Positions 1 to 64,000 of a stretch of 64,000 nucleotides of DNA are shown here, piece after piece. The first letter of the stretch is position 1. Every line of letters begins with the position of its first letter. The stretch is taken from NCBI GenBank assembly GCA_944325085.1, contig CALUYT010000047.1:1-64000 (forward strand), read 5' to 3'. This DNA is from Candidatus Gastranaerophilales bacterium (GTDB lineage: Bacteria; Cyanobacteriota; Vampirovibrionia; Gastranaerophilales; Gastranaerophilaceae). Both the position numbers and the translations under genes were made by a program. The notes under the pieces were generated by a model. It was given only the letters and a program-made list of their open reading frames with translations, was not told the origin of the DNA and did no database searches.

Positions 1-120
1 CACTTGCTCCAACACAAGTCATCATCAAGAAAACGCAGAATTTTCAAGATGGTTGGCGTTTCTGAGTCACATGTAGCATTGGTATCTAAAGAGTTACCAT
101 ACAAGAAGTATTCAAGATAG
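1..120 (+). CDS. rpmI: Large ribosomal subunit protein bL35, C-terminal part
   Basis: The window opens inside this gene. Frame 1 gives 39 residues and a TAG stop; it reads HLLQHKSSSRKRRIF early and ends LPYKKYSR, matching the basic C-terminal half of bL35 (lysine/arginine-rich, with the LPY ending typical of the family). bL35 is a small structural protein of the 50S subunit. It lies 11 bases before rplT, the usual infC-rpmI-rplT order, so infC is expected just upstream of the window. The start codon is outside the window. Confidence 0.9.
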   Translation, partial: HLLQHKSSSRKRRIFKMVGVSESHVALVSKELPYKKYSR

Positions 121-131
121 GAGCATAAAAA

Positions 132-476
132 ATGAGAATTAAACGTGGTAATGCAGGTGTTAAAAGACACAAGAAAATATTAAAACTTGCTAAAGGCTTT
201 ATTGGCGCTAGAAGCAGAATCTTCAAAGTTGCTAATATTGCAGTTATGAAAGCTTTAAAATACGCTTACAGAGATAGACGTACTACAAAACGTAATATGA
301 GAAGATTATGGATTGTAAGAATCAATGCTGCAGTTAGACAACGTGGCATGAGCTACTCTAGATTTGTTAATGCTTGTAAAAAAGCTAACATCGTTGTAAA
401 TAGAAAAATGTTAGCTGATATGGCAGTAAAAGATCCTGAAGCGTTTGATGTAATTTTCGAAACTATTTCTAAATAG
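132..476 (+). CDS. rplT: Large ribosomal subunit protein bL20
   Basis: bL20 binds 23S rRNA early in 50S assembly and, in several bacteria, represses its own operon. The 114-residue length is normal. The N-terminus [15 protein letters not shown] and the internal [20 protein letters not shown] block are diagnostic of the family. A GGAG ribosome site sits eight bases before the ATG. It follows rpmI closely, so the two are co-transcribed, and a strong hairpin terminator follows at 499-530. No repressor-binding pseudoknot can be judged because the leader is outside the window. Confidence 0.97.
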
Positions 477-498
477 TTGTAAGTTACAAATAAGCATT

Positions 499-530
499 AA
501 AAAAGACCTCTTTCAAAGAGGTCTTTTTTA
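499..530. terminator. Bidirectional rho-independent terminator between rplT and a convergent minor pilin gene
   Basis: Two 15-base arms (499-513 and 515-529) are perfectly complementary, with A-run on one side and T-run on the other, so it can stop transcription in both directions. The arm sequence AAAAAAGACCTCTTT recurs exactly at 18336-18368. Confidence 0.9.
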
Positions 531-550
531 GTCTGCAATATAAAATCTTT

Positions 551-1258
551 TTAGTGTCCGTTATATACTTTTTTAAAGTATTCTTGGTCTGTAGTTGCAA
601 AATATGCACATGTAACTCCGTTGAATTGAAGATTTGCATTTTTGTTACAATATTTTTCTGGATCAGCGCTCCATTTTGCAGTTGTACCCGGCGCACCAAG
701 AGGTAATATTCCTTCTTTGGTTAATTCAAAGAAGAATACATCATACCCCAAACGATTTGGTAATTTGTTTTTACCGTTGATATCTGCAGAAATAAGCAGT
801 CCGTTTGGATGATTTTCAGGGTTTTCAATCATTACTAACATTCCATTATTTAATACAAAGGCACCATCATCAAACAAACTTAGTTCGGTATCATTCATCA
901 TAGTTCCGTTTAATCTTTTATAGTTTGCTCTTTCTGTTCTATTTACTGTGGAGAAACAAACGTTAGTGTTTGTGTTTCCATATACACCGCAATCAATTGC
1001 GATTTTAAAGTAATTTTTTAATTTAGGGTACAAAGAACCAGATGCCATATAGCTTTCTGGTAATATAGATACATTATTAATATCCATATCCGTTACAGCT
1101 TTTGCGATTAGTGAATAAACTGTATTGTATTGCGAAAGTGCAGTTGCAGCTTTTTGTCCATTGATTAATTGAGGAAGTATCAAGGATGCAACAACTCCAA
1201 TAACAGATAGTGCAATTAAAACTTCACCAAGGGTGAAACCTTTCAATTTTTTTATCAT
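551..1258 (-). CDS. Type IV pilin-like / pseudopilin protein (minor pilin)
   Basis: The 235-residue protein begins MIKKLKG then FTLGEVLIALSVIGVVASL: a short positive leader, a prepilin peptidase site after Gly7, Phe at +1, Glu at +5, and a hydrophobic helix. This is the class III signal of type IV pilins and type II pseudopilins. The C-terminal part has cysteines and the segment DINGKNKLPNRLGYD, which recurs in the three other pilin-like genes here. It is probably processed at the inner membrane and built into the filament driven by the motor encoded at 5585-11738. It stands alone with an AGAGGT ribosome site. Whether it is a minor pilin, pseudopilin or a secreted adhesin cannot be decided. 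Confidence 0.85.
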   Translation of the reverse strand: MIKKLKGFTLGEVLIALSVIGVVASLILPQLINGQKAATALSQYNTVYSLIAKAVTDMDINNVSILPESYMASGSLYPKLKNYFKIAIDCGVYGNTNTNVCFSTVNRTERANYKRLNGTMMNDTELSLFDDGAFVLNNGMLVMIENPENHPNGLLISADINGKNKLPNRLGYDVFFFELTKEGILPLGAPGTTAKWSADPEKYCNKNANLQFNGVTCAYFATTDQEYFKKVYNGH

Positions 1259-1403
1259 ATAGTTATACCTCTATTATTTCTTTTTAAATTATAACATATT
1301 TTTTATAATCCCTCAATATTTCCATATTAGAAATATTTTACTAGCAAAAATTTTTGTTTAGGTGTTTTGATAGGAAAAATGATAATAACCAGGAGTTTTA
1401 ATA

Positions 1404-1925
1404 ATGTCGATTAATTCAATTTCTATAACCCCAAGAGAAAAGACGCAAGCAATTGGTGCTGGCTCAGTTTTGGGTTTGGTTGGTATGACAGCTTATTATT
1501 TACCTATTAGAAAAGATCGTTTTGTTAGAAATTCATATGAAATAGTGAAACATAATGCAAAATTAGATATTGAAAATTTGAATGATGCAGCCATAGCAAT
1601 AAATAATAGAAAATTAAAAAGTGAGCATAAGTTATTTTTATCTCAGATGGGTGTAGCTGAAAATATTGACGCTATTAATTCAAAAGTTGCAGATTTGCAA
1701 AAAATCCTTACAGATACAGATACTGTTAAAAATTTGAAGCAAGGATTTCTTGATAATTTTGAATCATTTAAAGCTTCTGAATCTTTATTAGACCCAATAT
1801 CTACTAAAGCGTTGCAAAAAATTCGTTGGACCAATTTTGCTTGGGGTGCTTTTATTGGATTTGTTTTGGGTAGCGTACTTAGTCTAAGAGCTGAAGACAG
1901 AAAAAAATATCCACCTCAAGTTTAG
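1404..1925 (+). CDS. Uncharacterised small membrane protein with two hydrophobic ends
   Basis: I do not recognise this 173-residue protein. It has a hydrophobic stretch near residues 14-34 (AIGAGSVLGLVGMTAYYLPI) and another near 140-160 (FAWGAFIGFVLGSVLSL), with a charged, helical, probably coiled-coil middle of about 100 residues. This suggests a hairpin protein anchored at both ends with a soluble loop. An AGGAG ribosome site lies eight bases before the ATG. It is not obviously coupled to the MATE gene downstream, which has its own promoter. Confidence 0.7.
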   Translation: MSINSISITPREKTQAIGAGSVLGLVGMTAYYLPIRKDRFVRNSYEIVKHNAKLDIENLNDAAIAINNRKLKSEHKLFLSQMGVAENIDAINSKVADLQKILTDTDTVKNLKQGFLDNFESFKASESLLDPISTKALQKIRWTNFAWGAFIGFVLGSVLSLRAEDRKKYPPQV

Positions 1926-1943
1926 TTTTAAATATCCTTATGT

Positions 1944-1949
1944 TATCAT
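1944..1949 (+). promoter_or_regulatory. -10 element of a predicted leaderless transcript (MATE gene)
   Basis: TATCAT ends six bases before the ATG at 1956 and there is no ribosome site between, so transcription should start at or next to the start codon. The -35 region is weak. Confidence 0.5.
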
Positions 1950-1955
1950 AGTCTT

Positions 1956-3293
1956 ATGTGCAAACATGACATGAAATATTATATAAAAGAACTTTTAACA
2001 ATAGCGGCCCCGATTATATTAGGGAATTTAGGTTTTATTTTAATCGGAGTAGGTGATGTTATAATTGCCGGTAGGCATTCTACAGATACATTTGCCGCAA
2101 TTAGTATCGCTACATCTATTGTTAATTGTATTGTTACATTTGGTTATGGCTTAGTTTCAGGGATATCTCCTTTATTGTCAAATTATAGAGGAGAAAGAAA
2201 ATCTATAAAAAAATATTTTTATCCTTCAATCCGATTTGCCATGATTTTGGCAACAATAACTGCTATATTTACAGTTTTATTTGTTCCGGTGATTCCAAAA
2301 ATTGGTTTTGAAGATAAGTTAGTTAAACCGATACAAGATTATATGTTAATCACTGCATTAAGTACTTTTGGAGCATATTTACATGCTTGTTTAAAAGAAT
2401 TTTTACAAGCTTTTGAAATTGTTTTATTTCCAAATATAGTAACAATGATATGTGTTTTCTTAAATGTAATATTAAATATAATATTTGTATTTGGGTTTGG
2501 TCCTATTCCATCGCTTGGTGTTATAGGGTTGGCTTTAGCAAGTTTGCTTGTTAGATATTTTATGGGATTTGCATTGTTAATATATTGTTATGTTAATATG
2601 TCATTCAAAAATTATCATGAAAAAGGGTATTATAAAAACTTGTTAAATATTGGGTTCCCTATTTCAATGGCTGTTTTTGTTGAATTTGTAGCATTTAATA
2701 GTATAGCCATTATTATGGGTAGGGTTTCAGGTGTTTTTGCAGCTGCGCAAAATTTAGTTTGTACATTAACAACAATATCATTTATGGTTCCTTTTGCTAT
2801 TTCTAATGCAATTGCAGTAAAAGTAGGGTTTGCAAATGGAGCTAAAAATTTACCTGATTTAAAGAAGTATTCCTTTGTAGGAACTGTCATGTCTGTTTTA
2901 TTTATGATGTGCAGTGCATTGATTTTTTCAAGTTTTCCAAAAGCAATTGTAGGAATTTTTACTGTTGATAAAAATCTATTTACTATAGCTATTCCTGTTA
3001 TGTATATTCTTTCTGTATTCCAAATTTTTGATGGATTGCAGATTGCATTAGCTGGAATATGTAAGGGAATTAAACAAACAAATATTGTATTGTTTGCAAA
3101 TTTTGTTGCTTATTGGTGTGTATCTATTCCTTTAGGTTGTTTTTTAGCTTTAAAATTGAAATTTAATTTGATTGGTTTTTGGTTAGGTTTGGTATTTGCT
3201 GCTATTATCTTGTGTTCTATAATGATTTATAAATTAAAAGTTTATTATGTTAACACATACAAAAAACAAGAACTCTATGAAGGTTCTTGTTAA
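1956..3293 (+). CDS. MATE family efflux transporter
   Basis: This is a 445-residue, about 12-helix integral membrane protein. The N-terminal ELLTIAAPIILGNLG and the two similar halves (about 10-190 and 230-420) match the MATE fold, in which Na+ or H+ entry drives export of cationic drugs or metabolites. The motif LGVIGLALASLLVRY in the middle and the loss of charged residues in the helices fit the NorM/DinF side of the family. The substrate is unknown. The ATG is preceded by a -10 box rather than a ribosome site. A second in-frame ATG lies five codons later. Confidence 0.9.
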   Translation: MCKHDMKYYIKELLTIAAPIILGNLGFILIGVGDVIIAGRHSTDTFAAISIATSIVNCIVTFGYGLVSGISPLLSNYRGERKSIKKYFYPSIRFAMILATITAIFTVLFVPVIPKIGFEDKLVKPIQDYMLITALSTFGAYLHACLKEFLQAFEIVLFPNIVTMICVFLNVILNIIFVFGFGPIPSLGVIGLALASLLVRYFMGFALLIYCYVNMSFKNYHEKGYYKNLLNIGFPISMAVFVEFVAFNSIAIIMGRVSGVFAAAQNLVCTLTTISFMVPFAISNAIAVKVGFANGAKNLPDLKKYSFVGTVMSVLFMMCSALIFSSFPKAIVGIFTVDKNLFTIAIPVMYILSVFQIFDGLQIALAGICKGIKQTNIVLFANFVAYWCVSIPLGCFLALKLKFNLIGFWLGLVFAAIILCSIMIYKLKVYYVNTYKKQELYEGSC

Positions 3294-3327
3294 TCTTCTA
3301 TTTGGATAAATGTATATAATAAGTAAT

Positions 3328-3462
3328 TTAAAACATGAAAAATAATAATGTGAACATGCAACCTAATGATGCAGCACTAAATAAAAACCAAGTATGCATA
3401 ACAGGATGTTGATATGACCAAATTTCTTTTAGTGTGCTAGTTGCATTGTTAATTGTTTGCAT
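3328..3462 (-). CDS. 44-residue single-span membrane peptide
   Basis: An open frame too short for usual gene callers encodes 44 residues starting MQTINNATSTLKEIWSYQHP and ending in a hydrophobic stretch WFLFSAASLGCMFTLLFFMF. It has a GGAG ribosome site seven to eight bases before the ATG and a TATAAT -10 box at 3486-3491, both well placed. The stop is three residues after the membrane span. The combination of promoter, ribosome site and a clean membrane segment makes translation likely. I do not recognise a family; small tail-anchored proteins of this type can modulate larger membrane complexes. Confidence 0.6.
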   Translation of the reverse strand: MQTINNATSTLKEIWSYQHPVMHTWFLFSAASLGCMFTLLFFMF

Positions 3463-3485
3463 GTTTTTTCTCCGCTTAACTCTTT

Positions 3486-3491
3486 ATTATA
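3486..3491 (-). promoter_or_regulatory. -10 element for the 44-residue membrane peptide
   Basis: Reverse-strand TATAAT about 23 bases before the ATG, leaving room for the GGAG ribosome site. The -35 element is not clear. Confidence 0.5.
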
Positions 3492-3536
3492 TATACTATT
3501 TTCTACATTTATGTAAAAACAACATCACCTATTTGG

Positions 3537-3565
3537 TTGATTATTAATTTAGTTTAGATTATTAT
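3537..3565 (+). promoter_or_regulatory. Promoter of a predicted leaderless transcript (U32 gene)
   Basis: TTGATT at 3537-3542 and TATTAT at 3560-3565 are 17 bases apart; the -10 ends six bases before the ATG at 3572, with no ribosome site. Confidence 0.55.
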
Positions 3566-3571
3566 TGATTT

Positions 3572-4846
3572 ATGCGAAATGTTGAATTATTGTTGCCTGC
3601 AGGCAATTTAGAGAAATTAAAATATGCGGTTAGATATGGTGCTGATGCAGTATATTTAGGTGTGGTAGATTTCAGTTTGCGAGCAATGCGCAAAGGTGAA
3701 ATTATTACTTTAGAAAATTTAAAAATGGCAATAGATTTAGCACATAAGCTTGGAGCAAAAGCTTATATGACATTAAATATATTTGCTTTTAATTCTGATA
3801 TAAAACATTTGGAAGAATGCATGGAAGTTATTAAAGATGCTAATCCAGATGCTATATTAGTAAGTGATTTTGGAATTTTGCGTTTGTTAAAAAAATATAT
3901 GCCTGATACAGAATTGCATATTAGTACACAAACAAATATATTAAATTATGAATGTGTAAAATTTTGGCAAGATATGGGAGCAAAAAGAGTTGTATTAGCA
4001 AGAGAATTATCAATTCCTGAAATTGCTGAAATTAAAAAACAAGTCCCTGATATGGAGATAGAATGTTTTGTTCATGGTTCTCAATGTGTGTCATTTTCCG
4101 GCAGATGCTTGTTAAGTGATTATTTTACAAATGGAGAACGTAAAGCAAATCATGGTAATTGTTCTCAACCTTGCAGGTGGAGTTATAAGCTAGTAGAAAG
4201 TACTCGTCCTGGTCAATATTATGAAATTAATCAAGATGATAGAGGATCTCATATATTAAGTCCAAAAGATTTGTGTCTAGTAAAACATTTGAAAGAAATG
4301 ATTGATGCAGGAGTTGATTCATTTAAAGTTGAAGGACGCACAAAAAGTTTATATTATGTTTCGGCAGTTGCCAAGGCGTATCGTAATGCGATTGATGAAA
4401 TTATGCAAAATCCAAATGCTGATATGGAAAAGTATTTTCTTGAATTAAGAAAAGTTGGTAACAGAGGTTATACTACAGGTTTTGCATTAGGTGAAAATAT
4501 GCCAGATAGTTACAGTTATGATATTTCTAAAGGTTTAGCCGGTGCAGATTTCTTATTTGAATTTAGAGGTAAAAATAAATATTCGGATATCGTTTTTGAA
4601 TCGGCCCAAAATGATGATTTGTATTTTGTAAAAATAAAAAATAAAGTATTATTAAATGATGAAGTTGAGATAATTACTCCAAAGGAACAATTTGTTGCAA
4701 AAATTCTTGAAATATTAGATGAGAAAGGCGAAAAACTTGATGTTGCAAATACAAATGCCGATGTATATTTAAAACTTGATAGGGCGCCTTTAGATTATGA
4801 AGTTGCATTGGCAAGAACTATAGGGATAAAAGAGCATGTTTCTTAA
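3572..4846 (+). CDS. U32 family protein, tRNA/rRNA hydroxylation type (TrhP/RlhA-like)
   Basis: The 424-residue protein carries the U32 signature region: cysteines near residues 165, 171, 178, 195 and 199 in the pattern GRCLLSDY...NHGNCSQPCRW, likely ligating an iron-sulfur cluster. Family members formerly called peptidases (YegQ/TrhP, RlhA) act in prephenate-dependent hydroxylation of tRNA uridine-34 or of 23S rRNA cytidine. The N-terminal TIM-barrel begins ELLLPAGNLEKLKYAVRYGA. Which RNA is modified cannot be told from sequence alone; the single-domain length resembles TrhP. Its end overlaps the next gene by 11 bases, so the two are translationally coupled. Confidence 0.88.
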   Translation: MRNVELLLPAGNLEKLKYAVRYGADAVYLGVVDFSLRAMRKGEIITLENLKMAIDLAHKLGAKAYMTLNIFAFNSDIKHLEECMEVIKDANPDAILVSDFGILRLLKKYMPDTELHISTQTNILNYECVKFWQDMGAKRVVLARELSIPEIAEIKKQVPDMEIECFVHGSQCVSFSGRCLLSDYFTNGERKANHGNCSQPCRWSYKLVESTRPGQYYEINQDDRGSHILSPKDLCLVKHLKEMIDAGVDSFKVEGRTKSLYYVSAVAKAYRNAIDEIMQNPNADMEKYFLELRKVGNRGYTTGFALGENMPDSYSYDISKGLAGADFLFEFRGKNKYSDIVFESAQNDDLYFVKIKNKVLLNDEVEIITPKEQFVAKILEILDEKGEKLDVANTNADVYLKLDRAPLDYEVALARTIGIKEHVS

Positions 4847-5315
4847 ACCGGATTATAATTTAAAAAGTATATATGATATTAATCTTGAAGAATTGGAATC
4901 AACTGGGATAAAAGCAATGTTATTTGACTTAGATAGCACATTGATGGCGTCTAAATCTGGTGAATATAGTGAAAAGATGTTGAACTGGTTAGATAAAGTT
5001 AAATCAAAGTTTTTTGTTGCAGTTGTTTCAAATAATAAAAATTCTGAATATATAGAAAAGGTGAAAAAAATTTCATCATTTCCATTATTATTTAATGCAG
5101 CTAAACCTGATATTAAAAATGTTAAGAAATTTATAGAAAATTATAATCTAACAGAAAAAGATTGTGTCTTGGTTGGAGATCGTCCATTAACAGATATATT
5201 GTGTGGTAAAAGGCTTGGATGTAAGACTATTCTTGTAGATTCTATTACTGCAGATACCGAAGCTCCAATTGTTAGATTTGTTAGAAAATTAGAAAGAATT
5301 AGTATTCGTAAGTAA
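4836..5315 (+). CDS. YqeG family HAD-superfamily (subclass IIIA) phosphatase
   Basis: The 159-residue protein has the HAD motif I FDLDSTL with nucleophile Asp31 and general acid Asp33, a Ser/Thr step in VVSNN, a lysine in AAKPD, and the final acidic motif VGDRPLTDI. YqeG proteins are small phosphatases related to PGP phosphatase (Gep4); a role in dephosphorylating phosphatidylglycerolphosphate is possible but unproven for bacteria. The start overlaps the U32 gene and there is no separate ribosome site. A terminator follows. Confidence 0.87.
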   Translation: MFLKPDYNLKSIYDINLEELESTGIKAMLFDLDSTLMASKSGEYSEKMLNWLDKVKSKFFVAVVSNNKNSEYIEKVKKISSFPLLFNAAKPDIKNVKKFIENYNLTEKDCVLVGDRPLTDILCGKRLGCKTILVDSITADTEAPIVRFVRKLERISIRK

Positions 5316-5381
5316 CAAGATTTAAATCAAAAGATTGAACTTTTGATGATATTTAGAACTGTTACAAAATATAAACTTGCT

Positions 5382-5407
5382 AAAACCCTTATATATAAGG
5401 GTTTTTT
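5382..5407 (+). terminator. Rho-independent terminator after the U32-yqeG pair
   Basis: AAAACCCTT and AAGGGTTTT arms around a short AT loop, followed by a T-run. The stretch from here to 5584 holds a TATAAT-like box at 5544-5549 before the pilus operon and nothing else convincing. Confidence 0.85.
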
Positions 5408-5584
5408 GCTGAAATATAACAAAATTTGTCATAATGTTGTGTTTTTTGCCTTAAAGGTAAGATTATGTTATTATCATATAAGGTAGGCAGTTATATTTTG
5501 GGAAATACATTAAATAACTGATACACTTTTAAAAGAGCTTTAATATAATGTTGTTATATAACTTATTAGATGGGTGGGAATAAA

Positions 5585-6385
5585 GTGAACACAAATTATT
5601 ATAGGAATGAGAATTGGGTAGATAATACATTCAGTAAACGTGGGAAGTGGGTATTGTCACTTCTTGCTGTTGTGTTTTCTGTAGGTATTATTGCCGGAGG
5701 TTGCGGAGTCCTTCAAAATATTGGAGGGAATAATGCTACAGCTCCAGATGCTGTACCTACTCCAGCTCCTGTTGAAGAAACAGCAGCTACTCCGAAAGAA
5801 GAAGTAAAGGTTCCGGATAAAAGTAGTGTCGATATTGATGTAGATTCAAATCAAGCAAGCAGCATGGTGTCATATGATGTTGCATCTGTTGGTAGAGCTG
5901 ATCCGTTCATGCCATTAGATGAAATAAAAGCTTTTGAAAATGCTAGAAATTCAGCTATTGCAGAAGCAAATGAACATAATGCTAAGATTGCAGAACTAGA
6001 AAAATTGAAAGATGTAGTAATTCGTCAACCGGATGATACAAGTCCATATAGTTTTAATCTACCGGTACCTCCTACATCTTTAGCTCCAGCAACAGCTGCA
6101 GCTGCAAAAATTACAAGAACTAAAGTTGTTGGTATTATGTACAACAAAACTAATCCTTCAGCTATTATAAATGTTGATGACAAAGATTATTTAGTTCGTC
6201 AAGGTGATAAAATTATTGGACAAGAATATAAAGTTGTTCAAATAAATCCTTCTTGGATAACAGTTAGTTTGGGTTCAAATGTTTATTCAGCAAGCATAGG
6301 TGAATTGTTCTCAAGAGATGATTTTGATAGAACTCAAAATGATTTATATAATTTGAAAAACAGATTTGGTGGTAGAAAAGGTTAA
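5585..6385 (+). CDS. PilP/GspC-like pilus assembly protein
   Basis: From the GTG at 5585 this is 266 residues: a short cytoplasmic start, one membrane span near 22-40, a Pro/Ala/Glu-rich linker, a motif VGRADPFMPL near 102-111, a helical stretch, and a C-terminal beta domain (about 175-250, KVVGIMY...IINVDDKDYLVRQGD). The RxDPF motif followed by a small beta domain is the mark of PilP and GspC, periplasmic links between the inner membrane motor and the secretin. I chose GTG because GGGTGGGA lies six bases before it; the in-frame ATG at 5570 has no ribosome site. It is the first gene of the operon. Confidence 0.78.
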   Translation: MNTNYYRNENWVDNTFSKRGKWVLSLLAVVFSVGIIAGGCGVLQNIGGNNATAPDAVPTPAPVEETAATPKEEVKVPDKSSVDIDVDSNQASSMVSYDVASVGRADPFMPLDEIKAFENARNSAIAEANEHNAKIAELEKLKDVVIRQPDDTSPYSFNLPVPPTSLAPATAAAAKITRTKVVGIMYNKTNPSAIINVDDKDYLVRQGDKIIGQEYKVVQINPSWITVSLGSNVYSASIGELFSRDDFDRTQNDLYNLKNRFGGRKG

Positions 6386-6413
6386 AAAAATAAAGTAATA
6401 AGCAGGAGCAAAT

Positions 6414-8387
6414 ATGAAAAGTACGATTAGAGAAAAAATTGTTGCAAGTGTTATGTTATCAGCATTCGTGATAACAAATTCATTCGCGGCATCATATGCA
6501 GTAGATAATTATGCGAATTATGATGCAGCAAGACCAGCGATTAGAAATAACGAAGGTACAGCATTAAATTTAAAAAGTGATGTAGTTATTCCTAATGCAG
6601 ATTCAGTAGTAAATTTAAGCCTTAGAGATGCCGATGTTAAGCAAGTTTTAAGAATGTTTGCAGATCAGGCTGGAATGAATATTATTTTTACTTCTGATGT
6701 TGCATCTGGTGGCTCTGATTCTGGTGATGGAACTGCTGCAGCTGGCACGGTAACAATGGATTTAGTCGATATTCCATTACAAGATGCTTTAGATTTGGTT
6801 ATAACAACTAATAATTTGTTCTATGATATTCAAGGAAATACATTAGTTGTTTCTACAAGTGATGCAGCTTTGTCAATGGCTTCTAAGAGTATGACATTGA
6901 TTCCGGTTAAATATGTTAATGCCGGTGCTCTAGCATCTTTCTTAAATTCAAATATCTTTAAGAAAGATGGTATTAATCCTGGTCGTTCTATAAAACCTGC
7001 TGTTACTGTAAACCCTGCAACAAATGAATTAATCATTATTGGTACTGATAAAGATGTAGATATGGCAAGAAAAATTGTTGATCAGTTTGATAAGAAACCA
7101 ACAATTACTACATTTAAAGTAAACCATACAACTCCTGCTGAGATGGCGAATTTGATTTGTTCTACTTTAATTCCTTCTACTATCTCTAGTGGTGCTTCTT
7201 CAGGCTCTTCTGGAGGATCTTCTGGAGGATCTTCTGGTGGTGGAGGCGGTAGATCTTCTGCTGCTTCAGGTTTTGCTGCAGGTATTCCTACTGGTTTTGC
7301 TTCTGATGAAGGCGGCTCTTCAGGTGGCGGAGGTGAAGGCGGTGCTATCTCTGTCGGCGGAGGTAAGATGGTTTGTTCTACTCAGACAGAATCTTCTGCT
7401 GATGGTTTAGCTGGGTTACCATTTATGAATTTATCAGTTTCTTATTTCCCAACTTTAGGAACAATTCAAGTTATTGGTGGTTCTGATACACAAATTGATA
7501 TGATAAGAGATTATATTCTTGCTAATGATAAAAAGACTCCACAAGCATATTTGGAAGTTCAAATTATTTCATTATCAGAATCAGGTAGTAAGACTTTTGA
7601 TAACACTTGGCAGTTCTTAAGTAAGAATTTCTCATTTAATGCCGGTGGTGGTAGTGGTTTTTCTACAGATCCGCAATATCCAATATTCTTTGCCGGTCAT
7701 GGTTATTACATAACAGATCCAGAAAGCTGGGAAGAAGATAAAGGTGCTTATAAAGTTATTGGTAAAGTTGGAAAATGGAGTACATCACCTCAGTTAATAT
7801 ATTCTGTAAATTATTTGGTTGAAAACCAAAAAGGTCGTGTATTAGCAAATCCAAGAGTATTGTTAACTAGTGGACAAACTTCAACTATCGACTTAACTTC
7901 AGATTATGTATCAAAAGTAACATCTCAATATTTGGATAACGGTTCATCTTCTGGATCTTCTCAAGTACAAAGAGATTATGAAATCAAGGATGATAATGGT
8001 ATTAAAGTTTCAATTACTCCATTCATCAGCCCAGATGGTTATGTAACATTAGATATTACACCATCATATAAAACTATTGCTAGTCAATTATATACAGCCG
8101 GTGAAGCTGGTGAACAAGAATTGGCAGCAACATTACTTCAAAGAAGAGATTTGGAATTAAAGGGTGTTCGTATTAAAGATGGCGAAACTCTTGTAATCGG
8201 TGGTATGATCCAAGAAACAGAGACAAAAGATGTTAAAAAGATTCCATTTTTAGGAGATATTCCTGTTCTTGGTATGTTCTTTAGAAGTACTGGTACTAAG
8301 AAAGAAAAAGAAGAAATGGTTATTATGTTAACTCCTCAAATAGTTGTTGATACTGAGGATGCAGTAACCGATGATAATATGCTATAA
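6414..8387 (+). CDS. Secretin (GspD/PilQ family) outer membrane channel
   Basis: The 657-residue protein has a signal peptide (about 1-26), an STN/N0 domain (about 58-140), N1-like modules, and the secretin core (about 445-645) with VLANPRVLLTSGQ and the closing LVIGGMIQETETKDVKKIPFLGDIPVLG. Secretins form the ring through which pili or substrates leave the cell. A Gly/Ser-rich linker near residues 256-318 interrupts the periplasmic modules and is partly encoded by a 12-base tandem repeat. It lies between the PilP-like gene and the motor ATPase. It cannot be assigned firmly to a type II system or a pilus. Confidence 0.93.
   Translation: MKSTIREKIVASVMLSAFVITNSFAASYAVDNYANYDAARPAIRNNEGTALNLKSDVVIPNADSVVNLSLRDADVKQVLRMFADQAGMNIIFTSDVASGGSDSGDGTAAAGTVTMDLVDIPLQDALDLVITTNNLFYDIQGNTLVVSTSDAALSMASKSMTLIPVKYVNAGALASFLNSNIFKKDGINPGRSIKPAVTVNPATNELIIIGTDKDVDMARKIVDQFDKKPTITTFKVNHTTPAEMANLICSTLIPSTISSGASSGSSGGSSGGSSGGGGGRSSAASGFAAGIPTGFASDEGGSSGGGGEGGAISVGGGKMVCSTQTESSADGLAGLPFMNLSVSYFPTLGTIQVIGGSDTQIDMIRDYILANDKKTPQAYLEVQIISLSESGSKTFDNTWQFLSKNFSFNAGGGSGFSTDPQYPIFFAGHGYYITDPESWEEDKGAYKVIGKVGKWSTSPQLIYSVNYLVENQKGRVLANPRVLLTSGQTSTIDLTSDYVSKVTSQYLDNGSSSGSSQVQRDYEIKDDNGIKVSITPFISPDGYVTLDITPSYKTIASQLYTAGEAGEQELAATLLQRRDLELKGVRIKDGETLVIGGMIQETETKDVKKIPFLGDIPVLGMFFRSTGTKKEKEEMVIMLTPQIVVDTEDAVTDDNML
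7206..7241 (+). repeat. 12-base tandem repeat, three units, in the secretin linker
   Basis: Units tcttctggagga, tcttctggagga and tcttctggtggt run head to tail and encode Ser-Ser-Gly-Gly repeats. The number of units could vary between strains without frame change. Confidence 0.8.
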
Positions 8388-8446
8388 ATATTAGTTTTTA
8401 ATAGCAATTTATGATGTCAAATAGTGGAATAGTATAAAGTAAATAA

Positions 8447-10510
8447 ATGAACGCATTAATTTTAAGATTAAAAAATAGCATAGACCAAAAGATACTTAAC
8501 AGTATTGATAAAAAACTAATGGGGGATTACCATTTTGTACCAATTAGTATAAAAGATAATTTTCTATTCGTTGCTGTGTCTAAATCTTCTAATAAAGATG
8601 AAATAAATGCTATTTTGAAAAAATCATATCAACAATCTGTAAAATTTATGCTTGTTGGTGATGATGACTTAAAAGAATTATTGGGTTCATTTATGCCTAC
8701 TGAAAGTATTGCAACCGCACCAACTGCAGCTGTTGATGTTCCCGGAGATGCTCCTTCAGCTAATCCTACTGCAAATTCAGCTAATACTCCTCATGGAAAA
8801 TTAGGTGAGATGTTGGTTTCAAAAGGTATTATTTCAGAAGTTGATTTAATGAAAGCATTAGCGGCTTCAAAAAGAAAAAATACTCCAATTGGTTCAACAT
8901 TATTTGAAATGGGTTTGGTTTCTTTAGACCAATTAAAATCTGTATTGCACGATCAAACAGGTTATGATTTAGTTTCTGCTGATCAGTTGGTTGAGCAAAA
9001 GAAATTCGTAAACATCTTGCCTGAAGATTTTATTAAAGCTAATTCAGTAATCCCAATTTCTTCAGATGGTAAAACTCTTATTTTGGGTGTTGTTAAGCCT
9101 ATAAAAATGGATGTAATGAAAGAAATCATCTATTTGACAGGGCAGAATCCAAAACAATTGTTGATGACTCACTATGAGTTCCAGAACTCATTAAACACAT
9201 TCTTCTCTGCTCAGAAAAAACAAACTGATGAAATTCTTGAACAGATTAAAACTGAAACTCTTGAAACTGAAGAAGAAGCAACATTATGGGAACAAGTTGA
9301 CGCTGAATTACAAGATTCAACAGGTTCTGTTGCAAAATTTGTAAACCAAATTATTACAAACGGTATTGATAATAAAGTATCAGATATTCACATTGAGCCA
9401 AGACTATCTGGGTATATTGTTCGTTACAGAAAAGACGGTATGCTTCAAAAAGTTTTGGATGTTCCTGCAAAAGTTGAAACTTCTGTAATTGCTCGTTTTA
9501 AGGTTATGGCGAGAATGAACATTGCAGAAAATAGAAGACCTCAGGATGGTACGTTCTCAATATCTTATAAAGATTGTTCATACGACTTCCGTATTAACAC
9601 ACTTCCTGTTTCAGGAAAGGAAAAGGTCTGTATTCGTATTTTGGCACCAGCTGTATCTTTGGCATCAAATGACAAAGAAATTAAGCTTGTTGGTGCAAAT
9701 GAAAAAGATATTTTAAAAGTTAAACAAATGGTATCATGTCCAAATGGTATTATTTTAACATCAGGTCCTACTGGTTCTGGTAAAACTACAACTTTGTATT
9801 CAGTATTGAAAAGTTTGAATGATGAATCAGTTAACATTACTACTATTGAGGATCCGATAGAAATTAAATTGGAAGGTATCAACCAGTCACAAATTAACGC
9901 AAAAGCGGGTATTACATTTGCATCTTGTATGCGTGCAATCTTACGTCAAGACCCTGATATTATCCTTGTCGGTGAAATTCGTGACTATGAAACATTGGAA
10001 ATTGCAATTTCTGCTGCATTAACAGGTCACTTAGTATTAAGTACTGTTCACACCAACTCAGCAGCTGCAACTGTTACTCGTATGATTGAAATGGGTGCTA
10101 AAGACTATTTGGTATCTTCAACATTATCTGGTGTTATTGCGCAACGTCTTGTAAGAAAATTATGTGACGATTGTAAGGAAGAATATTATCCAACAAGGGA
10201 AGAAGCTTCTATGATAACAACAGACCCTGAAGAAATTGAAAAAATAATCAAAACTCCTATATACAGAGCAAAAGGATGTAACAAGTGTGGTTTCCAAGGT
10301 TATAAAGGCCGTTTAGGTGTTTATGAAATCATGCAAATTACAAAAGAAATTAAAAAACTTATTGCACAAGGTGCTCACGATTTGGAAATTGAAGAAAGTG
10401 CAGTAAATAATGGTATGACAACATTACAACGTTCTTGTTTGAATCATATTTTAAACGGACAAACCACTATTGAAGAATTTGTCAGAGTATTAGGTATGGC
10501 AGGCGAATAG
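8447..10510 (+). CDS. GspE/PilB family motor ATPase
   Basis: The 687-residue protein has a degenerate N-terminal MshEN-like region, a clear MshEN domain (about 120-265, GKLGEMLVSKGIISEVDLMK), and the AAA-type secretion ATPase: Walker A GPTGSGKTTT near 438-447, Walker B LVGEIRD, a His box STVHTN, and a zinc-binding tetracysteine (CDDC...CNKCG). It drives pilus or pseudopilus assembly from the cytoplasm. The MshEN domain binds cyclic di-GMP in relatives such as MshE, which is notable given the diguanylate cyclase at 47724. The start has no good ribosome site; a TATAAA lies just before it. Confidence 0.95.
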   Translation: MNALILRLKNSIDQKILNSIDKKLMGDYHFVPISIKDNFLFVAVSKSSNKDEINAILKKSYQQSVKFMLVGDDDLKELLGSFMPTESIATAPTAAVDVPGDAPSANPTANSANTPHGKLGEMLVSKGIISEVDLMKALAASKRKNTPIGSTLFEMGLVSLDQLKSVLHDQTGYDLVSADQLVEQKKFVNILPEDFIKANSVIPISSDGKTLILGVVKPIKMDVMKEIIYLTGQNPKQLLMTHYEFQNSLNTFFSAQKKQTDEILEQIKTETLETEEEATLWEQVDAELQDSTGSVAKFVNQIITNGIDNKVSDIHIEPRLSGYIVRYRKDGMLQKVLDVPAKVETSVIARFKVMARMNIAENRRPQDGTFSISYKDCSYDFRINTLPVSGKEKVCIRILAPAVSLASNDKEIKLVGANEKDILKVKQMVSCPNGIILTSGPTGSGKTTTLYSVLKSLNDESVNITTIEDPIEIKLEGINQSQINAKAGITFASCMRAILRQDPDIILVGEIRDYETLEIAISAALTGHLVLSTVHTNSAAATVTRMIEMGAKDYLVSSTLSGVIAQRLVRKLCDDCKEEYYPTREEASMITTDPEEIEKIIKTPIYRAKGCNKCGFQGYKGRLGVYEIMQITKEIKKLIAQGAHDLEIEESAVNNGMTTLQRSCLNHILNGQTTIEEFVRVLGMAGE

Positions 10511-10517
10511 GTGAATT

Positions 10518-11738
10518 ATGACAGTTTTTAATTATACAGCTATAAAAGATGGAACTAGTGAGATTGTAAAGGGTAAAGTAGAAGCTGATGATTTACGTGA
10601 AGCCCGTGCTGCCGTAAAAAGATTAGGATTTACTGCAACTAGTATTGTTGAAGAACAGGCTGCAGGGAAAAAAGAAGAGAAGAAAAAGCCTACCGGTAAA
10701 ATGCCTAAGTTAGGCTTATCTGAGCAAATTGATTTTACATCAACTCTTCAAATCTTGGCTGCTGCTGGTATTCCTATTATCGAATCTTTATTGTTCATTG
10801 AAAACGATGCTGCAAAATTAAAAATTAGACAGTGTGCTACAGAATTAAGACGTCAAATTATGAACGGTGGTACTTTTGCTGGTACAGTAGCAAAGTATCC
10901 TGAACAATTTGGTCAGGTTTATATCGGTCTAGTTAGAGCCGGTGAAGATTCCGGTGAATTGGAAAAAACTTTGGATCGTTTATTAGAGCTTTTGAATAAA
11001 CAAGCTGCGATTAGAGGTAAGGTAATTGGTACTTTGATGTATCCGGTTTTCGTAATTTTATTGGCAGCGTTTATCGTAATCGTCATGTTAGTATTTGTAT
11101 TCCCTGTATTTAAAGAAATGTTTGATTCTATGGGTATGCAATTACCTTGGATTACAAGAGTTTTAATGGAAATGGGTTTATTCTTAAAGAAAAACTGGTA
11201 TGGTATTCCAATTGGTTTTGCGGCTATTGGTGCATTTATCAATTTCTTATTTAAATGGAAGCCTAGTAAGTGGAAAATTGATGATATTGTATTGAAAATT
11301 CCTGTATTATCAGATTTGATTCAGTATTCAAATTTTGCCAACTTTATTGCGGTTATGCAAGTTGCATATGACGCAGGTGTTCCGATTTTGGAATGTTTGT
11401 ATTTGTCAAATTTAACATTGACAAATCATACATTAGAAACCAGGGTTGAAGAAGCAACAACAAAAGTTCAACAAGGTCAGCATTTATCTGCCGCATTGAG
11501 ATCTACAAGAACTATGCCTAAGATGATTTTGTTCATGATTGCAACAGGTGAGCAATCAGGTCGTTTAGGTGATATGTTAGGTCAGGCTACAAGTTATATT
11601 GATAAGCAGTTAGATACTATTATTGATGTTATGACTAAGATGATTGAGCCTATCATGTTGATTGTAATTGGTTCTATCGTATTGGTTTTAGCAGCTGCGT
11701 TATATTTACCATTGTTCGCATCTTATATGGGTATGTAA
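10518..11738 (+). CDS. GspF/PilC family inner membrane platform protein
   Basis: The 406-residue protein has two T2SSF domains (about 65-190 and 270-395) and three membrane spans, including MYPVFVILLAAFIVIVMLVF and the C-terminal MLIVIGSIVLVLAAALYLP. It is the membrane platform rotated or moved by the ATPase. The gene starts seven bases after the ATPase stop with GGTGAATT as ribosome site, and ends at a terminator, closing the operon. No PilT, prepilin peptidase or PilM/N/O genes are present in the window. Confidence 0.95.
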   Translation: MTVFNYTAIKDGTSEIVKGKVEADDLREARAAVKRLGFTATSIVEEQAAGKKEEKKKPTGKMPKLGLSEQIDFTSTLQILAAAGIPIIESLLFIENDAAKLKIRQCATELRRQIMNGGTFAGTVAKYPEQFGQVYIGLVRAGEDSGELEKTLDRLLELLNKQAAIRGKVIGTLMYPVFVILLAAFIVIVMLVFVFPVFKEMFDSMGMQLPWITRVLMEMGLFLKKNWYGIPIGFAAIGAFINFLFKWKPSKWKIDDIVLKIPVLSDLIQYSNFANFIAVMQVAYDAGVPILECLYLSNLTLTNHTLETRVEEATTKVQQGQHLSAALRSTRTMPKMILFMIATGEQSGRLGDMLGQATSYIDKQLDTIIDVMTKMIEPIMLIVIGSIVLVLAAALYLPLFASYMGM

Positions 11739-11764
11739 TGATCGGTAAATGGTATAAATTTATA

Positions 11765-11796
11765 AAAAAGACTTTGTTTTTGCAAAGTCTTTTTTA
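11765..11796 (+). terminator. Terminator closing the pilus/secretion operon
   Basis: AAAAGACTTTG and CAAAGTCTTTT arms with a six-base loop followed by T-run; the SDR gene's ribosome site begins directly after. Confidence 0.87.
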
Positions 11797-11813
11797 ATAG
11801 GAGATAAAATTTT

Positions 11814-12620
11814 ATGAATATAGTAATTACGGGCACAACTTCTGGTATTGGTAAAGAATTGGTAAAAATATTTTCTTCAGATGAAAATATAATATTTGCG
11901 GGTTATAGAAATAAGGATTTAATTTCAAACAGTAAAAATGTTGAACATTTTTATATTGATATGACAAATAGATCTTCTATTGTTGAGGCTGCAAATTTTA
12001 TAAAATCTAAAGTTGATAAAATTGATTTGTTGATAAATGTTGCAGGTTCTGTGGTTGCAGGCCCAATTGAATTTATTGATACTAACAGATTGAGAGAACA
12101 ATTTGATATCAATACATTTTCACATATAGAATTTACTCAAAACTTGTTACCTGTTTTAAAAGGTGGGAGAATTATAAATATAAGCTCAATGGCAAGTTTT
12201 GGACATTTCCCATTTATCAGTCCGTATTGTGCATCAAAAAGAGCATTAGATATATTCTTTAATGCATTTAATCTTGAAAATCATGATAATATAAAGGTTA
12301 TTTCAATAAAACCTGGTGTTATAGCAACTCCAATTTGGGAAAAATCAGTAAAATCAAATAGCGAATCTTTGGATAATGTTGGGCATTATGATAAAGAAAT
12401 GGAATTTATAAAGAGTAATGCTTTAAAGAATTCTAATAGAGGTTTAAAAGTAGAAAATGTTGCTAAGTTTATAAAAAAAGTAGCAATATTAAAAAATCCT
12501 AAGTCTTCATATGTAGTTGGTTTTGATGCTTGGTTTGCCAGCTTTTTATCAATATTTCCTCAAGATTTTATAAATAGTGTTATAAGGCTTGGTTTAAAAT
12601 ATAAATTTCGTGATAAATAA
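11814..12620 (+). CDS. Short-chain dehydrogenase/reductase (SDR) family protein
   Basis: The 268-residue protein has the Rossmann cofactor motif TGTTSGIG at residues 7-14, the NVAG motif, a catalytic Ser before Tyr138 and Lys142 in YCASK, and a basic C-terminus. It is a classical SDR oxidoreductase using NAD(P)H; the substrate is unknown. An AGGAG site lies about ten bases before the ATG. It sits between the pilus operon and a TPR gene, each with its own signals, so context gives no function. Confidence 0.88.
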   Translation: MNIVITGTTSGIGKELVKIFSSDENIIFAGYRNKDLISNSKNVEHFYIDMTNRSSIVEAANFIKSKVDKIDLLINVAGSVVAGPIEFIDTNRLREQFDINTFSHIEFTQNLLPVLKGGRIINISSMASFGHFPFISPYCASKRALDIFFNAFNLENHDNIKVISIKPGVIATPIWEKSVKSNSESLDNVGHYDKEMEFIKSNALKNSNRGLKVENVAKFIKKVAILKNPKSSYVVGFDAWFASFLSIFPQDFINSVIRLGLKYKFRDK

Positions 12621-12648
12621 ATGATTTGTACTATTTCTACCTTTGGGC

Positions 12649-12654
12649 TATAAT
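12649..12654 (+). promoter_or_regulatory. -10 element TATAAT directly before the TPR gene
   Basis: A perfect TATAAT ends nine bases before the ATG at 12664. There is no ribosome site, so this is probably another leaderless or near-leaderless start. Confidence 0.5.
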
Positions 12655-12663
12655 ATTTTTGCT

Positions 12664-14433
12664 ATGGAAGATAAAGAAATTGATAATATATATGAATTAA
12701 TAGATTCATCAAACTATGCTTTAGCTAAGGAAGCAATTTTAGATGTTTTACAAAAAGACTCTAAAGATATCGACGCTCAAAGATTGCTTGCATTATGTGA
12801 AGTAAATCTTGAAAATTATGATAATGCAAGAAAAATTTTGGAAGATGTCATAAAATATCGTCAAGAAGATGCTTTGTGTTGGTATTATTTAGGTTGTTGT
12901 TATGATAATTTGAATGATTTGATAGCTGCAAAGCATTCATATCTTCAAGTGTTGGAATTAAGACCGGAGTATCTTGATGCATATAAGAGTTTGGCTATTG
13001 TTTATATAAAGTCTGAAGAGTTTGAAAAAGCTATTGAGACAGCCAAAAAGGCTTTGGAATATTCAGGTGAAGATTATTCTGTTTATTATATTTTAGGTAC
13101 AGCTTGTATGGCTGGTAAAAAATTTGAAGAAAGTGTTGAATATATTGAAAAAGCTATTGAATTAAATCCTGAAAATTTACAGTTATATAATAATTTGGGT
13201 ACTTGTTATCTTACTATTGGAGATTTAAGCAAGGCTTTGGATACATATAATAGGGCTTTGAGTATTAATGATAAGGATTCATTGACTTATTTTAATATTG
13301 CTTCAATCCTTCAACTTCAAGATAAGCATAAAGAAGCATGTGAATATTTTTCTAAAGCACATGAATGTGAACCGGAAGAGGATAGTTACATTGTTGCTTG
13401 GGCTTTATCTGAAGTAAAAGCAGGTATGATAAAAGAGGCTATAGAGCATTATAAATATTTAGCTTCAGCATATCCTCAAAAAACAAATTATAAATATAAT
13501 TTAGCTTGTTGTTATCAAGTTATTGGGGAATATGATATTGCAATTTCTCTATTAAAGCAATTGGTAATGTTGAATCCAAAAGCTTCAAATATATTGAAAA
13601 AATTGGCATCAATATATATTTCGATTGGACAAATATCAAATGCTAAGGAAATTTATGAAAGAATAATAAAGCAAGGTTCTACTTCATACCAATTATATTA
13701 TGAGTTGGCAATACTTTGTGTAAAATCCGGTGATGTTGATCAAGCAGAGCAAGTATTGAAAAAGGTATGCAAATTGTGTCCTGAATTTGCACCGGCACAT
13801 AAGGATTTAGGTGTTATATATTTGAATAAAAGATTGTTTGATTATGCAAAAGATGAATTTGAACAAGCTTATTCATATGATCCGAATAATTATTCTGTAG
13901 TTTTGGAGTATGCAAATTATCTTCATTCAACATCTGATTTTGAAAAGGCTGATGAAATGTATCAAAAGGCTCTTGCGATAGATTCAGAAAATCCTAACGC
14001 ATTAGCTTTTTCAGCATTAAATAAAACACATTTAAAACAAATTGATATAGCCAAAGAACAAATAACAAAAGTTTTAGGTAAATGTTCGGATTCTGCTTTC
14101 TTATTATTTATTGCAGGTAGAATATTTCACTTAGCAGGTGATTATGAAACAGCAAAAATGTATTTGGTAAAAGCATACGAATTAGAAAAAATGCCAGATG
14201 TTCAAAATTTACTTGGACTTTGTTATTTTGAGTTAGGAAATTACGCTCAAGCTAAATCTATTTTTGAAAATATGTTAGAAAAAGCACCTTTGAATGTAAA
14301 TGTTTTATTAAATTTGGCAAAATGTTATGAAAAATTGAATGATAATGATAAAGCATTGGAATGTGCTGAAAAAATAGTAGAAAATTTCCCTGAGTGTGAA
14401 GATGCTCAAGAATTAATTAGAAAATTATCGTAA
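12664..14433 (+). CDS. Large tetratricopeptide repeat (TPR) protein
   Basis: The 589-residue protein is almost entirely TPR helices: I count about 15 units with the W-LG-Y-A-F-A-P spacing, for example ALCWYYLGCCYDNLNDLIAA and KAIELNPENLQLYNNLGTCY. There is no signal peptide or catalytic domain, so it is a cytoplasmic scaffold for protein-protein contact. I start it at the ATG because the upstream in-frame TTG at 12643 overlaps the -10 box. Partner unknown; TPR proteins next to pilus genes sometimes act in assembly, but it is separately transcribed here. Confidence 0.87.
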   Translation: MEDKEIDNIYELIDSSNYALAKEAILDVLQKDSKDIDAQRLLALCEVNLENYDNARKILEDVIKYRQEDALCWYYLGCCYDNLNDLIAAKHSYLQVLELRPEYLDAYKSLAIVYIKSEEFEKAIETAKKALEYSGEDYSVYYILGTACMAGKKFEESVEYIEKAIELNPENLQLYNNLGTCYLTIGDLSKALDTYNRALSINDKDSLTYFNIASILQLQDKHKEACEYFSKAHECEPEEDSYIVAWALSEVKAGMIKEAIEHYKYLASAYPQKTNYKYNLACCYQVIGEYDIAISLLKQLVMLNPKASNILKKLASIYISIGQISNAKEIYERIIKQGSTSYQLYYELAILCVKSGDVDQAEQVLKKVCKLCPEFAPAHKDLGVIYLNKRLFDYAKDEFEQAYSYDPNNYSVVLEYANYLHSTSDFEKADEMYQKALAIDSENPNALAFSALNKTHLKQIDIAKEQITKVLGKCSDSAFLLFIAGRIFHLAGDYETAKMYLVKAYELEKMPDVQNLLGLCYFELGNYAQAKSIFENMLEKAPLNVNVLLNLAKCYEKLNDNDKALECAEKIVENFPECEDAQELIRKLS

Positions 14434-14496
14434 TTACGTATTGATTTTTATTTATTACTGATATGTTAATTTTCTTCATAATATAGTAAAAGCTTG

Positions 14497-14541
14497 AAAA
14501 ACACTTGTAATGACTTCTTTGGAGTTTTGCAAGTGTTTTTT
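14497..14541 (+). terminator. Terminator after the TPR gene
   Basis: AAAACACTTG and CAAGTGTTTT arms with a roughly 20-base loop followed by T-run. Confidence 0.75.
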
Positions 14542-14833
14542 AATTTTAATTAACAAAAATAATGTAAATTTTTTAATTATGTATTAAACTCTCAAAAGTC
14601 TTATCAATTGTCATTTTCTAAAATTACAAAAAAATAATTGTAAAAACTTTGGCATGTACGCTCATAAAATTGCGTCAAAACCTAAAATTTATTCTATGAT
14701 GAATATACAAATCGGGAATGAGATTTTGAGATGTACCATTACATAAGTTTCAATCTTTTGAACGATTAAGGTTTGTTCAAATATAGGTTATCATTTAAGT
14801 AAGTGGTAAAGTGTATTTTTGGAGGTTAGTAGA
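14542..14833. other. Long AT-rich leader before cobO, no gene recognised
   Basis: About 290 bases without a convincing gene. A 30-codon open frame (14654-14746) has no ribosome site. Because cobO follows, I looked for a cobalamin riboswitch and did not find its B12-box; only a GGGAA-like stretch near 14714 is present. The GGAGG site at 14820-14824 belongs to cobO. Confidence 0.45.
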
Positions 14834-15367
14834 GTGTTAGAACATGGATATATTCAAATCTATACAGGAGATGGCAAAGGTAAAACAACAGCTGCATTGG
14901 GTTTAGCAATGAGAGCTTTAGGTCATGACTGGAAGGTTTTAATTATTCAATTTACTAAAGGTGATGGTGCCACTACTTATGGTGAAATTGCTTCATCTTC
15001 TAAATTTTCAGAAAATTTAGAAGTTGTTCAATTCGGAATGGATAGAGTTTGTTATTCACATAATGTTTGCTTAGATGATTATAAAGAAGCAAAAAAAGGT
15101 TGGGAATATGCAAAACAAGCTATCAATTCAGGTAAATACCAATTAATAATCTTAGATGAAATTAATATTTGTACATCTATGAATATGATAAAAGTAAGTG
15201 ATATAAAAGATACTTTATTACATAAACCAGAGAATTTGGAGATAGTTTTGACTGGGCGTTATGCTCACCCTGAACTTGTTGCTTTAGCTCATTTGGTTAC
15301 AGAAATGAAGCCTGTTAAACATTACTTTGATATGGGCGTTATGGCAATACAAGGTATTGAATATTAA
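14834..15367 (+). CDS. cobO: Cob(I)yrinic acid a,c-diamide adenosyltransferase (CobA/CobO/BtuR type)
   Basis: This 177-residue enzyme transfers adenosyl from ATP to cob(I)alamin or corrinoid precursors. The P-loop GDGKGKTTA lies at residues 12-20 and the second motif LIILDEIN, plus LTGRYAHPELVALA, are typical of the family. I use the GTG start because GGAGG lies nine bases before it; the in-frame TTG at 14819 would overlap that site. It stands alone, without other cobalamin synthesis genes in the window, which fits corrinoid salvage. A terminator follows. Confidence 0.92.
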   Translation: MLEHGYIQIYTGDGKGKTTAALGLAMRALGHDWKVLIIQFTKGDGATTYGEIASSSKFSENLEVVQFGMDRVCYSHNVCLDDYKEAKKGWEYAKQAINSGKYQLIILDEINICTSMNMIKVSDIKDTLLHKPENLEIVLTGRYAHPELVALAHLVTEMKPVKHYFDMGVMAIQGIEY

Positions 15368-15426
15368 TATTTGAAATAAAAAGTTTAGGTTAATGTGAAT
15401 CCTTTTTTGTTTCAGAAATGAAATAG

Positions 15427-15450
15427 CGGACATTTGTCCGTTTTTTTTTA
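15427..15450 (+). terminator. Terminator after cobO
   Basis: CGGACA/TGTCCG hairpin with a tight loop followed by nine Ts. Confidence 0.88.
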
Positions 15451-15486
15451 TTAATAGTAATTGGTGCTAATATTTAACCATTGTGG

Positions 15487-15492
15487 TATAAT
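15487..15492 (+). promoter_or_regulatory. -10 element of a predicted leaderless transcript (mlaE-like gene)
   Basis: Perfect TATAAT ends six bases before the ATG at 15499; no ribosome site. It also shows that the TTG at 15481 cannot be the start. Confidence 0.6.
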
Positions 15493-15498
15493 TCTTTT

Positions 15499-16308
15499 AT
15501 GATAACTTTACAAAAATATTTAAGACAGTCCGCAACGTATAAAGTTTTTTCACAGCTTTTTATATTGTTTGCTGATTTTCTTGATACTTTGGGTAAGATT
15601 GCTCAATTGGGATTTCATGTTTTAAAGTGCATATTAAAAGGTGAAATCGAGTTTAAAGAATTGTTAGCACAATGTGACAGGTTTGGTGTTAGCTCTTTGC
15701 CGATAACATTATCAATTGTTGGCATGACTTCAATTATCGTTGCTTCGCAAGTAGCACATGAAATGGTAAAACAAGGCGGTGGCAATTTTGTTGGAATGTT
15801 AATGACAATTCTTATTGTAAGAGAAGTCGGAGCTATTATGTCCGGGTTTGCAATTACATCAATGATAGGGTCTTCTTTAGCGTCTGAACTTGCTACAATG
15901 CGAGTTACAGAACAAGTTGATGCTATTGATGTTTTGGGTGTAGATTCTATTAGGTATTTGTTTGTGCCAAGAGTTTTGTCAGGAGCTATAATGATGCCTT
16001 TTGTTGTTATTTTGGCTTCTGTTGTCGGAGTTTTATTAGGTGCTGTTACATCTGATATGTTTGCCGGATTGACTTATAGAGCTTATTTTGATTCTGCAGG
16101 TTTAGGCTTGTATATGAAAGATTTAAGCGTTTGTATTTTAAAAGCAATTGTTTTTGGTGCAACTATATCTTTAATTAGTTGTACTTGCGGATATTTTGCA
16201 TCAGGAGGTGCAAAAGGGGTTGGTTTAGCGACTACGAAGGCTGTTGTTTGGTCTTTTATTGCAATTGTTGTATGGGATATGATTTTTGCAGTTTTATTTT
16301 TCTTTTAA
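15499..16308 (+). CDS. MlaE family ABC transporter permease
   Basis: The 269-residue membrane protein has the MlaE/TTG2B fold: an N-terminal amphipathic helix, then five to six hydrophobic segments, with the family motif region REVGAIMSGFAITSMIGSSLASELATMRVTEQ (split by the coupling helix) and VDAIDVLGVD. It forms the inner membrane channel for moving phospholipids between membranes, so the cell should have an outer membrane. The ATPase gene follows 19 bases later. An MlaD/MCE substrate-binding partner is not next to it, which is unusual. Confidence 0.92.
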   Translation: MITLQKYLRQSATYKVFSQLFILFADFLDTLGKIAQLGFHVLKCILKGEIEFKELLAQCDRFGVSSLPITLSIVGMTSIIVASQVAHEMVKQGGGNFVGMLMTILIVREVGAIMSGFAITSMIGSSLASELATMRVTEQVDAIDVLGVDSIRYLFVPRVLSGAIMMPFVVILASVVGVLLGAVTSDMFAGLTYRAYFDSAGLGLYMKDLSVCILKAIVFGATISLISCTCGYFASGGAKGVGLATTKAVVWSFIAIVVWDMIFAVLFFF

Positions 16309-16327
16309 TTTATGTAAGGATATAGTT

Positions 16328-17047
16328 ATGAGTATAGAGGTTAGAAATTTAGTTAAAACATTTGATGATAGAAAGGTTATTAATGATATATCCTTTAAAG
16401 TTGCTAATGGAGAAATTTTAGCAATTGTTGGTTTTTCAGGTTCTGGGAAAAGTACTGTTTTAAAACTTATTTGCGGTTTAATTCCAAATGACAGTGGCGA
16501 AATTATAACTTCAGAAGGCGATATTGCAATGGTTTTCCAATATTCTGCTTTATTTGATTCATTGTCTGTTGCTGATAATATTGCTTTTGCGCTTAGAGAA
16601 CGCAAAGACTTGAGAAAAAAATATAATGAAAAAGAAATAAAGGATATTGTATCTCAAAAATTGGAATTGGTTGGATTAAAAGGAATTGAAAACAAATTCC
16701 CATCAGAGTTATCCGGAGGTATGCAAAAGAGAGTAAGTTTTGCTCGAGCTATTGTTACAAAACCAAATACTATATTGTATGATGAACCTACGGCAGGTTT
16801 GGATCCGATGTCTTCTACATTGATTGAGGACTATATAGTAAGTTTGAAACGTGAAATTAACGCGGCATCAATTGTTGTAACTCACCAAATGTCAACAATT
16901 ACAAGAACTGCAGATAGAGTTATAATGTTATATGATGGTAAAATTGTATTTGAAGGAACTCCGGCAGAATTATTAAAACAAGACACTCCATACACTAAAC
17001 AATTTGTGACCGCTTCATTAGAAGGTCCTATGAAGATGAAGGCTTAA
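16328..17047 (+). CDS. MlaF family ABC transporter ATP-binding protein
   Basis: The 239-residue ATPase has Walker A GFSGSGKST at 35-43, a Q-loop MVFQYSALF, signature LSGGMQKR, Walker B ILYDEPTAGLD and the switch His in VVTHQ. The MQKRVSFARA signature context is that of MlaF-type ATPases, which pair with MlaE. I start at the ATG with AAGGATAT before it; the longer frame from 16286 runs into the permease gene. Together with the permease it should power phospholipid or related lipid transport. Confidence 0.92.
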   Translation: MSIEVRNLVKTFDDRKVINDISFKVANGEILAIVGFSGSGKSTVLKLICGLIPNDSGEIITSEGDIAMVFQYSALFDSLSVADNIAFALRERKDLRKKYNEKEIKDIVSQKLELVGLKGIENKFPSELSGGMQKRVSFARAIVTKPNTILYDEPTAGLDPMSSTLIEDYIVSLKREINAASIVVTHQMSTITRTADRVIMLYDGKIVFEGTPAELLKQDTPYTKQFVTASLEGPMKMKA

Positions 17048-17078
17048 GAATTACTATATATAAATTGAGGAAGAAAAT

Positions 17079-18323
17079 ATGAAAAATTTATTTAATGAAG
17101 ATGTAATGGCTATTGATACCTATATAATGGTAAAGTTAAAAGAAAAAACTGCGCAATTAGCTGACGCTTTAGAAAAGAAAAACAGATCACCTATATCATT
17201 ATCAATGGGCGCACCAACAGCTAATCCTCCAATGGTATTGATAGATAAATTAAAAGAATTTTTAACCGAAGATAATATTCATACATATTCAATTACAAAA
17301 GGTGAAACATATTTTCGTCAAGCTGTTTGTGAAAGAATGAAAAATCGTTTTGGTGTAGATCTTGATGTAAATAGTGAAGTATGTTCTTTGCTAGGTTCAA
17401 AAGATGGTTTAGCTAATTTAATTAGATTTATAATAACTCCAAGACATGAAATAAAAGATAAAGATATTATATTAATTCCAGATCCAGGCTATGCTTCTTA
17501 TGGACAAATGATTCAATGTTCAGGTGGTTATGCTTATCCTATTGCACTTACAAAGGAAAATAATTATCAACCGGATATGGAGTCTGTTTGGGCAAATTTA
17601 ATAGAAGAAGGTTTTGATGCTTCTAAAGTAAAAGCTGTTATAATAAATTATCCAAATAATCCATTAGGTGTTTCTGCTTCAAGAGAGTATGTACAAAGTA
17701 TTGTAGATTTTTGTAAAAAACATGATATTTTGTTAATTTCAGATGCTGCATATTGCGATATTTACTTAAAAAAAAAAAAAAAACCGTTCAGTGTTTTAGA
17801 ATTACAAAATGCAAAAGATGTTGCTGTAGAATTTTTTAGTTTATCAAAACCATATGCAATAACTGGCTGGAGATTAGGTTGGTTATGTGGTAATGCTGAA
17901 GTTGTCGGAAGATTTGCAAAAGGTAAATCTACAATAGATAATGGTATATTTAAGGCATTACAAAAAGCTTGTGCTTGTATAATGAATTCAAGTGAAGGGG
18001 ATGAATATATCGCAGCTGGAAATATAGATTATAAAAGAAAACAAGCTATTATGGTAAAAGGTTTTAGAGAATTAGGTTGGGAATTTGAGGATTCTAATTT
18101 ACCACATACAACATTTTACTTATGGTTACCAATTCCTAAAAAATATAAAACTTCATTCGAATTTTGTGAAGATTTACTTGCAAAATCTGGTATTGTAGTT
18201 GTTCCTGGAGATGCATTTGGAAAATATGGTCAAGGATATTTCAGAATATCTTTTGTATGTAGTGATGCAAAACTTCAGGAAGTTATAGATAGAATGAAAG
18301 CTGATGGTTTTAAGTTTAATTAG
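17079..18323 (+). CDS. Pyridoxal-phosphate aminotransferase, class I/II
   Basis: The 414-residue enzyme has the fold type I signatures: NYPNNPLG, an Asp in ISDAAYCD, the PLP lysine Lys257 in SLSKPYAITGWRLGW, and the substrate Arg in QGYFRISF. It resembles aspartate/LL-diaminopimelate-type aminotransferases; the precise amino acid is not clear. A GAGGAAG ribosome site precedes the ATG. A run of 16 adenines at 17768-17783 encodes five lysines in the middle of the gene and is prone to slippage. It follows mlaF by 31 bases but is functionally unrelated. Confidence 0.87.
   Translation: MKNLFNEDVMAIDTYIMVKLKEKTAQLADALEKKNRSPISLSMGAPTANPPMVLIDKLKEFLTEDNIHTYSITKGETYFRQAVCERMKNRFGVDLDVNSEVCSLLGSKDGLANLIRFIITPRHEIKDKDIILIPDPGYASYGQMIQCSGGYAYPIALTKENNYQPDMESVWANLIEEGFDASKVKAVIINYPNNPLGVSASREYVQSIVDFCKKHDILLISDAAYCDIYLKKKKKPFSVLELQNAKDVAVEFFSLSKPYAITGWRLGWLCGNAEVVGRFAKGKSTIDNGIFKALQKACACIMNSSEGDEYIAAGNIDYKRKQAIMVKGFRELGWEFEDSNLPHTTFYLWLPIPKKYKTSFEFCEDLLAKSGIVVVPGDAFGKYGQGYFRISFVCSDAKLQEVIDRMKADGFKFN
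17768..17783 (+). repeat. Homopolymer run of 16 A within the aminotransferase gene
   Basis: Sixteen consecutive adenines encode the end of a Leu codon and five Lys codons in the large domain. The frame is intact as given. Confidence 0.9.
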
Positions 18324-18335
18324 AAATTATTAAAT

Positions 18336-18368
18336 AAAAAAGACCTCTTTTTTAAAGAGGTCTTTTTT
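18336..18368. terminator. Bidirectional terminator between the aminotransferase and a minor pilin gene
   Basis: Two 15-base arms identical to those at 499-529 around a TTT loop; serves both convergent genes. Confidence 0.9.
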
Positions 18369-18373
18369 TATTA

Positions 18374-19009
18374 TTAGAATTTAAATGGATAATCGTCTTT
18401 AAATTCCCATTGATCAGCCTGTAATAATCTTGTACAATATTCAGGATGTTGTCTGCATTGAGAAATCATTTGTTGTCTGCTTGTTGCAGAATTTGTATGT
18501 CCTGCACCATAGGTTCCAAAGAAAGTATCTTTACTGCCAAAATAATTAGTTCTGTTAGTATCATCAAAACAATATAAAAATCTTTGGATATCATAACCTG
18601 TTCTATTTGGACTTTTATCTCCGTTCAAGTCGTAATTTACGTCTAAACAACCACAACCATCTCCGCAAATAAACATCAACCTTGAACCATCTTTATAATA
18701 AACAGTGTTATTATCTGAATCAACAAACTGGTGTCCGATGTATGGATCAACGTTTGTCATATACCAATTGTAGTCATTTCTAGGTCTTGGTGATGAAGGT
18801 TTCATCATATCTCTAAATGAACCTTTTTCAAGTTCCATATCCAAAATAGCATTATCCATTCGGCTATAGAAATTTTTTAATTTAGCGGTATATTCTCTTT
18901 TTGTTCTTTGGTAATGAAGTGTTGGAATTGTCATAGCTGCAACAACACCAATAATAGTCATTGTTATAAGAACTTCTGCTAAAGTAAAAGCAAATTTTTT
19001 TGAGATCAT
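18374..19009 (-). CDS. Type IV pilin-like / pseudopilin protein (minor pilin)
   Basis: The 211-residue protein begins MISKKFA then FTLAEVLITMTIIGVVAAM: a basic leader, Phe +1, Glu +5 and a hydrophobic helix. Residue -1 is Ala instead of the usual Gly. The C-terminal part contains a CGDGCGCLDV cluster and then DLNGDKSPNRTGYD, the shared DxNG...PN..G.D signature of the pilin-like genes here. Probably processed by a prepilin peptidase encoded elsewhere and assembled by the 5.6-11.7 kb machine. The gene is alone between a terminator and the divergent cysK promoter region. Confidence 0.85.
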   Translation of the reverse strand: MISKKFAFTLAEVLITMTIIGVVAAMTIPTLHYQRTKREYTAKLKNFYSRMDNAILDMELEKGSFRDMMKPSSPRPRNDYNWYMTNVDPYIGHQFVDSDNNTVYYKDGSRLMFICGDGCGCLDVNYDLNGDKSPNRTGYDIQRFLYCFDDTNRTNYFGSKDTFFGTYGAGHTNSATSRQQMISQCRQHPEYCTRLLQADQWEFKDDYPFKF

Positions 19010-19134
19010 ATAAATATCCTCATCTATTCCTTATCTAATTATAACATATTATATATTCGAGCTCAAGATTATAAATAATTGAAATATATCTTTATATGAT
19101 ATGATACATATATAAGGAAAAAACAGGAGTTAAG

Positions 19135-20058
19135 ATGAGAATTGCAAAAAATTTAACAGAACTTATAGGAAATACTCCGATGGTTCGATTAAATAAATTA
19201 AATGATGGTTTGGCAGATATTTATTTAAAGTTAGAATATTTTAATCCTGCAAATTCAATCAAAGATAGAGCTGCACTTCAGATGATTTTAGATGCAGAAG
19301 AAGCGGGCAAAATAAATAAAGATACTGTTATTATTGAACCTACAAGTGGAAATACAGGTATTGGTTTAGCAATGATTTGTGCAATTAGAGGTTATAAGAT
19401 AATTTTAACAATGCCTGAATCTATGAGTTTAGAGCGACGATTATTATTAAGTTCGTATGGTGCGGAACTTGTTTTAACTCCGGCTTCAAAAGGTATGCAA
19501 GGTGCAGTTGAAGAAGCTTTAAATCTTCATAATAATGTATATAAAAATTCATATATACCTTCACAATTTGATAATCCATCAAATCCAAAAGCACATGTTC
19601 TGACAACTTCTGAAGAAATATGGAAAGATACAGATGGTAAAATTGATGTTTTAATTGCTGGTGTTGGAACCGGTGGAACTCTTTGTGGAATTGCAAAAAA
19701 TTTAAAGGCAAAAAATCCGGATTTAAAGGTTATAGCTGTAGAACCTTATAGTTCTCAGGTTTTGGCCGGTAAAAATTCTTCTGCTCATAAAATACAAGGT
19801 ATAGGAGCAAATTTTATTCCCGGTAATTATGATAAATCTTTAGTTGATGAGATAATTCCTGTGAAAGATGAAGATGCAATATTTATAACTAAAGAATTAC
19901 CTAAAAAAGAGGGTATATTATCTGGAATTTCAGGTGGTGCTAATGTTTGGGCTGCAATTGAAGTCTCAAAACGTATGGAATATTCGAATAAGTCCATTGT
20001 AACCATCATTCCAGATTGTGGTGATCATTATTTAAGTTGTGGAATTTGGGATTGCTAA
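19135..20058 (+). CDS. cysK: Cysteine synthase A (O-acetylserine sulfhydrylase)
   Basis: The enzyme makes cysteine from O-acetylserine and sulfide with PLP. The 307-residue sequence has the PLP lysine Lys43 in NPANSIKDRAA, the substrate loop PTSGNTG, the phosphate-binding GVGTGGT and the closing SGISGGAN. Length and motifs match CysK rather than cystathionine beta-synthase, because no CBS tail is present. An ACAGGAG site lies upstream of the ATG. nadD follows after 21 bases, so they may share a transcript. Confidence 0.93.
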   Translation: MRIAKNLTELIGNTPMVRLNKLNDGLADIYLKLEYFNPANSIKDRAALQMILDAEEAGKINKDTVIIEPTSGNTGIGLAMICAIRGYKIILTMPESMSLERRLLLSSYGAELVLTPASKGMQGAVEEALNLHNNVYKNSYIPSQFDNPSNPKAHVLTTSEEIWKDTDGKIDVLIAGVGTGGTLCGIAKNLKAKNPDLKVIAVEPYSSQVLAGKNSSAHKIQGIGANFIPGNYDKSLVDEIIPVKDEDAIFITKELPKKEGILSGISGGANVWAAIEVSKRMEYSNKSIVTIIPDCGDHYLSCGIWDC

Positions 20059-20079
20059 AATAGGAGAATTTATTTTTAT

Positions 20080-20670
20080 ATGAAATTGTGTGTTTTTCAA
20101 GGTACTTTTAATCCTATACATAATGCTCATATAAGAGTTGCTGAATTTGTAATTAAACATTACAAGTTTGATAAGTTTCTTTTTATTCCTGCAGCAAATC
20201 CTCCTCATAAAAAATGTGATAATAATTTAGCAAAGCATCGCTTGGAAATGGTGAAGCTTGCTGTTGAGGATATAATTGGTGGAGAAGTTTCTGATATTGA
20301 GTTTCAAAGAGAGGGCAAATCTTATACATATATAACTATTTTGGAACTTTATGAATTGTATCAGCCGTCAGAAAAAATAAATTTTTTAATAGGAACAGAT
20401 GCTTTTAAAAATATTGAATCTTGGTATGAGTTTGAAAAACTAAAAAATCTTGTGAAATTTATCGTCTTTGTTAGGGAGGACAGATTTAATATTTCAGATT
20501 ATGATTATTTAAAGGATAAAGGTTTAGATTTTGAATTTCAACCTTTAAGTTTTCAAGATATATCATCAACATTTTTACGTCAAATGATAAATGATGGGCA
20601 AAGTATTAGTAAATATGTACCAAAGAAAGTAGAGGATTATATATTAGAGCATGGATTATATAAATATTAG
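20080..20670 (+). CDS. nadD: Nicotinate-nucleotide adenylyltransferase
   Basis: NadD transfers AMP from ATP to nicotinate mononucleotide in NAD synthesis. The 196-residue protein begins with the nucleotidyltransferase motif GTFNPIHNAH (7-16) and has the later LIGTDAFKNIESWYEF and SFQDISSTFLRQ elements (the S-S/T-x-x-R step). An AGGAG ribosome site lies before the ATG. The gene overlaps yqeK by 20 bases, the standard nadD-yqeK pairing. Confidence 0.94.
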   Translation: MKLCVFQGTFNPIHNAHIRVAEFVIKHYKFDKFLFIPAANPPHKKCDNNLAKHRLEMVKLAVEDIIGGEVSDIEFQREGKSYTYITILELYELYQPSEKINFLIGTDAFKNIESWYEFEKLKNLVKFIVFVREDRFNISDYDYLKDKGLDFEFQPLSFQDISSTFLRQMINDGQSISKYVPKKVEDYILEHGLYKY

Positions 20671-21247
20671 TAAGCAAGAATTATTAGATTGGTTAAAAAA
20701 TAATTTAAATGAAGAAAGATATGAGCATTCTATTGGAACCGCTGAGATGGCAGTAGAATTAGCTCAAAAATATGGAGAAAATGTTGACAAAGCATATATT
20801 GCGGGTTTATTACATGACTGTGCAAAATGTTTTTCAAATGAGCGTTTATTATCAATTATAGAATCCGAAAATTTGGATGTTGATGAAACTGAAAAATCTA
20901 ATTATAAAACTTTACATGCTCCGGTGAGTGCATATGTTGCAAAAACTGAATTTGGTTTGACTGATGAAGAAGCAATTTCAGCTATCAGATGGCATACTTT
21001 GGGTAAGTTAAATATGACAAATTTTGAAAAAATTATTTATTTAGCTGATAAAATTGAGGTTAAAACACGAGAACCTGAATATGCTCAACCAATAAGAGAT
21101 TGTTTAACAGGTCCAAAAGGTCTTGATAAAGCAATGTTACAGTCCTATAAAGAAACTATAAAAAGTCTTGTTGATAGAAATTTAAAAATATGTACTTTAA
21201 CAATTGATATTTATAACTATTTAGAGGATTTGATAAATGTTAAGTAA
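20651..21247 (+). CDS. yqeK: YqeK family HD-domain protein (symmetrical Ap4A hydrolase)
   Basis: The 198-residue protein has the HD metal-binding set: YEHSIGTAEMA, AGLLHDCAK, a middle His and ADKIE. YqeK hydrolyses diadenosine tetraphosphate to two ADP. It overlaps nadD by 20 bases and so is translationally coupled. The usual third member, rsfS, is not next; a lineage-specific 714-residue gene follows with its own ribosome site. Confidence 0.9.
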   Translation: MDYINISKQELLDWLKNNLNEERYEHSIGTAEMAVELAQKYGENVDKAYIAGLLHDCAKCFSNERLLSIIESENLDVDETEKSNYKTLHAPVSAYVAKTEFGLTDEEAISAIRWHTLGKLNMTNFEKIIYLADKIEVKTREPEYAQPIRDCLTGPKGLDKAMLQSYKETIKSLVDRNLKICTLTIDIYNYLEDLINVK

Positions 21248-21312
21248 CTTAATAAACAAGCATTTATATTAGTTTTTCATGGTACAATTTTTCTAAAGTA
21301 GAGAGGGCAAAG

Positions 21313-23457
21313 ATGAAATTACTTGAGATTAAGAATAATTTGGTTAAGTTATCCTATAGTGAATCTGAAAATCCCATACTTGGAAGATTTATAGTTTTGA
21401 CATCAGATGTAAAATCTTATGTCGCTCAATTTGTAAATTTGAAATCAGATACAGTGAATAATTTTGCAATTGCAAGATTATTATTTACTTTTACAAATGA
21501 TGGTGTTGTTGATAATTATGATGGTTCTATTCCGAGTATAAATTCTGAATTATCTTTTCTCCCTGCTGAAGAATTATTAAATCTTTTGCCTATGGAAACT
21601 CCTATAAAAGTTGGTAATCTTGCGCAACAAGATGATATGCTAAATATTGATATTTCTATGTTTGAAAGAAATTTAACAGTATTTGCAGATAAAGATTCAA
21701 ATAAGGCAACATTTGTTTCAAATTGTGTAAGACAATTGTTTCAACTAAAAGAAAAAAGTGTTATTGTAGATATCAATAATTCTTTTGAAGATTATCCAAA
21801 AATTGAATTCACAAAAGATTTTAAATTACCTTTAAATGCTGAGATGATTGATTATATTTTTGAGTATGATTTGGCGGAAGTTGATGCTTCTACAAAAGCA
21901 GTTATTCAAGATATATTTTATGCCGTTCAGCAGTATATTAAGACTTTAGAATTTGAATTTTTACCTATTGATAATTTTGTTGATGTTGTTGCAAATCAAT
22001 ACAAAGAAATGCAAATGCCTGAGTTGGCTTTATTAAAAAACAAATTGTTAAAATATAGAGATGCTAATGTTTTTGCAAATACAAAAGAAGAAATTTTGGC
22101 ATTAAAAGAAAAGTTAAGCGAGAAAAATTGTTCAATTATTAGTTTAAAAGATATTCATGAATCATTACAAAAAGAAGTTTTGTCATTTATTCACAAGACA
22201 ATTAGTTCTTTTGAAAATTATATATATTTCTTTGTGCCTTTAACAGATGGAAATTCAGATAAAAAGTTGTTAAAACAATTTATAAATCATAATCATGTAT
22301 TTACTACATTATTGACTAACAGTTCTTATAAATATGCAGCTGAATTGAAGCATTGCGCACAGAACATGATATTGTTTACCCCTCAAACAGCAAGTAACGA
22401 TTTTGCTGCGTATAATACGTTTTTAAATAAATTAAATTATGATGAATGTATTGTGTATGGAAAATTAACACAAGCTATTCCATTTATTGTTGATATGTCA
22501 GATTTAGATTTAGATCTTACAAAAGATGATGTTCTAGGTGAGAAATATCAGTTTGTACCAAAAACAGAAGATACTATATTAGTAAGAATTGATGAAAATG
22601 GCAATAGAATATTAATGGATTCATCTTTTGTTCCTGTAGATGAAGAAGCAACAGAAGGTAGTAAAGATAATGAAGCCGTATCGGATAGTGTTTCTGTAGA
22701 AGAAAATAATGAAGTTGTTAATTCAAATGCTTCATCTATTCCAGAAATTGTGCAACAACCAATAGAAGTTGTTGATGCACCTGTTCAACCTCAAGAGATT
22801 GTTGCTGAACCATCTATAGAATCAGATAGTATATCTGATAATATTGTGGATGATGTTCAAGCTCCTATAGAGGAAGAAATTATAATGCCTCCAGTTTCTG
22901 AACCTGCGATAGTTGAACCTGTTGCAAATGTTTTGGAAGAAGATTTAATTGAAGAACCTTCTGTTTCAGAATCTGATTTAGATATAGATGCTTTATCTTA
23001 TGAAAATCAAGGTCCTGCAGTAAGTGTAGGTGACCTTCAGGAAAACGATTTGGTTGAGGCTCCATTAGAACATTCTCAAGACGAATTTTTTGAAGAAGCT
23101 GTACCATTAACTGAAGATGATTTGAATTTTATAGAAGATAATCAAATAGGACAGACTGATATTATTGAGGAAGATATAATATCTGAACCTATATCTGAGG
23201 ATTTAAGCTATCATCAATCATCTTACGTTGATGAAAAACCTCCTGTAATGCCAGTATATCCTGCTGGTTCAGAAGATTTGGGCGATGATAATGGTACTGA
23301 TTTTAACCAAGGTGATAGCGTAACTCACCCAAGATATGGACGTGGTGTTATTGAAAAAATTATCAAGTATGGTAATAAAACACTTTGCTCAATCTCTTTT
23401 GAAAACGTAGGAAGAAGATTATTAGATCCTACAATTTCAGAACTAACAAAAGCATAG
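21313..23457 (+). CDS. HAS-barrel/HerA-like protein with eroded P-loop, acidic linker and Tudor/KOW-like tail
   Basis: This 714-residue protein is not from a family I can name firmly. Seen: a beta-rich N-terminus (1-110) ending PIKVGNLAQ, then a hydrophobic strand and ADKDSNKATF (125-134), then VIVDINNSFED near 150; a helical region; strands VFTTLLTNSS and NMILFTPQTA; a Glu/Pro/Val-rich stretch of about 230 residues (425-655); and a C-terminal beta domain GDSVTHPRYGRGVIEK like the tail of PcrA/UvrD. The order matches HerA ATPases, with A-x4-NKA in place of G-x4-GK[ST]. I infer a non-hydrolysing relative tied to nucleic acid or RNA polymerase. A GAGAGGG site precedes the ATG. Confidence 0.55.
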   Translation: MKLLEIKNNLVKLSYSESENPILGRFIVLTSDVKSYVAQFVNLKSDTVNNFAIARLLFTFTNDGVVDNYDGSIPSINSELSFLPAEELLNLLPMETPIKVGNLAQQDDMLNIDISMFERNLTVFADKDSNKATFVSNCVRQLFQLKEKSVIVDINNSFEDYPKIEFTKDFKLPLNAEMIDYIFEYDLAEVDASTKAVIQDIFYAVQQYIKTLEFEFLPIDNFVDVVANQYKEMQMPELALLKNKLLKYRDANVFANTKEEILALKEKLSEKNCSIISLKDIHESLQKEVLSFIHKTISSFENYIYFFVPLTDGNSDKKLLKQFINHNHVFTTLLTNSSYKYAAELKHCAQNMILFTPQTASNDFAAYNTFLNKLNYDECIVYGKLTQAIPFIVDMSDLDLDLTKDDVLGEKYQFVPKTEDTILVRIDENGNRILMDSSFVPVDEEATEGSKDNEAVSDSVSVEENNEVVNSNASSIPEIVQQPIEVVDAPVQPQEIVAEPSIESDSISDNIVDDVQAPIEEEIIMPPVSEPAIVEPVANVLEEDLIEEPSVSESDLDIDALSYENQGPAVSVGDLQENDLVEAPLEHSQDEFFEEAVPLTEDDLNFIEDNQIGQTDIIEEDIISEPISEDLSYHQSSYVDEKPPVMPVYPAGSEDLGDDNGTDFNQGDSVTHPRYGRGVIEKIIKYGNKTLCSISFENVGRRLLDPTISELTKA

Positions 23458-23460
23458 TTG

Positions 23461-23814
23461 TTATTTTCTTAAATTTGATGCACCTTTTAAATAAACATAT
23501 TGCGGAGTGAAATTTTCTTCGCAATTGATAACTATTAGTATTCTAAGACACATTTTTAAAGAATTAGGAACATCAAGTTCATGAAAGCACATCATAGCAA
23601 CATTATTCCAGCCTCTTTCTTGTCTTGGAAATTTTGCAGGAAATGCAGCATTCAAATCTGATGTTGTTGTAAAGATTACGTGAGAAATTTTATTGGTATC
23701 ATTAATATTATTAATTTCAATCATATTATCTAATAATGTTAATGTTGCTTCTTTTAAAGCTTCTGGAGTATTTTCATCAACCGTAATTGCTCCGCGTATT
23801 CCTTTTGTAATCAT
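23461..23814 (-). CDS. aroH: Chorismate mutase, AroH type
   Basis: The 117-residue protein converts chorismate to prephenate. It has the Bacillus AroH-type trimer motifs: RGAITVDENTPEAL, the active-site PRQERGWNNVAMMCFHELDV, and CLRILIVIN plus VYLKGASNLR near the C-terminus. It is the third gene of a def-fmt-aroH run; its ATG overlaps the fmt stop region with almost no gap, so expression is coupled. Prephenate made here could also feed the U32-type tRNA hydroxylation protein at 3572. Confidence 0.9.
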   Translation of the reverse strand: MITKGIRGAITVDENTPEALKEATLTLLDNMIEINNINDTNKISHVIFTTTSDLNAAFPAKFPRQERGWNNVAMMCFHELDVPNSLKMCLRILIVINCEENFTPQYVYLKGASNLRK

Positions 23815-23815
23815 T

Positions 23816-24727
23816 TTATTTTTTTACTCCGTTGTACCAATCTTTTGCAAGCATTTCGCCTTTGCCCTCAGGTTTTATTTTTATTAATCTTAATAAGCCT
23901 TTTCCACAGCCCATATCAACCCCTTCTTTTGAGTGTGAACAAATTTCACCTATTGGGGCATTGCCATCTATTGGCATAGCTTCAATAACTTTAATTATTT
24001 TGTTATTGTAGTAAAAGTATGCGCTAGGACATCTGCAAATTCCTCTAACAAGGTTATTTATTTCAGTGTTTGATTTTGTCCAATCAATTAGACATTCTTC
24101 TTTTGTTAATTTATTTGCCATGCAAAGTCCATCTTCACATTGTTTTTGAGGTGTTAATGTCCCATTTTTTAAACCGATAAGTGTTTGGGCAATCATTTCA
24201 GGAGATTTTTGTCCTATTTCTTCCCATAATTGTTCGCAATTCATTGTTTCAGAAATAGGTATAACTAATTTTTGACAGATGTCTCCACAATCCAGTCCTA
24301 GTTCTGTTATCATTGTGCAAATACCGGTTTCTTTATCTCCGTTTATTATTGCTCGTTGAATAGGATTTGCGCCTCTATATTTTGGTAGTAATGATGCGTG
24401 AAGATTAATTGTTTCGTATTTTGGAATATCAAGAACTTCTTGTGATAGTATTTGTCCAAAAGCAAAAGTTACAAAAAAATCCGGTTCTAAAATTTTTAAT
24501 TCATTTTGAATATCAGGTTCTTTTCGTATTGATTTTGGTTGGAAAACTTTAATGTTATTATCTATTGCATATTTCTTTATAGGTGACATTTGAAGCTTAT
24601 GTCCTCTTCCGGCTGGTTTATCCGGTTGAGTTACTACGGCAAGAACTTCAAAATCTTTTGAATTATGTAGATAATCTAATGATTTTAATCCGATATCAGG
24701 AGTTCCAAAAAATACTATTTTAATCAT
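23816..24727 (-). CDS. fmt: Methionyl-tRNA formyltransferase
   Basis: Fmt formylates initiator Met-tRNA with 10-formyl-tetrahydrofolate. The 303-residue protein has IVFFGTPDIGL at the start, the catalytic Asn-His-Asp set in NLHASLLPKYRGANPIQRAI and ELGLDCGDI, and a C-terminal OB-type domain. It overlaps def by eight bases. The def-fmt pairing is standard. Confidence 0.95.
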   Translation of the reverse strand: MIKIVFFGTPDIGLKSLDYLHNSKDFEVLAVVTQPDKPAGRGHKLQMSPIKKYAIDNNIKVFQPKSIRKEPDIQNELKILEPDFFVTFAFGQILSQEVLDIPKYETINLHASLLPKYRGANPIQRAIINGDKETGICTMITELGLDCGDICQKLVIPISETMNCEQLWEEIGQKSPEMIAQTLIGLKNGTLTPQKQCEDGLCMANKLTKEECLIDWTKSNTEINNLVRGICRCPSAYFYYNNKIIKVIEAMPIDGNAPIGEICSHSKEGVDMGCGKGLLRLIKIKPEGKGEMLAKDWYNGVKK

Positions 24728-25286
24728 TATTTGCTATTTCTTCCTCTAATGCTTTTTCTTCAATTAATAAATCTGGATCTAAATTTGGTAAATTGTATTT
24801 TTTTAATACTTCTTCAGTTTCAAATCTATTCATACAGTGATCAATAAATAAAATACCGTCTAAATGGTCATTTTCGTGTTGAATGGCTCTAGCAAGTAAT
24901 GAACCGTCTTTTGCTTCTAAAACAAATGATTTTCCATGTTCATTAGTAGCTTTTACCATAATGTTTTTATAGCGTTTAACATCTGTGTATGCTTCAGGAA
25001 AGCTAAGGCAACCTTCATTACTTTTTACAGCACCACTTTTTTTGATGATTTTTGGATTGATGAAAACAATAGGGTTTAATGGTTCGTTATTTGTAGATAC
25101 ATCTATTACAAATACTCTAACGTTTTCACCAATTTGTGGAGCTGCTAAGCCTACTCCATTTTTTGCATACATTGTATCTAATAAATCTTGTACTAATTCT
25201 GTAATTTTTTTTGAAACTTTATGAACTTCTTTTGAAGGTTGTCTTAAGGTTTCTTCTCCATATTTTAAAATTTTTCTTACAGCCAT
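24720..25286 (-). CDS. def: Peptide deformylase
   Basis: Def removes the N-formyl group from nascent proteins. The 188-residue protein has all three metal-enzyme motifs: GVGLAAPQ at 44-51, EGCLSFP near 93-99 and QHENDHLDG near 135-143 (HExDH). The extra 15-20 residue acidic tail is unremarkable. AAAGG ribosome site before the ATG; first gene of def-fmt-aroH. Confidence 0.95.
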   Translation of the reverse strand: MAVRKILKYGEETLRQPSKEVHKVSKKITELVQDLLDTMYAKNGVGLAAPQIGENVRVFVIDVSTNNEPLNPIVFINPKIIKKSGAVKSNEGCLSFPEAYTDVKRYKNIMVKATNEHGKSFVLEAKDGSLLARAIQHENDHLDGILFIDHCMNRFETEEVLKKYNLPNLDPDLLIEEKALEEEIANND

Positions 25287-25385
25287 AATTAACCTTTCAC
25301 TTTTATATTTCTATCATTTTACTATAAATAGTTAGCCTTTGCAATTAATAAATATTCAACTAAGCTAGTTTTTTTTACCAAAATA

Positions 25386-25394
25386 TGTTATAAT
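25386..25394 (+). promoter_or_regulatory. Extended -10 promoter for the exported TPR gene
   Basis: TG-T-TATAAT about 30 bases before the ATG, enough for a short leader with GTGGGG ribosome site. Confidence 0.5.
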
Positions 25395-25425
25395 TCTTTC
25401 TGGTTACTATGCAAGTGGGGCTTTA

Positions 25426-25956
25426 ATGAGAAAATTTATTGTTATTTTAGGGTTGGTTATCGGATTAATATATAATTTTAATTTGCAAGCATATTGTAGT
25501 AATAATAATGATGCTGCAAGATTACAAACAATATCTTCGATTGGAACATTAGCAAACTCACATAAAAATGAAGAAGCGTTGGCAAAATGTAATGAGGCTT
25601 TGAAGTTATATCCTGAAGATGTCGAGTTGTATTATTGGAAAGCAACAATTGAATTTAATTTGGAAGAATACGAGCAAGCTTTAAAAGATTATGATAAAGC
25701 AATAGCTATGAAGCCCGATGCTTCTGATATTTATGTTATGAGGGGTATGGTAAAGTCAGTTATAGGTGATCGTGATGGTGCAATGGCTGATTATAATCAT
25801 GCTATAAAATTAAATCCAAAAGATAGTTCTGCATATACAATGAGAGCTTGTTTGAAAGTTGATTTGGGTGATTTGCAGGGTGCAAATGATGATTTGGAAA
25901 TTTCAAACAAGTTATTTGATGAAATGGAAAAACAGAGTAAAACTACCTCACATTAA
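25426..25956 (+). CDS. Exported TPR-repeat protein
   Basis: The 176-residue protein starts with a signal sequence (MRKFIVILGLVIGLIYNFNL, cut likely after QAY or later) and then three to four TPR units including EEYEQALKDYDKAIAMKPDA and GAMADYNHAIKLNPKDSSAY. It is probably periplasmic or membrane-attached and mediates protein contacts. An extended -10 (TGT-TATAAT) at 25386-25394 lies upstream. Its last 14 bases overlap the end of queE on the other strand. Confidence 0.8.
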   Translation: MRKFIVILGLVIGLIYNFNLQAYCSNNNDAARLQTISSIGTLANSHKNEEALAKCNEALKLYPEDVELYYWKATIEFNLEEYEQALKDYDKAIAMKPDASDIYVMRGMVKSVIGDRDGAMADYNHAIKLNPKDSSAYTMRACLKVDLGDLQGANDDLEISNKLFDEMEKQSKTTSH

Positions 25957-26620
25957 TGAATTTATGAACTTGAGGAATTAGTCTTACATTTTTGTAGTCA
26001 GATGTAAATTTGTCTAAAATTGAGTTACAAAACTCTGAAGTTACAGCCATTTGATTTTCTATCATTTTTGGTTGTAATACGAGTTCAAGATTGTATTCTT
26101 TTGCTATATTAATACAATTTTGAATTTCTGAATCTGTAATATTATTATCAAAAACAATTTTTGCAAAAGTTGGAATATTATTGCAGTTTTTGAAAAAGTT
26201 TTTATGTTCATTGAAAGTATTATTGCCTGTAGAACTAGGTAATTTGATATCTGCAGCAATTATATCAATATGATTTTTAATTATATTTAGTTGATTAGAT
26301 AAAGTTGCATTTGTTTCTAAATATATTTTGATATTATATTTTTTTACAAGCGGGAGAAATTCTTTTAAAAAATCTACAAATAATAAAGGTTCTCCTCCGG
26401 TTAAAGATATTGAATGAAATGTATCTAGATTATATTCATTTGAAATTTTTTCGAATAGTTCGGTAGGTGAGTATTCATATGCGTTATCGGTACTAAAATC
26501 AGTATCGCAATATTTGCATTTTAGATTACAAGCACAAAATCTTATAAATAATTGTTTATAGCCAATTACTGGGCCTTCTCCTTGTATGGAAGAAAAAATT
26601 TCTTTTATTTTAGTTTTCAT
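25943..26620 (-). CDS. queE: 7-carboxy-7-deazaguanine synthase (radical SAM)
   Basis: QueE makes the 7-deazaguanine core for queuosine. The 225-residue protein has the cluster motif CNLKCKYC (Cys31, Cys35, Cys38), the SIQGEGPVIG start and SLTGGEPLL. It overlaps dnaJ by 11 bases at its 5' end, so it is coupled to dnaJ. Other queuosine genes are not in the window. Its 3' end overlaps the convergent TPR gene by 14 bases. Confidence 0.93.
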   Translation of the reverse strand: MKTKIKEIFSSIQGEGPVIGYKQLFIRFCACNLKCKYCDTDFSTDNAYEYSPTELFEKISNEYNLDTFHSISLTGGEPLLFVDFLKEFLPLVKKYNIKIYLETNATLSNQLNIIKNHIDIIAADIKLPSSTGNNTFNEHKNFFKNCNNIPTFAKIVFDNNITDSEIQNCINIAKEYNLELVLQPKMIENQMAVTSEFCNSILDKFTSDYKNVRLIPQVHKFINVR

Positions 26621-27677
26621 TCATTAAGTTCTTTCTCAAATCTTCTGACGATAAATTTTTTAGCTTTTTATAAAGCTTAATTTCATCATCTGATAAAGTA
26701 TGAGAAAATTCAATACTTACTGTAATAATTAAGTCTCCAATTTTACCATTCTTTTTGATTCCTTGGTTTGCAATTCTGAATTTTTGACCGGAAGAAGTGT
26801 TTGGTGGAAGCTTTAATTTTATTATTCCATCAAAAGTCGGTATTTTTATTTCTTCTCCGAGTGCAGCTTCAAATGGGCTAATTGGTACGTTATAATAAAT
26901 ATTTAATTTATCAAAATTGATTTTTGTTTTAGTTTCAATTTTTATATTTATATATAGGTCTCCATTTTGACCTCCATTTTTTCCGATGCCGCCTTCGTGT
27001 TTTAATCTTAGCTTAGCCCCATCTTTTATACCTTTGGGTATTGTAACTGTAATTTTTTTTCTTTTTGATACTTCTCCTGTGCCATTGCAATTTGGACATT
27101 TGCCACCATTTATAAATCTGTGTCCAAGGCATTTTGGACAGGTTTGAGTGGTTAGGATATGTATAATTCTTTTGCTTCCTGTAATTACTTCTTCTGGGGT
27201 GATTGTTATATCGGTTGTAATGTTATCACCTTTTTTAGTTTTTTTGTTTTCTTTTGTTCTTTGGTTTTTCTTGAATTTTGTGCTCCAATATTTGAAAATT
27301 TTTAGAATAGAAAATTGTGATCTGGTTTTTGTTTTTGGGGTTTGAGTTGTTGTGGAAGTTGTTGTTTTTGTTGTATTTTTATTGTTTTTTGAGGTGCTAT
27401 TACGATATTCTTCTTCAGCTTTTTTAGAAGAAGTTGTTTGTTGAGTGTTTTTAAATATCCCATTTAGAATGTTATATTGTTCTCTTTTTTGCGGATTTGA
27501 TAGTGTTTCGTAAGCTTGTGTTATTTCTTTAAATTTTTCGATTGCTTCTGGGGTTTTGTTAATATCGGGGTGAAATTTTCTTGCTAATTTTCTATATGCA
27601 GTTTTTATTTCTACAGTTGTTGCATCTGTAGAAATTTCTAATATTTCATAGTAATTTTTTAGATTGTTTCGAGACAT
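26610..27677 (-). CDS. DnaJ-family co-chaperone with a half-size zinc finger
   Basis: The 355-residue protein has a J domain with the HPD motif at 36-38, a Ser/Thr/Lys/Asn-rich linker instead of the Gly/Phe region, then only two CxxCxGxx motifs (CPKCLGHR and CPNCNGTG) where DnaJ normally has four, and a normal two-part C-terminal substrate domain (GDLYINIKIE...). It should stimulate DnaK ATPase, but with one zinc site at most. Gene order is PurD-like, dnaJ, queE on the reverse strand. Could be a specialised paralogue, with the main DnaJ elsewhere. Confidence 0.85.
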   Translation of the reverse strand: MSRNNLKNYYEILEISTDATTVEIKTAYRKLARKFHPDINKTPEAIEKFKEITQAYETLSNPQKREQYNILNGIFKNTQQTTSSKKAEEEYRNSTSKNNKNTTKTTTSTTTQTPKTKTRSQFSILKIFKYWSTKFKKNQRTKENKKTKKGDNITTDITITPEEVITGSKRIIHILTTQTCPKCLGHRFINGGKCPNCNGTGEVSKRKKITVTIPKGIKDGAKLRLKHEGGIGKNGGQNGDLYINIKIETKTKINFDKLNIYYNVPISPFEAALGEEIKIPTFDGIIKLKLPPNTSSGQKFRIANQGIKKNGKIGDLIITVSIEFSHTLSDDEIKLYKKLKNLSSEDLRKNLMNEN

Positions 27678-27721
27678 ATAATTTATCTAATGATAAATTA
27701 TAAAATTTCAACATCTCTATA

Positions 27722-28966
27722 TTACTTAGATAAAATATCTTTTCTATATTTCATACCATCAAAAGTGATTTGAGAAAGCTCTTCATAGAGGTTGTTTTTG
27801 GCTCTTGATAGGGTTCCTGCTAAATTGGTTATTATAAAGGCAGGTCCTTTTTGTGTTAAATAATTTTGATTTGTTGATAGTTTTGTATTTATAAAATCAA
27901 ATTTACAATCAAAAGCGTTAATATTTTCAAGACCTTTAATTGTTTTGTTATTTTGTCGGGCTAAAATTGTTGCCGCAACAGATGAATAATTGTTTGTTTT
28001 TATCGTTTCGTATTCATCAGCAAATAACCCTTGAATGCAGGCTAAGAATATATTTATGAGGTTATCGTCGATTAGGTTTAGGACGGCTCTGGCATCAAAA
28101 TCTTGTAAAAACGGTTTGAATTCATTTACATAGAATTTGTCTTCACCTGTAATTGTGCATTCTATACCTAATACGCCTACATATGGAGTTCCTTTTTTGT
28201 CAAGTGCTGTTATGGTATTTTTTATAATATTGTCAACTCTTGATAGTATAGTTTCTGAAATTTTATAGTCAGGAGAAAAGCAACCCATTCCAGGTGTATA
28301 TATTCCACCTTCACCGTCTTGCATAAATTTATAATTTCCAACAGTTGTAATTGGGATTGCACTATACCCATCTGTAATATAATAAATAGTAAAATTATGT
28401 CCAAATACGAATTCTTCAATTAAAACACTAGTTTCGTTTCTTGAAAATAATGTATCAAGAAATTCTTTTGCTAAATTTATTGTTGGACATACTAATCTGT
28501 CATTTATATTATCATATTCATTACATTTAATCGTTAACGGAAAATTTGCAGAGGTTAAAAATTCTTCTGCTTGTTGTAATTTATCAAATATACCAAACTT
28601 GGAAGTTTGAGCGTGTATTTTATATAAAAATTTTTTCCCTATAGAATTATTTAACGCAATATTGCAAGCTGTTTTTAGTGGACCAAAAATATTTTGTCCG
28701 TTTGATTGGAAAAAAGAAACAATATCGGCTTTAAAAGCTTTATTTGATACTGGAATTGTTAATAAAATGTTCTTTTCAAGTGCAAACTTAAGTAATTCTG
28801 TATAATCATCTTCTCTAATGTCTATATTTTTAAAATATTCACAATGGATAGAATTTCCAGGAGCAGCATATATTTCTCCTATATTTGGAGTTTTTGCTAA
28901 TTTTTCTGCAAGTGCAGATACAACAGCACCTGAACCAATTATCAGAATGTTATTTTTATTGCTCAT
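27722..28966 (-). CDS. Divergent PurD-like ATP-grasp protein (phosphoribosylamine-glycine ligase family)
   Basis: The 414-residue protein follows the PurD layout: NILIIGSGAVVSALAEKLA, an ATP-grasp middle with EEFVFGHNFTIYYITDG, then DGEGGIYTPGMGCFSPD and a C-terminal domain. Canonical PurD makes GAR in purine synthesis. Several hallmark positions differ: the glycine-rich ATP loop (KADGLAAGKGV in PurD) is replaced by KCNEYDNINDRLV, and EFNARFGDPE is replaced by NEFKPFLQDFDAR, losing the metal-binding Asn. It may be a real but diverged enzyme or a repurposed paralogue. A leaderless-type promoter precedes it. Confidence 0.72.
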   Translation of the reverse strand: MSNKNNILIIGSGAVVSALAEKLAKTPNIGEIYAAPGNSIHCEYFKNIDIREDDYTELLKFALEKNILLTIPVSNKAFKADIVSFFQSNGQNIFGPLKTACNIALNNSIGKKFLYKIHAQTSKFGIFDKLQQAEEFLTSANFPLTIKCNEYDNINDRLVCPTINLAKEFLDTLFSRNETSVLIEEFVFGHNFTIYYITDGYSAIPITTVGNYKFMQDGEGGIYTPGMGCFSPDYKISETILSRVDNIIKNTITALDKKGTPYVGVLGIECTITGEDKFYVNEFKPFLQDFDARAVLNLIDDNLINIFLACIQGLFADEYETIKTNNYSSVAATILARQNNKTIKGLENINAFDCKFDFINTKLSTNQNYLTQKGPAFIITNLAGTLSRAKNNLYEELSQITFDGMKYRKDILSK

Positions 28967-28972
28967 AATTAG

Positions 28973-28978
28973 ATTATA
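28973..28978 (-). promoter_or_regulatory. -10 element of a predicted leaderless transcript (PurD-like gene)
   Basis: Reverse-strand TATAAT ends six bases before the ATG; no ribosome site. Confidence 0.6.
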
Positions 28979-29035
28979 CTACATAATTTGTATGATTTTT
29001 GTTAATTTATTTTAAGAAATTTCACTGTGCTATGT

Positions 29036-29041
29036 TATAAT
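29036..29041 (+). promoter_or_regulatory. Extended -10 for the 80-residue protein
   Basis: TG-T-TATAAT about 55 bases before the ATG at 29097. Confidence 0.45.
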
Positions 29042-29096
29042 TATGACAAATAAAAATATATAATTAAAAGAACAATAGTAGAAAGGTTAGTATAAG

Positions 29097-29339
29097 ATGG
29101 CAAGTTTAGTTAATTTTTTATCAAATGTGTTTCAATCTCCTAATGTAAACACTACTTCCCCTGTTGTTCGACAATCACAAAATTATAGTCCGTATAGTAA
29201 TAATCCGTTTGTTAATTATAACGGAAATAGGTACAATCAATATTATGCTCAAAATAAGCCTGTAAAAGGAGGGTATTTTGCCGGTTATTATAACGGTAAA
29301 CAAAATATTGTAGGGCGAAGATTATTTATTGAGGTTTAA
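29097..29339 (+). CDS. Small Asn/Tyr-rich protein of unknown function
   Basis: I do not recognise this 80-residue protein. It opens MASLVNFLSNVFQ, a short amphipathic helix, and is then rich in Asn, Tyr, Ser, Pro and Gly (for example YSPYSNNPFVNYNGNRYNQY), likely disordered. GAAAGG ribosome site, extended -10 promoter and a terminator directly after the stop support a real, singly transcribed gene. The Asn/Tyr composition resembles the C-terminal tails of the glycine-zipper proteins at 41893 and 43139. Confidence 0.65.
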   Translation: MASLVNFLSNVFQSPNVNTTSPVVRQSQNYSPYSNNPFVNYNGNRYNQYYAQNKPVKGGYFAGYYNGKQNIVGRRLFIEV

Positions 29340-29344
29340 GACAA

Positions 29345-29376
29345 TAAAAAGCTCCGAAATTTTCGGAGCTTTTTTA
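29345..29376. terminator. Bidirectional terminator
   Basis: AAAAAGCTCCGAAA/TTTCGGAGCTTTTTT hairpin between the 80-residue gene and the convergent minor pilin gene. Confidence 0.9.
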
Positions 29377-29384
29377 TTATGATT

Positions 29385-30053
29385 TTAATAATCCATTGTC
29401 CAGTTTTTAATTTGAATATATGTTAGACAACCTGTCATAACATCTGCATTTTTACATTTTCCGAGTATTTCGTCTTCCTCAGGGTCTTGTCTATTAATTA
29501 CCCAATTGTCAACAATTCTACCTTTTTTAGTTACATAAAATACAAAGTAATCTCGGCCTAGAATGTTTGGCTTTTCAGCTCCATTAACATCGACGTAAAA
29601 TAAGCCCATAGACGAATCACCATCACCAAATATGCCACTTGCTACAACTTTATATGATAATAAAACTCCATTTTTTAGTTTAACGGTTGTCATCTCGCCT
29701 TCTTCTTTTCCTGGAATTCTATTTAAAACTGCCATATCACTTAGTCTTTTATATGTTTGATCCCAGCATTCAGCCGCAGTATCACATTTTTTTACGATAG
29801 AAAAGTTTTTATCAACCATTAAAGAGGCTTCAGTTTTAAAATCTGTATCGGATAAATCTTTTGTCTTTTTTGATACTAGTTGATCTGTAGCAAGTTGTTG
29901 AATTGAACCAACTGTACTTTTTAACTGAGTAGTTAGCATTCTTGCATTAATATTATTTAAAAGACTTGGTATAGATAAAGCTGCAATAGCTCCTATAATT
30001 CCAAGTGCAACTAGTAATTCTGTTAACGTAAACGCTCTTCTATTATGATTCAT
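29385..30053 (-). CDS. Type IV pilin-like / pseudopilin protein (minor pilin)
   Basis: The 222-residue protein begins MNHNRRA then FTLTELLVALGIIGAIAAL: prepilin-type signal with Ala at -1, Phe +1 and Glu +5. The C-terminal half carries FYVDVNGAEKPNILGRDYFVF, the shared signature. It is the second gene of a two-gene pilin unit with the gene at 30073, 19 bases apart, so the two products may pair in the filament tip. Confidence 0.87.
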   Translation of the reverse strand: MNHNRRAFTLTELLVALGIIGAIAALSIPSLLNNINARMLTTQLKSTVGSIQQLATDQLVSKKTKDLSDTDFKTEASLMVDKNFSIVKKCDTAAECWDQTYKRLSDMAVLNRIPGKEEGEMTTVKLKNGVLLSYKVVASGIFGDGDSSMGLFYVDVNGAEKPNILGRDYFVFYVTKKGRIVDNWVINRQDPEEDEILGKCKNADVMTGCLTYIQIKNWTMDY

Positions 30054-30072
30054 ATAATCTCCTTTTTGAGTT

Positions 30073-30762
30073 TTAATTTTCTTCTAAGTAATTAGGATTA
30101 TATCCAGATAAAATAACTAAATCAGTACAAGCCAAAGGTGTACCTTGTTTGCATTTGTTTATAACTTCTTGCTTGTCGTCGCTGTAGTCAATAGGGTCAC
30201 CTATATGTACGCCACTATTTAGGTCCGAAACTTTTGCGATTTCTATTTCAAACATATCAACACCAATGATATTTGGTTCTTTAGCTCCGTTTAGGTCGAT
30301 AGAGATTAGTGCAACAGGTGTACCGGAGTGTTTTGGTCCTACTGCATTTCTTCCTTCTGTTAATATTGCCAGACCAACTCCATTTTTTAATATCGCAGAT
30401 GCATTGTAAGCACTTCCTGCAATACCTGCTTGGTATGCGCCACTAATAGCTTTATAGCCTCCGGTTGGAAAATAAATGATCTCGTGTTTCCCTTCAACTT
30501 TAACAGGATCAAGGGAATTTAAAAATTCTACAGGATTTTGGTAGATGTTTGTATCGGCTAAATCTTTTGCTCCAGTTCTAACTAATTCATTTTGAATAGC
30601 GCTTGTAACATTTGCTAGTGTACTTTGAAATGCTGACATCATGGCCTTATTATTTGTATCTTTTATTAATCCTGGTAGTACAAGCATTGCAAGAACACCT
30701 GCAATGGACAATGCTATAAGAACCTCGGATAGAGTAAATCCATCCTTTTTTATCTTAATCAT
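30073..30762 (-). CDS. Type IV pilin-like / pseudopilin protein (minor pilin)
   Basis: The 229-residue protein begins MIKIKKDG then FTLSEVLIALSIAGVLAML: classic signal with Gly -1, Phe +1, Glu +5. The C-terminal half has SIDLNGAKEPNIIGVDMFEI, the same signature as the other three. I start it at 30762 because GAGGATT lies about seven bases before that ATG and the prepilin leader is then a normal length; the longer frame to 30819 would add 19 residues ahead of the leader. First gene of the pilin pair. Confidence 0.87.
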   Translation of the reverse strand: MIKIKKDGFTLSEVLIALSIAGVLAMLVLPGLIKDTNNKAMMSAFQSTLANVTSAIQNELVRTGAKDLADTNIYQNPVEFLNSLDPVKVEGKHEIIYFPTGGYKAISGAYQAGIAGSAYNASAILKNGVGLAILTEGRNAVGPKHSGTPVALISIDLNGAKEPNIIGVDMFEIEIAKVSDLNSGVHIGDPIDYSDDKQEVINKCKQGTPLACTDLVILSGYNPNYLEEN

Positions 30763-30824
30763 AAACCAATCCTCATTATAATATATTCTTATTTTAACAT
30801 TATTTTGTAAAAAGTTCAATCGCC

Positions 30825-30853
30825 TTGACTGAATATTTTGAGCAGGTTAAAAT
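30825..30853 (+). promoter_or_regulatory. Strong sigma-70-type promoter for the NifU-like/GGGtGRT pair
   Basis: TTGACT at 30825-30830 and TAAAAT at 30848-30853 with a 17-base spacer; followed by GAAGGGAG ribosome site before 30885. Confidence 0.65.
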
Positions 30854-30884
30854 CAAAGTGTATATAAGGTGAAGGGAGTAGAAA

Positions 30885-31586
30885 ATGACAAATATACAAG
30901 TTTCACAAGAAATTCAAGAAAAATGCTGCGTAAGACGCGGTGTAAAAGGAGTACCTGCTCCAATTCCTCAAGAAGGAGAATGGACTAAATGTAAAGAAAT
31001 AAAAGATATTTCTGGTCTTACTCACGGTTGTGGTTGCTGTGCACCTCAACAAGGTACTTGTAAATTAACTTTGAACGTTAAAGATGGCGTTATTCAAGAA
31101 GCATTAGTTGAAACTATTGGTTGTTCCGGTATGACTCATTCAGCTGCTATGGCTGGTGAAATTCTTCCAGGAAAAACTATTTTGGAAGCATTAAATACAG
31201 ACTTAGTTTGTGATGCTATCAACGTTGCTATGAGAGAATTATTTTTACAAATCGTTTATGGTAGAACTCAAACAGCTTTCTCTGAAAACGGTTTACCAGT
31301 TGGTGCTGGCCTTGAAGATTTAGGTAAAGGTTTATGCTCAATGTGTGGTACAATTCACTCAACTAAACAAAAAGGTGTTAGATATCTTTCATTAACTGAA
31401 GGTTATATCTTAGAATTAGGATTAGACAAAAATGATGAAGTTATCGGTTATAAATTCGTTAACTTAGGAAAAGTTATGGATGCTATTAAAGCTGGTGTTG
31501 ATCCTAAAGAAGCTTACGAAAAGAATATTGGTACTTACGGTAGATTTGCTGATGCAGTTAAAACTATCGATCCAAGAAAAGAGTAG
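30885..31586 (+). CDS. NifU/IscU-like iron-sulfur cluster scaffold protein
   Basis: The 233-residue protein has a NifU-like core: cysteines in HGCGCCAPQQGTCKL, VETIGCSGMTHSAAMAGEIL (scaffold cysteine), and GLCSMCGTIHS, plus an N-terminal CC pair. It differs from IscU by its N-terminal extension with CCVRRGVKGVPAPIPQEGEW and by extra C-terminal residues. It is transcribed from a near-consensus promoter and followed 34 bases later by the GGGtGRT gene, a pairing known from anaerobes but with no assigned function. It probably assembles or carries a cluster for that partner. Confidence 0.85.
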   Translation: MTNIQVSQEIQEKCCVRRGVKGVPAPIPQEGEWTKCKEIKDISGLTHGCGCCAPQQGTCKLTLNVKDGVIQEALVETIGCSGMTHSAAMAGEILPGKTILEALNTDLVCDAINVAMRELFLQIVYGRTQTAFSENGLPVGAGLEDLGKGLCSMCGTIHSTKQKGVRYLSLTEGYILELGLDKNDEVIGYKFVNLGKVMDAIKAGVDPKEAYEKNIGTYGRFADAVKTIDPRKE

Positions 31587-31620
31587 TTGTAGGAATTTTA
31601 ATTAAAGAGGAAAAATAATT

Positions 31621-32622
31621 ATGGCAAATTTTGAAGGAAAAGATAGACGTGAATCTACTTTGAAAAAAGTTTTACCAGAATATGGTTTCAAAAACTTAGA
31701 CGAAGCACGTGAATTATGTTTATCAAAAGGTATTGATGTTGATGCGATTGTTAAAGGTATTCAACCTATCGCATTTGATAACGCATCATGGGCATATACA
31801 TTAGGTTGTGCTATCGCAATCAAAAAAGGTATTAAAGATGCTGCTGAAGCTGCTGAAGCTATCGGTATCGGTTTACAAGCATTTGCAGTACCTGGTTCAG
31901 TTGGTGATACAAGAAAAGTTGGTCTAGGTCATGGTAACTTAGGTGCTATGTTATTAAGAGAAGAAACAAAATGTTTCTGTTTCTTAGCTGGTCACGAATC
32001 ATTTGCAGCTGCTGAAGGTGCTATCGGTATTGCTAGAAATGCTAACAAAGTTAGAAAAGAACCTTTAAGAGTTATTTTAAACGGTTTAGGTAAAGACGCT
32101 GCTTATATCATTTCAAGAATTAATGGATTTACATCTGTAGAAACTGAATATAATTATAAGACTGGTGAATTAAAGGTAGTTAAAGAAACTCCATTTTCTG
32201 ATGGTGAAAGAGCAAAAGTAAAATGCTATGGTGCAGATGATGTATCTGAAGGTGTTGCTATTATGATTAAAGAAGGTGTTGATGTTTCTATTACTGGTAA
32301 CTCAACTAACCCAACTCGTTTCCAACACCCAGTAGCTGGTACTTACAAAAAATGGTGCTATGAAAATGGTAGAAAATACTTCTCAGTAGCATCAGGTGGT
32401 GGTACTGGTAGAACTCTTCACCCAGATAACGTAGCTGCTGGTCCAGCTTCTTATGGTATGACAGATACTATGGGTAGAATGCACGGTGATGCTCAATTCG
32501 CAGGTTCTTCTTCAGTTCCTGCTCACGTAGAAATGATGGGCGTAATCGGTATGGGTAACAACCCAATGGTAGGTGCTACTGTAGCATGTGCTGTTGCTGT
32601 TTCTCAAGCTATGAGCAAGTAG
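31621..32622 (+). CDS. GGGtGRT family protein
   Basis: The 333-residue protein contains SVASGGGTGRTLHPDN, the motif that names this family, and ends in a hydrophobic MVGATVACAVAVSQAMSK segment. It is glycine-rich and Ala-rich, has Cys in TKCFCFLAGHESF, and no recognised catalytic domain. AGAGGAAA ribosome site. Codon choice (GGT, GCT, TTA, frequent AAC, ATC and TTC) looks like that of the ribosomal genes, so it should be abundant. The upstream NifU-like protein suggests an iron-sulfur or metal role; this is inference. Confidence 0.85.
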   Translation: MANFEGKDRRESTLKKVLPEYGFKNLDEARELCLSKGIDVDAIVKGIQPIAFDNASWAYTLGCAIAIKKGIKDAAEAAEAIGIGLQAFAVPGSVGDTRKVGLGHGNLGAMLLREETKCFCFLAGHESFAAAEGAIGIARNANKVRKEPLRVILNGLGKDAAYIISRINGFTSVETEYNYKTGELKVVKETPFSDGERAKVKCYGADDVSEGVAIMIKEGVDVSITGNSTNPTRFQHPVAGTYKKWCYENGRKYFSVASGGGTGRTLHPDNVAAGPASYGMTDTMGRMHGDAQFAGSSSVPAHVEMMGVIGMGNNPMVGATVACAVAVSQAMSK

Positions 32623-32645
32623 TATAAATTTTATATTTATATAAG

Positions 32646-32682
32646 TAAAAAGACCTTTGTTAATTTAACAAAGGTCTTTTTT
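32646..32682 (+). terminator. Terminator after the NifU-like/GGGtGRT operon
   Basis: Very long near-perfect stem (AAAAAGACCTTTGTTAA and its complement) with almost no loop, followed by T-run. Confidence 0.92.
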
Positions 32683-32737
32683 ATAGCAAAAATTTATATT
32701 TTTAGATTTTATTTATTATAAATATAAGGATCCCGTG

Positions 32738-33535
32738 ATGCCATTGATTGGAATTTTAAAACCAAGATTTAATATAAAAAACATAAAACCTGCTGAGTTA
32801 GGTTGGGTAAGACCTGATAAATCAATAGTTTTTCAATCATGTGATGTTGCACAAAAATATGCAAAAAATAGAGTTATCCAGGCTTTGAAAAGTAAAGAAG
32901 CTTTTGAAAGAGGTTTCCTTTTAAAGGATAACATTATTATTTCTGAAATAAATGGTGATAATTCTCGCATAGTGTTAGAAGATCAGTTACCTAAGATGGA
33001 TTTTAAAGATTGTGATTTTGTGCATGGTCATCCTGATATTTCAGAGTTTGGTACAACTCCTGTTAGTCTGGAGGATTATTTAACATTTTTAGGTTTAAAT
33101 TTAAATAAAATGGTTGCTTATAATAAAGAGGGGCAGTTTTCTTCTATAGAAAAAGTAAAGTCAAAGTTTTATAAGTTTTTACCTAAAAAATTAGTGAAAG
33201 TATTGGAGTTTGTGCAAAATGTTGGTAAGGGTTCAATTGCAGTTTCAGAATATGCAAAAATGTGGTCAAAGTTATTTCCAAATGATTTGCAGAAAGTCGT
33301 AGAAGTATTGATTCACTCTAATCTAGATAATGAATTATTGGCAGATAGGAAACTTGCTCATTTGGGGAAAATGATACAATCTAATCAAGAATTGATGGAT
33401 TGTATTAAGTTTAAAACCTATGAAGTGTTGGGGAATAGTGATACTCCAATAAAAGCTATAGATAACTTTTGGAAGACTAATTCAAAACGTTTAGGGTATA
33501 AATATTCAACTGATTTCTCAAACTTAAAGGAATAA
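32738..33535 (+). CDS. Protein with JAMM/MPN-like metal-site pattern
   Basis: I do not know a named family for this 265-residue protein. From the ATG, the N-terminal half has Glu57 in FERGFLL, then VHGHPD (His96, His98) and SLEDY (Ser110, Asp113), which follows E...HxH...SxxD, the zinc-site pattern of JAMM/MPN isopeptidases, with an 11-residue spacer rather than about seven. The second half is helical. JAMM enzymes cut isopeptide bonds or act on nucleotides and toxins; the substrate here is unknown. AAGGA ribosome site is best placed for the ATG at 32738; GTG at 32735 is the alternative. Confidence 0.55.
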   Translation: MPLIGILKPRFNIKNIKPAELGWVRPDKSIVFQSCDVAQKYAKNRVIQALKSKEAFERGFLLKDNIIISEINGDNSRIVLEDQLPKMDFKDCDFVHGHPDISEFGTTPVSLEDYLTFLGLNLNKMVAYNKEGQFSSIEKVKSKFYKFLPKKLVKVLEFVQNVGKGSIAVSEYAKMWSKLFPNDLQKVVEVLIHSNLDNELLADRKLAHLGKMIQSNQELMDCIKFKTYEVLGNSDTPIKAIDNFWKTNSKRLGYKYSTDFSNLKE

Positions 33536-33823
33536 TTTAATTTTTATTCCGTCTAAAAATTAATTGTAAAGTTTAAAATATCAATATTACATGATTTTTA
33601 AATAAAGTGTATATACTTAAAATATAAGATTTACACTGGTTTAAGAATTGTTAATAACATTACAAATAAATAGGCAATTCTTGTTCATGAAAAACGTTTA
33701 TATATATGTAAGGGGAATGCAAAAGACATTCAGGGGAAAATAAATAATAAAAAGTAATATAAAGGATATTTAAAAAAGTTTTTTTTATACTCTCTCTCTC
33801 TTAATATCCTCGTGTTTATTTAA
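33536..33823. other. Long AT-rich intergenic stretch, possible small RNA gene
   Basis: No gene is seen. Around 33763-33812 the sequence AGGATATT pairs with AATATCCT across a loop that contains a T-run and a (CT)5 repeat, and a clean terminator follows at 33825. A purine-rich stretch and two GGGGA elements lie at about 33712-33738. This would suit a small RNA of roughly 120-160 bases, but I recognise no known RNA family. Confidence 0.35.
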
Positions 33824-33824
33824 T

Positions 33825-33852
33825 GTTGCCATAATCTGGCAACTTTTTTTTT
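33825..33852 (+). terminator. Terminator of an unassigned transcript
   Basis: GTTGCCA/TGGCAAC hairpin with a five-base loop followed by nine Ts, upstream of rnhB and with no gene directly before it. Confidence 0.85.
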
Positions 33853-33884
33853 GCTGTTTTGTAATATGTATTTGTAATTTATGA

Positions 33885-33890
33885 TACAAT
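33885..33890 (+). promoter_or_regulatory. -10 element of a predicted leaderless transcript (rnhB)
   Basis: TACAAT ends seven bases before the ATG at 33898; no ribosome site. Confidence 0.5.
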
Positions 33891-33897
33891 TATTTTT

Positions 33898-34530
33898 ATG
33901 AATTCATTATTTGATTTTGATAAAACATATGGTGTTGTTTTGGGTACTGATGAAGCAGGAAGGGGACCTGCTGCCGGAGGTGTTTTTGCAGCTGCGGTTT
34001 ATTTTCCAGAGGTATCAAAAGAACTTATTATTGATTTAGATAAATTAAATGATTCTAAAAAACTTAATAAAAAAACTAGGGAATCTTTATACGATATTAT
34101 TTTGAATAATTCTATTAATTCTATTGTTTGTATAGAAGTTGAAGAAATAGAAAAAATAAATATTTTAAATGCTTCATTAAAGGCTATGAAGCTTGCTTGC
34201 GAAGATGTTATTAAAAAGGCTGAAATTAAAAATTTTATAACACTTGTTGATGGTAATAAATTAATCAAAAATTATGCTTATGCTCAGAAATATGTAATAA
34301 AGGGCGATGCGCATTCTGCTTCAATAGCTGCCGCAAGTATTTTGGCAAAAGTTACGAGAGATAGGTATATGGACGTTTTATCAAAAGAGTTCCCTCAATA
34401 TGGTTGGAGTAATAATGCAGGTTATTTAACCAAAGAACATCTTAATGCTATTGATAAATTTGGTTTGACAAAATACCACAGACCGTCTTTTTTAAAAAAA
34501 CATTTTGAAAAACAATTAAGTTTATTTTGA
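33898..34530 (+). CDS. rnhB: Ribonuclease HII
   Basis: RNase HII removes ribonucleotides from DNA and RNA primers. The 210-residue protein has the catalytic GTDEAGRGPAAGG near 16-28 (Asp18, Glu19), the KLNDSKKL helix, and later VDGNK and KGDAHSASIAAASILAKVTRD. Length is normal. It converges on a hypothetical gene whose stop is directly adjacent, with no terminator between. Confidence 0.95.
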   Translation: MNSLFDFDKTYGVVLGTDEAGRGPAAGGVFAAAVYFPEVSKELIIDLDKLNDSKKLNKKTRESLYDIILNNSINSIVCIEVEEIEKINILNASLKAMKLACEDVIKKAEIKNFITLVDGNKLIKNYAYAQKYVIKGDAHSASIAAASILAKVTRDRYMDVLSKEFPQYGWSNNAGYLTKEHLNAIDKFGLTKYHRPSFLKKHFEKQLSLF

Positions 34531-35337
34531 TTATTTATATATAGTATTACCTATTTTTACGCTTGTGACGTAAATTGTTTCACAAGAACCGTTACCTCGA
34601 TCTCCCTCGCTTCCTGTATCTGTTCTTGACATGCTTGTTTTGTATAGAAGTTTTTTACCACTTGGTGTTACATATGCTATATCTACAAGTTCACCTTCTA
34701 TTTGAACAATGTCCCACTGTTTAATTTTAATCATGGCTGCCATAATATTTCTATTTGCAGGAATTATGTGTGAATGAGCCCAGTGTGATGTTGCATATTG
34801 TATAGAAACTGGGGTTTCTCGGCTTTTAAATTCAGTCCATAAAACTCTTGAACCGGTGATTTCTGTTTTTGCACTATAACTTTTAAAGTATTTATCATAA
34901 AATTCTTTATCACCTAATTTGCCCCAAGTTGATCCAAGATCATAAAGTGCAGTACTGTCAAAAAAACTTTCTTTAAAAAGAAAAGTATAATTGTAAGCAA
35001 CGGTTAAGCCTGATAATTTGTAATGAGCTTGGGGAATAAGACTTACTTTTTTATTGTTTATAAGTGATTTATATATAAAAGTTTTGTTTTCTTGTTCTTC
35101 TTTTGTGTAATTATTTTGTATAGGTTCTAGTTCTGAATTTATTGGGGTATTATCGTATTTTGAAGGGATAGCTATTCCAAATTTTAGCCAATATCCAATC
35201 CAACCCCTAAAAATAAATAACAGTAATAGATATACAATAAAGCAAATTTTTGCAATTTTTTCTTCATTTGCAATAACGTCTTTGTATAAGCGAGCATCAA
35301 TTTCTGCTGTGGTTGAGTAATTAAAAACCTGTTCCAT
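34531..35337 (-). CDS. Uncharacterised membrane-anchored protein
   Basis: The 268-residue protein has a short cytoplasmic segment, one membrane span at about 29-50 (ICFIVYLLLLFIFRGWIGYW), and an outer soluble domain. The C-terminal half contains LGSTWGKLGDKEF, HIIPANRNIMAAM and TSMSRTDTGSEGDRGNGSCE. I recall a similar arrangement in hypothetical proteins of proteobacteria, without known function. The ATG is preceded by a -10 box with a six-base gap, a leaderless-type start. It shares an end with rnhB but no function can be inferred. Confidence 0.75.
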   Translation of the reverse strand: MEQVFNYSTTAEIDARLYKDVIANEEKIAKICFIVYLLLLFIFRGWIGYWLKFGIAIPSKYDNTPINSELEPIQNNYTKEEQENKTFIYKSLINNKKVSLIPQAHYKLSGLTVAYNYTFLFKESFFDSTALYDLGSTWGKLGDKEFYDKYFKSYSAKTEITGSRVLWTEFKSRETPVSIQYATSHWAHSHIIPANRNIMAAMIKIKQWDIVQIEGELVDIAYVTPSGKKLLYKTSMSRTDTGSEGDRGNGSCETIYVTSVKIGNTIYK

Positions 35338-35343
35338 TACTTT

Positions 35344-35349
35344 ATTTTA
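35344..35349 (-). promoter_or_regulatory. -10 element of a predicted leaderless transcript
   Basis: Reverse-strand TAAAAT ends six bases before the ATG of the 268-residue gene; no ribosome site. Confidence 0.5.
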
Positions 35350-35492
35350 CAACATTTATTTCAAAAAGCCTACTAGTAAAAATTTTTATGTTTATTACAA
35401 TTTGTTAATAATTTAGTAAAAAAACTAAAGTTTATTTTGCTAATGTCGATAAATAATTTGTAATCAGAAAGTCTATGGAGTAAGTAAATATT

Positions 35493-35648
35493 ATGTTAAA
35501 GAAGATAACAACACCATCAAATAACAGATGCGAAAGTGTTGAATTAATATTAAGAGGAGCAAAAAAACGCCGTATGTTGGCGTATTCAAATGCTGCTATG
35601 ATAAATTCAGATGCAGGTATCAAGGCTAATATTGCCGTAGTAAAATAA
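35493..35648 (+). CDS. 51-residue protein of unknown function
   Basis: A short open frame encodes MLKKITTPSNNRCESVELI... ending AGIKANIAVVK, 51 residues with a basic middle (RGAKKRRMLAY). A GGAG site lies about ten bases before the ATG, and a GC-rich hairpin terminator follows at 35690. A 63-codon frame on the other strand covers the same bases but has no ribosome site or terminator. It is a plausible small regulator or ribosome-linked peptide; I recognise no family. Confidence 0.5.
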   Translation: MLKKITTPSNNRCESVELILRGAKKRRMLAYSNAAMINSDAGIKANIAVVK

Positions 35649-35689
35649 CTAACCTATCGAATAAGAAGAAAAGAGAGTATATAAATAAT

Positions 35690-35718
35690 GCCGGAGCTAG
35701 TGTGCACCCGGCCTTTTT
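35690..35718 (+). terminator. Terminator after the 51-residue gene
   Basis: GCCGG/CCGGC stem with a 13-base loop followed by TTTTTAT, between a plus-strand small gene and the end of rbgA. Confidence 0.8.
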
Positions 35719-35733
35719 ATTATGTATTTTATC

Positions 35734-36591
35734 TTAGTCTTCTAATTTATCTAAGATAAATTTACCTATTTTTCCATCCCTGAAATCTCTAAGTATATAT
35801 ACGGCAGTTCTTTCTCTATCGGTTGAACCGCCTGTTAATAACCAATTCCTTTCAAGTGCAATATTATCAATGTTTAATTCTTTGTCTTCCGGTAATTTAT
35901 AATATTGTCTAAATATTTCAGCTTGTTTTGTATCAAGCATATTTAATAATTCTTGGGCAACTATTTCATTAGAGTATGCATTTTCTGAAATAGAATTTAC
36001 AAAAGCAAGTTTTTTAGCCTTATCTTGATCTTCTTGTTTCATTGGAATAATACCTGGAGTGTCAAGAAGTTCTAGTTTTGGGTTAATTCTAACCCATTGT
36101 TGTTGTCTTGTTACACCGGCTTTTGCTCCTGTTTTAGTTTTTGATGAGCGGGTTAATTTGTTTATAATACTTGATTTCCCTACATTTGGCATTCCTACTA
36201 CCATAACTCTTGCGGGTCTTCTTAATAGTCCTTTTGCCATAATTGCCTGAATTCTTGGTTCTGATAATTCTATTGCTTTATTTACAATATCTTTTAAATC
36301 TTTAGAATTTTTTGCATCAGTAGGAATAACCGGATATCCGCTTTTTTCTTCTAAGTATTTTATAAATTTTAATAATTCTTGTTTTTGAGTTAAATCTGCT
36401 TTATTTAGCAAAACTAAACGAGGCTTTTGACCTAAAAGCCTCGTTATGTTTTCATAGCAACTTGATAATGGTAATCTCGCATCAAGAACTTCAATTACGG
36501 CATCCACTAAAGAAAGTTGTTCTTTCAACTTTTTTTCTGCTTTTGCAATATGTCCTGGATACCAGTGAATGTGAGTCTTATCTTTTTTCAA
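35734..36591 (-). CDS. rbgA: Ribosome biogenesis GTPase RbgA (YlqF)
   Basis: RbgA helps mature the 50S subunit. The 285-residue protein has circularly permuted GTPase motifs: NKADL comes first (about 61-65), then GMPNVGKSS (about 133-141), GVTRQQQW and DTPGI. The start [16 protein letters not shown] is typical. It overlaps the rplS end by 14 bases, so the two are coupled, the usual rplS-rbgA(-rnhB) neighbourhood. Confidence 0.95.
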
Positions 36592-36934
36592 TTTTTTCCT
36601 TAATACGAGTTGCTTTACCTGAACGTTCTCTCAAATAGTATAGTTTTGCACGTTTAACATCACCACGTCTGATAACATTGATTTTATCAATTCTTGGAGA
36701 GTTAATTAAAAATACACGTTCAACACCAACACCTTGGAAAACTTTTCTTACAGTAATTGTTTTATTTAAACCAGAACCGTGCATTTTGATGATAGTACCT
36801 TCAAATGCTTGGATTCTTTCTTTGTTACCTTCAACGATTTTAACAAAAACTTTTACTGTATCGCCGGCATTTAGATCAGGAAGATCTTTGCCTAAATAAT
36901 TTTTTTCTAATTCATCAATGATAGGGTTATTCAT
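36578..36934 (-). CDS. rplS: Large ribosomal subunit protein bL19
   Basis: bL19 sits at the 30S-50S interface. The 118-residue protein has the family features [38 protein letters not shown] and the C-terminal [26 protein letters not shown] ribosome site before the ATG. First gene of rplS-rbgA. Confidence 0.97.
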
Positions 36935-37126
36935 CTTTGCTTTCCTTTATATTTCTAATCCATTACTATAAACTGTGTAATTCCTTTATCGGTGTTTTAA
37001 TAACTTTTCCACACAAAGCTCACCGACGCACGTTCGTATCATAAATGGTATAATAAATATATTTATTTTGCAAGTAAGGGTTAAGTTTTGTAATAAGTTG
37101 ATTGAAAAGGTTTTTTGATTTTATGT

Positions 37127-37132
37127 TATATT
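37127..37132 (+). promoter_or_regulatory. -10 element of a predicted leaderless transcript (49-residue gene)
   Basis: TATATT ends six bases before the ATG at 37139; TTGAAA at 37102-37107 could be the -35. No ribosome site. Confidence 0.5.
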
Positions 37133-37138
37133 AAGTTT

Positions 37139-37288
37139 ATGGGACAAGATTATAAAAAACTTTTGAATAAGAAAAAGAAAAAATATTGCGATATAAAGAC
37201 TATGGGTGTTAATATCGATAAAAATGAATATTATGAGATTATTTTATCAAATTCTGCACATCCTGAGGTTATGGATAAAAAAGATTAA
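37139..37288 (+). CDS. 49-residue basic protein
   Basis: The short open frame encodes MGQDYKKLLNKKKKKYCDIK then TMGVNIDKNEYYEIILSNSA and ends MDKKD. It has a leaderless-type promoter and its stop is immediately followed by a terminator shared with pyk, so it is probably transcribed and translated. It may be a small RNA- or ribosome-associated protein because of the Lys-rich start, but no family is recognised. Confidence 0.55.
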   Translation: MGQDYKKLLNKKKKKYCDIKTMGVNIDKNEYYEIILSNSAHPEVMDKKD

Positions 37289-37316
37289 AAAAGCCTGGTT
37301 TTAATACCAGGCTTTT
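37289..37316. terminator. Bidirectional terminator between the 49-residue gene and pyk
   Basis: AAAAGCCTGGT/ACCAGGCTTTT arms with a six-base loop. Confidence 0.9.
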
Positions 37317-37319
37317 AAG

Positions 37320-38753
37320 TTATGATATTTTGTGAATTTTTAAAAAGTTTGTAGATTCACCTGACATCAAGTGAGGTATAGAACCTGTAATTATTGTTGT
37401 ATCTTCTTTTTCCATTTTTAGTTCTGTTCTTAAGAATATATTTAATAAAGAAATTGCTTCTTTATCGAATTTGATTTCTTCATTTGGAATTTTTAATGCG
37501 TGAACACTATTGTACAGCTGTATAAATCTGCAAATTTTAAAATCTGGACAAAGTGCATATATTGGAACAGATGGTCTGCATTTTGATATTAGTGCTGGAG
37601 TATAGCCTTTTGCTGTTAGAGCGATAATTCCTTTTATTTTAGGCATATTTTTTAAAATATCAGAAATTGAAATTGCTATAGCTGTAGGTGTTGCATTATT
37701 TTTATCGTGTAATTCTTTTGGAAATGCATTTTTAGTAACAAAAGATGATTTATTAATATCATCTGCAATTTTTTTCATTATACTAACAGCTTCAACAGGG
37801 TAGTTACCCATAGCGGTTTCGCCTGATAACATAACAGCATCAGCGCCATCTAATATTGCATTAGCAACATCTGAGGTTTCAGCTCTTGTTGGGATAGGAT
37901 TTTCAATCATACTTTCCAACATTTGTGTTGCAACAATAACCGGTTTTTTAGCCATGTTAGCTTTTTTGACAATTGTTTTTTGAGCAATAGGTACTTTTTC
38001 AGTTTGAATTTCTATACCAAGATCGCCTCTTGCTACCATAATTCCGTCTGAATTTTCTATGATTTCATCTATGTTTTCTAAAGCTTGAGGTTTTTCAATT
38101 TTAGAAATTATGCGTAAATCGGAATTATTTTTATTAAGAATTTCTCTTAATTTTAAAATATCGTCTTTGTTGCGAACGAAAGATAGTCCAAGGTAGTCTA
38201 TGTCATTTTTCATTGCAAAATCAATAAATTCTAAATCCCTTTTGGTCAAGATATCTATACTTCCTGTACCGCCCGGAATGTTTAAGCCTTTACGTTGTTT
38301 AATTTGTCCGGAAGTCAAAACTTTGGCATAGACAATATCTTTTTCTACTTTTTCAACGATTAGTTGTATTTTTCCATCATCAATCAGAATTTTTTCTCCC
38401 GGTATAACATCACTTGCTATACCTTTATAGTCAACAGGTATAATGTTGTTTTCAAATTTTTCTTGATGTCTGAATTTTAGAACTTCTCCAGATGTAACAT
38501 TAATTGGTTCATCAAGGTTTCCAATTCTAATTTTTGGACCTTGTAAATCTAATAAAACAGGAATTATTGCATTTTCTTCTTGTTCTATTTTTCTAATATA
38601 ACTAAGTGTTCTTGTATGAGTTTCAACGGTGTCGTGAGATGAGTTAATTCTAAACATTGTAACACCGGCTTTAAATAACTTACGTATCATTTTTTCATTG
38701 TTTGATACAGGACCAAGTGTTGAAACTATTTTTGTAGCTGTTAAATTATTCAT
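37320..38753 (-). CDS. pyk: Pyruvate kinase
   Basis: Pyruvate kinase makes pyruvate and ATP in glycolysis. From the ATG at 38753 it is 477 residues: TKIVSTLGPVS at the start, the substrate and metal sites ISKIEKPQALENIDEI, MVARGDLGIEI, ATQMLESM and MLSGETAMG, and a regulatory C-terminal domain. No C-terminal PEP-utiliser domain. I prefer this start because AGGAG lies eight bases before it; the frame from 38783 adds MPQIAQKGEF, which spans the ribosome site. Confidence 0.95.
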   Translation of the reverse strand: MNNLTATKIVSTLGPVSNNEKMIRKLFKAGVTMFRINSSHDTVETHTRTLSYIRKIEQEENAIIPVLLDLQGPKIRIGNLDEPINVTSGEVLKFRHQEKFENNIIPVDYKGIASDVIPGEKILIDDGKIQLIVEKVEKDIVYAKVLTSGQIKQRKGLNIPGGTGSIDILTKRDLEFIDFAMKNDIDYLGLSFVRNKDDILKLREILNKNNSDLRIISKIEKPQALENIDEIIENSDGIMVARGDLGIEIQTEKVPIAQKTIVKKANMAKKPVIVATQMLESMIENPIPTRAETSDVANAILDGADAVMLSGETAMGNYPVEAVSIMKKIADDINKSSFVTKNAFPKELHDKNNATPTAIAISISDILKNMPKIKGIIALTAKGYTPALISKCRPSVPIYALCPDFKICRFIQLYNSVHALKIPNEEIKFDKEAISLLNIFLRTELKMEKEDTTIITGSIPHLMSGESTNFLKIHKIS

Positions 38754-38793
38754 AAATTCTCCTTTTTGGGCAATTTGGGGCATGCTTATTCTA

Positions 38794-38821
38794 TTGACAT
38801 TTTCTTATATTATACTATAAT
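38794..38821 (+). promoter_or_regulatory. Consensus sigma-70-type promoter for the SLH protein
   Basis: Perfect TTGACA at 38794-38799 and perfect TATAAT at 38816-38821 with a 16-base spacer: the strongest promoter in the window. A leader of about 45 bases contains GAGGAAA. Confidence 0.8.
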
Positions 38822-38871
38822 AAAGCAATTAAAATAGTAATTTTTACTAAAAGAAAAGCGAGGAAACGTAG

Positions 38872-40146
38872 ATGAAAAAGTTATTAGCGAGTTTATTGGT
38901 TTGCGGGATGTTATCAGTTAATGTAATTCCTGCTTTAGCTTACCAAGGTATCGATGATGTGAACAAAGATTATTGGGCACAACCTGAAATTGCTAGTGTT
39001 GTAAGCGATTCTATTATGTCTTTGACTAATGGAAACTTCAGACCTGAAGGCAGAATTACCAGAGCTGATTTTGTTAGTGCATTATTAAAAGTGTTAGGAA
39101 ATGAAAATTTAGAAGTAAAAACTAAATTGAAATATTCTGATGTTCCAAGTTCTTATTATGCATATGATGCAATAGCAAGATCAGATCAATTAGGTTTAGT
39201 ATATGGTTATCCTAATGGCAAATTTGAACCAAATCATGCAATGTTAAGAGATGAAGCTCAATCTGTTATTAGTCATATAACTATTGAAGGCAGCATTGAT
39301 GAAAATATTCTTTCTAAATATTCAGATGCTTCAAAAGTTCCATCTTGGGCAAATCATATTTATGCAAAAACATTATCATATGGTATTTATGTAAATCACC
39401 CAAATGAAATTGAATTAAGACCTGAAGATGAATTAACAAGAGCAGAAGCAGCTGTATTGTTATACAGATTGAAACAAAAATTAGATCTTGTTAAATCTGA
39501 ATATAAAAATGGTGGAGAAACAGTTTTAGGAACTGAACATTTAACAATGGTTAAAAAAGCTCCTAACCACGATGTAACAATTACTAATTTAAGAAATATT
39601 ATTTTAGAAGGTAACGTATTAGAAATCGCATTTAATGAACAATTTAAATCTAAATTACATGCAGCAGGTGATGCAGTAACATTTACAAATCCTGAAGATA
39701 TCGTTACTGATGAAGGTACTGTTTTAATCCCAGCTAATTCTGTATTTAGCGGTAAAGTTTTAGATATTAAAGATCCACAATGGTTCAATAAAAATGCAAG
39801 AGTATATGTTCAAATTGACAAAGTAACAACTCCTTGCGGAAAAACAGTTGCATTAAATGCAAAACCATTCTCTAAAGATTATTCATTAAAAGAAGGTCCT
39901 TGGATGACAGCTGGTAAAGTTGCATTATATACAGTAGGTGGTGCAGCAATCGGTACTGGTGCTGGTGTAGGTTTTTCATTTATCCCTTCACCGGATAAAA
40001 TTGGTACTGGTATAGCAATCGGTACTCCTGTTGGTGCAGGTATCGGTTTAGTTACCGGTTTAGTTACTCCTGGTTTAAATTATAGTGCTAAACAAGGTGA
40101 AGAAGTTCGTGTAATCTTATTAGAAGATGCAAGTATTTCTAAATAG
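38872..40146 (+). CDS. S-layer homology (SLH) domain surface protein
   Basis: The 424-residue protein has a signal peptide (cut near ALA-Y at 24), then three SLH repeats (about 26-78, 86-138 and 150-202) with the typical pattern FxPxxxITRAxF, for example GNFRPEGRITRADFVSALL and ELRPEDELTRAEAAVLLYRL. The middle is a beta domain (about 210-345) and the end has a glycine-zipper GTGIAIGTPVGAGIGLVTGL. SLH domains anchor proteins to the cell wall or, in cyanobacteria-like cells, to peptidoglycan in porin-type proteins. With a consensus promoter it is probably abundant. Confidence 0.9.
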   Translation: MKKLLASLLVCGMLSVNVIPALAYQGIDDVNKDYWAQPEIASVVSDSIMSLTNGNFRPEGRITRADFVSALLKVLGNENLEVKTKLKYSDVPSSYYAYDAIARSDQLGLVYGYPNGKFEPNHAMLRDEAQSVISHITIEGSIDENILSKYSDASKVPSWANHIYAKTLSYGIYVNHPNEIELRPEDELTRAEAAVLLYRLKQKLDLVKSEYKNGGETVLGTEHLTMVKKAPNHDVTITNLRNIILEGNVLEIAFNEQFKSKLHAAGDAVTFTNPEDIVTDEGTVLIPANSVFSGKVLDIKDPQWFNKNARVYVQIDKVTTPCGKTVALNAKPFSKDYSLKEGPWMTAGKVALYTVGGAAIGTGAGVGFSFIPSPDKIGTGIAIGTPVGAGIGLVTGLVTPGLNYSAKQGEEVRVILLEDASISK

Positions 40147-40165
40147 TAGTAACTAATTTAAGTTT

Positions 40166-40207
40166 AAAAAATCGGTTTTTGTAAAATTTCAAAAGCCGAT
40201 TTTTTTG
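40166..40207 (+). terminator. Terminator after the SLH gene
   Basis: AAAAAATCGG and CCGATTTTTT arms with inner TTTTG/CAAAA pairing, followed by T-run. Confidence 0.85.
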
Positions 40208-40325
40208 TGCAAAAAATAAATATATTTACTAACTTCTTGTGGCTAATAAAATAAATCCATTTGGATAAAGTAATTAAATTTAAAATTTTTAAAATAAGAA
40301 TGTACCCAATAGGATAGGAGTTAGT

Positions 40326-40607
40326 ATGAAAAATTTATTTGCAACATTAACATTATTAGCTTTTTTAGCTATACCGGCTCAAAGTGCTTTTGCTTGGACT
40401 TACGAGGGTCCAAATAGTTTAAATCCTTTTACAGGTTTTCAACAGTGTAATAAATGTGTAAAAGTTAAAAAAGTAAAATGTAAAAAGCCGAAATTAACAA
40501 AATGTGAAAAGCTAAATGGAGTAAAATTAAGAGAAGGACAATCTTGTGGTTGTGCAGCTCCAATACAAATGATTCCGCAATGTGTAAATTGTGAGAGAGC
40601 TTTTTAA
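40326..40607 (+). CDS. Small secreted cysteine-rich protein
   Basis: The 93-residue protein has a clear signal peptide (MKNLFATLTLLAFLAIPAQS, cut after AFA near 23) followed by a basic mature part of about 70 residues with eight cysteines in CNKC, VKC, TKC, CGC and CVNC arrangements. It is likely a disulfide- or metal-stabilised surface or periplasmic peptide. AGGAG ribosome site. The gene is followed closely by an unusual GC-rich hairpin. Function unknown; it could be a structural or metal-handling protein, or an antimicrobial-like peptide. Confidence 0.7.
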   Translation: MKNLFATLTLLAFLAIPAQSAFAWTYEGPNSLNPFTGFQQCNKCVKVKKVKCKKPKLTKCEKLNGVKLREGQSCGCAAPIQMIPQCVNCERAF

Positions 40608-40617
40608 AAAAGAGGAG

Positions 40618-40646
40618 GGCGCGGCATGGTGAATACCTGCCGCGCC
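40618..40646 (+). terminator. GC-rich hairpin after the Cys-rich gene
   Basis: Nine-base arms GGCGCGGCA and TGCCGCGCC enclose an 11-base loop. The stem is almost pure G/C in an AT-rich genome and lacks a T-run, so it may be an RNA stability element or protein/RNA site rather than a simple terminator. Confidence 0.6.
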
Positions 40647-40667
40647 ATACTACTTATAAATAAATTT

Positions 40668-41504
40668 TTAATATTCTATATTCTTTAAAGCTTGGAATAT
40701 TTTATCTGTGATTTCTTGAATATATTCTTGGCTTACTAAACCATTTATAACTGCATCTGAAATTTGATATGTTGGGCGAATATATTTTTGAGCAGTTTTA
40801 TTAACATCTGCAAACTGTAAATCTGCTGCTTCGCCTTCTTTACCTCTTTCTTTTGCTCTTTTATACCATCTGTCTTTTATTACTTCTAAAGGTGTAAATA
40901 CATAAACTTTTACGTCCATAATATCTCTAACACCTTCATTTAATACATAAAGACCTTCGGTTAAAATAACTTTTGCAGGTCTTTTTTCATCTCCATTCGG
41001 ATCAGATTCACAAGTTACAAAATTATAACGAGGAGATTTGATAGTTTGACCTTCTTTTAAAGATACAAGATGTTTTTTCATCAATTCTAAATCTATTGCA
41101 TCAGGAGTATCAAAACTGAAACCTGTTTTAAATAAAGCTTCATAACTTCCGGCATCTTTAAGTTCTTTAGAGGTATCTTTGTAATAATCATCACAACGAA
41201 TTACGGTATATATTCCTTCAGTTTTTTTCTTAACGCAAGCTTTTATTGTATTGTCAACAAAAACTGTTTTCCCAGAAGCACTTTCTCCTGTTATGCCTAT
41301 TAAAAAAGTTTGTTTCTTTTCTTGAACAACTTTTCTTGCAATATTTAATATCAAATTATCTGATATTTTTAAAAATAATGGTTGTTCTTGTTTACTATCG
41401 TATTCCAAAATCTTTTTTAAACTATCAACAATATTAGAGATAATTTCCATATCTCTTCGATTTGAATAAAAATCATAGCTTGTTAAATCTAAATCTTTGA
41501 GCAT
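40668..41504 (-). CDS. Uridine kinase/phosphoribulokinase-like P-loop kinase
   Basis: The 278-residue protein has a helical N-terminal extension of about 85 residues, then Walker A GITGESASGKT (about 92-102), the substrate Asp pair in RCDDYYKD, FDTPDAIDLELMKKHLVSLK and ILTEGLYVL, as in uridine kinases. It should phosphorylate uridine/cytidine or a related nucleoside. The N-terminal extension is not usual for Udk (about 210 residues), so the substrate could differ. AAAGGAAG ribosome site. Confidence 0.8.
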   Translation of the reverse strand: MLKDLDLTSYDFYSNRRDMEIISNIVDSLKKILEYDSKQEQPLFLKISDNLILNIARKVVQEKKQTFLIGITGESASGKTVFVDNTIKACVKKKTEGIYTVIRCDDYYKDTSKELKDAGSYEALFKTGFSFDTPDAIDLELMKKHLVSLKEGQTIKSPRYNFVTCESDPNGDEKRPAKVILTEGLYVLNEGVRDIMDVKVYVFTPLEVIKDRWYKRAKERGKEGEAADLQFADVNKTAQKYIRPTYQISDAVINGLVSQEYIQEITDKIFQALKNIEY

Positions 41505-41665
41505 TATTCATACTTCCTTTATAAAAACATGTTAATATTTTACTTTAAAATATTTTAAACAACCACTAATAATGAAATTTTGTAACAAAAACTTTATTAA
41601 TTATTAAAGTTTTTTAGTAACAATGCCGAATATAATATTGTTGAGATTAAATAGGAGTATAGTTT

Positions 41666-41839
41666 ATGTATCAAGACGAAATATTTGAAGGTGCTTTAAA
41701 AGAGACTAGGGATGAAAGTTTTAGAGCATTGAAGGGTGAAGTTAAAACAGTCGAAGCTGTTATAGAAAGATTATTAACTCAGCTTTTTGAATGTACTTCA
41801 TCTGTTACTGAACGTGATTTTCACGTTTGCGGTGTCTAA
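41666..41839 (+). CDS. 57-residue acidic-helical protein
   Basis: A short open frame encodes MYQDEIFEGALKETRDESF, then helical EVKTVEAVIERLLTQLFE and ends ERDFHVCGV, 57 residues with two Cys near the end. AGGAGT ribosome site at seven to eight bases, TATAAT-like box at about 41630-41635, and a terminator at 41852 all support it. No family recognised. Confidence 0.6.
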   Translation: MYQDEIFEGALKETRDESFRALKGEVKTVEAVIERLLTQLFECTSSVTERDFHVCGV

Positions 41840-41851
41840 CGATACAAAAAT

Positions 41852-41876
41852 AAAGAGCCGAATATTTCGGCTCTTT
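41852..41876. terminator. Bidirectional terminator
   Basis: AAAGAGCCGAA/TTCGGCTCTTT arms with a three-base loop between the 57-residue gene and the convergent glycine-zipper gene. Confidence 0.9.
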
Positions 41877-41892
41877 TCCGATTATATATTTT

Positions 41893-42981
41893 TTACATTT
41901 GTCCAGTATATTTGAAGTAGTTGTTATTATTGTTATTATACAAATTGAATGGTTGGTATAAATTGTATTCACCGAATGGATTTGTCATATTGTAGCTTCC
42001 AAATGAGAATGGACTGTATAAATTGTATCCACCAAATGGATTTGTCATATTGAAGCTTCCAAATGAGAATGGATTGTATAAATTATATCCGCCATAAGGA
42101 TTTGACATATTGTTAAATCCATAATCATTATATGGAAGAGTGTAGTTTGGAACTGGTTGTGTATATCCAGGAATTGTAGTCTGCGGAGTTGATGTTCCAG
42201 AAGTGTTTTGGTTTGGATTTGCATTTGCATTTCCAGGAGTTGTTGTTGGTGTTGTATTTTGATTTGGTTGAACTGTTTCATTATTTGGAGAAACTTCTTC
42301 TGGAGCCACATTTTGCTCCTGATTTTCTTGTTGCTCAGGAGTAATTTCTTCTGGGTTTTCTGTTTGAGTTTCTGCAGCGGCTTGAGCTTCTTCTTGTTTT
42401 TCGGTATATGTTTTACCTCTTAGTAAGCTACCGCCAATAGCACCAACGATACTGCCTATGATTGTTCCTATGCCAGGACAAATTGCAGAACCTATCGCTG
42501 CACCTGCTGCCATTGCTCCTAATTCAATGCTAGCTCCGCCTATTTCTTTCATACCGGCAGCAAATCCACCTTCGGAAAATGCTTTAGCTGCATTAGGAAT
42601 TTCAAAAGCAATGGTTAAAGCTGCACCAATAAATGGCATTTTTTTACCTATAGCTTTTAATACACCTTTTGCTCCGCCTAAAAATGAGCTTTTACCTGCA
42701 ATTTTTGCAGCTCTAGCTCCGACTTTTGCACCTTTTATAGTATCCGCAGGGGTTTTTATCAGATTCTTTCCTGTTCTTACAAAGAAATTGCCATCTTTAG
42801 CTTTTTTTACAGCAATATCTGCTTCTAAAGCTTTAGCTCCAGCTTTAGCTTTTTCAAAGATAGATCCTTTTTGGTTTCGTATAGCTTTACCGATGACTTC
42901 GGAGTTGTCTCCTAGTAAAAATTCTGGTGTTGCTTTGATGGCACGCACGCCATAATTTACAATTTTTGATAATAATCCCAT
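41893..42981 (-). CDS. Glycine-zipper protein with Pro/Asn/Tyr-rich repeats, paralogue of the next gene
   Basis: The 362-residue protein starts MGLLSKIVNYGVRAIKATPE, has a Lys/Ala helical N-terminal region, a glycine-zipper stretch (GAMAAGAAIGSAICPGIG and IIGSIVGAIGGSLLRG, about 150-190), then a Gln/Glu/Asn/Pro/Thr-rich linker and a C-terminal 20-residue repeat (NMTNPFGGYNLYSPFSFGSY). It aligns through its first 200 residues with the 266-residue protein at 43139. The function is unknown. Glycine zippers insert into or cross membranes in outer membrane, toxin and transport proteins. Ribosome site CAGGGGAT. Confidence 0.7.
   Translation of the reverse strand: MGLLSKIVNYGVRAIKATPEFLLGDNSEVIGKAIRNQKGSIFEKAKAGAKALEADIAVKKAKDGNFFVRTGKNLIKTPADTIKGAKVGARAAKIAGKSSFLGGAKGVLKAIGKKMPFIGAALTIAFEIPNAAKAFSEGGFAAGMKEIGGASIELGAMAAGAAIGSAICPGIGTIIGSIVGAIGGSLLRGKTYTEKQEEAQAAAETQTENPEEITPEQQENQEQNVAPEEVSPNNETVQPNQNTTPTTTPGNANANPNQNTSGTSTPQTTIPGYTQPVPNYTLPYNDYGFNNMSNPYGGYNLYNPFSFGSFNMTNPFGGYNLYSPFSFGSYNMTNPFGEYNLYQPFNLYNNNNNNYFKYTGQM
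41941..42120 (-). repeat. 60-base tandem repeat, three units, coding for a 20-residue repeat
   Basis: Three consecutive 60-base units, each with a TTTGTCATATTG (or TTTGACATATTG) segment at the same offset (41981, 42041, 42101), encode the N-M/S-T/P repeat of the glycine-zipper protein. The exact periodicity suggests recent expansion. Confidence 0.85.
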
Positions 42982-43080
42982 ATTATCCCCTGTTTTTTCG
43001 TTTATTATCCCCTATATTTTTATTAAGTTTTTTTTTATATTGAAATTGCTTATTTTGTAACGAAATATTACATATAATAA

Positions 43081-43108
43081 AACGAGCCTTTTTGTTAAAA
43101 GACTCGTT
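43081..43108 (-). terminator. Terminator after the shorter glycine-zipper gene
   Basis: On the reverse strand ACGAGTC..GGCTCGT forms a stem followed by TTTATT, just after the stop of the 266-residue gene. Confidence 0.75.
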
Positions 43109-43138
43109 ATGGGGTTTTAGTATATTTAAGTATTAAAT

Positions 43139-43939
43139 TTAAGCAAGAGTATTAAATTTTAAGTTTTGCATCATTATGTCATTTGCGTATGGATTAGAGT
43201 AATCATACATTGGATTTGTCATTCCATATGGATCATAGCCGTAAGGATTGTAGCCATATGGGTTGTAACCATCAGGGCTTCCTGTAAATGGTGGTTGAGG
43301 ATTTGCTTGTTGAGCTTCTTCCATAGCTATTCTTTGTTGTTCTTCAGCTTCCATTTTTTGTTCTGTATAAGTTTTACCAACAACTTTACTTGTTAACCAT
43401 TCACCTGCAATCCAACCAATCATTGTTCCTATGCCAGGACAAATTGCAGAACCTATTGCTGCACCTGCTGCACCTCCAGCTAGTCTTGTACCTGCTTTGG
43501 CAACTTCTGCAACGCCTTGACCAATTCCTTGTTCTTTTGTTGCTGTCCAAATATTCGGTAATTCAAATAATATAGTTGTTGCGGCTGCGATAAATGGCAT
43601 ATTTTTGCCTAAACCTCTGAAGAAACCTTTTACGCCTCCAAGTAATTGGCTTTTGCCAGCCATTCTTGCTGCTCTTGAGCCAGCTTTTGTTAAGGCTGGA
43701 ATTTTACCTAAGTTAGCTGTTATTCGTTTGAAGAAACCTCCGTGTGCTAATTGTTTTGCTGCTATATCTGCTTCTAATGCTTTGAAGCCTGATTTTGCTC
43801 TTGTGAATGCAGAGCCTTTTGTTGCTCTCATTGCTTTACCTGCAACTTCTGCGCCGTTACCTAATATTGCTTCCGGCATTACTTTTGCAATTCTTTTTCC
43901 ATAACCAACCACTTTTGGTATTAATGACACTAAACCCAT
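43139..43939 (-). CDS. Glycine-zipper protein, paralogue of 41893
   Basis: The 266-residue protein begins MGLVSLIPKVVGYGKRIAKV and mirrors the neighbour: basic helical N-terminus with ALEADIAAKQ, KNMPFIAAATTILFELPN, then glycine-zipper GGAAGAAIGSAICPGIGTMIGW and a YNPYGYNPYGYDPYG tail. The stretch encoding AAIGSAICPGIG is nearly identical at DNA level to that in the paralogue, so the duplication is recent or gene conversion is active. AGGTGG ribosome site. Function unknown; possibly a membrane-inserting surface or secreted factor. Confidence 0.7.
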   Translation of the reverse strand: MGLVSLIPKVVGYGKRIAKVMPEAILGNGAEVAGKAMRATKGSAFTRAKSGFKALEADIAAKQLAHGGFFKRITANLGKIPALTKAGSRAARMAGKSQLLGGVKGFFRGLGKNMPFIAAATTILFELPNIWTATKEQGIGQGVAEVAKAGTRLAGGAAGAAIGSAICPGIGTMIGWIAGEWLTSKVVGKTYTEQKMEAEEQQRIAMEEAQQANPQPPFTGSPDGYNPYGYNPYGYDPYGMTNPMYDYSNPYANDIMMQNLKFNTLA

Positions 43940-44044
43940 ATTTCTACCACCTTTTACCTATTAAAAAATAACCTACATTTTTATAAAAAAAATCGGTGGT
44001 ATAAAATTGATTAATTTTTAAATTTTGTTAACAATTTTTAATAT

Positions 44045-44074
44045 AAAAAAATACCACTCATAATTAAGTGGTAG
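44045..44074 (-). terminator. Terminator after the 488-residue gene
   Basis: Reverse-strand TACCACT..AGTGGTA stem followed by a T-run in the direction of that gene. Confidence 0.7.
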
Positions 44075-44121
44075 GGAAAAGTTACGAAAATTAATTGTAG
44101 GGGAAATATAAATTTAATTAT

Positions 44122-45588
44122 TTATGCATTAAATATATTAAATGATTTTTCAACGTTTTTACTTATTACACTTTTTACTGAATCATATTCTGTTTGTAGT
44201 GCATTATGTTCAGATTCAAGTTTGTTTAGTTGAAGGTCATATTGTTTATCTTGGCTTTCTAATTTATCCATTTGGCTTTGATAAACTTGTTCAGCAATAG
44301 CCATAGCTGAAGAATCTTCTTGTTCTGTAATTGATTCGTCGCTATCTAATGTTGTTCCAACAAAAGCTTTATCAGATGTTGAATAATATGATAATGTCAA
44401 AGCTCCTGCTTTTAATTGGTTAACAAACCATTCTGTTTCTTTTAGGTTAGTTTCATTAGGTGTTGTTGTGTAACCACAGCTGCTCATTTCATTAAATATA
44501 TTGCGATAGTAGTTCACAATTTCAGCATCATAAGTTAACATATTTGAAGTGTTTGAAACTGAATTGTTGTAATAAGCTTCTGTAATTGCTACTGCGTAAT
44601 CATACAATTCTCTTTGTTTTTGAGTTGTTCCTTCAAAGTTTAATGCTTTTGTTTGTTTTGTAACATTGTATGATAATCCGCCTTCATCAATATATACATT
44701 GCCTGATTGCCAAGTTAAATAATTTCTTTGATCAGTACTGATTTGAGCATTACCATCTGCTGTTGGGTTTGCAAAAAGTGCATCATATTCTACAGGTTTT
44801 TCATCATCTTCGCCTTGGAATATGAATTTACCTGTTTCTGCGTTATAAGTTACATCATTAACTACATGATAATTTTCAGTTCCTTCTTGGTCTTCAGTTT
44901 GATAGCCTACAACTGTTACAAAATCTCCAGTTGCCGGATCTTCTTGTCTGAATGCTTGTAATACATATCTGTTTTTATAGTATCCGTTGCTATCTTTATA
45001 TAAATTTAGAGTGTTTCCGTTTACTTCTGTTGTATATGCTGTGTTATAAGTAACATATCCATCTAAAATATCGTTACTGAATGATGTGTAATCAAATCCT
45101 AAGATATGTTGACTATCATAATCATCGATACTTTTGCCAACTGAAGCTAAGTATTCATCCCAAGCATTATGAATTGCTGTTTCAGAATTATCAAATTTTG
45201 TTACGTCAATATCTGATTGTGTGTAACCAAGAGTTTTTAAGAAGATATTAAAATCTCCGTTACCAGCTTCATATGCATTTGCAACTTTTGAAGTTACAAG
45301 AACTTTACCTTTGTTATCTTTTACTAAATATTGTTTACCGTTAGCAACATTATTGCAACCTGTTAATTGATTATAAGTTAAATCTGCATATGTAGCTTCT
45401 GAATTATTATAACCTGTTAAAATTTGGTATTTTGTTTTGCTTAAAGCATCTAAATATGCATCATTAATTTGTTCTGAATTGTCAGAAAGGCGCTGTTTAG
45501 AATAAGCAAGTGACTGCTGTTCAAGTTCGTTATTGGACAAACGAGCAGTTATACTTAAAAGTCTAGCTTGTGATGCTGCCATTCCCAT
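44122..45588 (-). CDS. Large lineage-specific protein with helical ends (possible filament or adhesin-type)
   Basis: The 488-residue protein begins MGMAASQARLLSITARLSNN, then helical LEQQSLAYSKQRLSDNSEQI; a beta-rich middle (about 70-330); and a C-terminal coiled coil QMDKLESQDKQYDLQLNKLE ending SVISKNVEKSFNIFNA. Helical N- and C-ends around a variable middle is the arrangement of flagellin/hook-type axial proteins, but there is no flagellin signature and no signal peptide. I infer an assembled surface or secreted protein; this is weak. AAAGGAAC ribosome site, terminator after it. Confidence 0.55.
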   Translation of the reverse strand: MGMAASQARLLSITARLSNNELEQQSLAYSKQRLSDNSEQINDAYLDALSKTKYQILTGYNNSEATYADLTYNQLTGCNNVANGKQYLVKDNKGKVLVTSKVANAYEAGNGDFNIFLKTLGYTQSDIDVTKFDNSETAIHNAWDEYLASVGKSIDDYDSQHILGFDYTSFSNDILDGYVTYNTAYTTEVNGNTLNLYKDSNGYYKNRYVLQAFRQEDPATGDFVTVVGYQTEDQEGTENYHVVNDVTYNAETGKFIFQGEDDEKPVEYDALFANPTADGNAQISTDQRNYLTWQSGNVYIDEGGLSYNVTKQTKALNFEGTTQKQRELYDYAVAITEAYYNNSVSNTSNMLTYDAEIVNYYRNIFNEMSSCGYTTTPNETNLKETEWFVNQLKAGALTLSYYSTSDKAFVGTTLDSDESITEQEDSSAMAIAEQVYQSQMDKLESQDKQYDLQLNKLESEHNALQTEYDSVKSVISKNVEKSFNIFNA

Positions 45589-45701
45589 TTGTTAACAGTT
45601 CCTTTCAATAATTTTCGTATCTATTATTCTTATTTACGGATTATTGAATGGAAACTTTAGGAAATTTGTGTTGTTTGTTACAAATTTGTAACAAAGTTAA
45701 A

Positions 45702-47576
45702 CTATTGTACTTCAATATTATTTTCTGCAAAGTATAGTCTAAAGTAAAAACAAGCCACGTGTTGAATTGAATCGACTCTAATCCATTGTCTGGTTGCTTT
45801 AAATCTTATTGATCCTTCTGATTTTTGAGGGTTTTTGTGTGCATAGTTATTTTTGTCAGAATTAAATAAAATCATTTGTGATTTTGCGGTTTTGCGGCAA
45901 GCTTCTAAGATATCACTTGCTAAATCTTGATTTCCTAAATTCTTGGCAAGATAATATGCTCCAATTAATCCTTCTGATCTTGAGCCGTCTGGGTAAAAAT
46001 GGTCTCCATAATTGTAATAATAGCTTCCTTCATAGTCTATATATGGAGAATCGTCTTTTTTATACATTTTGCTTATCATTGTTTTTGCATCGTTATAAAC
46101 AAAATTTATATAATTTTCTTTTTTAAAATCAGGATGCTTACACCATTCTTCGATTGCTTGCATTAACCAAGCATCTGATGGTAATGATGTAAATAAATCA
46201 GCATATAATTTTGGTCTTTCGTCAACAATCCAATCCAGTGCAATTTTACTTTTTTCAATGATTTCGTTTGTTAGTTCTGTATCATCTTCGAAATTGTTAA
46301 CAACTAAACCTAAACCCAGCAAAGCTTCTCCGGGATAATAAAATGAAAAAGTTTGACGTCTTTCTTCATTTGTCATTTTAATTAAAGGTTTACCGTTATT
46401 ATATTGTGGATGAATATAATAACCAAGCATTTCTCCTGTTTCGTAAATTCTTGATAAAAGGTGTCTTGAATATTTTTTTATGTATTCATCATAAGATTTA
46501 TCATTTGTTTCTTGGCGATATTTCATCATTGCAATTAGGATCATTCCTGTGCCGCCAAGTTTAGCTTTTTTGTTATAAAAGACATATGCTGCAGGTTTAC
46601 CATTGTAATCGTGTTCTTGAGTTATTGTAGTAATAAAATCAAGACCTTTTTTTGCTGCTTCTAAGTATTTTTTATCTTTTGTTAATTGGTAGGCTCTAAT
46701 GAGGGTAACTATTCCGCCACAGTGTCTTAAATCGTTGTAATATAGATTATCTTCAGGAGCATTTGGGTGTTCGTGATCTTTATAATTATCTTCTTTTGCA
46801 TCGTAATAGTATAAAAATCTACCATCATCTTTTTGATTTTTTACAATCCAATCTGCTCCGGATAGTGCTTGGTTCTTTATTTCTTCAGGCGTATATTCAT
46901 ATTGAATGTTGCCTCTATATAAAGGTAAAACTTCATCTTCTTTGTAAGTTATAAATGCTTTGCTTTTTATAATGTAGCATTCATAGTCTGCTTGTCTTAG
47001 TATGTCAATTCTTTCTGAGATTTTATTTGTAATATCTTTTATATGCGTTTTTCTTAAAATTGTATTTAATGCTGACTTTAGATCCATTTGACTTAGTGTC
47101 CACGCATCTGTTGGCATATAAATATATGGAATTTTGTTTAAGATGATTTTTAATCCAGTTACACCAGGTTCAAATCGGGTGTTTATAAATGTTGCATATT
47201 TTATATTTTCGATTTTTGTCGGGGTTTGCTCTGTTATAAATTCAAGCATTATTCTGCATTTGTTTGAATTTGTTATTTCAAATTTATTATAGGTGCTATA
47301 TGCTTTTATTTTTTCAATATCTCTATTTATTGTTGCTTCTATATCATTCTTGCAAGAACCCCAGCGGATTGGCTTTAAGCCTTCTTGAAACAATGTAATA
47401 TATGTGAAACTTATATTCTTTTGAAATTGAAAAATATTGTCTAAATTCAAGCCTTTTAAATCTACTTTTTCATTATTAATAAAAGAATGTCTTATTCTGT
47501 TAAGTAATTCTTTCATTGGTGTGAAATCTTGGTTTAAATATTGTCTTTCTTTTTCGTTTTCAATTGAAAAGTCCAT
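45702..47576 (-). CDS. Fusion of AMMECR1-like N-terminus and alpha/alpha-toroid domain
   Basis: The 624-residue protein has two parts. The N-terminal ~210 residues resemble AMMECR1 in order: a strand then IRWGSC (where AMMECR1 has RGCIG), a helix with ATINRDIEKI, strand EFITEQTPTKI, then PGVTGLKIIL and YIYMPTDAW. The C-terminal ~400 residues form repeated helical hairpins (GADWIVKNQKDDGRFLYYYD, KKYLEAAKKGLDFITTI, DAWLMQAIEEWC) typical of alpha/alpha-toroid glycosidase- or cyclase-like folds. I infer a fusion with unknown activity; no catalytic set was assigned. It may be a surface-sugar enzyme. Confidence 0.6.
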   Translation of the reverse strand: MDFSIENEKERQYLNQDFTPMKELLNRIRHSFINNEKVDLKGLNLDNIFQFQKNISFTYITLFQEGLKPIRWGSCKNDIEATINRDIEKIKAYSTYNKFEITNSNKCRIMLEFITEQTPTKIENIKYATFINTRFEPGVTGLKIILNKIPYIYMPTDAWTLSQMDLKSALNTILRKTHIKDITNKISERIDILRQADYECYIIKSKAFITYKEDEVLPLYRGNIQYEYTPEEIKNQALSGADWIVKNQKDDGRFLYYYDAKEDNYKDHEHPNAPEDNLYYNDLRHCGGIVTLIRAYQLTKDKKYLEAAKKGLDFITTITQEHDYNGKPAAYVFYNKKAKLGGTGMILIAMMKYRQETNDKSYDEYIKKYSRHLLSRIYETGEMLGYYIHPQYNNGKPLIKMTNEERRQTFSFYYPGEALLGLGLVVNNFEDDTELTNEIIEKSKIALDWIVDERPKLYADLFTSLPSDAWLMQAIEEWCKHPDFKKENYINFVYNDAKTMISKMYKKDDSPYIDYEGSYYYNYGDHFYPDGSRSEGLIGAYYLAKNLGNQDLASDILEACRKTAKSQMILFNSDKNNYAHKNPQKSEGSIRFKATRQWIRVDSIQHVACFYFRLYFAENNIEVQ

Positions 47577-47723
47577 AATAGCTTCCTTTTATAATAAATA
47601 TTAATTCTAACATTTCTAACTAAAAAACCACCCATCCTTTTAGTTGATTTTAAATTATTAAAAATCTTAACAATTTTGCTCGAATAAAAACTATATGCTA
47701 CTTTGTAAGAGAAAGGATTAGTT

Positions 47724-48596
47724 ATGAAAAATATTGTAATTTATACTGACAAAAATTCTTCAGCTATTGCAGATGTGATTTCTTCAATTGAAGATTCTAA
47801 TGTTAGATTGGAGAATGCTGCAAATATAAAAGATTATGAAACATTAAATCCGGGAGTTATTATTGTTGAAAGTGTTCCGGATATTAAAGATGTATTAATG
47901 GTAACAAAATTTAAGTTTCCGATATTATTTATTGGTGAAACTTTCAAAGGCGCAACGGTTAGAGCTGTAGCTTTTGATTATATTAAAACTCCTGTTGATA
48001 ATCAGGAATTGGTTGTTCGTGTTAAAAATATGTTAAAAATAAAAGAGTTAAGAGATAAATTAAAAACTCTTTCTACAACTGATGAATTAACAGGATTACA
48101 TAATAGAAGATATTTATTAGAACGTATGGAACAAGAAATTTCTCGTGCTAAACGTTATACAACTCCATTATCTTTATTATTATTTGATTTAGACTTTTTC
48201 AAAGTTGTAAATGATATTTATGGTTATGAATGGGGCGATGTGTTGTTACGTTCTATTGCTGATAAGTTAAAACAACTTATTAGAAAAGAAGATATTTTAA
48301 CTCGTTATGGTGATGAAGAATTTATTGTTGTTCTTCCAAATACATCTGAAGATAATGCATTTTTGTTTGCAGAAAGATTCAGAAAAGATATTGAAAAAAT
48401 GGAATTTATTCCTGCCGGTGAAGAAGAACGTCATCCAATAACTATATCTGGTGGTATTGCAACTTTCCCTTGCTTACCTGATACAGAAGAAGATGCAAAT
48501 ACAATCATCAGATACGCAGAACACGCTTTGTATAATGCTAAAAAGCGTGGAAAAAATAAAATTGTACAATTCTCTCATTTGAATTTGGGAGAATAA
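47724..48596 (+). CDS. Diguanylate cyclase with response-regulator-like N-terminus
   Basis: The 290-residue protein has a degenerate receiver-like fold at 1-110 (KNIVIYTDKNSSAIADVI, VIIVESVPDI) and a GGDEF domain (about 125-285) with the I-site RKED, the substrate Asp in LLLFDLDFFK and an active-site loop RYGDEEF at 194-200, where the second Gly of GG[DE]EF is Asp. It probably makes cyclic di-GMP, which could regulate the MshEN-containing motor ATPase at 8447. AGAAAGGA ribosome site. Confidence 0.87.
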   Translation: MKNIVIYTDKNSSAIADVISSIEDSNVRLENAANIKDYETLNPGVIIVESVPDIKDVLMVTKFKFPILFIGETFKGATVRAVAFDYIKTPVDNQELVVRVKNMLKIKELRDKLKTLSTTDELTGLHNRRYLLERMEQEISRAKRYTTPLSLLLFDLDFFKVVNDIYGYEWGDVLLRSIADKLKQLIRKEDILTRYGDEEFIVVLPNTSEDNAFLFAERFRKDIEKMEFIPAGEEERHPITISGGIATFPCLPDTEEDANTIIRYAEHALYNAKKRGKNKIVQFSHLNLGE

Positions 48597-48599
48597 AAA

Positions 48600-48620
48600 A
48601 TATCCTAGATTTTAGGATAT
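48600..48620 (+). other. Hairpin in the DGC 3' region
   Basis: ATATCCTA..TAGGATAT stem immediately after the stop, followed by a CAGAT..ATCTG pairing and the terminator. Could be a transcript stability element. Confidence 0.35.
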
Positions 48621-48666
48621 ATATCAGATCCTTTCTGAACACTTACATAGTGTAAATCTGGTTAAT

Positions 48667-48697
48667 AGGCGGTTAATTTCCGCCTTTTGTTTTTTTT
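48667..48697 (+). terminator. Terminator after the diguanylate cyclase gene
   Basis: AGGCGG/CCGCCT stem with a seven-base loop followed by TTTGTTTTTTT. Confidence 0.85.
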
Positions 48698-48700
48698 AGA

Positions 48701-49447
48701 TTATTTTTGGTTTATCCCATATCCAAACATTGCAAAGTCATATTTTACAGGATCATTTGGATCAAATTGTTTTAAATTATTTGTTAATTCAAGTACGGCT
48801 TTAAAATCATTTGCATTCCTTTTTAATAAACCCATTTCTCTTGAAATTCTTGCGACATGAACATCTAATGGAATATATAAATCAGATGTTGGCATAAAAT
48901 TCCAAATCCCAAAATCAACAGGTCCCTTTCTAACCATCCAGCGTAAGAACATACACATTCTTTTCATTGCGCCGCCTTTTTTAGGATCGGGAATCATAAA
49001 ATAAAACCCTTGTTGGGTATTTTCTTCTGCTCTGGAATAAAAGTAATCTGTTATTGGTATAAATATGTTGTTCTTGATTGGATTGTTGTATCCGTATTTG
49101 AAAAGTTCTTCAAGTCCGCCATTTTTTGTATATAACTCTTTAAGTATAGAAAATATCATTGCAAAATCATTTGGTTTGCCAAAGCGGTAATTAAAATTTC
49201 CTAATAGTTTAGGGTCAAAATTTATTATAAAATTATAAGGTTCATTTTGTGCAATTTTAAATAGTTCGTTTAATTTTTTTATAAATACATCTCGTCTTCC
49301 ATAGGCTACAAGTGATGATATAAATCCTGCAATTTCAATATCTTTTTTGTTGTTTAATCGGTGTAAAAATTGTATGGGATCATCATTTATAAAATCTGGA
49401 GTTTCATATAATTGTACCAATTTATCGAGTTCATTTTTTGTAATCAT
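48701..49447 (-). CDS. TIGR02757 family protein
   Basis: The 248-residue protein matches a conserved family of unknown function (TIGR02757/DUF2400): GFISSLVAYGRRDVFIKKLN, FYFMIPDPKKGGAMKRMCMF, LRWMVRKGPVDFGIW and SDLYIPLDVHVARISREMGL. The last block resembles helix-hairpin DNA glycosylase-like folds. It converges with the diguanylate cyclase gene. The ATG follows an extended -10 by six bases and has no ribosome site, a leaderless-type start. Confidence 0.88.
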   Translation of the reverse strand: MITKNELDKLVQLYETPDFINDDPIQFLHRLNNKKDIEIAGFISSLVAYGRRDVFIKKLNELFKIAQNEPYNFIINFDPKLLGNFNYRFGKPNDFAMIFSILKELYTKNGGLEELFKYGYNNPIKNNIFIPITDYFYSRAEENTQQGFYFMIPDPKKGGAMKRMCMFLRWMVRKGPVDFGIWNFMPTSDLYIPLDVHVARISREMGLLKRNANDFKAVLELTNNLKQFDPNDPVKYDFAMFGYGINQK

Positions 49448-49453
49448 ATAAAT

Positions 49454-49462
49454 ATTTTAGCA
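49454..49462 (-). promoter_or_regulatory. Extended -10 of a predicted leaderless transcript (TIGR02757 gene)
   Basis: Reverse-strand TG-C-TAAAAT ends six bases before the ATG; no ribosome site. Confidence 0.6.
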
Positions 49463-49529
49463 AAAAATTTTTAGAGTAAGTATTTTAAATTTGCAAAGGT
49501 TGTAAATTTTTAGTAAACTAATTTTTGTT

Positions 49530-50534
49530 ATGGCGGAAGGACAAATTTTTAAAATTCATTCAGACTTTTATTACGTTCAACAAAAAGATGGTAAAACTTT
49601 TGAATGTAAAATTCGTGAGATTTTAAAAAAGCAAAAAGAAAAGATTGTAGTTGGCGATTTTGTTGAATTTGATGGTGGTGTAATTACAAAAATTTTACCC
49701 AAAAAATCTTATATTCCTCGTCCTTCAGTTGCAAATGTTGATCAAATTGTTGTTGTTTCAGCTTTAAAGCACCCTGATTTAGATTTTCATCAATTGAACA
49801 GGTATGTTTCATTGGCAAAATATTATAAGATTCCTGTTGTGTTGTGTTTTAATAAAGAAGATTTGGGGTTAGAACAAAACGCTCAGGATAAAATTATTTC
49901 TATATATTCAACTTTAGGATATGAAGTTGTTTTTACTTCTGCTATAGAAAAAAAAGGTATAGAAAATTTAAGAAAGTTGTTGAGTGGAAAAGTAACTGCG
50001 CTTTGTGGAAATTCAGGAGTTGGAAAATCAAGTTTAATAAATGCACTTAATCCAAATGTTCATTTAAGAACTAAAGAAGTTAGTGAAAAATTAAATCGTG
50101 GAACTCATACAACAAGACATTGTGAAATTATTTCTATAGATGAAAATTCTGCGGTTGTTGATACTCCCGGTTTTAGTAATGTAAAATTTGATTTTATGCT
50201 TCCTCAAAATGTAGGTTTGTTATTTGATGAGATTTCAAAATATAGAAACTGCTGTAAATATAGTGATTGTCTTCATATAAATGAAGATGGTTGTGCTGTA
50301 TTAAAAAATATTGAAAATATTGAGGAATCAAGATATGAAAGTTATATCGAATTTGTAAATGAAGCAATTGAATATAAAGAAAGAATAAAATATAGTGGAG
50401 TAAAAAGAGAAACTTCTCAAAAATTGAAAAATAATAAGGTTCATGCAAAAATTAGTGAAAAGAAACGTCAAGCTGCGCGCAATACCAGAAAACAAATGAT
50501 ATATAAGGAAATAGAAGAAAATGCAGATGAATGA
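49530..50534 (+). CDS. rsgA: Ribosome small subunit biogenesis GTPase RsgA
   Basis: RsgA checks 30S maturation. The 334-residue protein has an N-terminal OB domain, permuted GTPase motifs (FNKEDL then CGNSGVGKSSLINAL near 160-172, TTRHCEII, DTPGF), and the zinc-binding CCKYSDCLHINEDGC near 248. The C-terminus is basic and matches RsgA. It overlaps ispA by 14 bases. No ribosome site; TAAACT lies 11 bases before the ATG. Confidence 0.95.
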   Translation: MAEGQIFKIHSDFYYVQQKDGKTFECKIREILKKQKEKIVVGDFVEFDGGVITKILPKKSYIPRPSVANVDQIVVVSALKHPDLDFHQLNRYVSLAKYYKIPVVLCFNKEDLGLEQNAQDKIISIYSTLGYEVVFTSAIEKKGIENLRKLLSGKVTALCGNSGVGKSSLINALNPNVHLRTKEVSEKLNRGTHTTRHCEIISIDENSAVVDTPGFSNVKFDFMLPQNVGLLFDEISKYRNCCKYSDCLHINEDGCAVLKNIENIEESRYESYIEFVNEAIEYKERIKYSGVKRETSQKLKNNKVHAKISEKKRQAARNTRKQMIYKEIEENADE

Positions 50535-51399
50535 TTATATAGAGTTGGTTAATTCTAAGTTAAATGAGTTTATACAAATACAGTATCCTGAAACTATTTT
50601 TAAATCGATGAAATATACTGTTACTCTGCCTGGAAAAAGGTTAAGACCAATATTATGCTTAGAAACTTGCAGATTATTAGGTGGAGAAATTTCTGATGCA
50701 ATTCCAACTGCTTGCGCTATAGAAATGCTCCATGCTCAAACGTTAATTCATGATGATTTACCTTGTATGGATAATGATGATTATCGTAGAGGTAAGTTAA
50801 CTAATCATAAAGTTTTTGGAGAAGCTATTGCGGTTTTGGCAGGTGATGCTCTGTTAACTTTTGCTCCTCAGATTATTACAAAATATTCTGAAAATTTATC
50901 TCCATCAGTATTGATAAGAGTTTTAAATGAATATTTTCAGTATGCCGGAGCTTATGGTGTTATAGCAGGTCAAGTTGTAGATATTGAATCTGAAAATGCT
51001 GAAAAAATAGATAATAAAGAAAAAACTTTAGAATATTTACATATTCATAAAACCTCAGATTTATTTAAACTTGCAATGCGAACAGGTGCTATAATAGCTG
51101 GTGCTGATGATGAAAAAATATCTGTGATTACTGAATTTGCACATAATTTTGGACTAGCTTTTCAAATTGCGGATGATATATTAGATGAAATTTCAACTTT
51201 TGAAGAAATGGGAAAAACACTAGGCAAAGATAAAGAAGAAGGTAAATTGACATATGTTTCTTTGTATGGATTAGAAGAATCAAAATGTAAATTATCTTGC
51301 CTATTTAAAAATTGCTGTGATATAATGAATAAGCACAATATACAATCAGAAATTTTAGAAGATATGATTGAGAGTATTAAAAAGAGAGTAGGTATTTAA
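50521..51399 (+). CDS. ispA: Polyprenyl diphosphate synthase (FPP/GGPP type, IspA-like)
   Basis: The 292-residue enzyme condenses isoprenyl diphosphates. It has the first Asp-rich motif in HDDLPCMDNDDYRRG, the second DDILD, and the lysine/arginine substrate sites (PGKRLRP; RRGK). Whether it makes C15 or C20 cannot be told. It overlaps rsgA by 14 bases and its stop overlaps the start of the DUF212 gene by one base, so all three are translationally coupled. Confidence 0.93.
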   Translation: MQMNDYIELVNSKLNEFIQIQYPETIFKSMKYTVTLPGKRLRPILCLETCRLLGGEISDAIPTACAIEMLHAQTLIHDDLPCMDNDDYRRGKLTNHKVFGEAIAVLAGDALLTFAPQIITKYSENLSPSVLIRVLNEYFQYAGAYGVIAGQVVDIESENAEKIDNKEKTLEYLHIHKTSDLFKLAMRTGAIIAGADDEKISVITEFAHNFGLAFQIADDILDEISTFEEMGKTLGKDKEEGKLTYVSLYGLEESKCKLSCLFKNCCDIMNKHNIQSEILEDMIESIKKRVGI

Positions 51400-51875
51400 T
51401 GTTGTTGGAAGCGTTTAAAAAGCTTATACTAAATAATGGCTATGAAGTTATTATTTGTGCAGTTTTATCTGCATTTTGCGCACAGGTTATAAAATTTATA
51501 TTGTTTACAATTAAGAATAGAAAAATAAATTTTAAAATATTTTCAACAACAGGTGGAATGCCAAGTTCTCACTCTGCCGGCGTTATGGCATTGTCAACTA
51601 TAGTTGGAATCTTAAAAGGTTTCGATTCTTGTCTTTTCGCAACAGCATTAGGTTTTTCTTTGATTATTATGTATGATGCTGCAGGATTAAGACGTGCTGC
51701 AGGAAAAACTGCTGCTTGTTTAAATAAAATGATGGATGACTTTTATCATCATGATATGCAAGCTGCCGGTGGTAAATTAAAAGAACTTTTGGGTCATACC
51801 CCATTAGAAGTTTTTGTAGGTGCAATTTTTGGTATTTGTTTTGCATATTTGTTCCATGCATTTATTTTATCTTAG
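51399..51875 (+). CDS. DUF212 (divergent PAP2) membrane protein
   Basis: The 158-residue membrane protein has the TTGGMPSSHSAGVMAL motif (His and Ser in a phosphatase-like site), and DDFYHHDMQ, as in divergent PAP2 family proteins common in cyanobacteria and Firmicutes. Function is unclear but a role in lipid or undecaprenyl/isoprenyl phosphate handling is possible, which would fit its coupling to ispA. Four hydrophobic spans. Confidence 0.88.
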   Translation: MLLEAFKKLILNNGYEVIICAVLSAFCAQVIKFILFTIKNRKINFKIFSTTGGMPSSHSAGVMALSTIVGILKGFDSCLFATALGFSLIIMYDAAGLRRAAGKTAACLNKMMDDFYHHDMQAAGGKLKELLGHTPLEVFVGAIFGICFAYLFHAFILS

Positions 51876-51915
51876 ATTGTAAGTTTTTAGATTATTGCAA
51901 AAACTTTATATAACA

Positions 51916-51944
51916 TTGAAAAATTAATTGTTGTTTTGTACAAT
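51916..51944 (+). promoter_or_regulatory. Promoter for the response regulator operon
   Basis: TTGAAA at 51916-51921 and TACAAT at 51939-51944 with a 17-base spacer; AAGGGAG ribosome site before 51969. Confidence 0.6.
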
Positions 51945-51968
51945 AAAGCTGTAAAAAAGGGAGTTTTT

Positions 51969-52688
51969 ATGCCAGAAGTACAAAAACGCATTTTAATAGT
52001 TGATGATGATGATGAAATTAGAGAGTTACTTGAATTTGATATTGCAAGTAGCGGTTATTTTGTAGATGTAGCAAAAGATGGTTTAGAAGGGTTAAATAAG
52101 GCATTAAATAATACATATGATTTAATATTGCTAGACGTTATGATGCCTAAAATGAACGGCTTTGATGTTTGTAAAAATATTAGGCAAGCGAAACTTTCTA
52201 TTCCAATTTTAATGCTTACTGCAAAAGGTACTATCGAAGATAAAACTAGCGGTTTTGATTGTGGCGCTGATGATTATCTTGTTAAACCTTTTGATGTCCA
52301 AGAAGTTTTATTGAGAATACGAGTATTATTAAGACGCAATGCCGTAAATTTTGAAGAAGAATCACCTTTATCTAATGAAGTTTTAAAATGTGGTGATATT
52401 GAGATCTTCCCTGAGTCTTTAGAGTGTGTAATTGTTAACAGAAGAGTAAAATTAACTCCTACCGAGTTTGAAATATTGTATTGCCTAATGCAACATTTTA
52501 ATCATCCTGTAACTTTAGCAACTTTGTTAGATGAAGTTTGGGGATATGACAGTAATGAAGATGTTAGAATGTTAAGAGTTCATGTAGGTGGGTTAAGAAA
52601 TAAAATTGAAGCAAACGTTAAAGAACCAAAATATCTTCATACCGTTACTAATGTAGGTTATAAGTTGACACCGTTTGCGCAAGAGTAA
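51969..52688 (+). CDS. OmpR/PhoB-type DNA-binding response regulator
   Basis: The 239-residue regulator has a receiver domain (phosphoacceptor Asp56 in LLDVMMPKMNG, Lys in LVKPFDVQE) and a winged-helix C-terminal domain (RVKLTPTEFEILYCLMQHFN ... HVGGLRNKIE). It binds DNA when phosphorylated by the sensor kinase encoded two bases later. The ATG at 51969 has an AAGGGAG site; the longer frame to 51936 overlaps the -10 box. Target genes unknown. Confidence 0.94.
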   Translation: MPEVQKRILIVDDDDEIRELLEFDIASSGYFVDVAKDGLEGLNKALNNTYDLILLDVMMPKMNGFDVCKNIRQAKLSIPILMLTAKGTIEDKTSGFDCGADDYLVKPFDVQEVLLRIRVLLRRNAVNFEEESPLSNEVLKCGDIEIFPESLECVIVNRRVKLTPTEFEILYCLMQHFNHPVTLATLLDEVWGYDSNEDVRMLRVHVGGLRNKIEANVKEPKYLHTVTNVGYKLTPFAQE

Positions 52689-52690
52689 TT

Positions 52691-54373
52691 ATGAAAAAAC
52701 TCAATTATGGATTAAAAAAATTAAAAATTATTGAACAAATAGCGATAGTATTTTTTATTGCTGTTGTAATTCCTATGTCGATAAGTGGTTTTATTATTAA
52801 TAATATCAACCAGCAATCTGTGCGACATCAATTAAGAGAATCTGCAATCTTAGTTGCAAGTATGGTATCTGATGAAGTTGATTTCTTTTTAAAAACAAAT
52901 GAAACTACTTTAGCTCAAATTGCTGATACTTTGGAATATTTGCCAACGAGAAAGTCAAAAGAACTTTTTATAAAAGAGGTTTCAAAAAAATATCCAAACT
53001 GTGAAGATATAACAATAGTAAGAACTCCTCAGGAATTAGAAAAAATAACAGATGATGCATATATAAATGAAAAGCCTATTTTATCAACTCAAATGAAAGA
53101 CGGTTCATTTTTGGTAATTATATTTAATGCCAATAATTGGGATAATCAATTATTCAAATCTTTAGAAAATGATAATAGGCAAATTTATATAATGGATAAA
53201 AATAACCATTTAATTGCTTCACACAATTTTACTCCTGAAGTTTTTAAAGAGACAATTGAGATGCTTCCAACAGATATGGAAGTTGAAGCACCTGTGATTT
53301 TTGGTGATGAAAAGAACCAACCAATTGTTTATTTACATAGAAATAATCCTGATTTAACTATTGTGGTTAATACTACTGAAAATATTGCAAAACATGCAAT
53401 TATAGATAATAGAGTTAAAATTATAATTTCTGTTTTAGCTGCAATATTATCTATGATGGTTTTAATTGGTTTTTATATTTATTATTTGTATATAAATATA
53501 CGACAATTATTTAAAGCTGTTATAGCCTTATCAAAAGGTAATTACCAACGTCAAATACGTTTGATTACATCTTCATTCACTCCATTTGAAATTGTATTTT
53601 TGGCGAATGAATTTAATAATATGGCATCAGAAATTCATAAGTCATATTTGGAATTGAAAAGAAAAAATAAAGAATTAAAAGAATTAAACGAATTTAGATC
53701 TAATTTATTAGATACTGTAAGTCATGAATTGCGAACACCATTAACCAGTATTCAAGGTTATACTTCAAGGTTAATGAGACAGGATATAGTTATTGATGAT
53801 GCGATGAAGCAAAAATCATTGCGAATAATAAAAGAGCAATCTGAAAAATTGAAGCGTTTAATTGACGATTTGCTAACAATTCCTGATATTGAAGGAATGC
53901 GTTTAAGAACAGTAACTGAAGATGTATGGTTAGATAAAGTTTTAGAACAAGCTGAGTTACTTCTGCGCAAAAGAGACGGGCATGATATTGTTGTAAATAT
54001 AGCAGACAATTTCCCTATGGTATTGGCGGATAAGGGTAGATTAGAACAGGTGTTTGTTAATTTGTATGAAAATGCTATAAAATATTCTTATCCGGAATCT
54101 CCAATATTGGTTGAAGTTGTTCAAAAAGGTGCAAAGGCTGTTATTAAAATAAAAAATAAATGTGATAAAATTTCTAAGAAAAAACTAGATACTTTATTTG
54201 AAAAATTTGTAAGGCTTGATGATAATATGACAAGAACAACCAGAGGTACAGGTTTAGGGTTGTTTATTGTAAAAGGTTTAATTGAGGCAATGGATGGCAG
54301 TATTGTATTATCTTCAGATGACGAATTTGGTTTTTGCGCCACAATTACTCTAAATATTTCGGAGAAAGAATAG
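52691..54373 (+). CDS. Membrane sensor histidine kinase
   Basis: The 560-residue kinase has TM1 near 17-37 (AIVFFIAVVIPMSISGF), an extracytoplasmic sensor domain of about 200 residues, TM2 near 243-267, a HAMP domain, HisKA with His345 in VSHELRTPLTSIQG, and HATPase with NLYENAIKYSY and TGLGLFIVKGLIEAMDGS. Cognate to the upstream response regulator. The signal is unknown; the sensor domain resembles Cache/PAS-like folds in length only. It ends four bases before tadA. Confidence 0.93.
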   Translation: MKKLNYGLKKLKIIEQIAIVFFIAVVIPMSISGFIINNINQQSVRHQLRESAILVASMVSDEVDFFLKTNETTLAQIADTLEYLPTRKSKELFIKEVSKKYPNCEDITIVRTPQELEKITDDAYINEKPILSTQMKDGSFLVIIFNANNWDNQLFKSLENDNRQIYIMDKNNHLIASHNFTPEVFKETIEMLPTDMEVEAPVIFGDEKNQPIVYLHRNNPDLTIVVNTTENIAKHAIIDNRVKIIISVLAAILSMMVLIGFYIYYLYINIRQLFKAVIALSKGNYQRQIRLITSSFTPFEIVFLANEFNNMASEIHKSYLELKRKNKELKELNEFRSNLLDTVSHELRTPLTSIQGYTSRLMRQDIVIDDAMKQKSLRIIKEQSEKLKRLIDDLLTIPDIEGMRLRTVTEDVWLDKVLEQAELLLRKRDGHDIVVNIADNFPMVLADKGRLEQVFVNLYENAIKYSYPESPILVEVVQKGAKAVIKIKNKCDKISKKKLDTLFEKFVRLDDNMTRTTRGTGLGLFIVKGLIEAMDGSIVLSSDDEFGFCATITLNISEKE

Positions 54374-54377
54374 ACTT

Positions 54378-54803
54378 ATGGAGTATATGGATTTGGCAAT
54401 ACAAGAGGCTTTAAAAACCACATCAGATGTTCCTGTCGGGGCTGTTATTGTCAAAGATGGTGAAGTTATAGCATCAGCCTGTAATGAAAGAGAAAAGGAT
54501 AATGATATATCTGCGCATGCTGAAATTTTAGCAATAAGGCAAGCTGAAAAATATTTGGGAAATTGGCGTTTAGACAATTGTGATTTGTATGTAACGTTAG
54601 AACCTTGTCCAATGTGTGGTTGGGCAATATTGCAATCTCGAATTAGAGCTGTTTATTTTGGAAGTTATGATGCTAATTATGGGGCTTTTAATTCAAAGAT
54701 AGATTTGAGAAATTTATCGAATACTAAAATTCAAGTGTATGGCGGGATTAAAGAAAGCGAATGTGATAAAATATTGAGAGATTTTTTTATTAATATTCGT
54801 TAA
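54378..54803 (+). CDS. tadA: tRNA-specific adenosine deaminase
   Basis: TadA converts A34 to inosine in tRNA-Arg. The 141-residue protein has the cytidine-deaminase zinc site HAEILAIRQA (His47, Glu49) and LEPCPMCGWAI. GGCAATACAAG is not a ribosome site, so it relies on coupling to the kinase stop or on GGAGAAAG before it. Slightly shorter than E. coli TadA but has both motifs. Confidence 0.92.
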   Translation: MEYMDLAIQEALKTTSDVPVGAVIVKDGEVIASACNEREKDNDISAHAEILAIRQAEKYLGNWRLDNCDLYVTLEPCPMCGWAILQSRIRAVYFGSYDANYGAFNSKIDLRNLSNTKIQVYGGIKESECDKILRDFFINIR

Positions 54804-54867
54804 AATATGGTGTTTTTGTTCAAGTATTGTTACACTTATATAGATTTATAAAAATGGAGTAGTGAAT

Positions 54868-55623
54868 ATGAATAACAACTTTAGTGGTGAAAATGCTTTT
54901 AATCAAGAGTTAGATGTAGAGTTAGCTAAATTTAATTGGGGTGCTTTTTTCTTAAATTTTATATGGGCATCTTTTAATGGCGCTTGGAATTCTTTTTGGC
55001 CAACATTTTTAATAATGATTTTATTTTGGCTTTTAACAAGTTTGCCACTTTTAGGTTTTATTTTTGCAATATTAAATTTAATACTTGCTATTTATGTTGG
55101 GAAAAAAGGAAATGAATGGGCTTGGTATGGTAAAAAATGGGAAAGTTTGGAACAGTTTACTAAGGTTCAAAAAACTTGGGGAATTGCAAGTCCGTTTTTG
55201 TGTATTGCGCTTAGCTTTATAGTTCCGATAGTTTTTACCGCTATTGTTATAGCTGTTTCTGGACCATTTGCTAAAGAAGTAATTAATCAATCTAAAGAAG
55301 TTAATAAAAGTGTAATTTCAAAAATTGTTAGTGCTCCAGAGTATAAAAATTTCCATTCAGGAAAAGATATTGCTGATTATTTTATCAATAAAAAGATTTA
55401 TCCAAAATATTTTACAATTGATGAAAACAGTGTAATTGTCGATAAAAAAGGTCCTTATAAAGCAATTCTTACATTTGAAAAAGAGGATGGAGTTTGTTCA
55501 TTAGAATATAAAAATTGTTATGTAATATATAATATTCATACTACAAAAAGACTTAGCCCAGTAGAAAAAACATATTTTGATGATAATGGAGCAATAGAAT
55601 CAGATCAGTTGCCTTCTAAGTAA
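54868..55623 (+). CDS. DUF2628-like membrane protein with C-terminal extracytoplasmic domain
   Basis: The 251-residue protein begins with an Asn-rich hydrophilic leader, then hydrophobic spans (FNWGAFFLNFIWASFNGAWN, FWLLTSLPLLGFIFAILNLIL, ASPFLCIALSFIVPIVFTAI), and a C-terminal soluble domain of about 110 residues. The WGAFFLNFIW segment resembles DUF2628 small membrane proteins; the additional tail is unusual. TGGAGT site lies eight bases before the ATG at 54868; GTG at 54862 is the alternative. Confidence 0.72.
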   Translation: MNNNFSGENAFNQELDVELAKFNWGAFFLNFIWASFNGAWNSFWPTFLIMILFWLLTSLPLLGFIFAILNLILAIYVGKKGNEWAWYGKKWESLEQFTKVQKTWGIASPFLCIALSFIVPIVFTAIVIAVSGPFAKEVINQSKEVNKSVISKIVSAPEYKNFHSGKDIADYFINKKIYPKYFTIDENSVIVDKKGPYKAILTFEKEDGVCSLEYKNCYVIYNIHTTKRLSPVEKTYFDDNGAIESDQLPSK

Positions 55624-55631
55624 TGGGTGTT

Positions 55632-55973
55632 TTATTGTTGATTTTCTTCTTCAACCCATTTTTTAGCATCAAAACGTAAATCGGTAAGTTTCATGTTTAA
55701 AGACTCAACGTAAGGTTTAAATTTAACTAACAGTTGGGTCTTTCTAAGCATTAATTCTTGGGCAACTGTTGGGGTTTTACACGCTATAACCATAATTGAC
55801 CCTTTGATCATTGAATAAGGTTTTGAATTTTGTGCAAATTTTTCACCTGCAACTTTTTTCCAAAATTTGTATAAATTAGCACGGGTAATCGCTTTTCTTA
55901 CAGCTGCATTTTTCATTAAATCTGCTATAATATCTTCAATATTTTGGAATTTTGTATATAAAATTTTCTTCAT
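55632..55973 (-). CDS. DciA/DUF721 family protein
   Basis: The 113-residue protein has the DUF721 (DciA) pattern: RANLYKFWKKVAGEKFAQNS and SIMVIACKTPTVAQELMLRK. DciA is a loader of the replicative helicase in many bacteria. It is divergent from nrnA. Short compared with typical DciA, but the core is complete. Confidence 0.78.
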   Translation of the reverse strand: MKKILYTKFQNIEDIIADLMKNAAVRKAITRANLYKFWKKVAGEKFAQNSKPYSMIKGSIMVIACKTPTVAQELMLRKTQLLVKFKPYVESLNMKLTDLRFDAKKWVEEENQQ

Positions 55974-55997
55974 AAGTTTTGTGTCGATGATTTTTTG

Positions 55998-56006
55998 TGC
56001 TAAAAT
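55998..56006 (+). promoter_or_regulatory. Extended -10 of a predicted leaderless transcript (nrnA)
   Basis: TG-C-TAAAAT ends six bases before the ATG at 56013. GGGA between them is too close to be a ribosome site. Confidence 0.6.
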
Positions 56007-56012
56007 CAGGGA

Positions 56013-56984
56013 ATGGTGACTGATCAGTTAAATAGTATCATAAAGAATTCCAAAAATATATTATTAGTATCTCATATAAATCCTGATGGTGATACATTAG
56101 GTTCAATGTGCGGAATGTATTCATTGATTTTGGATAATTATAAGAAAAAATGTGAGATGGTTGCGGTTTCTAAAATTCCTTCAATATATAATTTTATTCC
56201 GTATATAAATGAAGTTAAATTTATTGATGAGTTAGATTTATCAAGAGAATACGACCTTGTAATTAATCTTGATGTTGCTGCAATTGATAGGTGTGCAGAT
56301 GCTAAAATTTTATTTGAAAAGTCAAAATATACAATAAATATAGACCACCATGAAACAAATATTGGTTATGCCAATATAAATGTAATAGAACCAAAGGCTG
56401 CCGCAACGGCAGAAGTTTTAGTTGGTTTAGCTATAGATTTAGGTTGGAATATATCTAATGAAACAGCTCTTTGTTTATATACTGCAATTGTTACAGATAC
56501 TGGTTGTTTCAAGTTTTCTAATACAACTCCAAAAACTATGGAATATGCAGGCAAAATGTTAAATTATGGGGTTGATGCTTCTGAAGTTTATAAAAATTGT
56601 TATGAATCAAATTCAAAAAATATGGTGTTATTTCAAAGTTATTGTGTAAATAAAGCTGAATTTTTGCATAATGATGAAATAGCATATACAATAGTGTATA
56701 AAAAAGATTTAGAAAAATATAATAGTAATGGAGAAGATTTTACAGATGGATTAACTGAGAAATTAAGGGCGATAGTTACAACAGAAATAGCTTTTGTAGT
56801 GAAAGAATTATCACCTAATGTTTCAAAAGTATCTATGAGAAGTAAGTCTGTTGATATTGCACAAATTTGCTCAGCACTTGGTGGTGGAGGTCACAAGTTA
56901 GCTGCAGGCGTTTTAATAAAAGCAAGTCCTAAAAAAACTGTAGAGCTGATATTAGAAGAAATAGAAAAAAGAATTTATGATTAA
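56013..56984 (+). CDS. nrnA: DHH-family bifunctional oligoribonuclease/PAP phosphatase (NrnA)
   Basis: NrnA degrades nanoRNA and pAp. The 323-residue protein has SHINPDGDTLGS, the DHH motif DHHETN at 111-116, TDTGCFKFSNT, and the DHHA1-domain GGGGHKLAAG near the C-terminus. Overlaps the start of the YihY gene by eight bases. Length normal. Confidence 0.92.
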   Translation: MVTDQLNSIIKNSKNILLVSHINPDGDTLGSMCGMYSLILDNYKKKCEMVAVSKIPSIYNFIPYINEVKFIDELDLSREYDLVINLDVAAIDRCADAKILFEKSKYTINIDHHETNIGYANINVIEPKAAATAEVLVGLAIDLGWNISNETALCLYTAIVTDTGCFKFSNTTPKTMEYAGKMLNYGVDASEVYKNCYESNSKNMVLFQSYCVNKAEFLHNDEIAYTIVYKKDLEKYNSNGEDFTDGLTEKLRAIVTTEIAFVVKELSPNVSKVSMRSKSVDIAQICSALGGGGHKLAAGVLIKASPKKTVELILEEIEKRIYD

Positions 56985-57897
56985 GAAGTTATTAAAGAAC
57001 AAAGTTGTAAGAGTTTTAGTAAGGTTGGTAAAATCTATCATAAAAAATGATTTTTATGGTATGGCAGCTGAGATGGGTTTTATGCTTGTAGTTGGTATAT
57101 TTCCGTTTATGTTATTTTTAATGGCTGTATTTGGTTGGATGGGTAACCGTTCATATTTGGATTCTATGTTGAGGGTTTTATCAAATATTATGCCTGTGCA
57201 AGCTATGAATTTGTTAAAATCTGTATTAGCTGAAACAATGATTTTTAATCACGGCAGATTATTAGCTATTATCGGTATAATTACAACTCTTGTATTATCA
57301 ACCAACGGCGTTGCTGTTGTTTTAAAAGGATTAAATAGAGCATATAAAGTTGAAGAAACCAGAAGTTTTATATATACAAGAATTTTGTCATTTTTAATGG
57401 TTTTTGTGAATATTTTGGTTTTGTTTTTAACAATAAACATCATTATTTTTGGTAAAGTTATTATAATGTTTTTAGTTGCACATTTTAATATGTCAAAAGG
57501 CTTAGCAATTACAATACTAACGCTTCGTTGGCCGGTTGCATTTTTGGCATTATATGTAATGGCATTTTTAAGTTATTATATTTTACCTGATTTAAAAGGA
57601 AACGAATCGTTTAAGCGAAAAAGTTCTTTGCCGGGAACTGTATTTTTTACTACGTTTTGGTTAGCGGGTTCTTGGGGGTTTTCAGTCTATGTAAATAATT
57701 TAAGTACATATAACCTTGTATATGGTACTATTGGTGCATTTTTTATTTTAATGATTTGGTTATATTATACGTCTATTTTATTACTTATTGGTGGAGAAAT
57801 AAATTCGCAAGTTTATAATCAGTTGTCACAAAAATCAACTGAAATAAAAGAAGAATTAGATGAATTACGTAAAAAACATCGAAGATTAATAGGCTAA
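56977..57897 (+). CDS. YihY/BrkB family inner membrane protein
   Basis: The 306-residue protein has a YihY/virulence factor BrkB architecture: about six spans with MAAEMGFMLVVGIFPFMLFL, GVAVVLKGLNRAYKVEETRS and VYGTIGAFFILMIWLYYTS. Function is unsettled; earlier annotation as RNase BN is wrong. Its start overlaps nrnA, so it is coupled. A helical Glu/Lys tail extends into the cytoplasm. Confidence 0.9.
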   Translation: MIKKLLKNKVVRVLVRLVKSIIKNDFYGMAAEMGFMLVVGIFPFMLFLMAVFGWMGNRSYLDSMLRVLSNIMPVQAMNLLKSVLAETMIFNHGRLLAIIGIITTLVLSTNGVAVVLKGLNRAYKVEETRSFIYTRILSFLMVFVNILVLFLTINIIIFGKVIIMFLVAHFNMSKGLAITILTLRWPVAFLALYVMAFLSYYILPDLKGNESFKRKSSLPGTVFFTTFWLAGSWGFSVYVNNLSTYNLVYGTIGAFFILMIWLYYTSILLLIGGEINSQVYNQLSQKSTEIKEELDELRKKHRRLIG

Positions 57898-57964
57898 TTC
57901 TTGTTTGTAAGTTTAATAAATAACATATTTTATAATATGCAAATTTGTATATAAAATAGCAGAT

Positions 57965-57993
57965 TTGTAAAATTTTTATGTTCTTGATATGAT
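57965..57993 (+). promoter_or_regulatory. Promoter of a predicted leaderless transcript (prfA)
   Basis: TTGTAA at 57965-57970 and TATGAT at 57988-57993, spacer 17; the -10 ends six bases before the ATG at 58000, no ribosome site. Confidence 0.6.
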
Positions 57994-57999
57994 GCTGTT

Positions 58000-59082
58000 A
58001 TGAAAGATATGTTAGATAAAATATTGCAAATAGAGCAGAAATATAAAGAGTTGGGTGAAACTTTATCAGATCCGGCTGTAATACAAGATTATAATCGTTT
58101 TAGAGATTTATCAAAACAAAGAAAATCAATGGAAGAAACGGTTGAACTATATTATGAGTGGAAAAAGACCACAGAAGCTATAGAAGATGCCAAACAAATG
58201 CTTCATGAAGAAAAAGATGAAGAAATGCGTCAGTTTTTAAAGGCTGAAATCGAAAATAACGAAGCAAAACTTCCTGATTTTGAAGAAAGAATGAAAGTAT
58301 TGTTATTACCACGAGATCCAATGGATGACAAAGATATTATGTTAGAAATTCGTGGTGGCGCAGGTGGCGATGAAGCTAATATTTTCGCCGGAGATTTGAT
58401 GCGTATGTATTTAAGATACGCAGATAAGATGGGTTGGCAAACTCAAATTTTAAGTAAAACAGACTGTGAAGCCGGCGGAGTTTCAGAAGTTATTATCTCA
58501 ATGAAAGGCGATAGCATATATTCAAGATTGAAATATGAATCAGGCGTACACAGAGTACAAAGAGTTCCGGCAACAGAATCTCAAGGTAGGGTTCATACAT
58601 CAACAGCAACTGTAGCTGTAATGCCACAGGTAGATGATGTTGAAGTTAATTTGAATATGAATGATGTTGAAATTACAACAGCAAGATCTGGTGGCGCAGG
58701 TGGTCAAAATGTTAACAAAGTAGAAACTGCAGCCAGAGTATTTCACAAACCTACAGGGATAATGATTTTCTGTACAGAAGAACGTTCACAGTTGCAGAAT
58801 AAAGAGCGTGCTTTAGAAATTCTTAAAGCAAAACTTTATGATATGGAAGTTCAAAAACAAACAAAAGAAATTACAGATTTGAGACGTTCACAAGTTGGTA
58901 CAGGAGATAGAAGTGAACGTATAAGAACATATAATTTCCCTCAAGGTCGTTTAACAGACCACAGATTAAACCATAATTTGAATGTATGGACAGTAATCGA
59001 TGGGGAATTAGATGAACTTATTGATTTGTTGATTGAATATGACCAAAAATTGAAGTTAGAAAAATTAGCACAGGTAAGTTAG
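58000..59082 (+). CDS. prfA: Peptide chain release factor 1
   Basis: RF1 ends translation at UAA/UAG. The 360-residue protein has the anticodon-like [12 protein letters not shown], where E. coli RF1 has PAT at the tripeptide, and [16 protein letters not shown] with GGQ at 234-236. First gene of the prfA-ylxR-infB-rbfA-truB run. It has a leaderless-type promoter. No HemK/PrmC gene follows. Confidence 0.97.
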
Positions 59083-59090
59083 AGGTATTG

Positions 59091-59345
59091 ATGACAGAAA
59101 GACGTTGTGTTAGTTGTTGGCAAATAAAAAATAGAGAAGAACTAATTAAAATTACAGCAGATAACACAAGTGGTGATGTCATTATAAATCCGAATTCTGT
59201 AACATTTGGCAGATCAGCATATCTTTGCTATAATAAATCTTGTATAGAATCGGCTTTTAAGAAAAATAAATTAAGCAAACATTTGAAAGCATCTGTACCA
59301 AGCGAATTGAAAGGACAGTTACTAGATGAGTTACGAAACAGTTAG
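59091..59345 (+). CDS. YlxR family RNA-binding protein
   Basis: The 84-residue protein has RRCVSCWQIKNREELIKI and FGRSAYLCYNKSCIESA, as in YlxR/DUF448 proteins, small RNA-binding or RNase-P-related factors next to infB. AGAGGTA ribosome site before the ATG at 59091; the TTG at 59088 is an alternative. The stop overlaps the start of infB. Confidence 0.9.
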   Translation: MTERRCVSCWQIKNREELIKITADNTSGDVIINPNSVTFGRSAYLCYNKSCIESAFKKNKLSKHLKASVPSELKGQLLDELRNS

Positions 59346-61848
59346 AATAAGTGAATTAGCAAAAGAACTAGGGCTTCAAAGTAAAGAAGTTATTGAGAAG
59401 TTCGCACAATTGGGTGTTACTAATAAAACTCACTCAAGTACTGTTACTGTAGATCAGATAGCAAGATTAAAGGATTTTATAGCAAATGGTGGCGTAAAGA
59501 AAACTCAAAAGCCAAAAGCTTTTGTTGTAAAAAAAGCAAAACCGGCTGAACCTGTTGCGCAGGAAGCTAAAGAAGAAGCTCCTAAACAAGTAGAAAAGGC
59601 TTCATCCGCTTCAAAATCTGTAAAAATAGAAAAAGTTGAAAGACCAAAAGTTGAAGTTGTTAAGGCTCCAAGCAGATTGGAAATTGTTCGCAGAGCACCT
59701 AAAAAGCCTGTAACTGAAGCAAGTGAACCTGCAAAGAAACCAGCTTCAAAGCAAGGTCAAAGTGAAGATAAAAAATTTCAATCAAAAGGCGAAAAGTCTC
59801 AAAATTCAAAGTTTGCAAAAACAGATAAAACATCAAATGATAGTAAAGACTTTTCAGGTAAAAAGCCAATTCAACGTCGTATAATACCGCAAGAAATATA
59901 TGATAATAAATCAGGTTCTTCAAAACGTCGTGGTGATAATCATAAGAAAGATAAAGATTTTTCATCTAAAAAAGAAGAACAAGAAAGAATTTCATTAGAA
60001 AAAGCTGCAGCTCAGCATCATAAGAAAAAAGTTCAAAAGGCAGAAGCTGTTGAAGAAGTAAAACAAATTGTTGTTAATCAGGCTATGACAATTTCTGAAT
60101 TGTCAGAAAAAATAAAGAAAACACCGGCTGAAATTGTTAAGTTTTTAATGTTAAACGGTGTAATGGCTACAGTTAATCAACTTATTGATGTTGATGTAAT
60201 TAAAAAAGTGTGTGCCGAATATAATTTGGAAGTTTTAGAAGAAGATTTAGATGCATACATTGAACAAGAATTAGAAAAAGAAGAAAAGGCAAAAGCTTTA
60301 TCTGAAGTTGATAAAAAATTATTAAAAAAACGTGCTCCGGTTATTAGTATTATGGGACACGTTGACCATGGTAAAACAACATTATTAGATAGTATCAGAG
60401 CTTCAAAACATAAAATTGTTGCTACAGAAGTTGGTGGTATTACTCAATCAATAGGTGCTTATACAGTATATGTAGGCGATAACAACGATAGAAAGATTGT
60501 CTTTTTAGATACCCCGGGTCACGAAGCTTTTACAGAAATGAGAGCTCGTGGTGCTAAAGCTACTGATATTGCAATTTTGGTTGTTGCAGCAGATGATGGT
60601 ATAATGCCTCAAACCATTGAAGCTATAAACCATGCTAAAGCTGCTGAAATTCCTATTATTGTTGCGGTTAACAAAATAGATAAGCCTGGTGCAAATCCTG
60701 ATAAAGTTTTACAGCAATTAACAGAACATGGTTTAGTACCTGAAGATTGGGGTGGCGATACTATTACAGTTAGAGTATCTGCATTGCAAGGTACAGGTAT
60801 TGATGAATTATTGGAATATATTTTATTGGTTGCAGATGTACAAGACTTGAAAGCTAATCCGAAAGCAGAGGCTTCTGGTGTTGTTATTGAAGCAAACCTA
60901 GATAAAGGAAAAGGTCCGGTTGCAACTTTATTAGTTCAAAATGGTACATTAAGAGCTGGTAATTGTATCGTTGTTGGTACAGCTTGTGGTAGAGTTCGTG
61001 CATTGTTATCAGATAGTGGTGAACGTATTCAAAAAGCTGAACCTTCTACACCGGTTGAAATTTTAGGTTTATCTGAGGTTCCTCAGGCTGGTGATTATTT
61101 TGAAGTTGTAAAAAATGAAAAAGAAATGAAAGCCATTGTAACAGAAAGAAAAGAAAAAGAACGTGATAAACGTTTAGAAGCTATGTTACCGGCTCATATC
61201 AGAAGAGAATCTGTTGCAGGAGATGATGATATTCCGCAATTGAATTTAATTATTAAAGCTAATACACACGGTTCAGCTGAAGCTGTTGCTCAAGCTATTG
61301 CTCAAGTAGAGTCTAAAGAAATTACAACTAAAATTATACACGTTGGTGTTGGTGACATTTCAGAGGCAGATGTTATGTTGGCTTCAGCTTCAAATGCATT
61401 GATTTTAGGATTTACAGTTAAAGAAGATTCTAACGCATTAGCATCTGCTGAGCGTGAAGGTGTAACAATTAAGAAATATGATATTATTTATCAATTGTTA
61501 GAAGATATCGAAAAAACATTGTTATCATTATTAGAACCTGAAGTAAAAGAAGTTGAACTTGGTAAGGCTGAAGTTAGACAAGTATTTACTATAGGCAAAA
61601 CAAATAAAATTGCAGGTTGTTACGTCTTAGAAGGTAAGATTGTTCGTTCAAAAGATGCTGTATTATATAGAAATGGTGAAGAAATCTTCCGTGGTGCAAT
61701 TGATCAGCTAAAACGCTTCAAAGATGATGTAAAAGAAGTTGCACAAGGTTTTGAATGCGGTATTTCGTTTAGTAAATTTAACGATATTCAAGAAGGCGAT
61801 ATCATCGAAGTTTCAACAAAAGAAGAAGTTGAAAGAAAGAGTCTGTAG
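59326..61848 (+). CDS. infB: Translation initiation factor IF-2
   Basis: IF-2 places initiator tRNA on the 30S. The 840-residue protein has an N-terminal IF2_N module (VRISELAKELGLQSKEVIEK), a long Lys/Glu/Ala/Pro linker (about 60-235), a second IF2_N (MTISELSEKIKKTPAEIVKF), and the GTPase core with GHVDHGKTT (about 344-352), DTPGH and NKIDKPG, followed by domains II-IV. It overlaps ylxR by 20 bases. The linker varies between species. Confidence 0.97.
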   Translation: MSYETVRISELAKELGLQSKEVIEKFAQLGVTNKTHSSTVTVDQIARLKDFIANGGVKKTQKPKAFVVKKAKPAEPVAQEAKEEAPKQVEKASSASKSVKIEKVERPKVEVVKAPSRLEIVRRAPKKPVTEASEPAKKPASKQGQSEDKKFQSKGEKSQNSKFAKTDKTSNDSKDFSGKKPIQRRIIPQEIYDNKSGSSKRRGDNHKKDKDFSSKKEEQERISLEKAAAQHHKKKVQKAEAVEEVKQIVVNQAMTISELSEKIKKTPAEIVKFLMLNGVMATVNQLIDVDVIKKVCAEYNLEVLEEDLDAYIEQELEKEEKAKALSEVDKKLLKKRAPVISIMGHVDHGKTTLLDSIRASKHKIVATEVGGITQSIGAYTVYVGDNNDRKIVFLDTPGHEAFTEMRARGAKATDIAILVVAADDGIMPQTIEAINHAKAAEIPIIVAVNKIDKPGANPDKVLQQLTEHGLVPEDWGGDTITVRVSALQGTGIDELLEYILLVADVQDLKANPKAEASGVVIEANLDKGKGPVATLLVQNGTLRAGNCIVVGTACGRVRALLSDSGERIQKAEPSTPVEILGLSEVPQAGDYFEVVKNEKEMKAIVTERKEKERDKRLEAMLPAHIRRESVAGDDDIPQLNLIIKANTHGSAEAVAQAIAQVESKEITTKIIHVGVGDISEADVMLASASNALILGFTVKEDSNALASAEREGVTIKKYDIIYQLLEDIEKTLLSLLEPEVKEVELGKAEVRQVFTIGKTNKIAGCYVLEGKIVRSKDAVLYRNGEEIFRGAIDQLKRFKDDVKEVAQGFECGISFSKFNDIQEGDIIEVSTKEEVERKSL

Positions 61849-61856
61849 GTAATTTT

Positions 61857-62099
61857 GTGATTAAAAAAATTGACGGTGCAACTAATATAACTAAACAGGT
61901 AAGAACTGTAGGAAATCAAGTACGAAGTAATATTTCTAAGGTTCCAAAAGTAGGACAAGATTTTCCAAAAATACAAAATGAAAATAAGTTGTCTAATACT
62001 ATAGAAGTTATAAAAGATGTTGTATTTGAGATGTTTCCAAAATTAGATCCAGAGTACAAACAAGTATATAAAAATTTTGATAAAAAGGTGCAAATATGA
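61857..62099 (+). CDS. 80-residue protein inserted between infB and rbfA
   Basis: A GTG-started open frame encodes 80 residues: MIKKIDGATNITKQVRTVGN, then QVRSNISKVPKVGQDFPKIQ, ending KNFDKKVQI. It lies nine bases after infB and its stop overlaps the rbfA start (ATGA), so it is translated in the operon. It is basic in the first half. The gene is not part of standard infB-rbfA pairs, so it is lineage-specific; a role in ribosome assembly is a guess from context. Confidence 0.7.
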   Translation: MIKKIDGATNITKQVRTVGNQVRSNISKVPKVGQDFPKIQNENKLSNTIEVIKDVVFEMFPKLDPEYKQVYKNFDKKVQI

Positions 62100-62440
62100 C
62101 ATTAAGAAATGAACGAGTAAGAAAAGAATTGATGCGCGATATTTCTGAAATTTTGAGAAAAGAAATTCGAGGTTTAGAGGGTGTTGTTTCTATAGTAGAT
62201 GTAGAAGTGGCACATGACAATTCTTTTGCTAAAGTAATTTATAGTGTTTTAGGTTCTGCTGAACAAGTTGAAAAATCAAAAGAAGTTATAGAAAAAAATA
62301 CTTCAAAGATAAGATATGAAGTTGGTAAAAGGCTTCGTTTGAGATTGACACCTGAATTAAGATTTATATATTCTAATGGTTTGGAAGAAGGTGCAAGAGT
62401 TACCGAATTAATTAATAAAATTTCTCGAGGAGAAATATAG
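62096..62440 (+). CDS. rbfA: Ribosome-binding factor A
   Basis: RbfA helps mature the 16S 5' end. The 114-residue protein has RVRKELMRDISEILRKEIR, VSIVDVEVAHDNSFAKVIYS and VGKRLRLRLTPELRFIYS. It starts within the stop of the preceding 80-residue gene (ATGA overlap). Confidence 0.96.
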   Translation: MTLRNERVRKELMRDISEILRKEIRGLEGVVSIVDVEVAHDNSFAKVIYSVLGSAEQVEKSKEVIEKNTSKIRYEVGKRLRLRLTPELRFIYSNGLEEGARVTELINKISRGEI

Positions 62441-62455
62441 TCAAGGATAAGTGTT

Positions 62456-63340
62456 ATGTCCTCGGAAAGTAATCAAATGTTTGGATTTTTAAATATATAT
62501 AAACCGGCCGGAATGACTTCACATGATGTCGTTTCCAGATTGAGACGTGTAACTAAAATAAAACAAATTGGACATACCGGTACATTAGATCCTTTTGCTA
62601 CAGGAGTTTTACCTGTTTGTATAGGCAAGGCAACAAGGCTTATTGAATATTTGAAAGAGGATAAAGAATATATTGCAACCGTGCAATTTGGTAAAAATAC
62701 AACAACATATGATATTGAAGGTGATGTTGTTGAAGCTTTTGATAAGAAAATAACAAAAGATGAATTGTTGGATTGTTTGAAACTGTTTGAAGGTGAAATT
62801 TCTCAGATGCCTCCAATATATTCTGCAATAAAAGTCAATGGTAAAAAATTATATGATTATGCAAGAGCTGGAGAAAGTGTAGAGATAAAACCTAGAAAAG
62901 TAAATATCTCAAAATTAGAGTTGATTGATTTTGATGAAAAAACTCAGAGTGCAAAAGTTCTTGTAGCATGCTCAAAAGGAACGTATATAAGGTCTCTTGC
63001 GTATGATTTGGGCAAAAAAATGTCTTGTGGAGGTTTTTTAACAGCTTTAGAACGTACAAAGTCCGGAGGTTTTAATATCTCTAATTCTGTAAAATTAGAA
63101 GATCTTGTTGAAAAATCTGATGTATGTAAAAATCTGATAAATCCTTTAGATATAATGGATTTGCCGTGTTATGAGCTTTCTGAATCAGATAAACAAAAGG
63201 TTTCAAATGGTATGAGTATCCGATGTGATAATCTACACCATTTGGATATTGTTTTTTTGATTTATGGTGGTAAAATACATGCTGTAGGTAAGATAGAGCA
63301 AAATAAAATTTTGGTCAAAAAAGTATTTGAGGTATTATGA
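62456..63340 (+). CDS. truB: tRNA pseudouridine(55) synthase
   Basis: TruB makes pseudouridine 55 in the tRNA T-loop. The 294-residue protein has IYKPAGMTSHDVV, GTLDPFATGVLPVCIGKATR with catalytic Asp45, and YSAIKVNGKKLYDYAR. The C-terminal PUA-like segment is present (VFLIYGGKIHAVGKIEQ). AAGGATAA ribosome site. The stop overlaps the next ATG. Confidence 0.96.
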   Translation: MSSESNQMFGFLNIYKPAGMTSHDVVSRLRRVTKIKQIGHTGTLDPFATGVLPVCIGKATRLIEYLKEDKEYIATVQFGKNTTTYDIEGDVVEAFDKKITKDELLDCLKLFEGEISQMPPIYSAIKVNGKKLYDYARAGESVEIKPRKVNISKLELIDFDEKTQSAKVLVACSKGTYIRSLAYDLGKKMSCGGFLTALERTKSGGFNISNSVKLEDLVEKSDVCKNLINPLDIMDLPCYELSESDKQKVSNGMSIRCDNLHHLDIVFLIYGGKIHAVGKIEQNKILVKKVFEVL

Positions 63341-64000
63341 AGAAGATTATTTTATTATTAGGAATGCTAGTTGCAGTAAATTCTGCTTGTTTTGCTGCTT
63401 GTGATTATTCATGTGTTACTCCATATAACATGAATACAAAAACTAGAACTTTTTTTAGTGCAATTTCAGGTTATAATTCAATAGTTGAAAATAGCGTTGA
63501 AGCAACAATAAAAAAAGAAATTTTAAAATTTGCTTCTGCAGATAATTTATATGTTGATTTAGAATCATATAGCCCTGGAGATTTAAGAAATGGTATTTTT
63601 AAATCAATAGAAATAAAAGCAAACAATGTATTAATAAATGATATTCATTTAACATCTTTAGATTTACGTTCATTGTGCGATTTTAACTATATTAAACAAA
63701 GTGGAAGCGATGTAGTCTTTATGGAAGATTTCCCAATGGAATTTAATATGGTTATGACTCAAGATGTTATAAATAAAACAATGACTCATGCTCGTTACCA
63801 AAATATCATAAAAGAATTAAATAGACTTGCAAATTCTTATGGTGTTGGATTACAAATTGCATCAACAAAAGTTGCAATAAAAGCTAATAAATTTTACTAT
63901 ATTATTGGTTTTAATGTGCCATTTGTAAAAAGAGAGCAAAAAATTGTTTTAGAAACAGATATAAGAGTTAAAAATGGTAAAGTTGCTTTAAATAATACTC
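63337..64000 (+). CDS. Exported DUF2993/LmeA-like protein, 5' part
   Basis: The gene starts with ATG inside the truB stop (ATGA) and runs off the window at 221 codons. It has a signal peptide (MKKIILLLGMLVAVNSACFA) with a lipobox-like Cys near 21, then FKSIEIKANNVLINDIHLTS and FNMVMTQDVINKTM, which resemble DUF2993/LmeA proteins, a family of periplasmic lipid-binding proteins common in cyanobacteria and actinobacteria. It may be coupled to truB expression. The C-terminus is missing. Confidence 0.65.
   Translation, partial: MKKIILLLGMLVAVNSACFAACDYSCVTPYNMNTKTRTFFSAISGYNSIVENSVEATIKKEILKFASADNLYVDLESYSPGDLRNGIFKSIEIKANNVLINDIHLTSLDLRSLCDFNYIKQSGSDVVFMEDFPMEFNMVMTQDVINKTMTHARYQNIIKELNRLANSYGVGLQIASTKVAIKANKFYYIIGFNVPFVKREQKIVLETDIRVKNGKVALNNT

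Follow-up and report, generated by a model that had tools for sequence, protein, structure and literature searches.

Ten genes in the window, the 64,000-nucleotide stretch analyzed here, and the wider class that they represent are very probably leaderless or carry leaders of only 1–4 nt. In the proposed mechanism, a housekeeping sigma-70-type promoter (TTGaca-N17-TGnTATAAT) would stand at such a distance that RNA polymerase begins the transcript with the A of the ATG, and the ribosome would initiate on the bare 5′-AUG without a Shine-Dalgarno (SD) sequence, beside a majority of genes that use one. A -10 hexamer abutting the start codon implies that the mRNA should begin at the AUG without a ribosome-binding leader; the transcription start at the A of the ATG is what we infer from promoter position, and initiation on the bare AUG would follow a mode known from other bacteria. 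Computationally, the promoter anatomy, exact spacing, lack of an SD, restriction to ATG, conservation of hexamer and spacing among orthologs, and a switch at prfA were all observed, and the leaderless reading put forward in the preliminary description draws its support from the distance histogram, the SD exclusion, the orthologs, and prfA. Individual genes may have further promoters upstream. The sites in the window are as follows, where the N-number (e.g., N6) gives the bases between the end of the -10 hexamer and the start codon:

1941..1955, forward strand: extended -10 TGTTATCAT (hexamer TATCAT) with N6, MATE transporter gene (1956-3293)
3537..3571, forward strand: -35 TTGATT, 17-bp spacer, -10 TATTAT, and N6, U32/TrhP-like gene (3572-4846)
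12649..12663, forward strand: -10 TATAAT with N9, near-leaderless gene with ATG 12664, replacing TTG 12643
15484..15498, forward strand: extended -10 TGGTATAAT (hexamer TATAAT) with N6, MlaE-type permease gene, ATG 15499
28967..28978, reverse strand: -10 TATAAT with N6, PurD-like gene, ATG 28966
33882..33897, forward strand: extended -10 TGATACAAT (hexamer TACAAT) with N7, rnhB, ATG 33898
35338..35349, reverse strand: -10 TAAAAT with N6, gene for a 268-aa protein, ATG 35337
37124..37138, forward strand: extended -10 TGTTATATT (hexamer TATATT) with N6, gene for a 49-aa conserved protein, ATG 37139
49448..49462, reverse strand: extended -10 TGCTAAAAT (hexamer TAAAAT) with N6, DUF2400/TIGR02757 gene, ATG 49447
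49514..49529, forward strand: TAAACT with N10 and no SD, near-leaderless start of gene 49530
55998..56012, forward strand: extended -10 TGCTAAAAT (hexamer TAAAAT) with N6, gene for an NrnA-like DHH protein, ATG 56013
57965..57999, forward strand: -35-like TTGTAA, 17-bp spacer, TGATATGAT (hexamer TATGAT), and N6, prfA promoter, ATG 58000
58000..59082, forward strand: prfA (release factor 1, RF1), predicted leaderless start

Checking of the coordinates in the sequence bore out the earlier claim of a -10 hexamer six bases before the ATG at nine genes and seven bases before it at rnhB. The accompanying claim, that these ten lack an SD and that most other genes in the window have one, agreed with the duplex energies, which ranged from +1.4 to -2.9 kcal/mol at the ten sites (i.e., no SD) and from -4 to -10 kcal/mol at most of the remaining genes. 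The window genes are thus mostly of two types, one with an SD of that strength and no N6 box, and the other with an N6/N7 box of 3.7–7.7 bits and no SD. Seven of the ten sites carry the TGn extension, which is absent at 3572, 28966, and 35337. Among the products, that of rnhB was identified by family models as RNase HII; the best NCBIfam model for the U32 protein was TrhP, with a score under the model cut-off, and the PurD-like protein likewise scored under the purD cut-off, while model searches gave no family match for the 268-aa and 49-aa proteins. Further boxes at 8447 (TAAAGT at N6) and 5570 were rejected, as relatives do not keep them.

The draft genome comprises 65 contigs (1.89 Mb, 30% GC), of which the window is contig 47; 40 further stretches of the same genome, 563 kb in all with the window excluded, served as a held-out sample. 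Genes were called with our own hexamer coding-potential caller, taking the 5′-most ATG as the start, blind to promoter and SD; -10 boxes were scored with an E. coli matrix plus 2 bits for TGn, and SDs by anti-SD duplex energy. A check for the organism's own anti-SD tail found no 16S gene in this MAG. The histogram of -10-to-start distances proposed in the preliminary description gave a peak one base wide at six bases: -10 boxes of at least 5 bits stood at N6 in 26 held-out genes (n = 497) and in 0–5 at every other distance from N0 to N15, against an N6 expectation of ∼1.75 (Poisson 9.6e-22; 383 held-out genes with free upstream sequence). TAnAAT alone occurred 23 times at N6 vs. 0–8 times at distances 0–5 and 7–15. 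The peak was absent at 1815 intergenic non-start ATGs (decoys) and at genes <25 bp behind a neighbor.

Boxes at N6 largely excluded an SD (6 SD/38 non-SD against 358/160 elsewhere, p = 4e-13), an exclusion not seen for boxes at N25 or N30. Because boxes at N7–N10 also tend to be SD-less, the class includes mRNAs with leaders of about 1–4 nt. By start codon, N6 boxes preceded 46/740 ATG, 1/88 GTG, and 4/269 TTG starts, the latter two at background, and leaderless GTG/TTG starts, which were considered, were rejected for want of a peak; AUG is the preferred 5′-end start codon of leaderless mRNAs. At a threshold of at least 3 bits, 55 N6 boxes were found vs. a background of ∼12 (n = 562, window plus held-out genes), and this excess puts the leaderless class at about 8% of genes, or roughly one in 12. 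The window holds somewhat more of these genes than the held-out sample, but the difference is not significant (9/65 vs. 35/497, Fisher p = 0.08). Members of the class serve assorted housekeeping functions (QueF, Der, a pterin-binding enzyme, a LysR regulator, and others), and a plain count of 20 leaderless genes scanned outside the window found no ribosomal protein gene among them. Genes for IF3 and S21 are present in the genome.

Both hexamer and spacing were retained in orthologs. TGTGNTANNAT-N6-ATG preceded NrnA in 17/17 relatives, and of the 26 distinct upstream regions from U32 orthologs, 23 had the box at N6; the sequences inspected by eye showed TTGATT 17 bp above the -10. The N6 box was also kept in the orthologs of the MlaE (4/4), PurD-like (4/4), and 268-aa (3/3) proteins and was present in the MATE orthologs of genomes G063 and G138. 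For rnhB and the 49-aa protein, three of four relatives had the box at threshold, and the MGQDYKKLLN start of the latter was preserved in three relatives. Column information for prfA and NrnA was ∼2 bits across the hexamer and TG, and the base at -1 was fixed, whereas most positions between box and ATG carried 0–1 bits. The preliminary description had also argued that the spacing fixes two start codons. ATG 15499 stood over TTG 15481, as relatives start there and have the N6 box; ATG 12664 stood over 12643, and relatives agree, but its box departs from the N6 spacing: the window and two relatives have it at N9, and a single further relative at N6. These two MAG gene starts are thereby corrected from 15481 to 15499 and from 12643 to 12664. 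Most relatives of gene 49530 have a comparably short box distance.

This conservation bears on the alternative of a secondary promoter at N6 and a main transcript that comes from further upstream with a leader translated without an SD. Read-through would be possible for the 17 of 35 leaderless genes outside the window that lie behind a co-directed neighbor; however, family-wide conservation of N6 would be needless for such leaders, and the divergent neighbor of the NrnA gene is only 39 bp away. We consider this arrangement improbable as an account of the class, and favor the N6 box as the promoter of a leaderless mRNA.

The anatomy of the boxes matches a promoter. TGn was present in 24 of 44 N6 boxes, and the -35 score peaked at a 17-bp spacer, most strongly in promoters without TGn, where it averaged +0.17 at 17 bp but about -3.7 at most other spacings. 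A T stood at -1 in 32/38 N6 genes vs. 190/364 SD genes (p = 1e-4). A sigma-70 promoter of textbook geometry with its +1 at the A of the ATG is expected to show these features, and their combination would fit such a promoter. At the U32/TrhP-like gene, an imperfect palindrome, ATCACCTATTTGGTTGAT (3524-3541), overlaps the -35 and is strongly conserved among the U32 orthologs of the family; it looks like a candidate operator. The only other site in the genome, C57:26207-26224, apparently lies directly after the stop codon of another gene.

The clearest evidence for the leaderless reading comes from prfA. The window prfA is up to 98% identical to records labeled Candidatus Gastranaerophilales/Melainabacteria, placing the organism in Candidatus Gastranaerophilales; a few matching records are labeled otherwise ("Muribaculaceae," "Brachyspira"), which may reflect binning or labeling errors. 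The same promoter, of the TGTTCTTGTTATAAT or TGTTTTTGTTATACT type, was compared across 79 genomes of the family. It lies close to the ATG without an SD in 57 (N6-7 in 53 and N9 in four) and at N20-28 in the other 22, every one of which has a GAGGT or AAGGGG SD (-7 to -8 kcal/mol); none of the 79 has it at N10-19. In a prfA+infB tree, one change suffices for this distribution (FastTree supports, which are local only). The leaderless state is derived rather than ancestral, because prfA is SD-led in nearly all the other genera, other families, and sampled cyanobacteria. When outgroups were added, three genomes with prfA behind another gene fell inside the leaderless clade, as placed by prfA alone; these would be one return to the leadered state, or a misplacement. 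A spacing of about nine bases (a leader of roughly three nt) without an SD recurs beside the N6 class, at 12664 and 49530 in the window and at prfA of L051, L053, L056, and L062.

The prfA orthologs also speak to the idea that the AT-rich hexamer acts as a signal in translation, on a leadered, SD-less mRNA, rather than as a promoter. The genes in question do lack an SD, and AT-rich non-canonical sites exist in the FCB group (PMC9581028), yet a signal of this kind accounts poorly for the TGn extension, the -35 at 17 bp, the ATG-only use, or the T at -1. In the leadered prfA orthologs, moreover, the same box stands at N20-28 above an SD, a position most naturally read as that of a promoter. We give this idea very little credence and retain the leaderless promoter.

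Downstream of prfA, infB starts at 59326 and is followed at 62456 by a gene that we presume from its motifs to be truB-like (region 58000-63340); the genes downstream have SDs, with the leaderless prfA at their head. The infB product, IF2, is an initiation factor that favors leaderless mRNAs. A speculative extension, to which we assign a low probability, is that leaderless starts are a stable, selected class gained gene by gene, that the prfA SD leader was lost once in an ancestor within the family and the N6-9 spacing kept in 57 genomes, and that the output of RF1 and perhaps IF2 would respond to leaderless-initiation capacity. Among other prfA matches, L170 (G106) and L174 (G096) of family f2 each contain one TAG, which a match extending beyond the stop codon, a frameshift, or recoding could explain, and a genome of family f37 (G159) has two prfA copies (L222 and L249, on C16 and C45), 81% and 76% identical to the window prfA, likely owing to a contaminating contig.

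Beyond this family, per-group samples were small (60–240 kb). The family f36 genome G150 had five boxes at N6 vs. 0.17 expected. Family f2 of the class (G106, G096, G077) peaked at N6-8, with an SD in just a third of genes and a box of at least 4 bits at N6-8 in 32 of 164 genes with free upstream sequence; after background subtraction, its leaderless share is perhaps roughly 15%. The peak was not detected in the samples from G151, G156, G157, and G148, nor in the sampled Cyanobacteriia of low and mid GC, including fairly AT-rich ones (35.5% GC). Chance, namely that TAnnnT often falls near an ATG in 30% GC DNA, where this hexamer alone gives ∼8–30 background matches per position (369 genes), is refuted by both the held-out sample and the decoy ATGs (26 vs. 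∼1.8 at N6 only, and a flat decoy profile), as well as by the 35.5% GC cyanobacteria and the conserved box, and is left with a negligible probability; the earlier claim of a fixed spacing rather than an AT-rich coincidence is upheld.

The same arrangement has been predicted in many bacteria (PMC3160421, PMC9581028). In Deinococcus-Thermus, where it is established and has been tested experimentally, leaderless genes with TANNNT ∼6–7 bp upstream make up ∼30% of ORFs (PMC12340547, which cites de Groot 2014 on such genes in this group), compared with ∼8% here. The position of the motif, the lack of an RBS, and the presence of SD-led genes in the same genome are shared, and the absence of a reported pathway bias there is a further likeness; unlike in Deinococcus-Thermus, the motif here is the more complete TGnTATAAT of low-GC type, in many cases preceded by a -35, and the peak spans a single base. 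The leaderless class of GeneMarkS-2 (Lomsadze 2018, as summarized in PMC9581028) is a close known system, and the TA-led/leaderless genes described across bacteria by Zheng et al. (2011; PMC3160421) belong to the same signal class. In the portions of that study consulted, SD-to-TA substitution between orthologs is described in Actinobacteria and Streptococcaceae, many atypical genes are ascribed to Cyanobacteria, and Melainabacteria were not encountered; its substitution distance has no direction and the overall trend it infers is a decrease, whereas prfA here represents a gain with a direction. Our literature search found no paper combining "leaderless" and "Melainabacteria." The mechanism is therefore known (Deinococcus, Actinobacteria), the lineage is new, and the prfA ortholog switch is unusually clean.

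With these genomes, a mostly uncultured class of gut bacteria, non-photosynthetic relatives of cyanobacteria, would join the users of leaderless genes. Such starts would be misplaced by gene finders that look only for SDs, and constructs for expression in these bacteria could do without an RBS. prfA offers a natural experiment in which one promoter and one protein start occur in two initiation states across 79 genomes, with an inferable direction (SD-led to leaderless). Elsewhere in the same genome (contig C14, L110:3464-3507), only 42 bp separate the ATGs of two divergent genes, each of which has TGnTATNAT exactly six bases before its ATG; they form a putative back-to-back leaderless pair, and a similar pair occurs in family f2 (L171:13240/13283).
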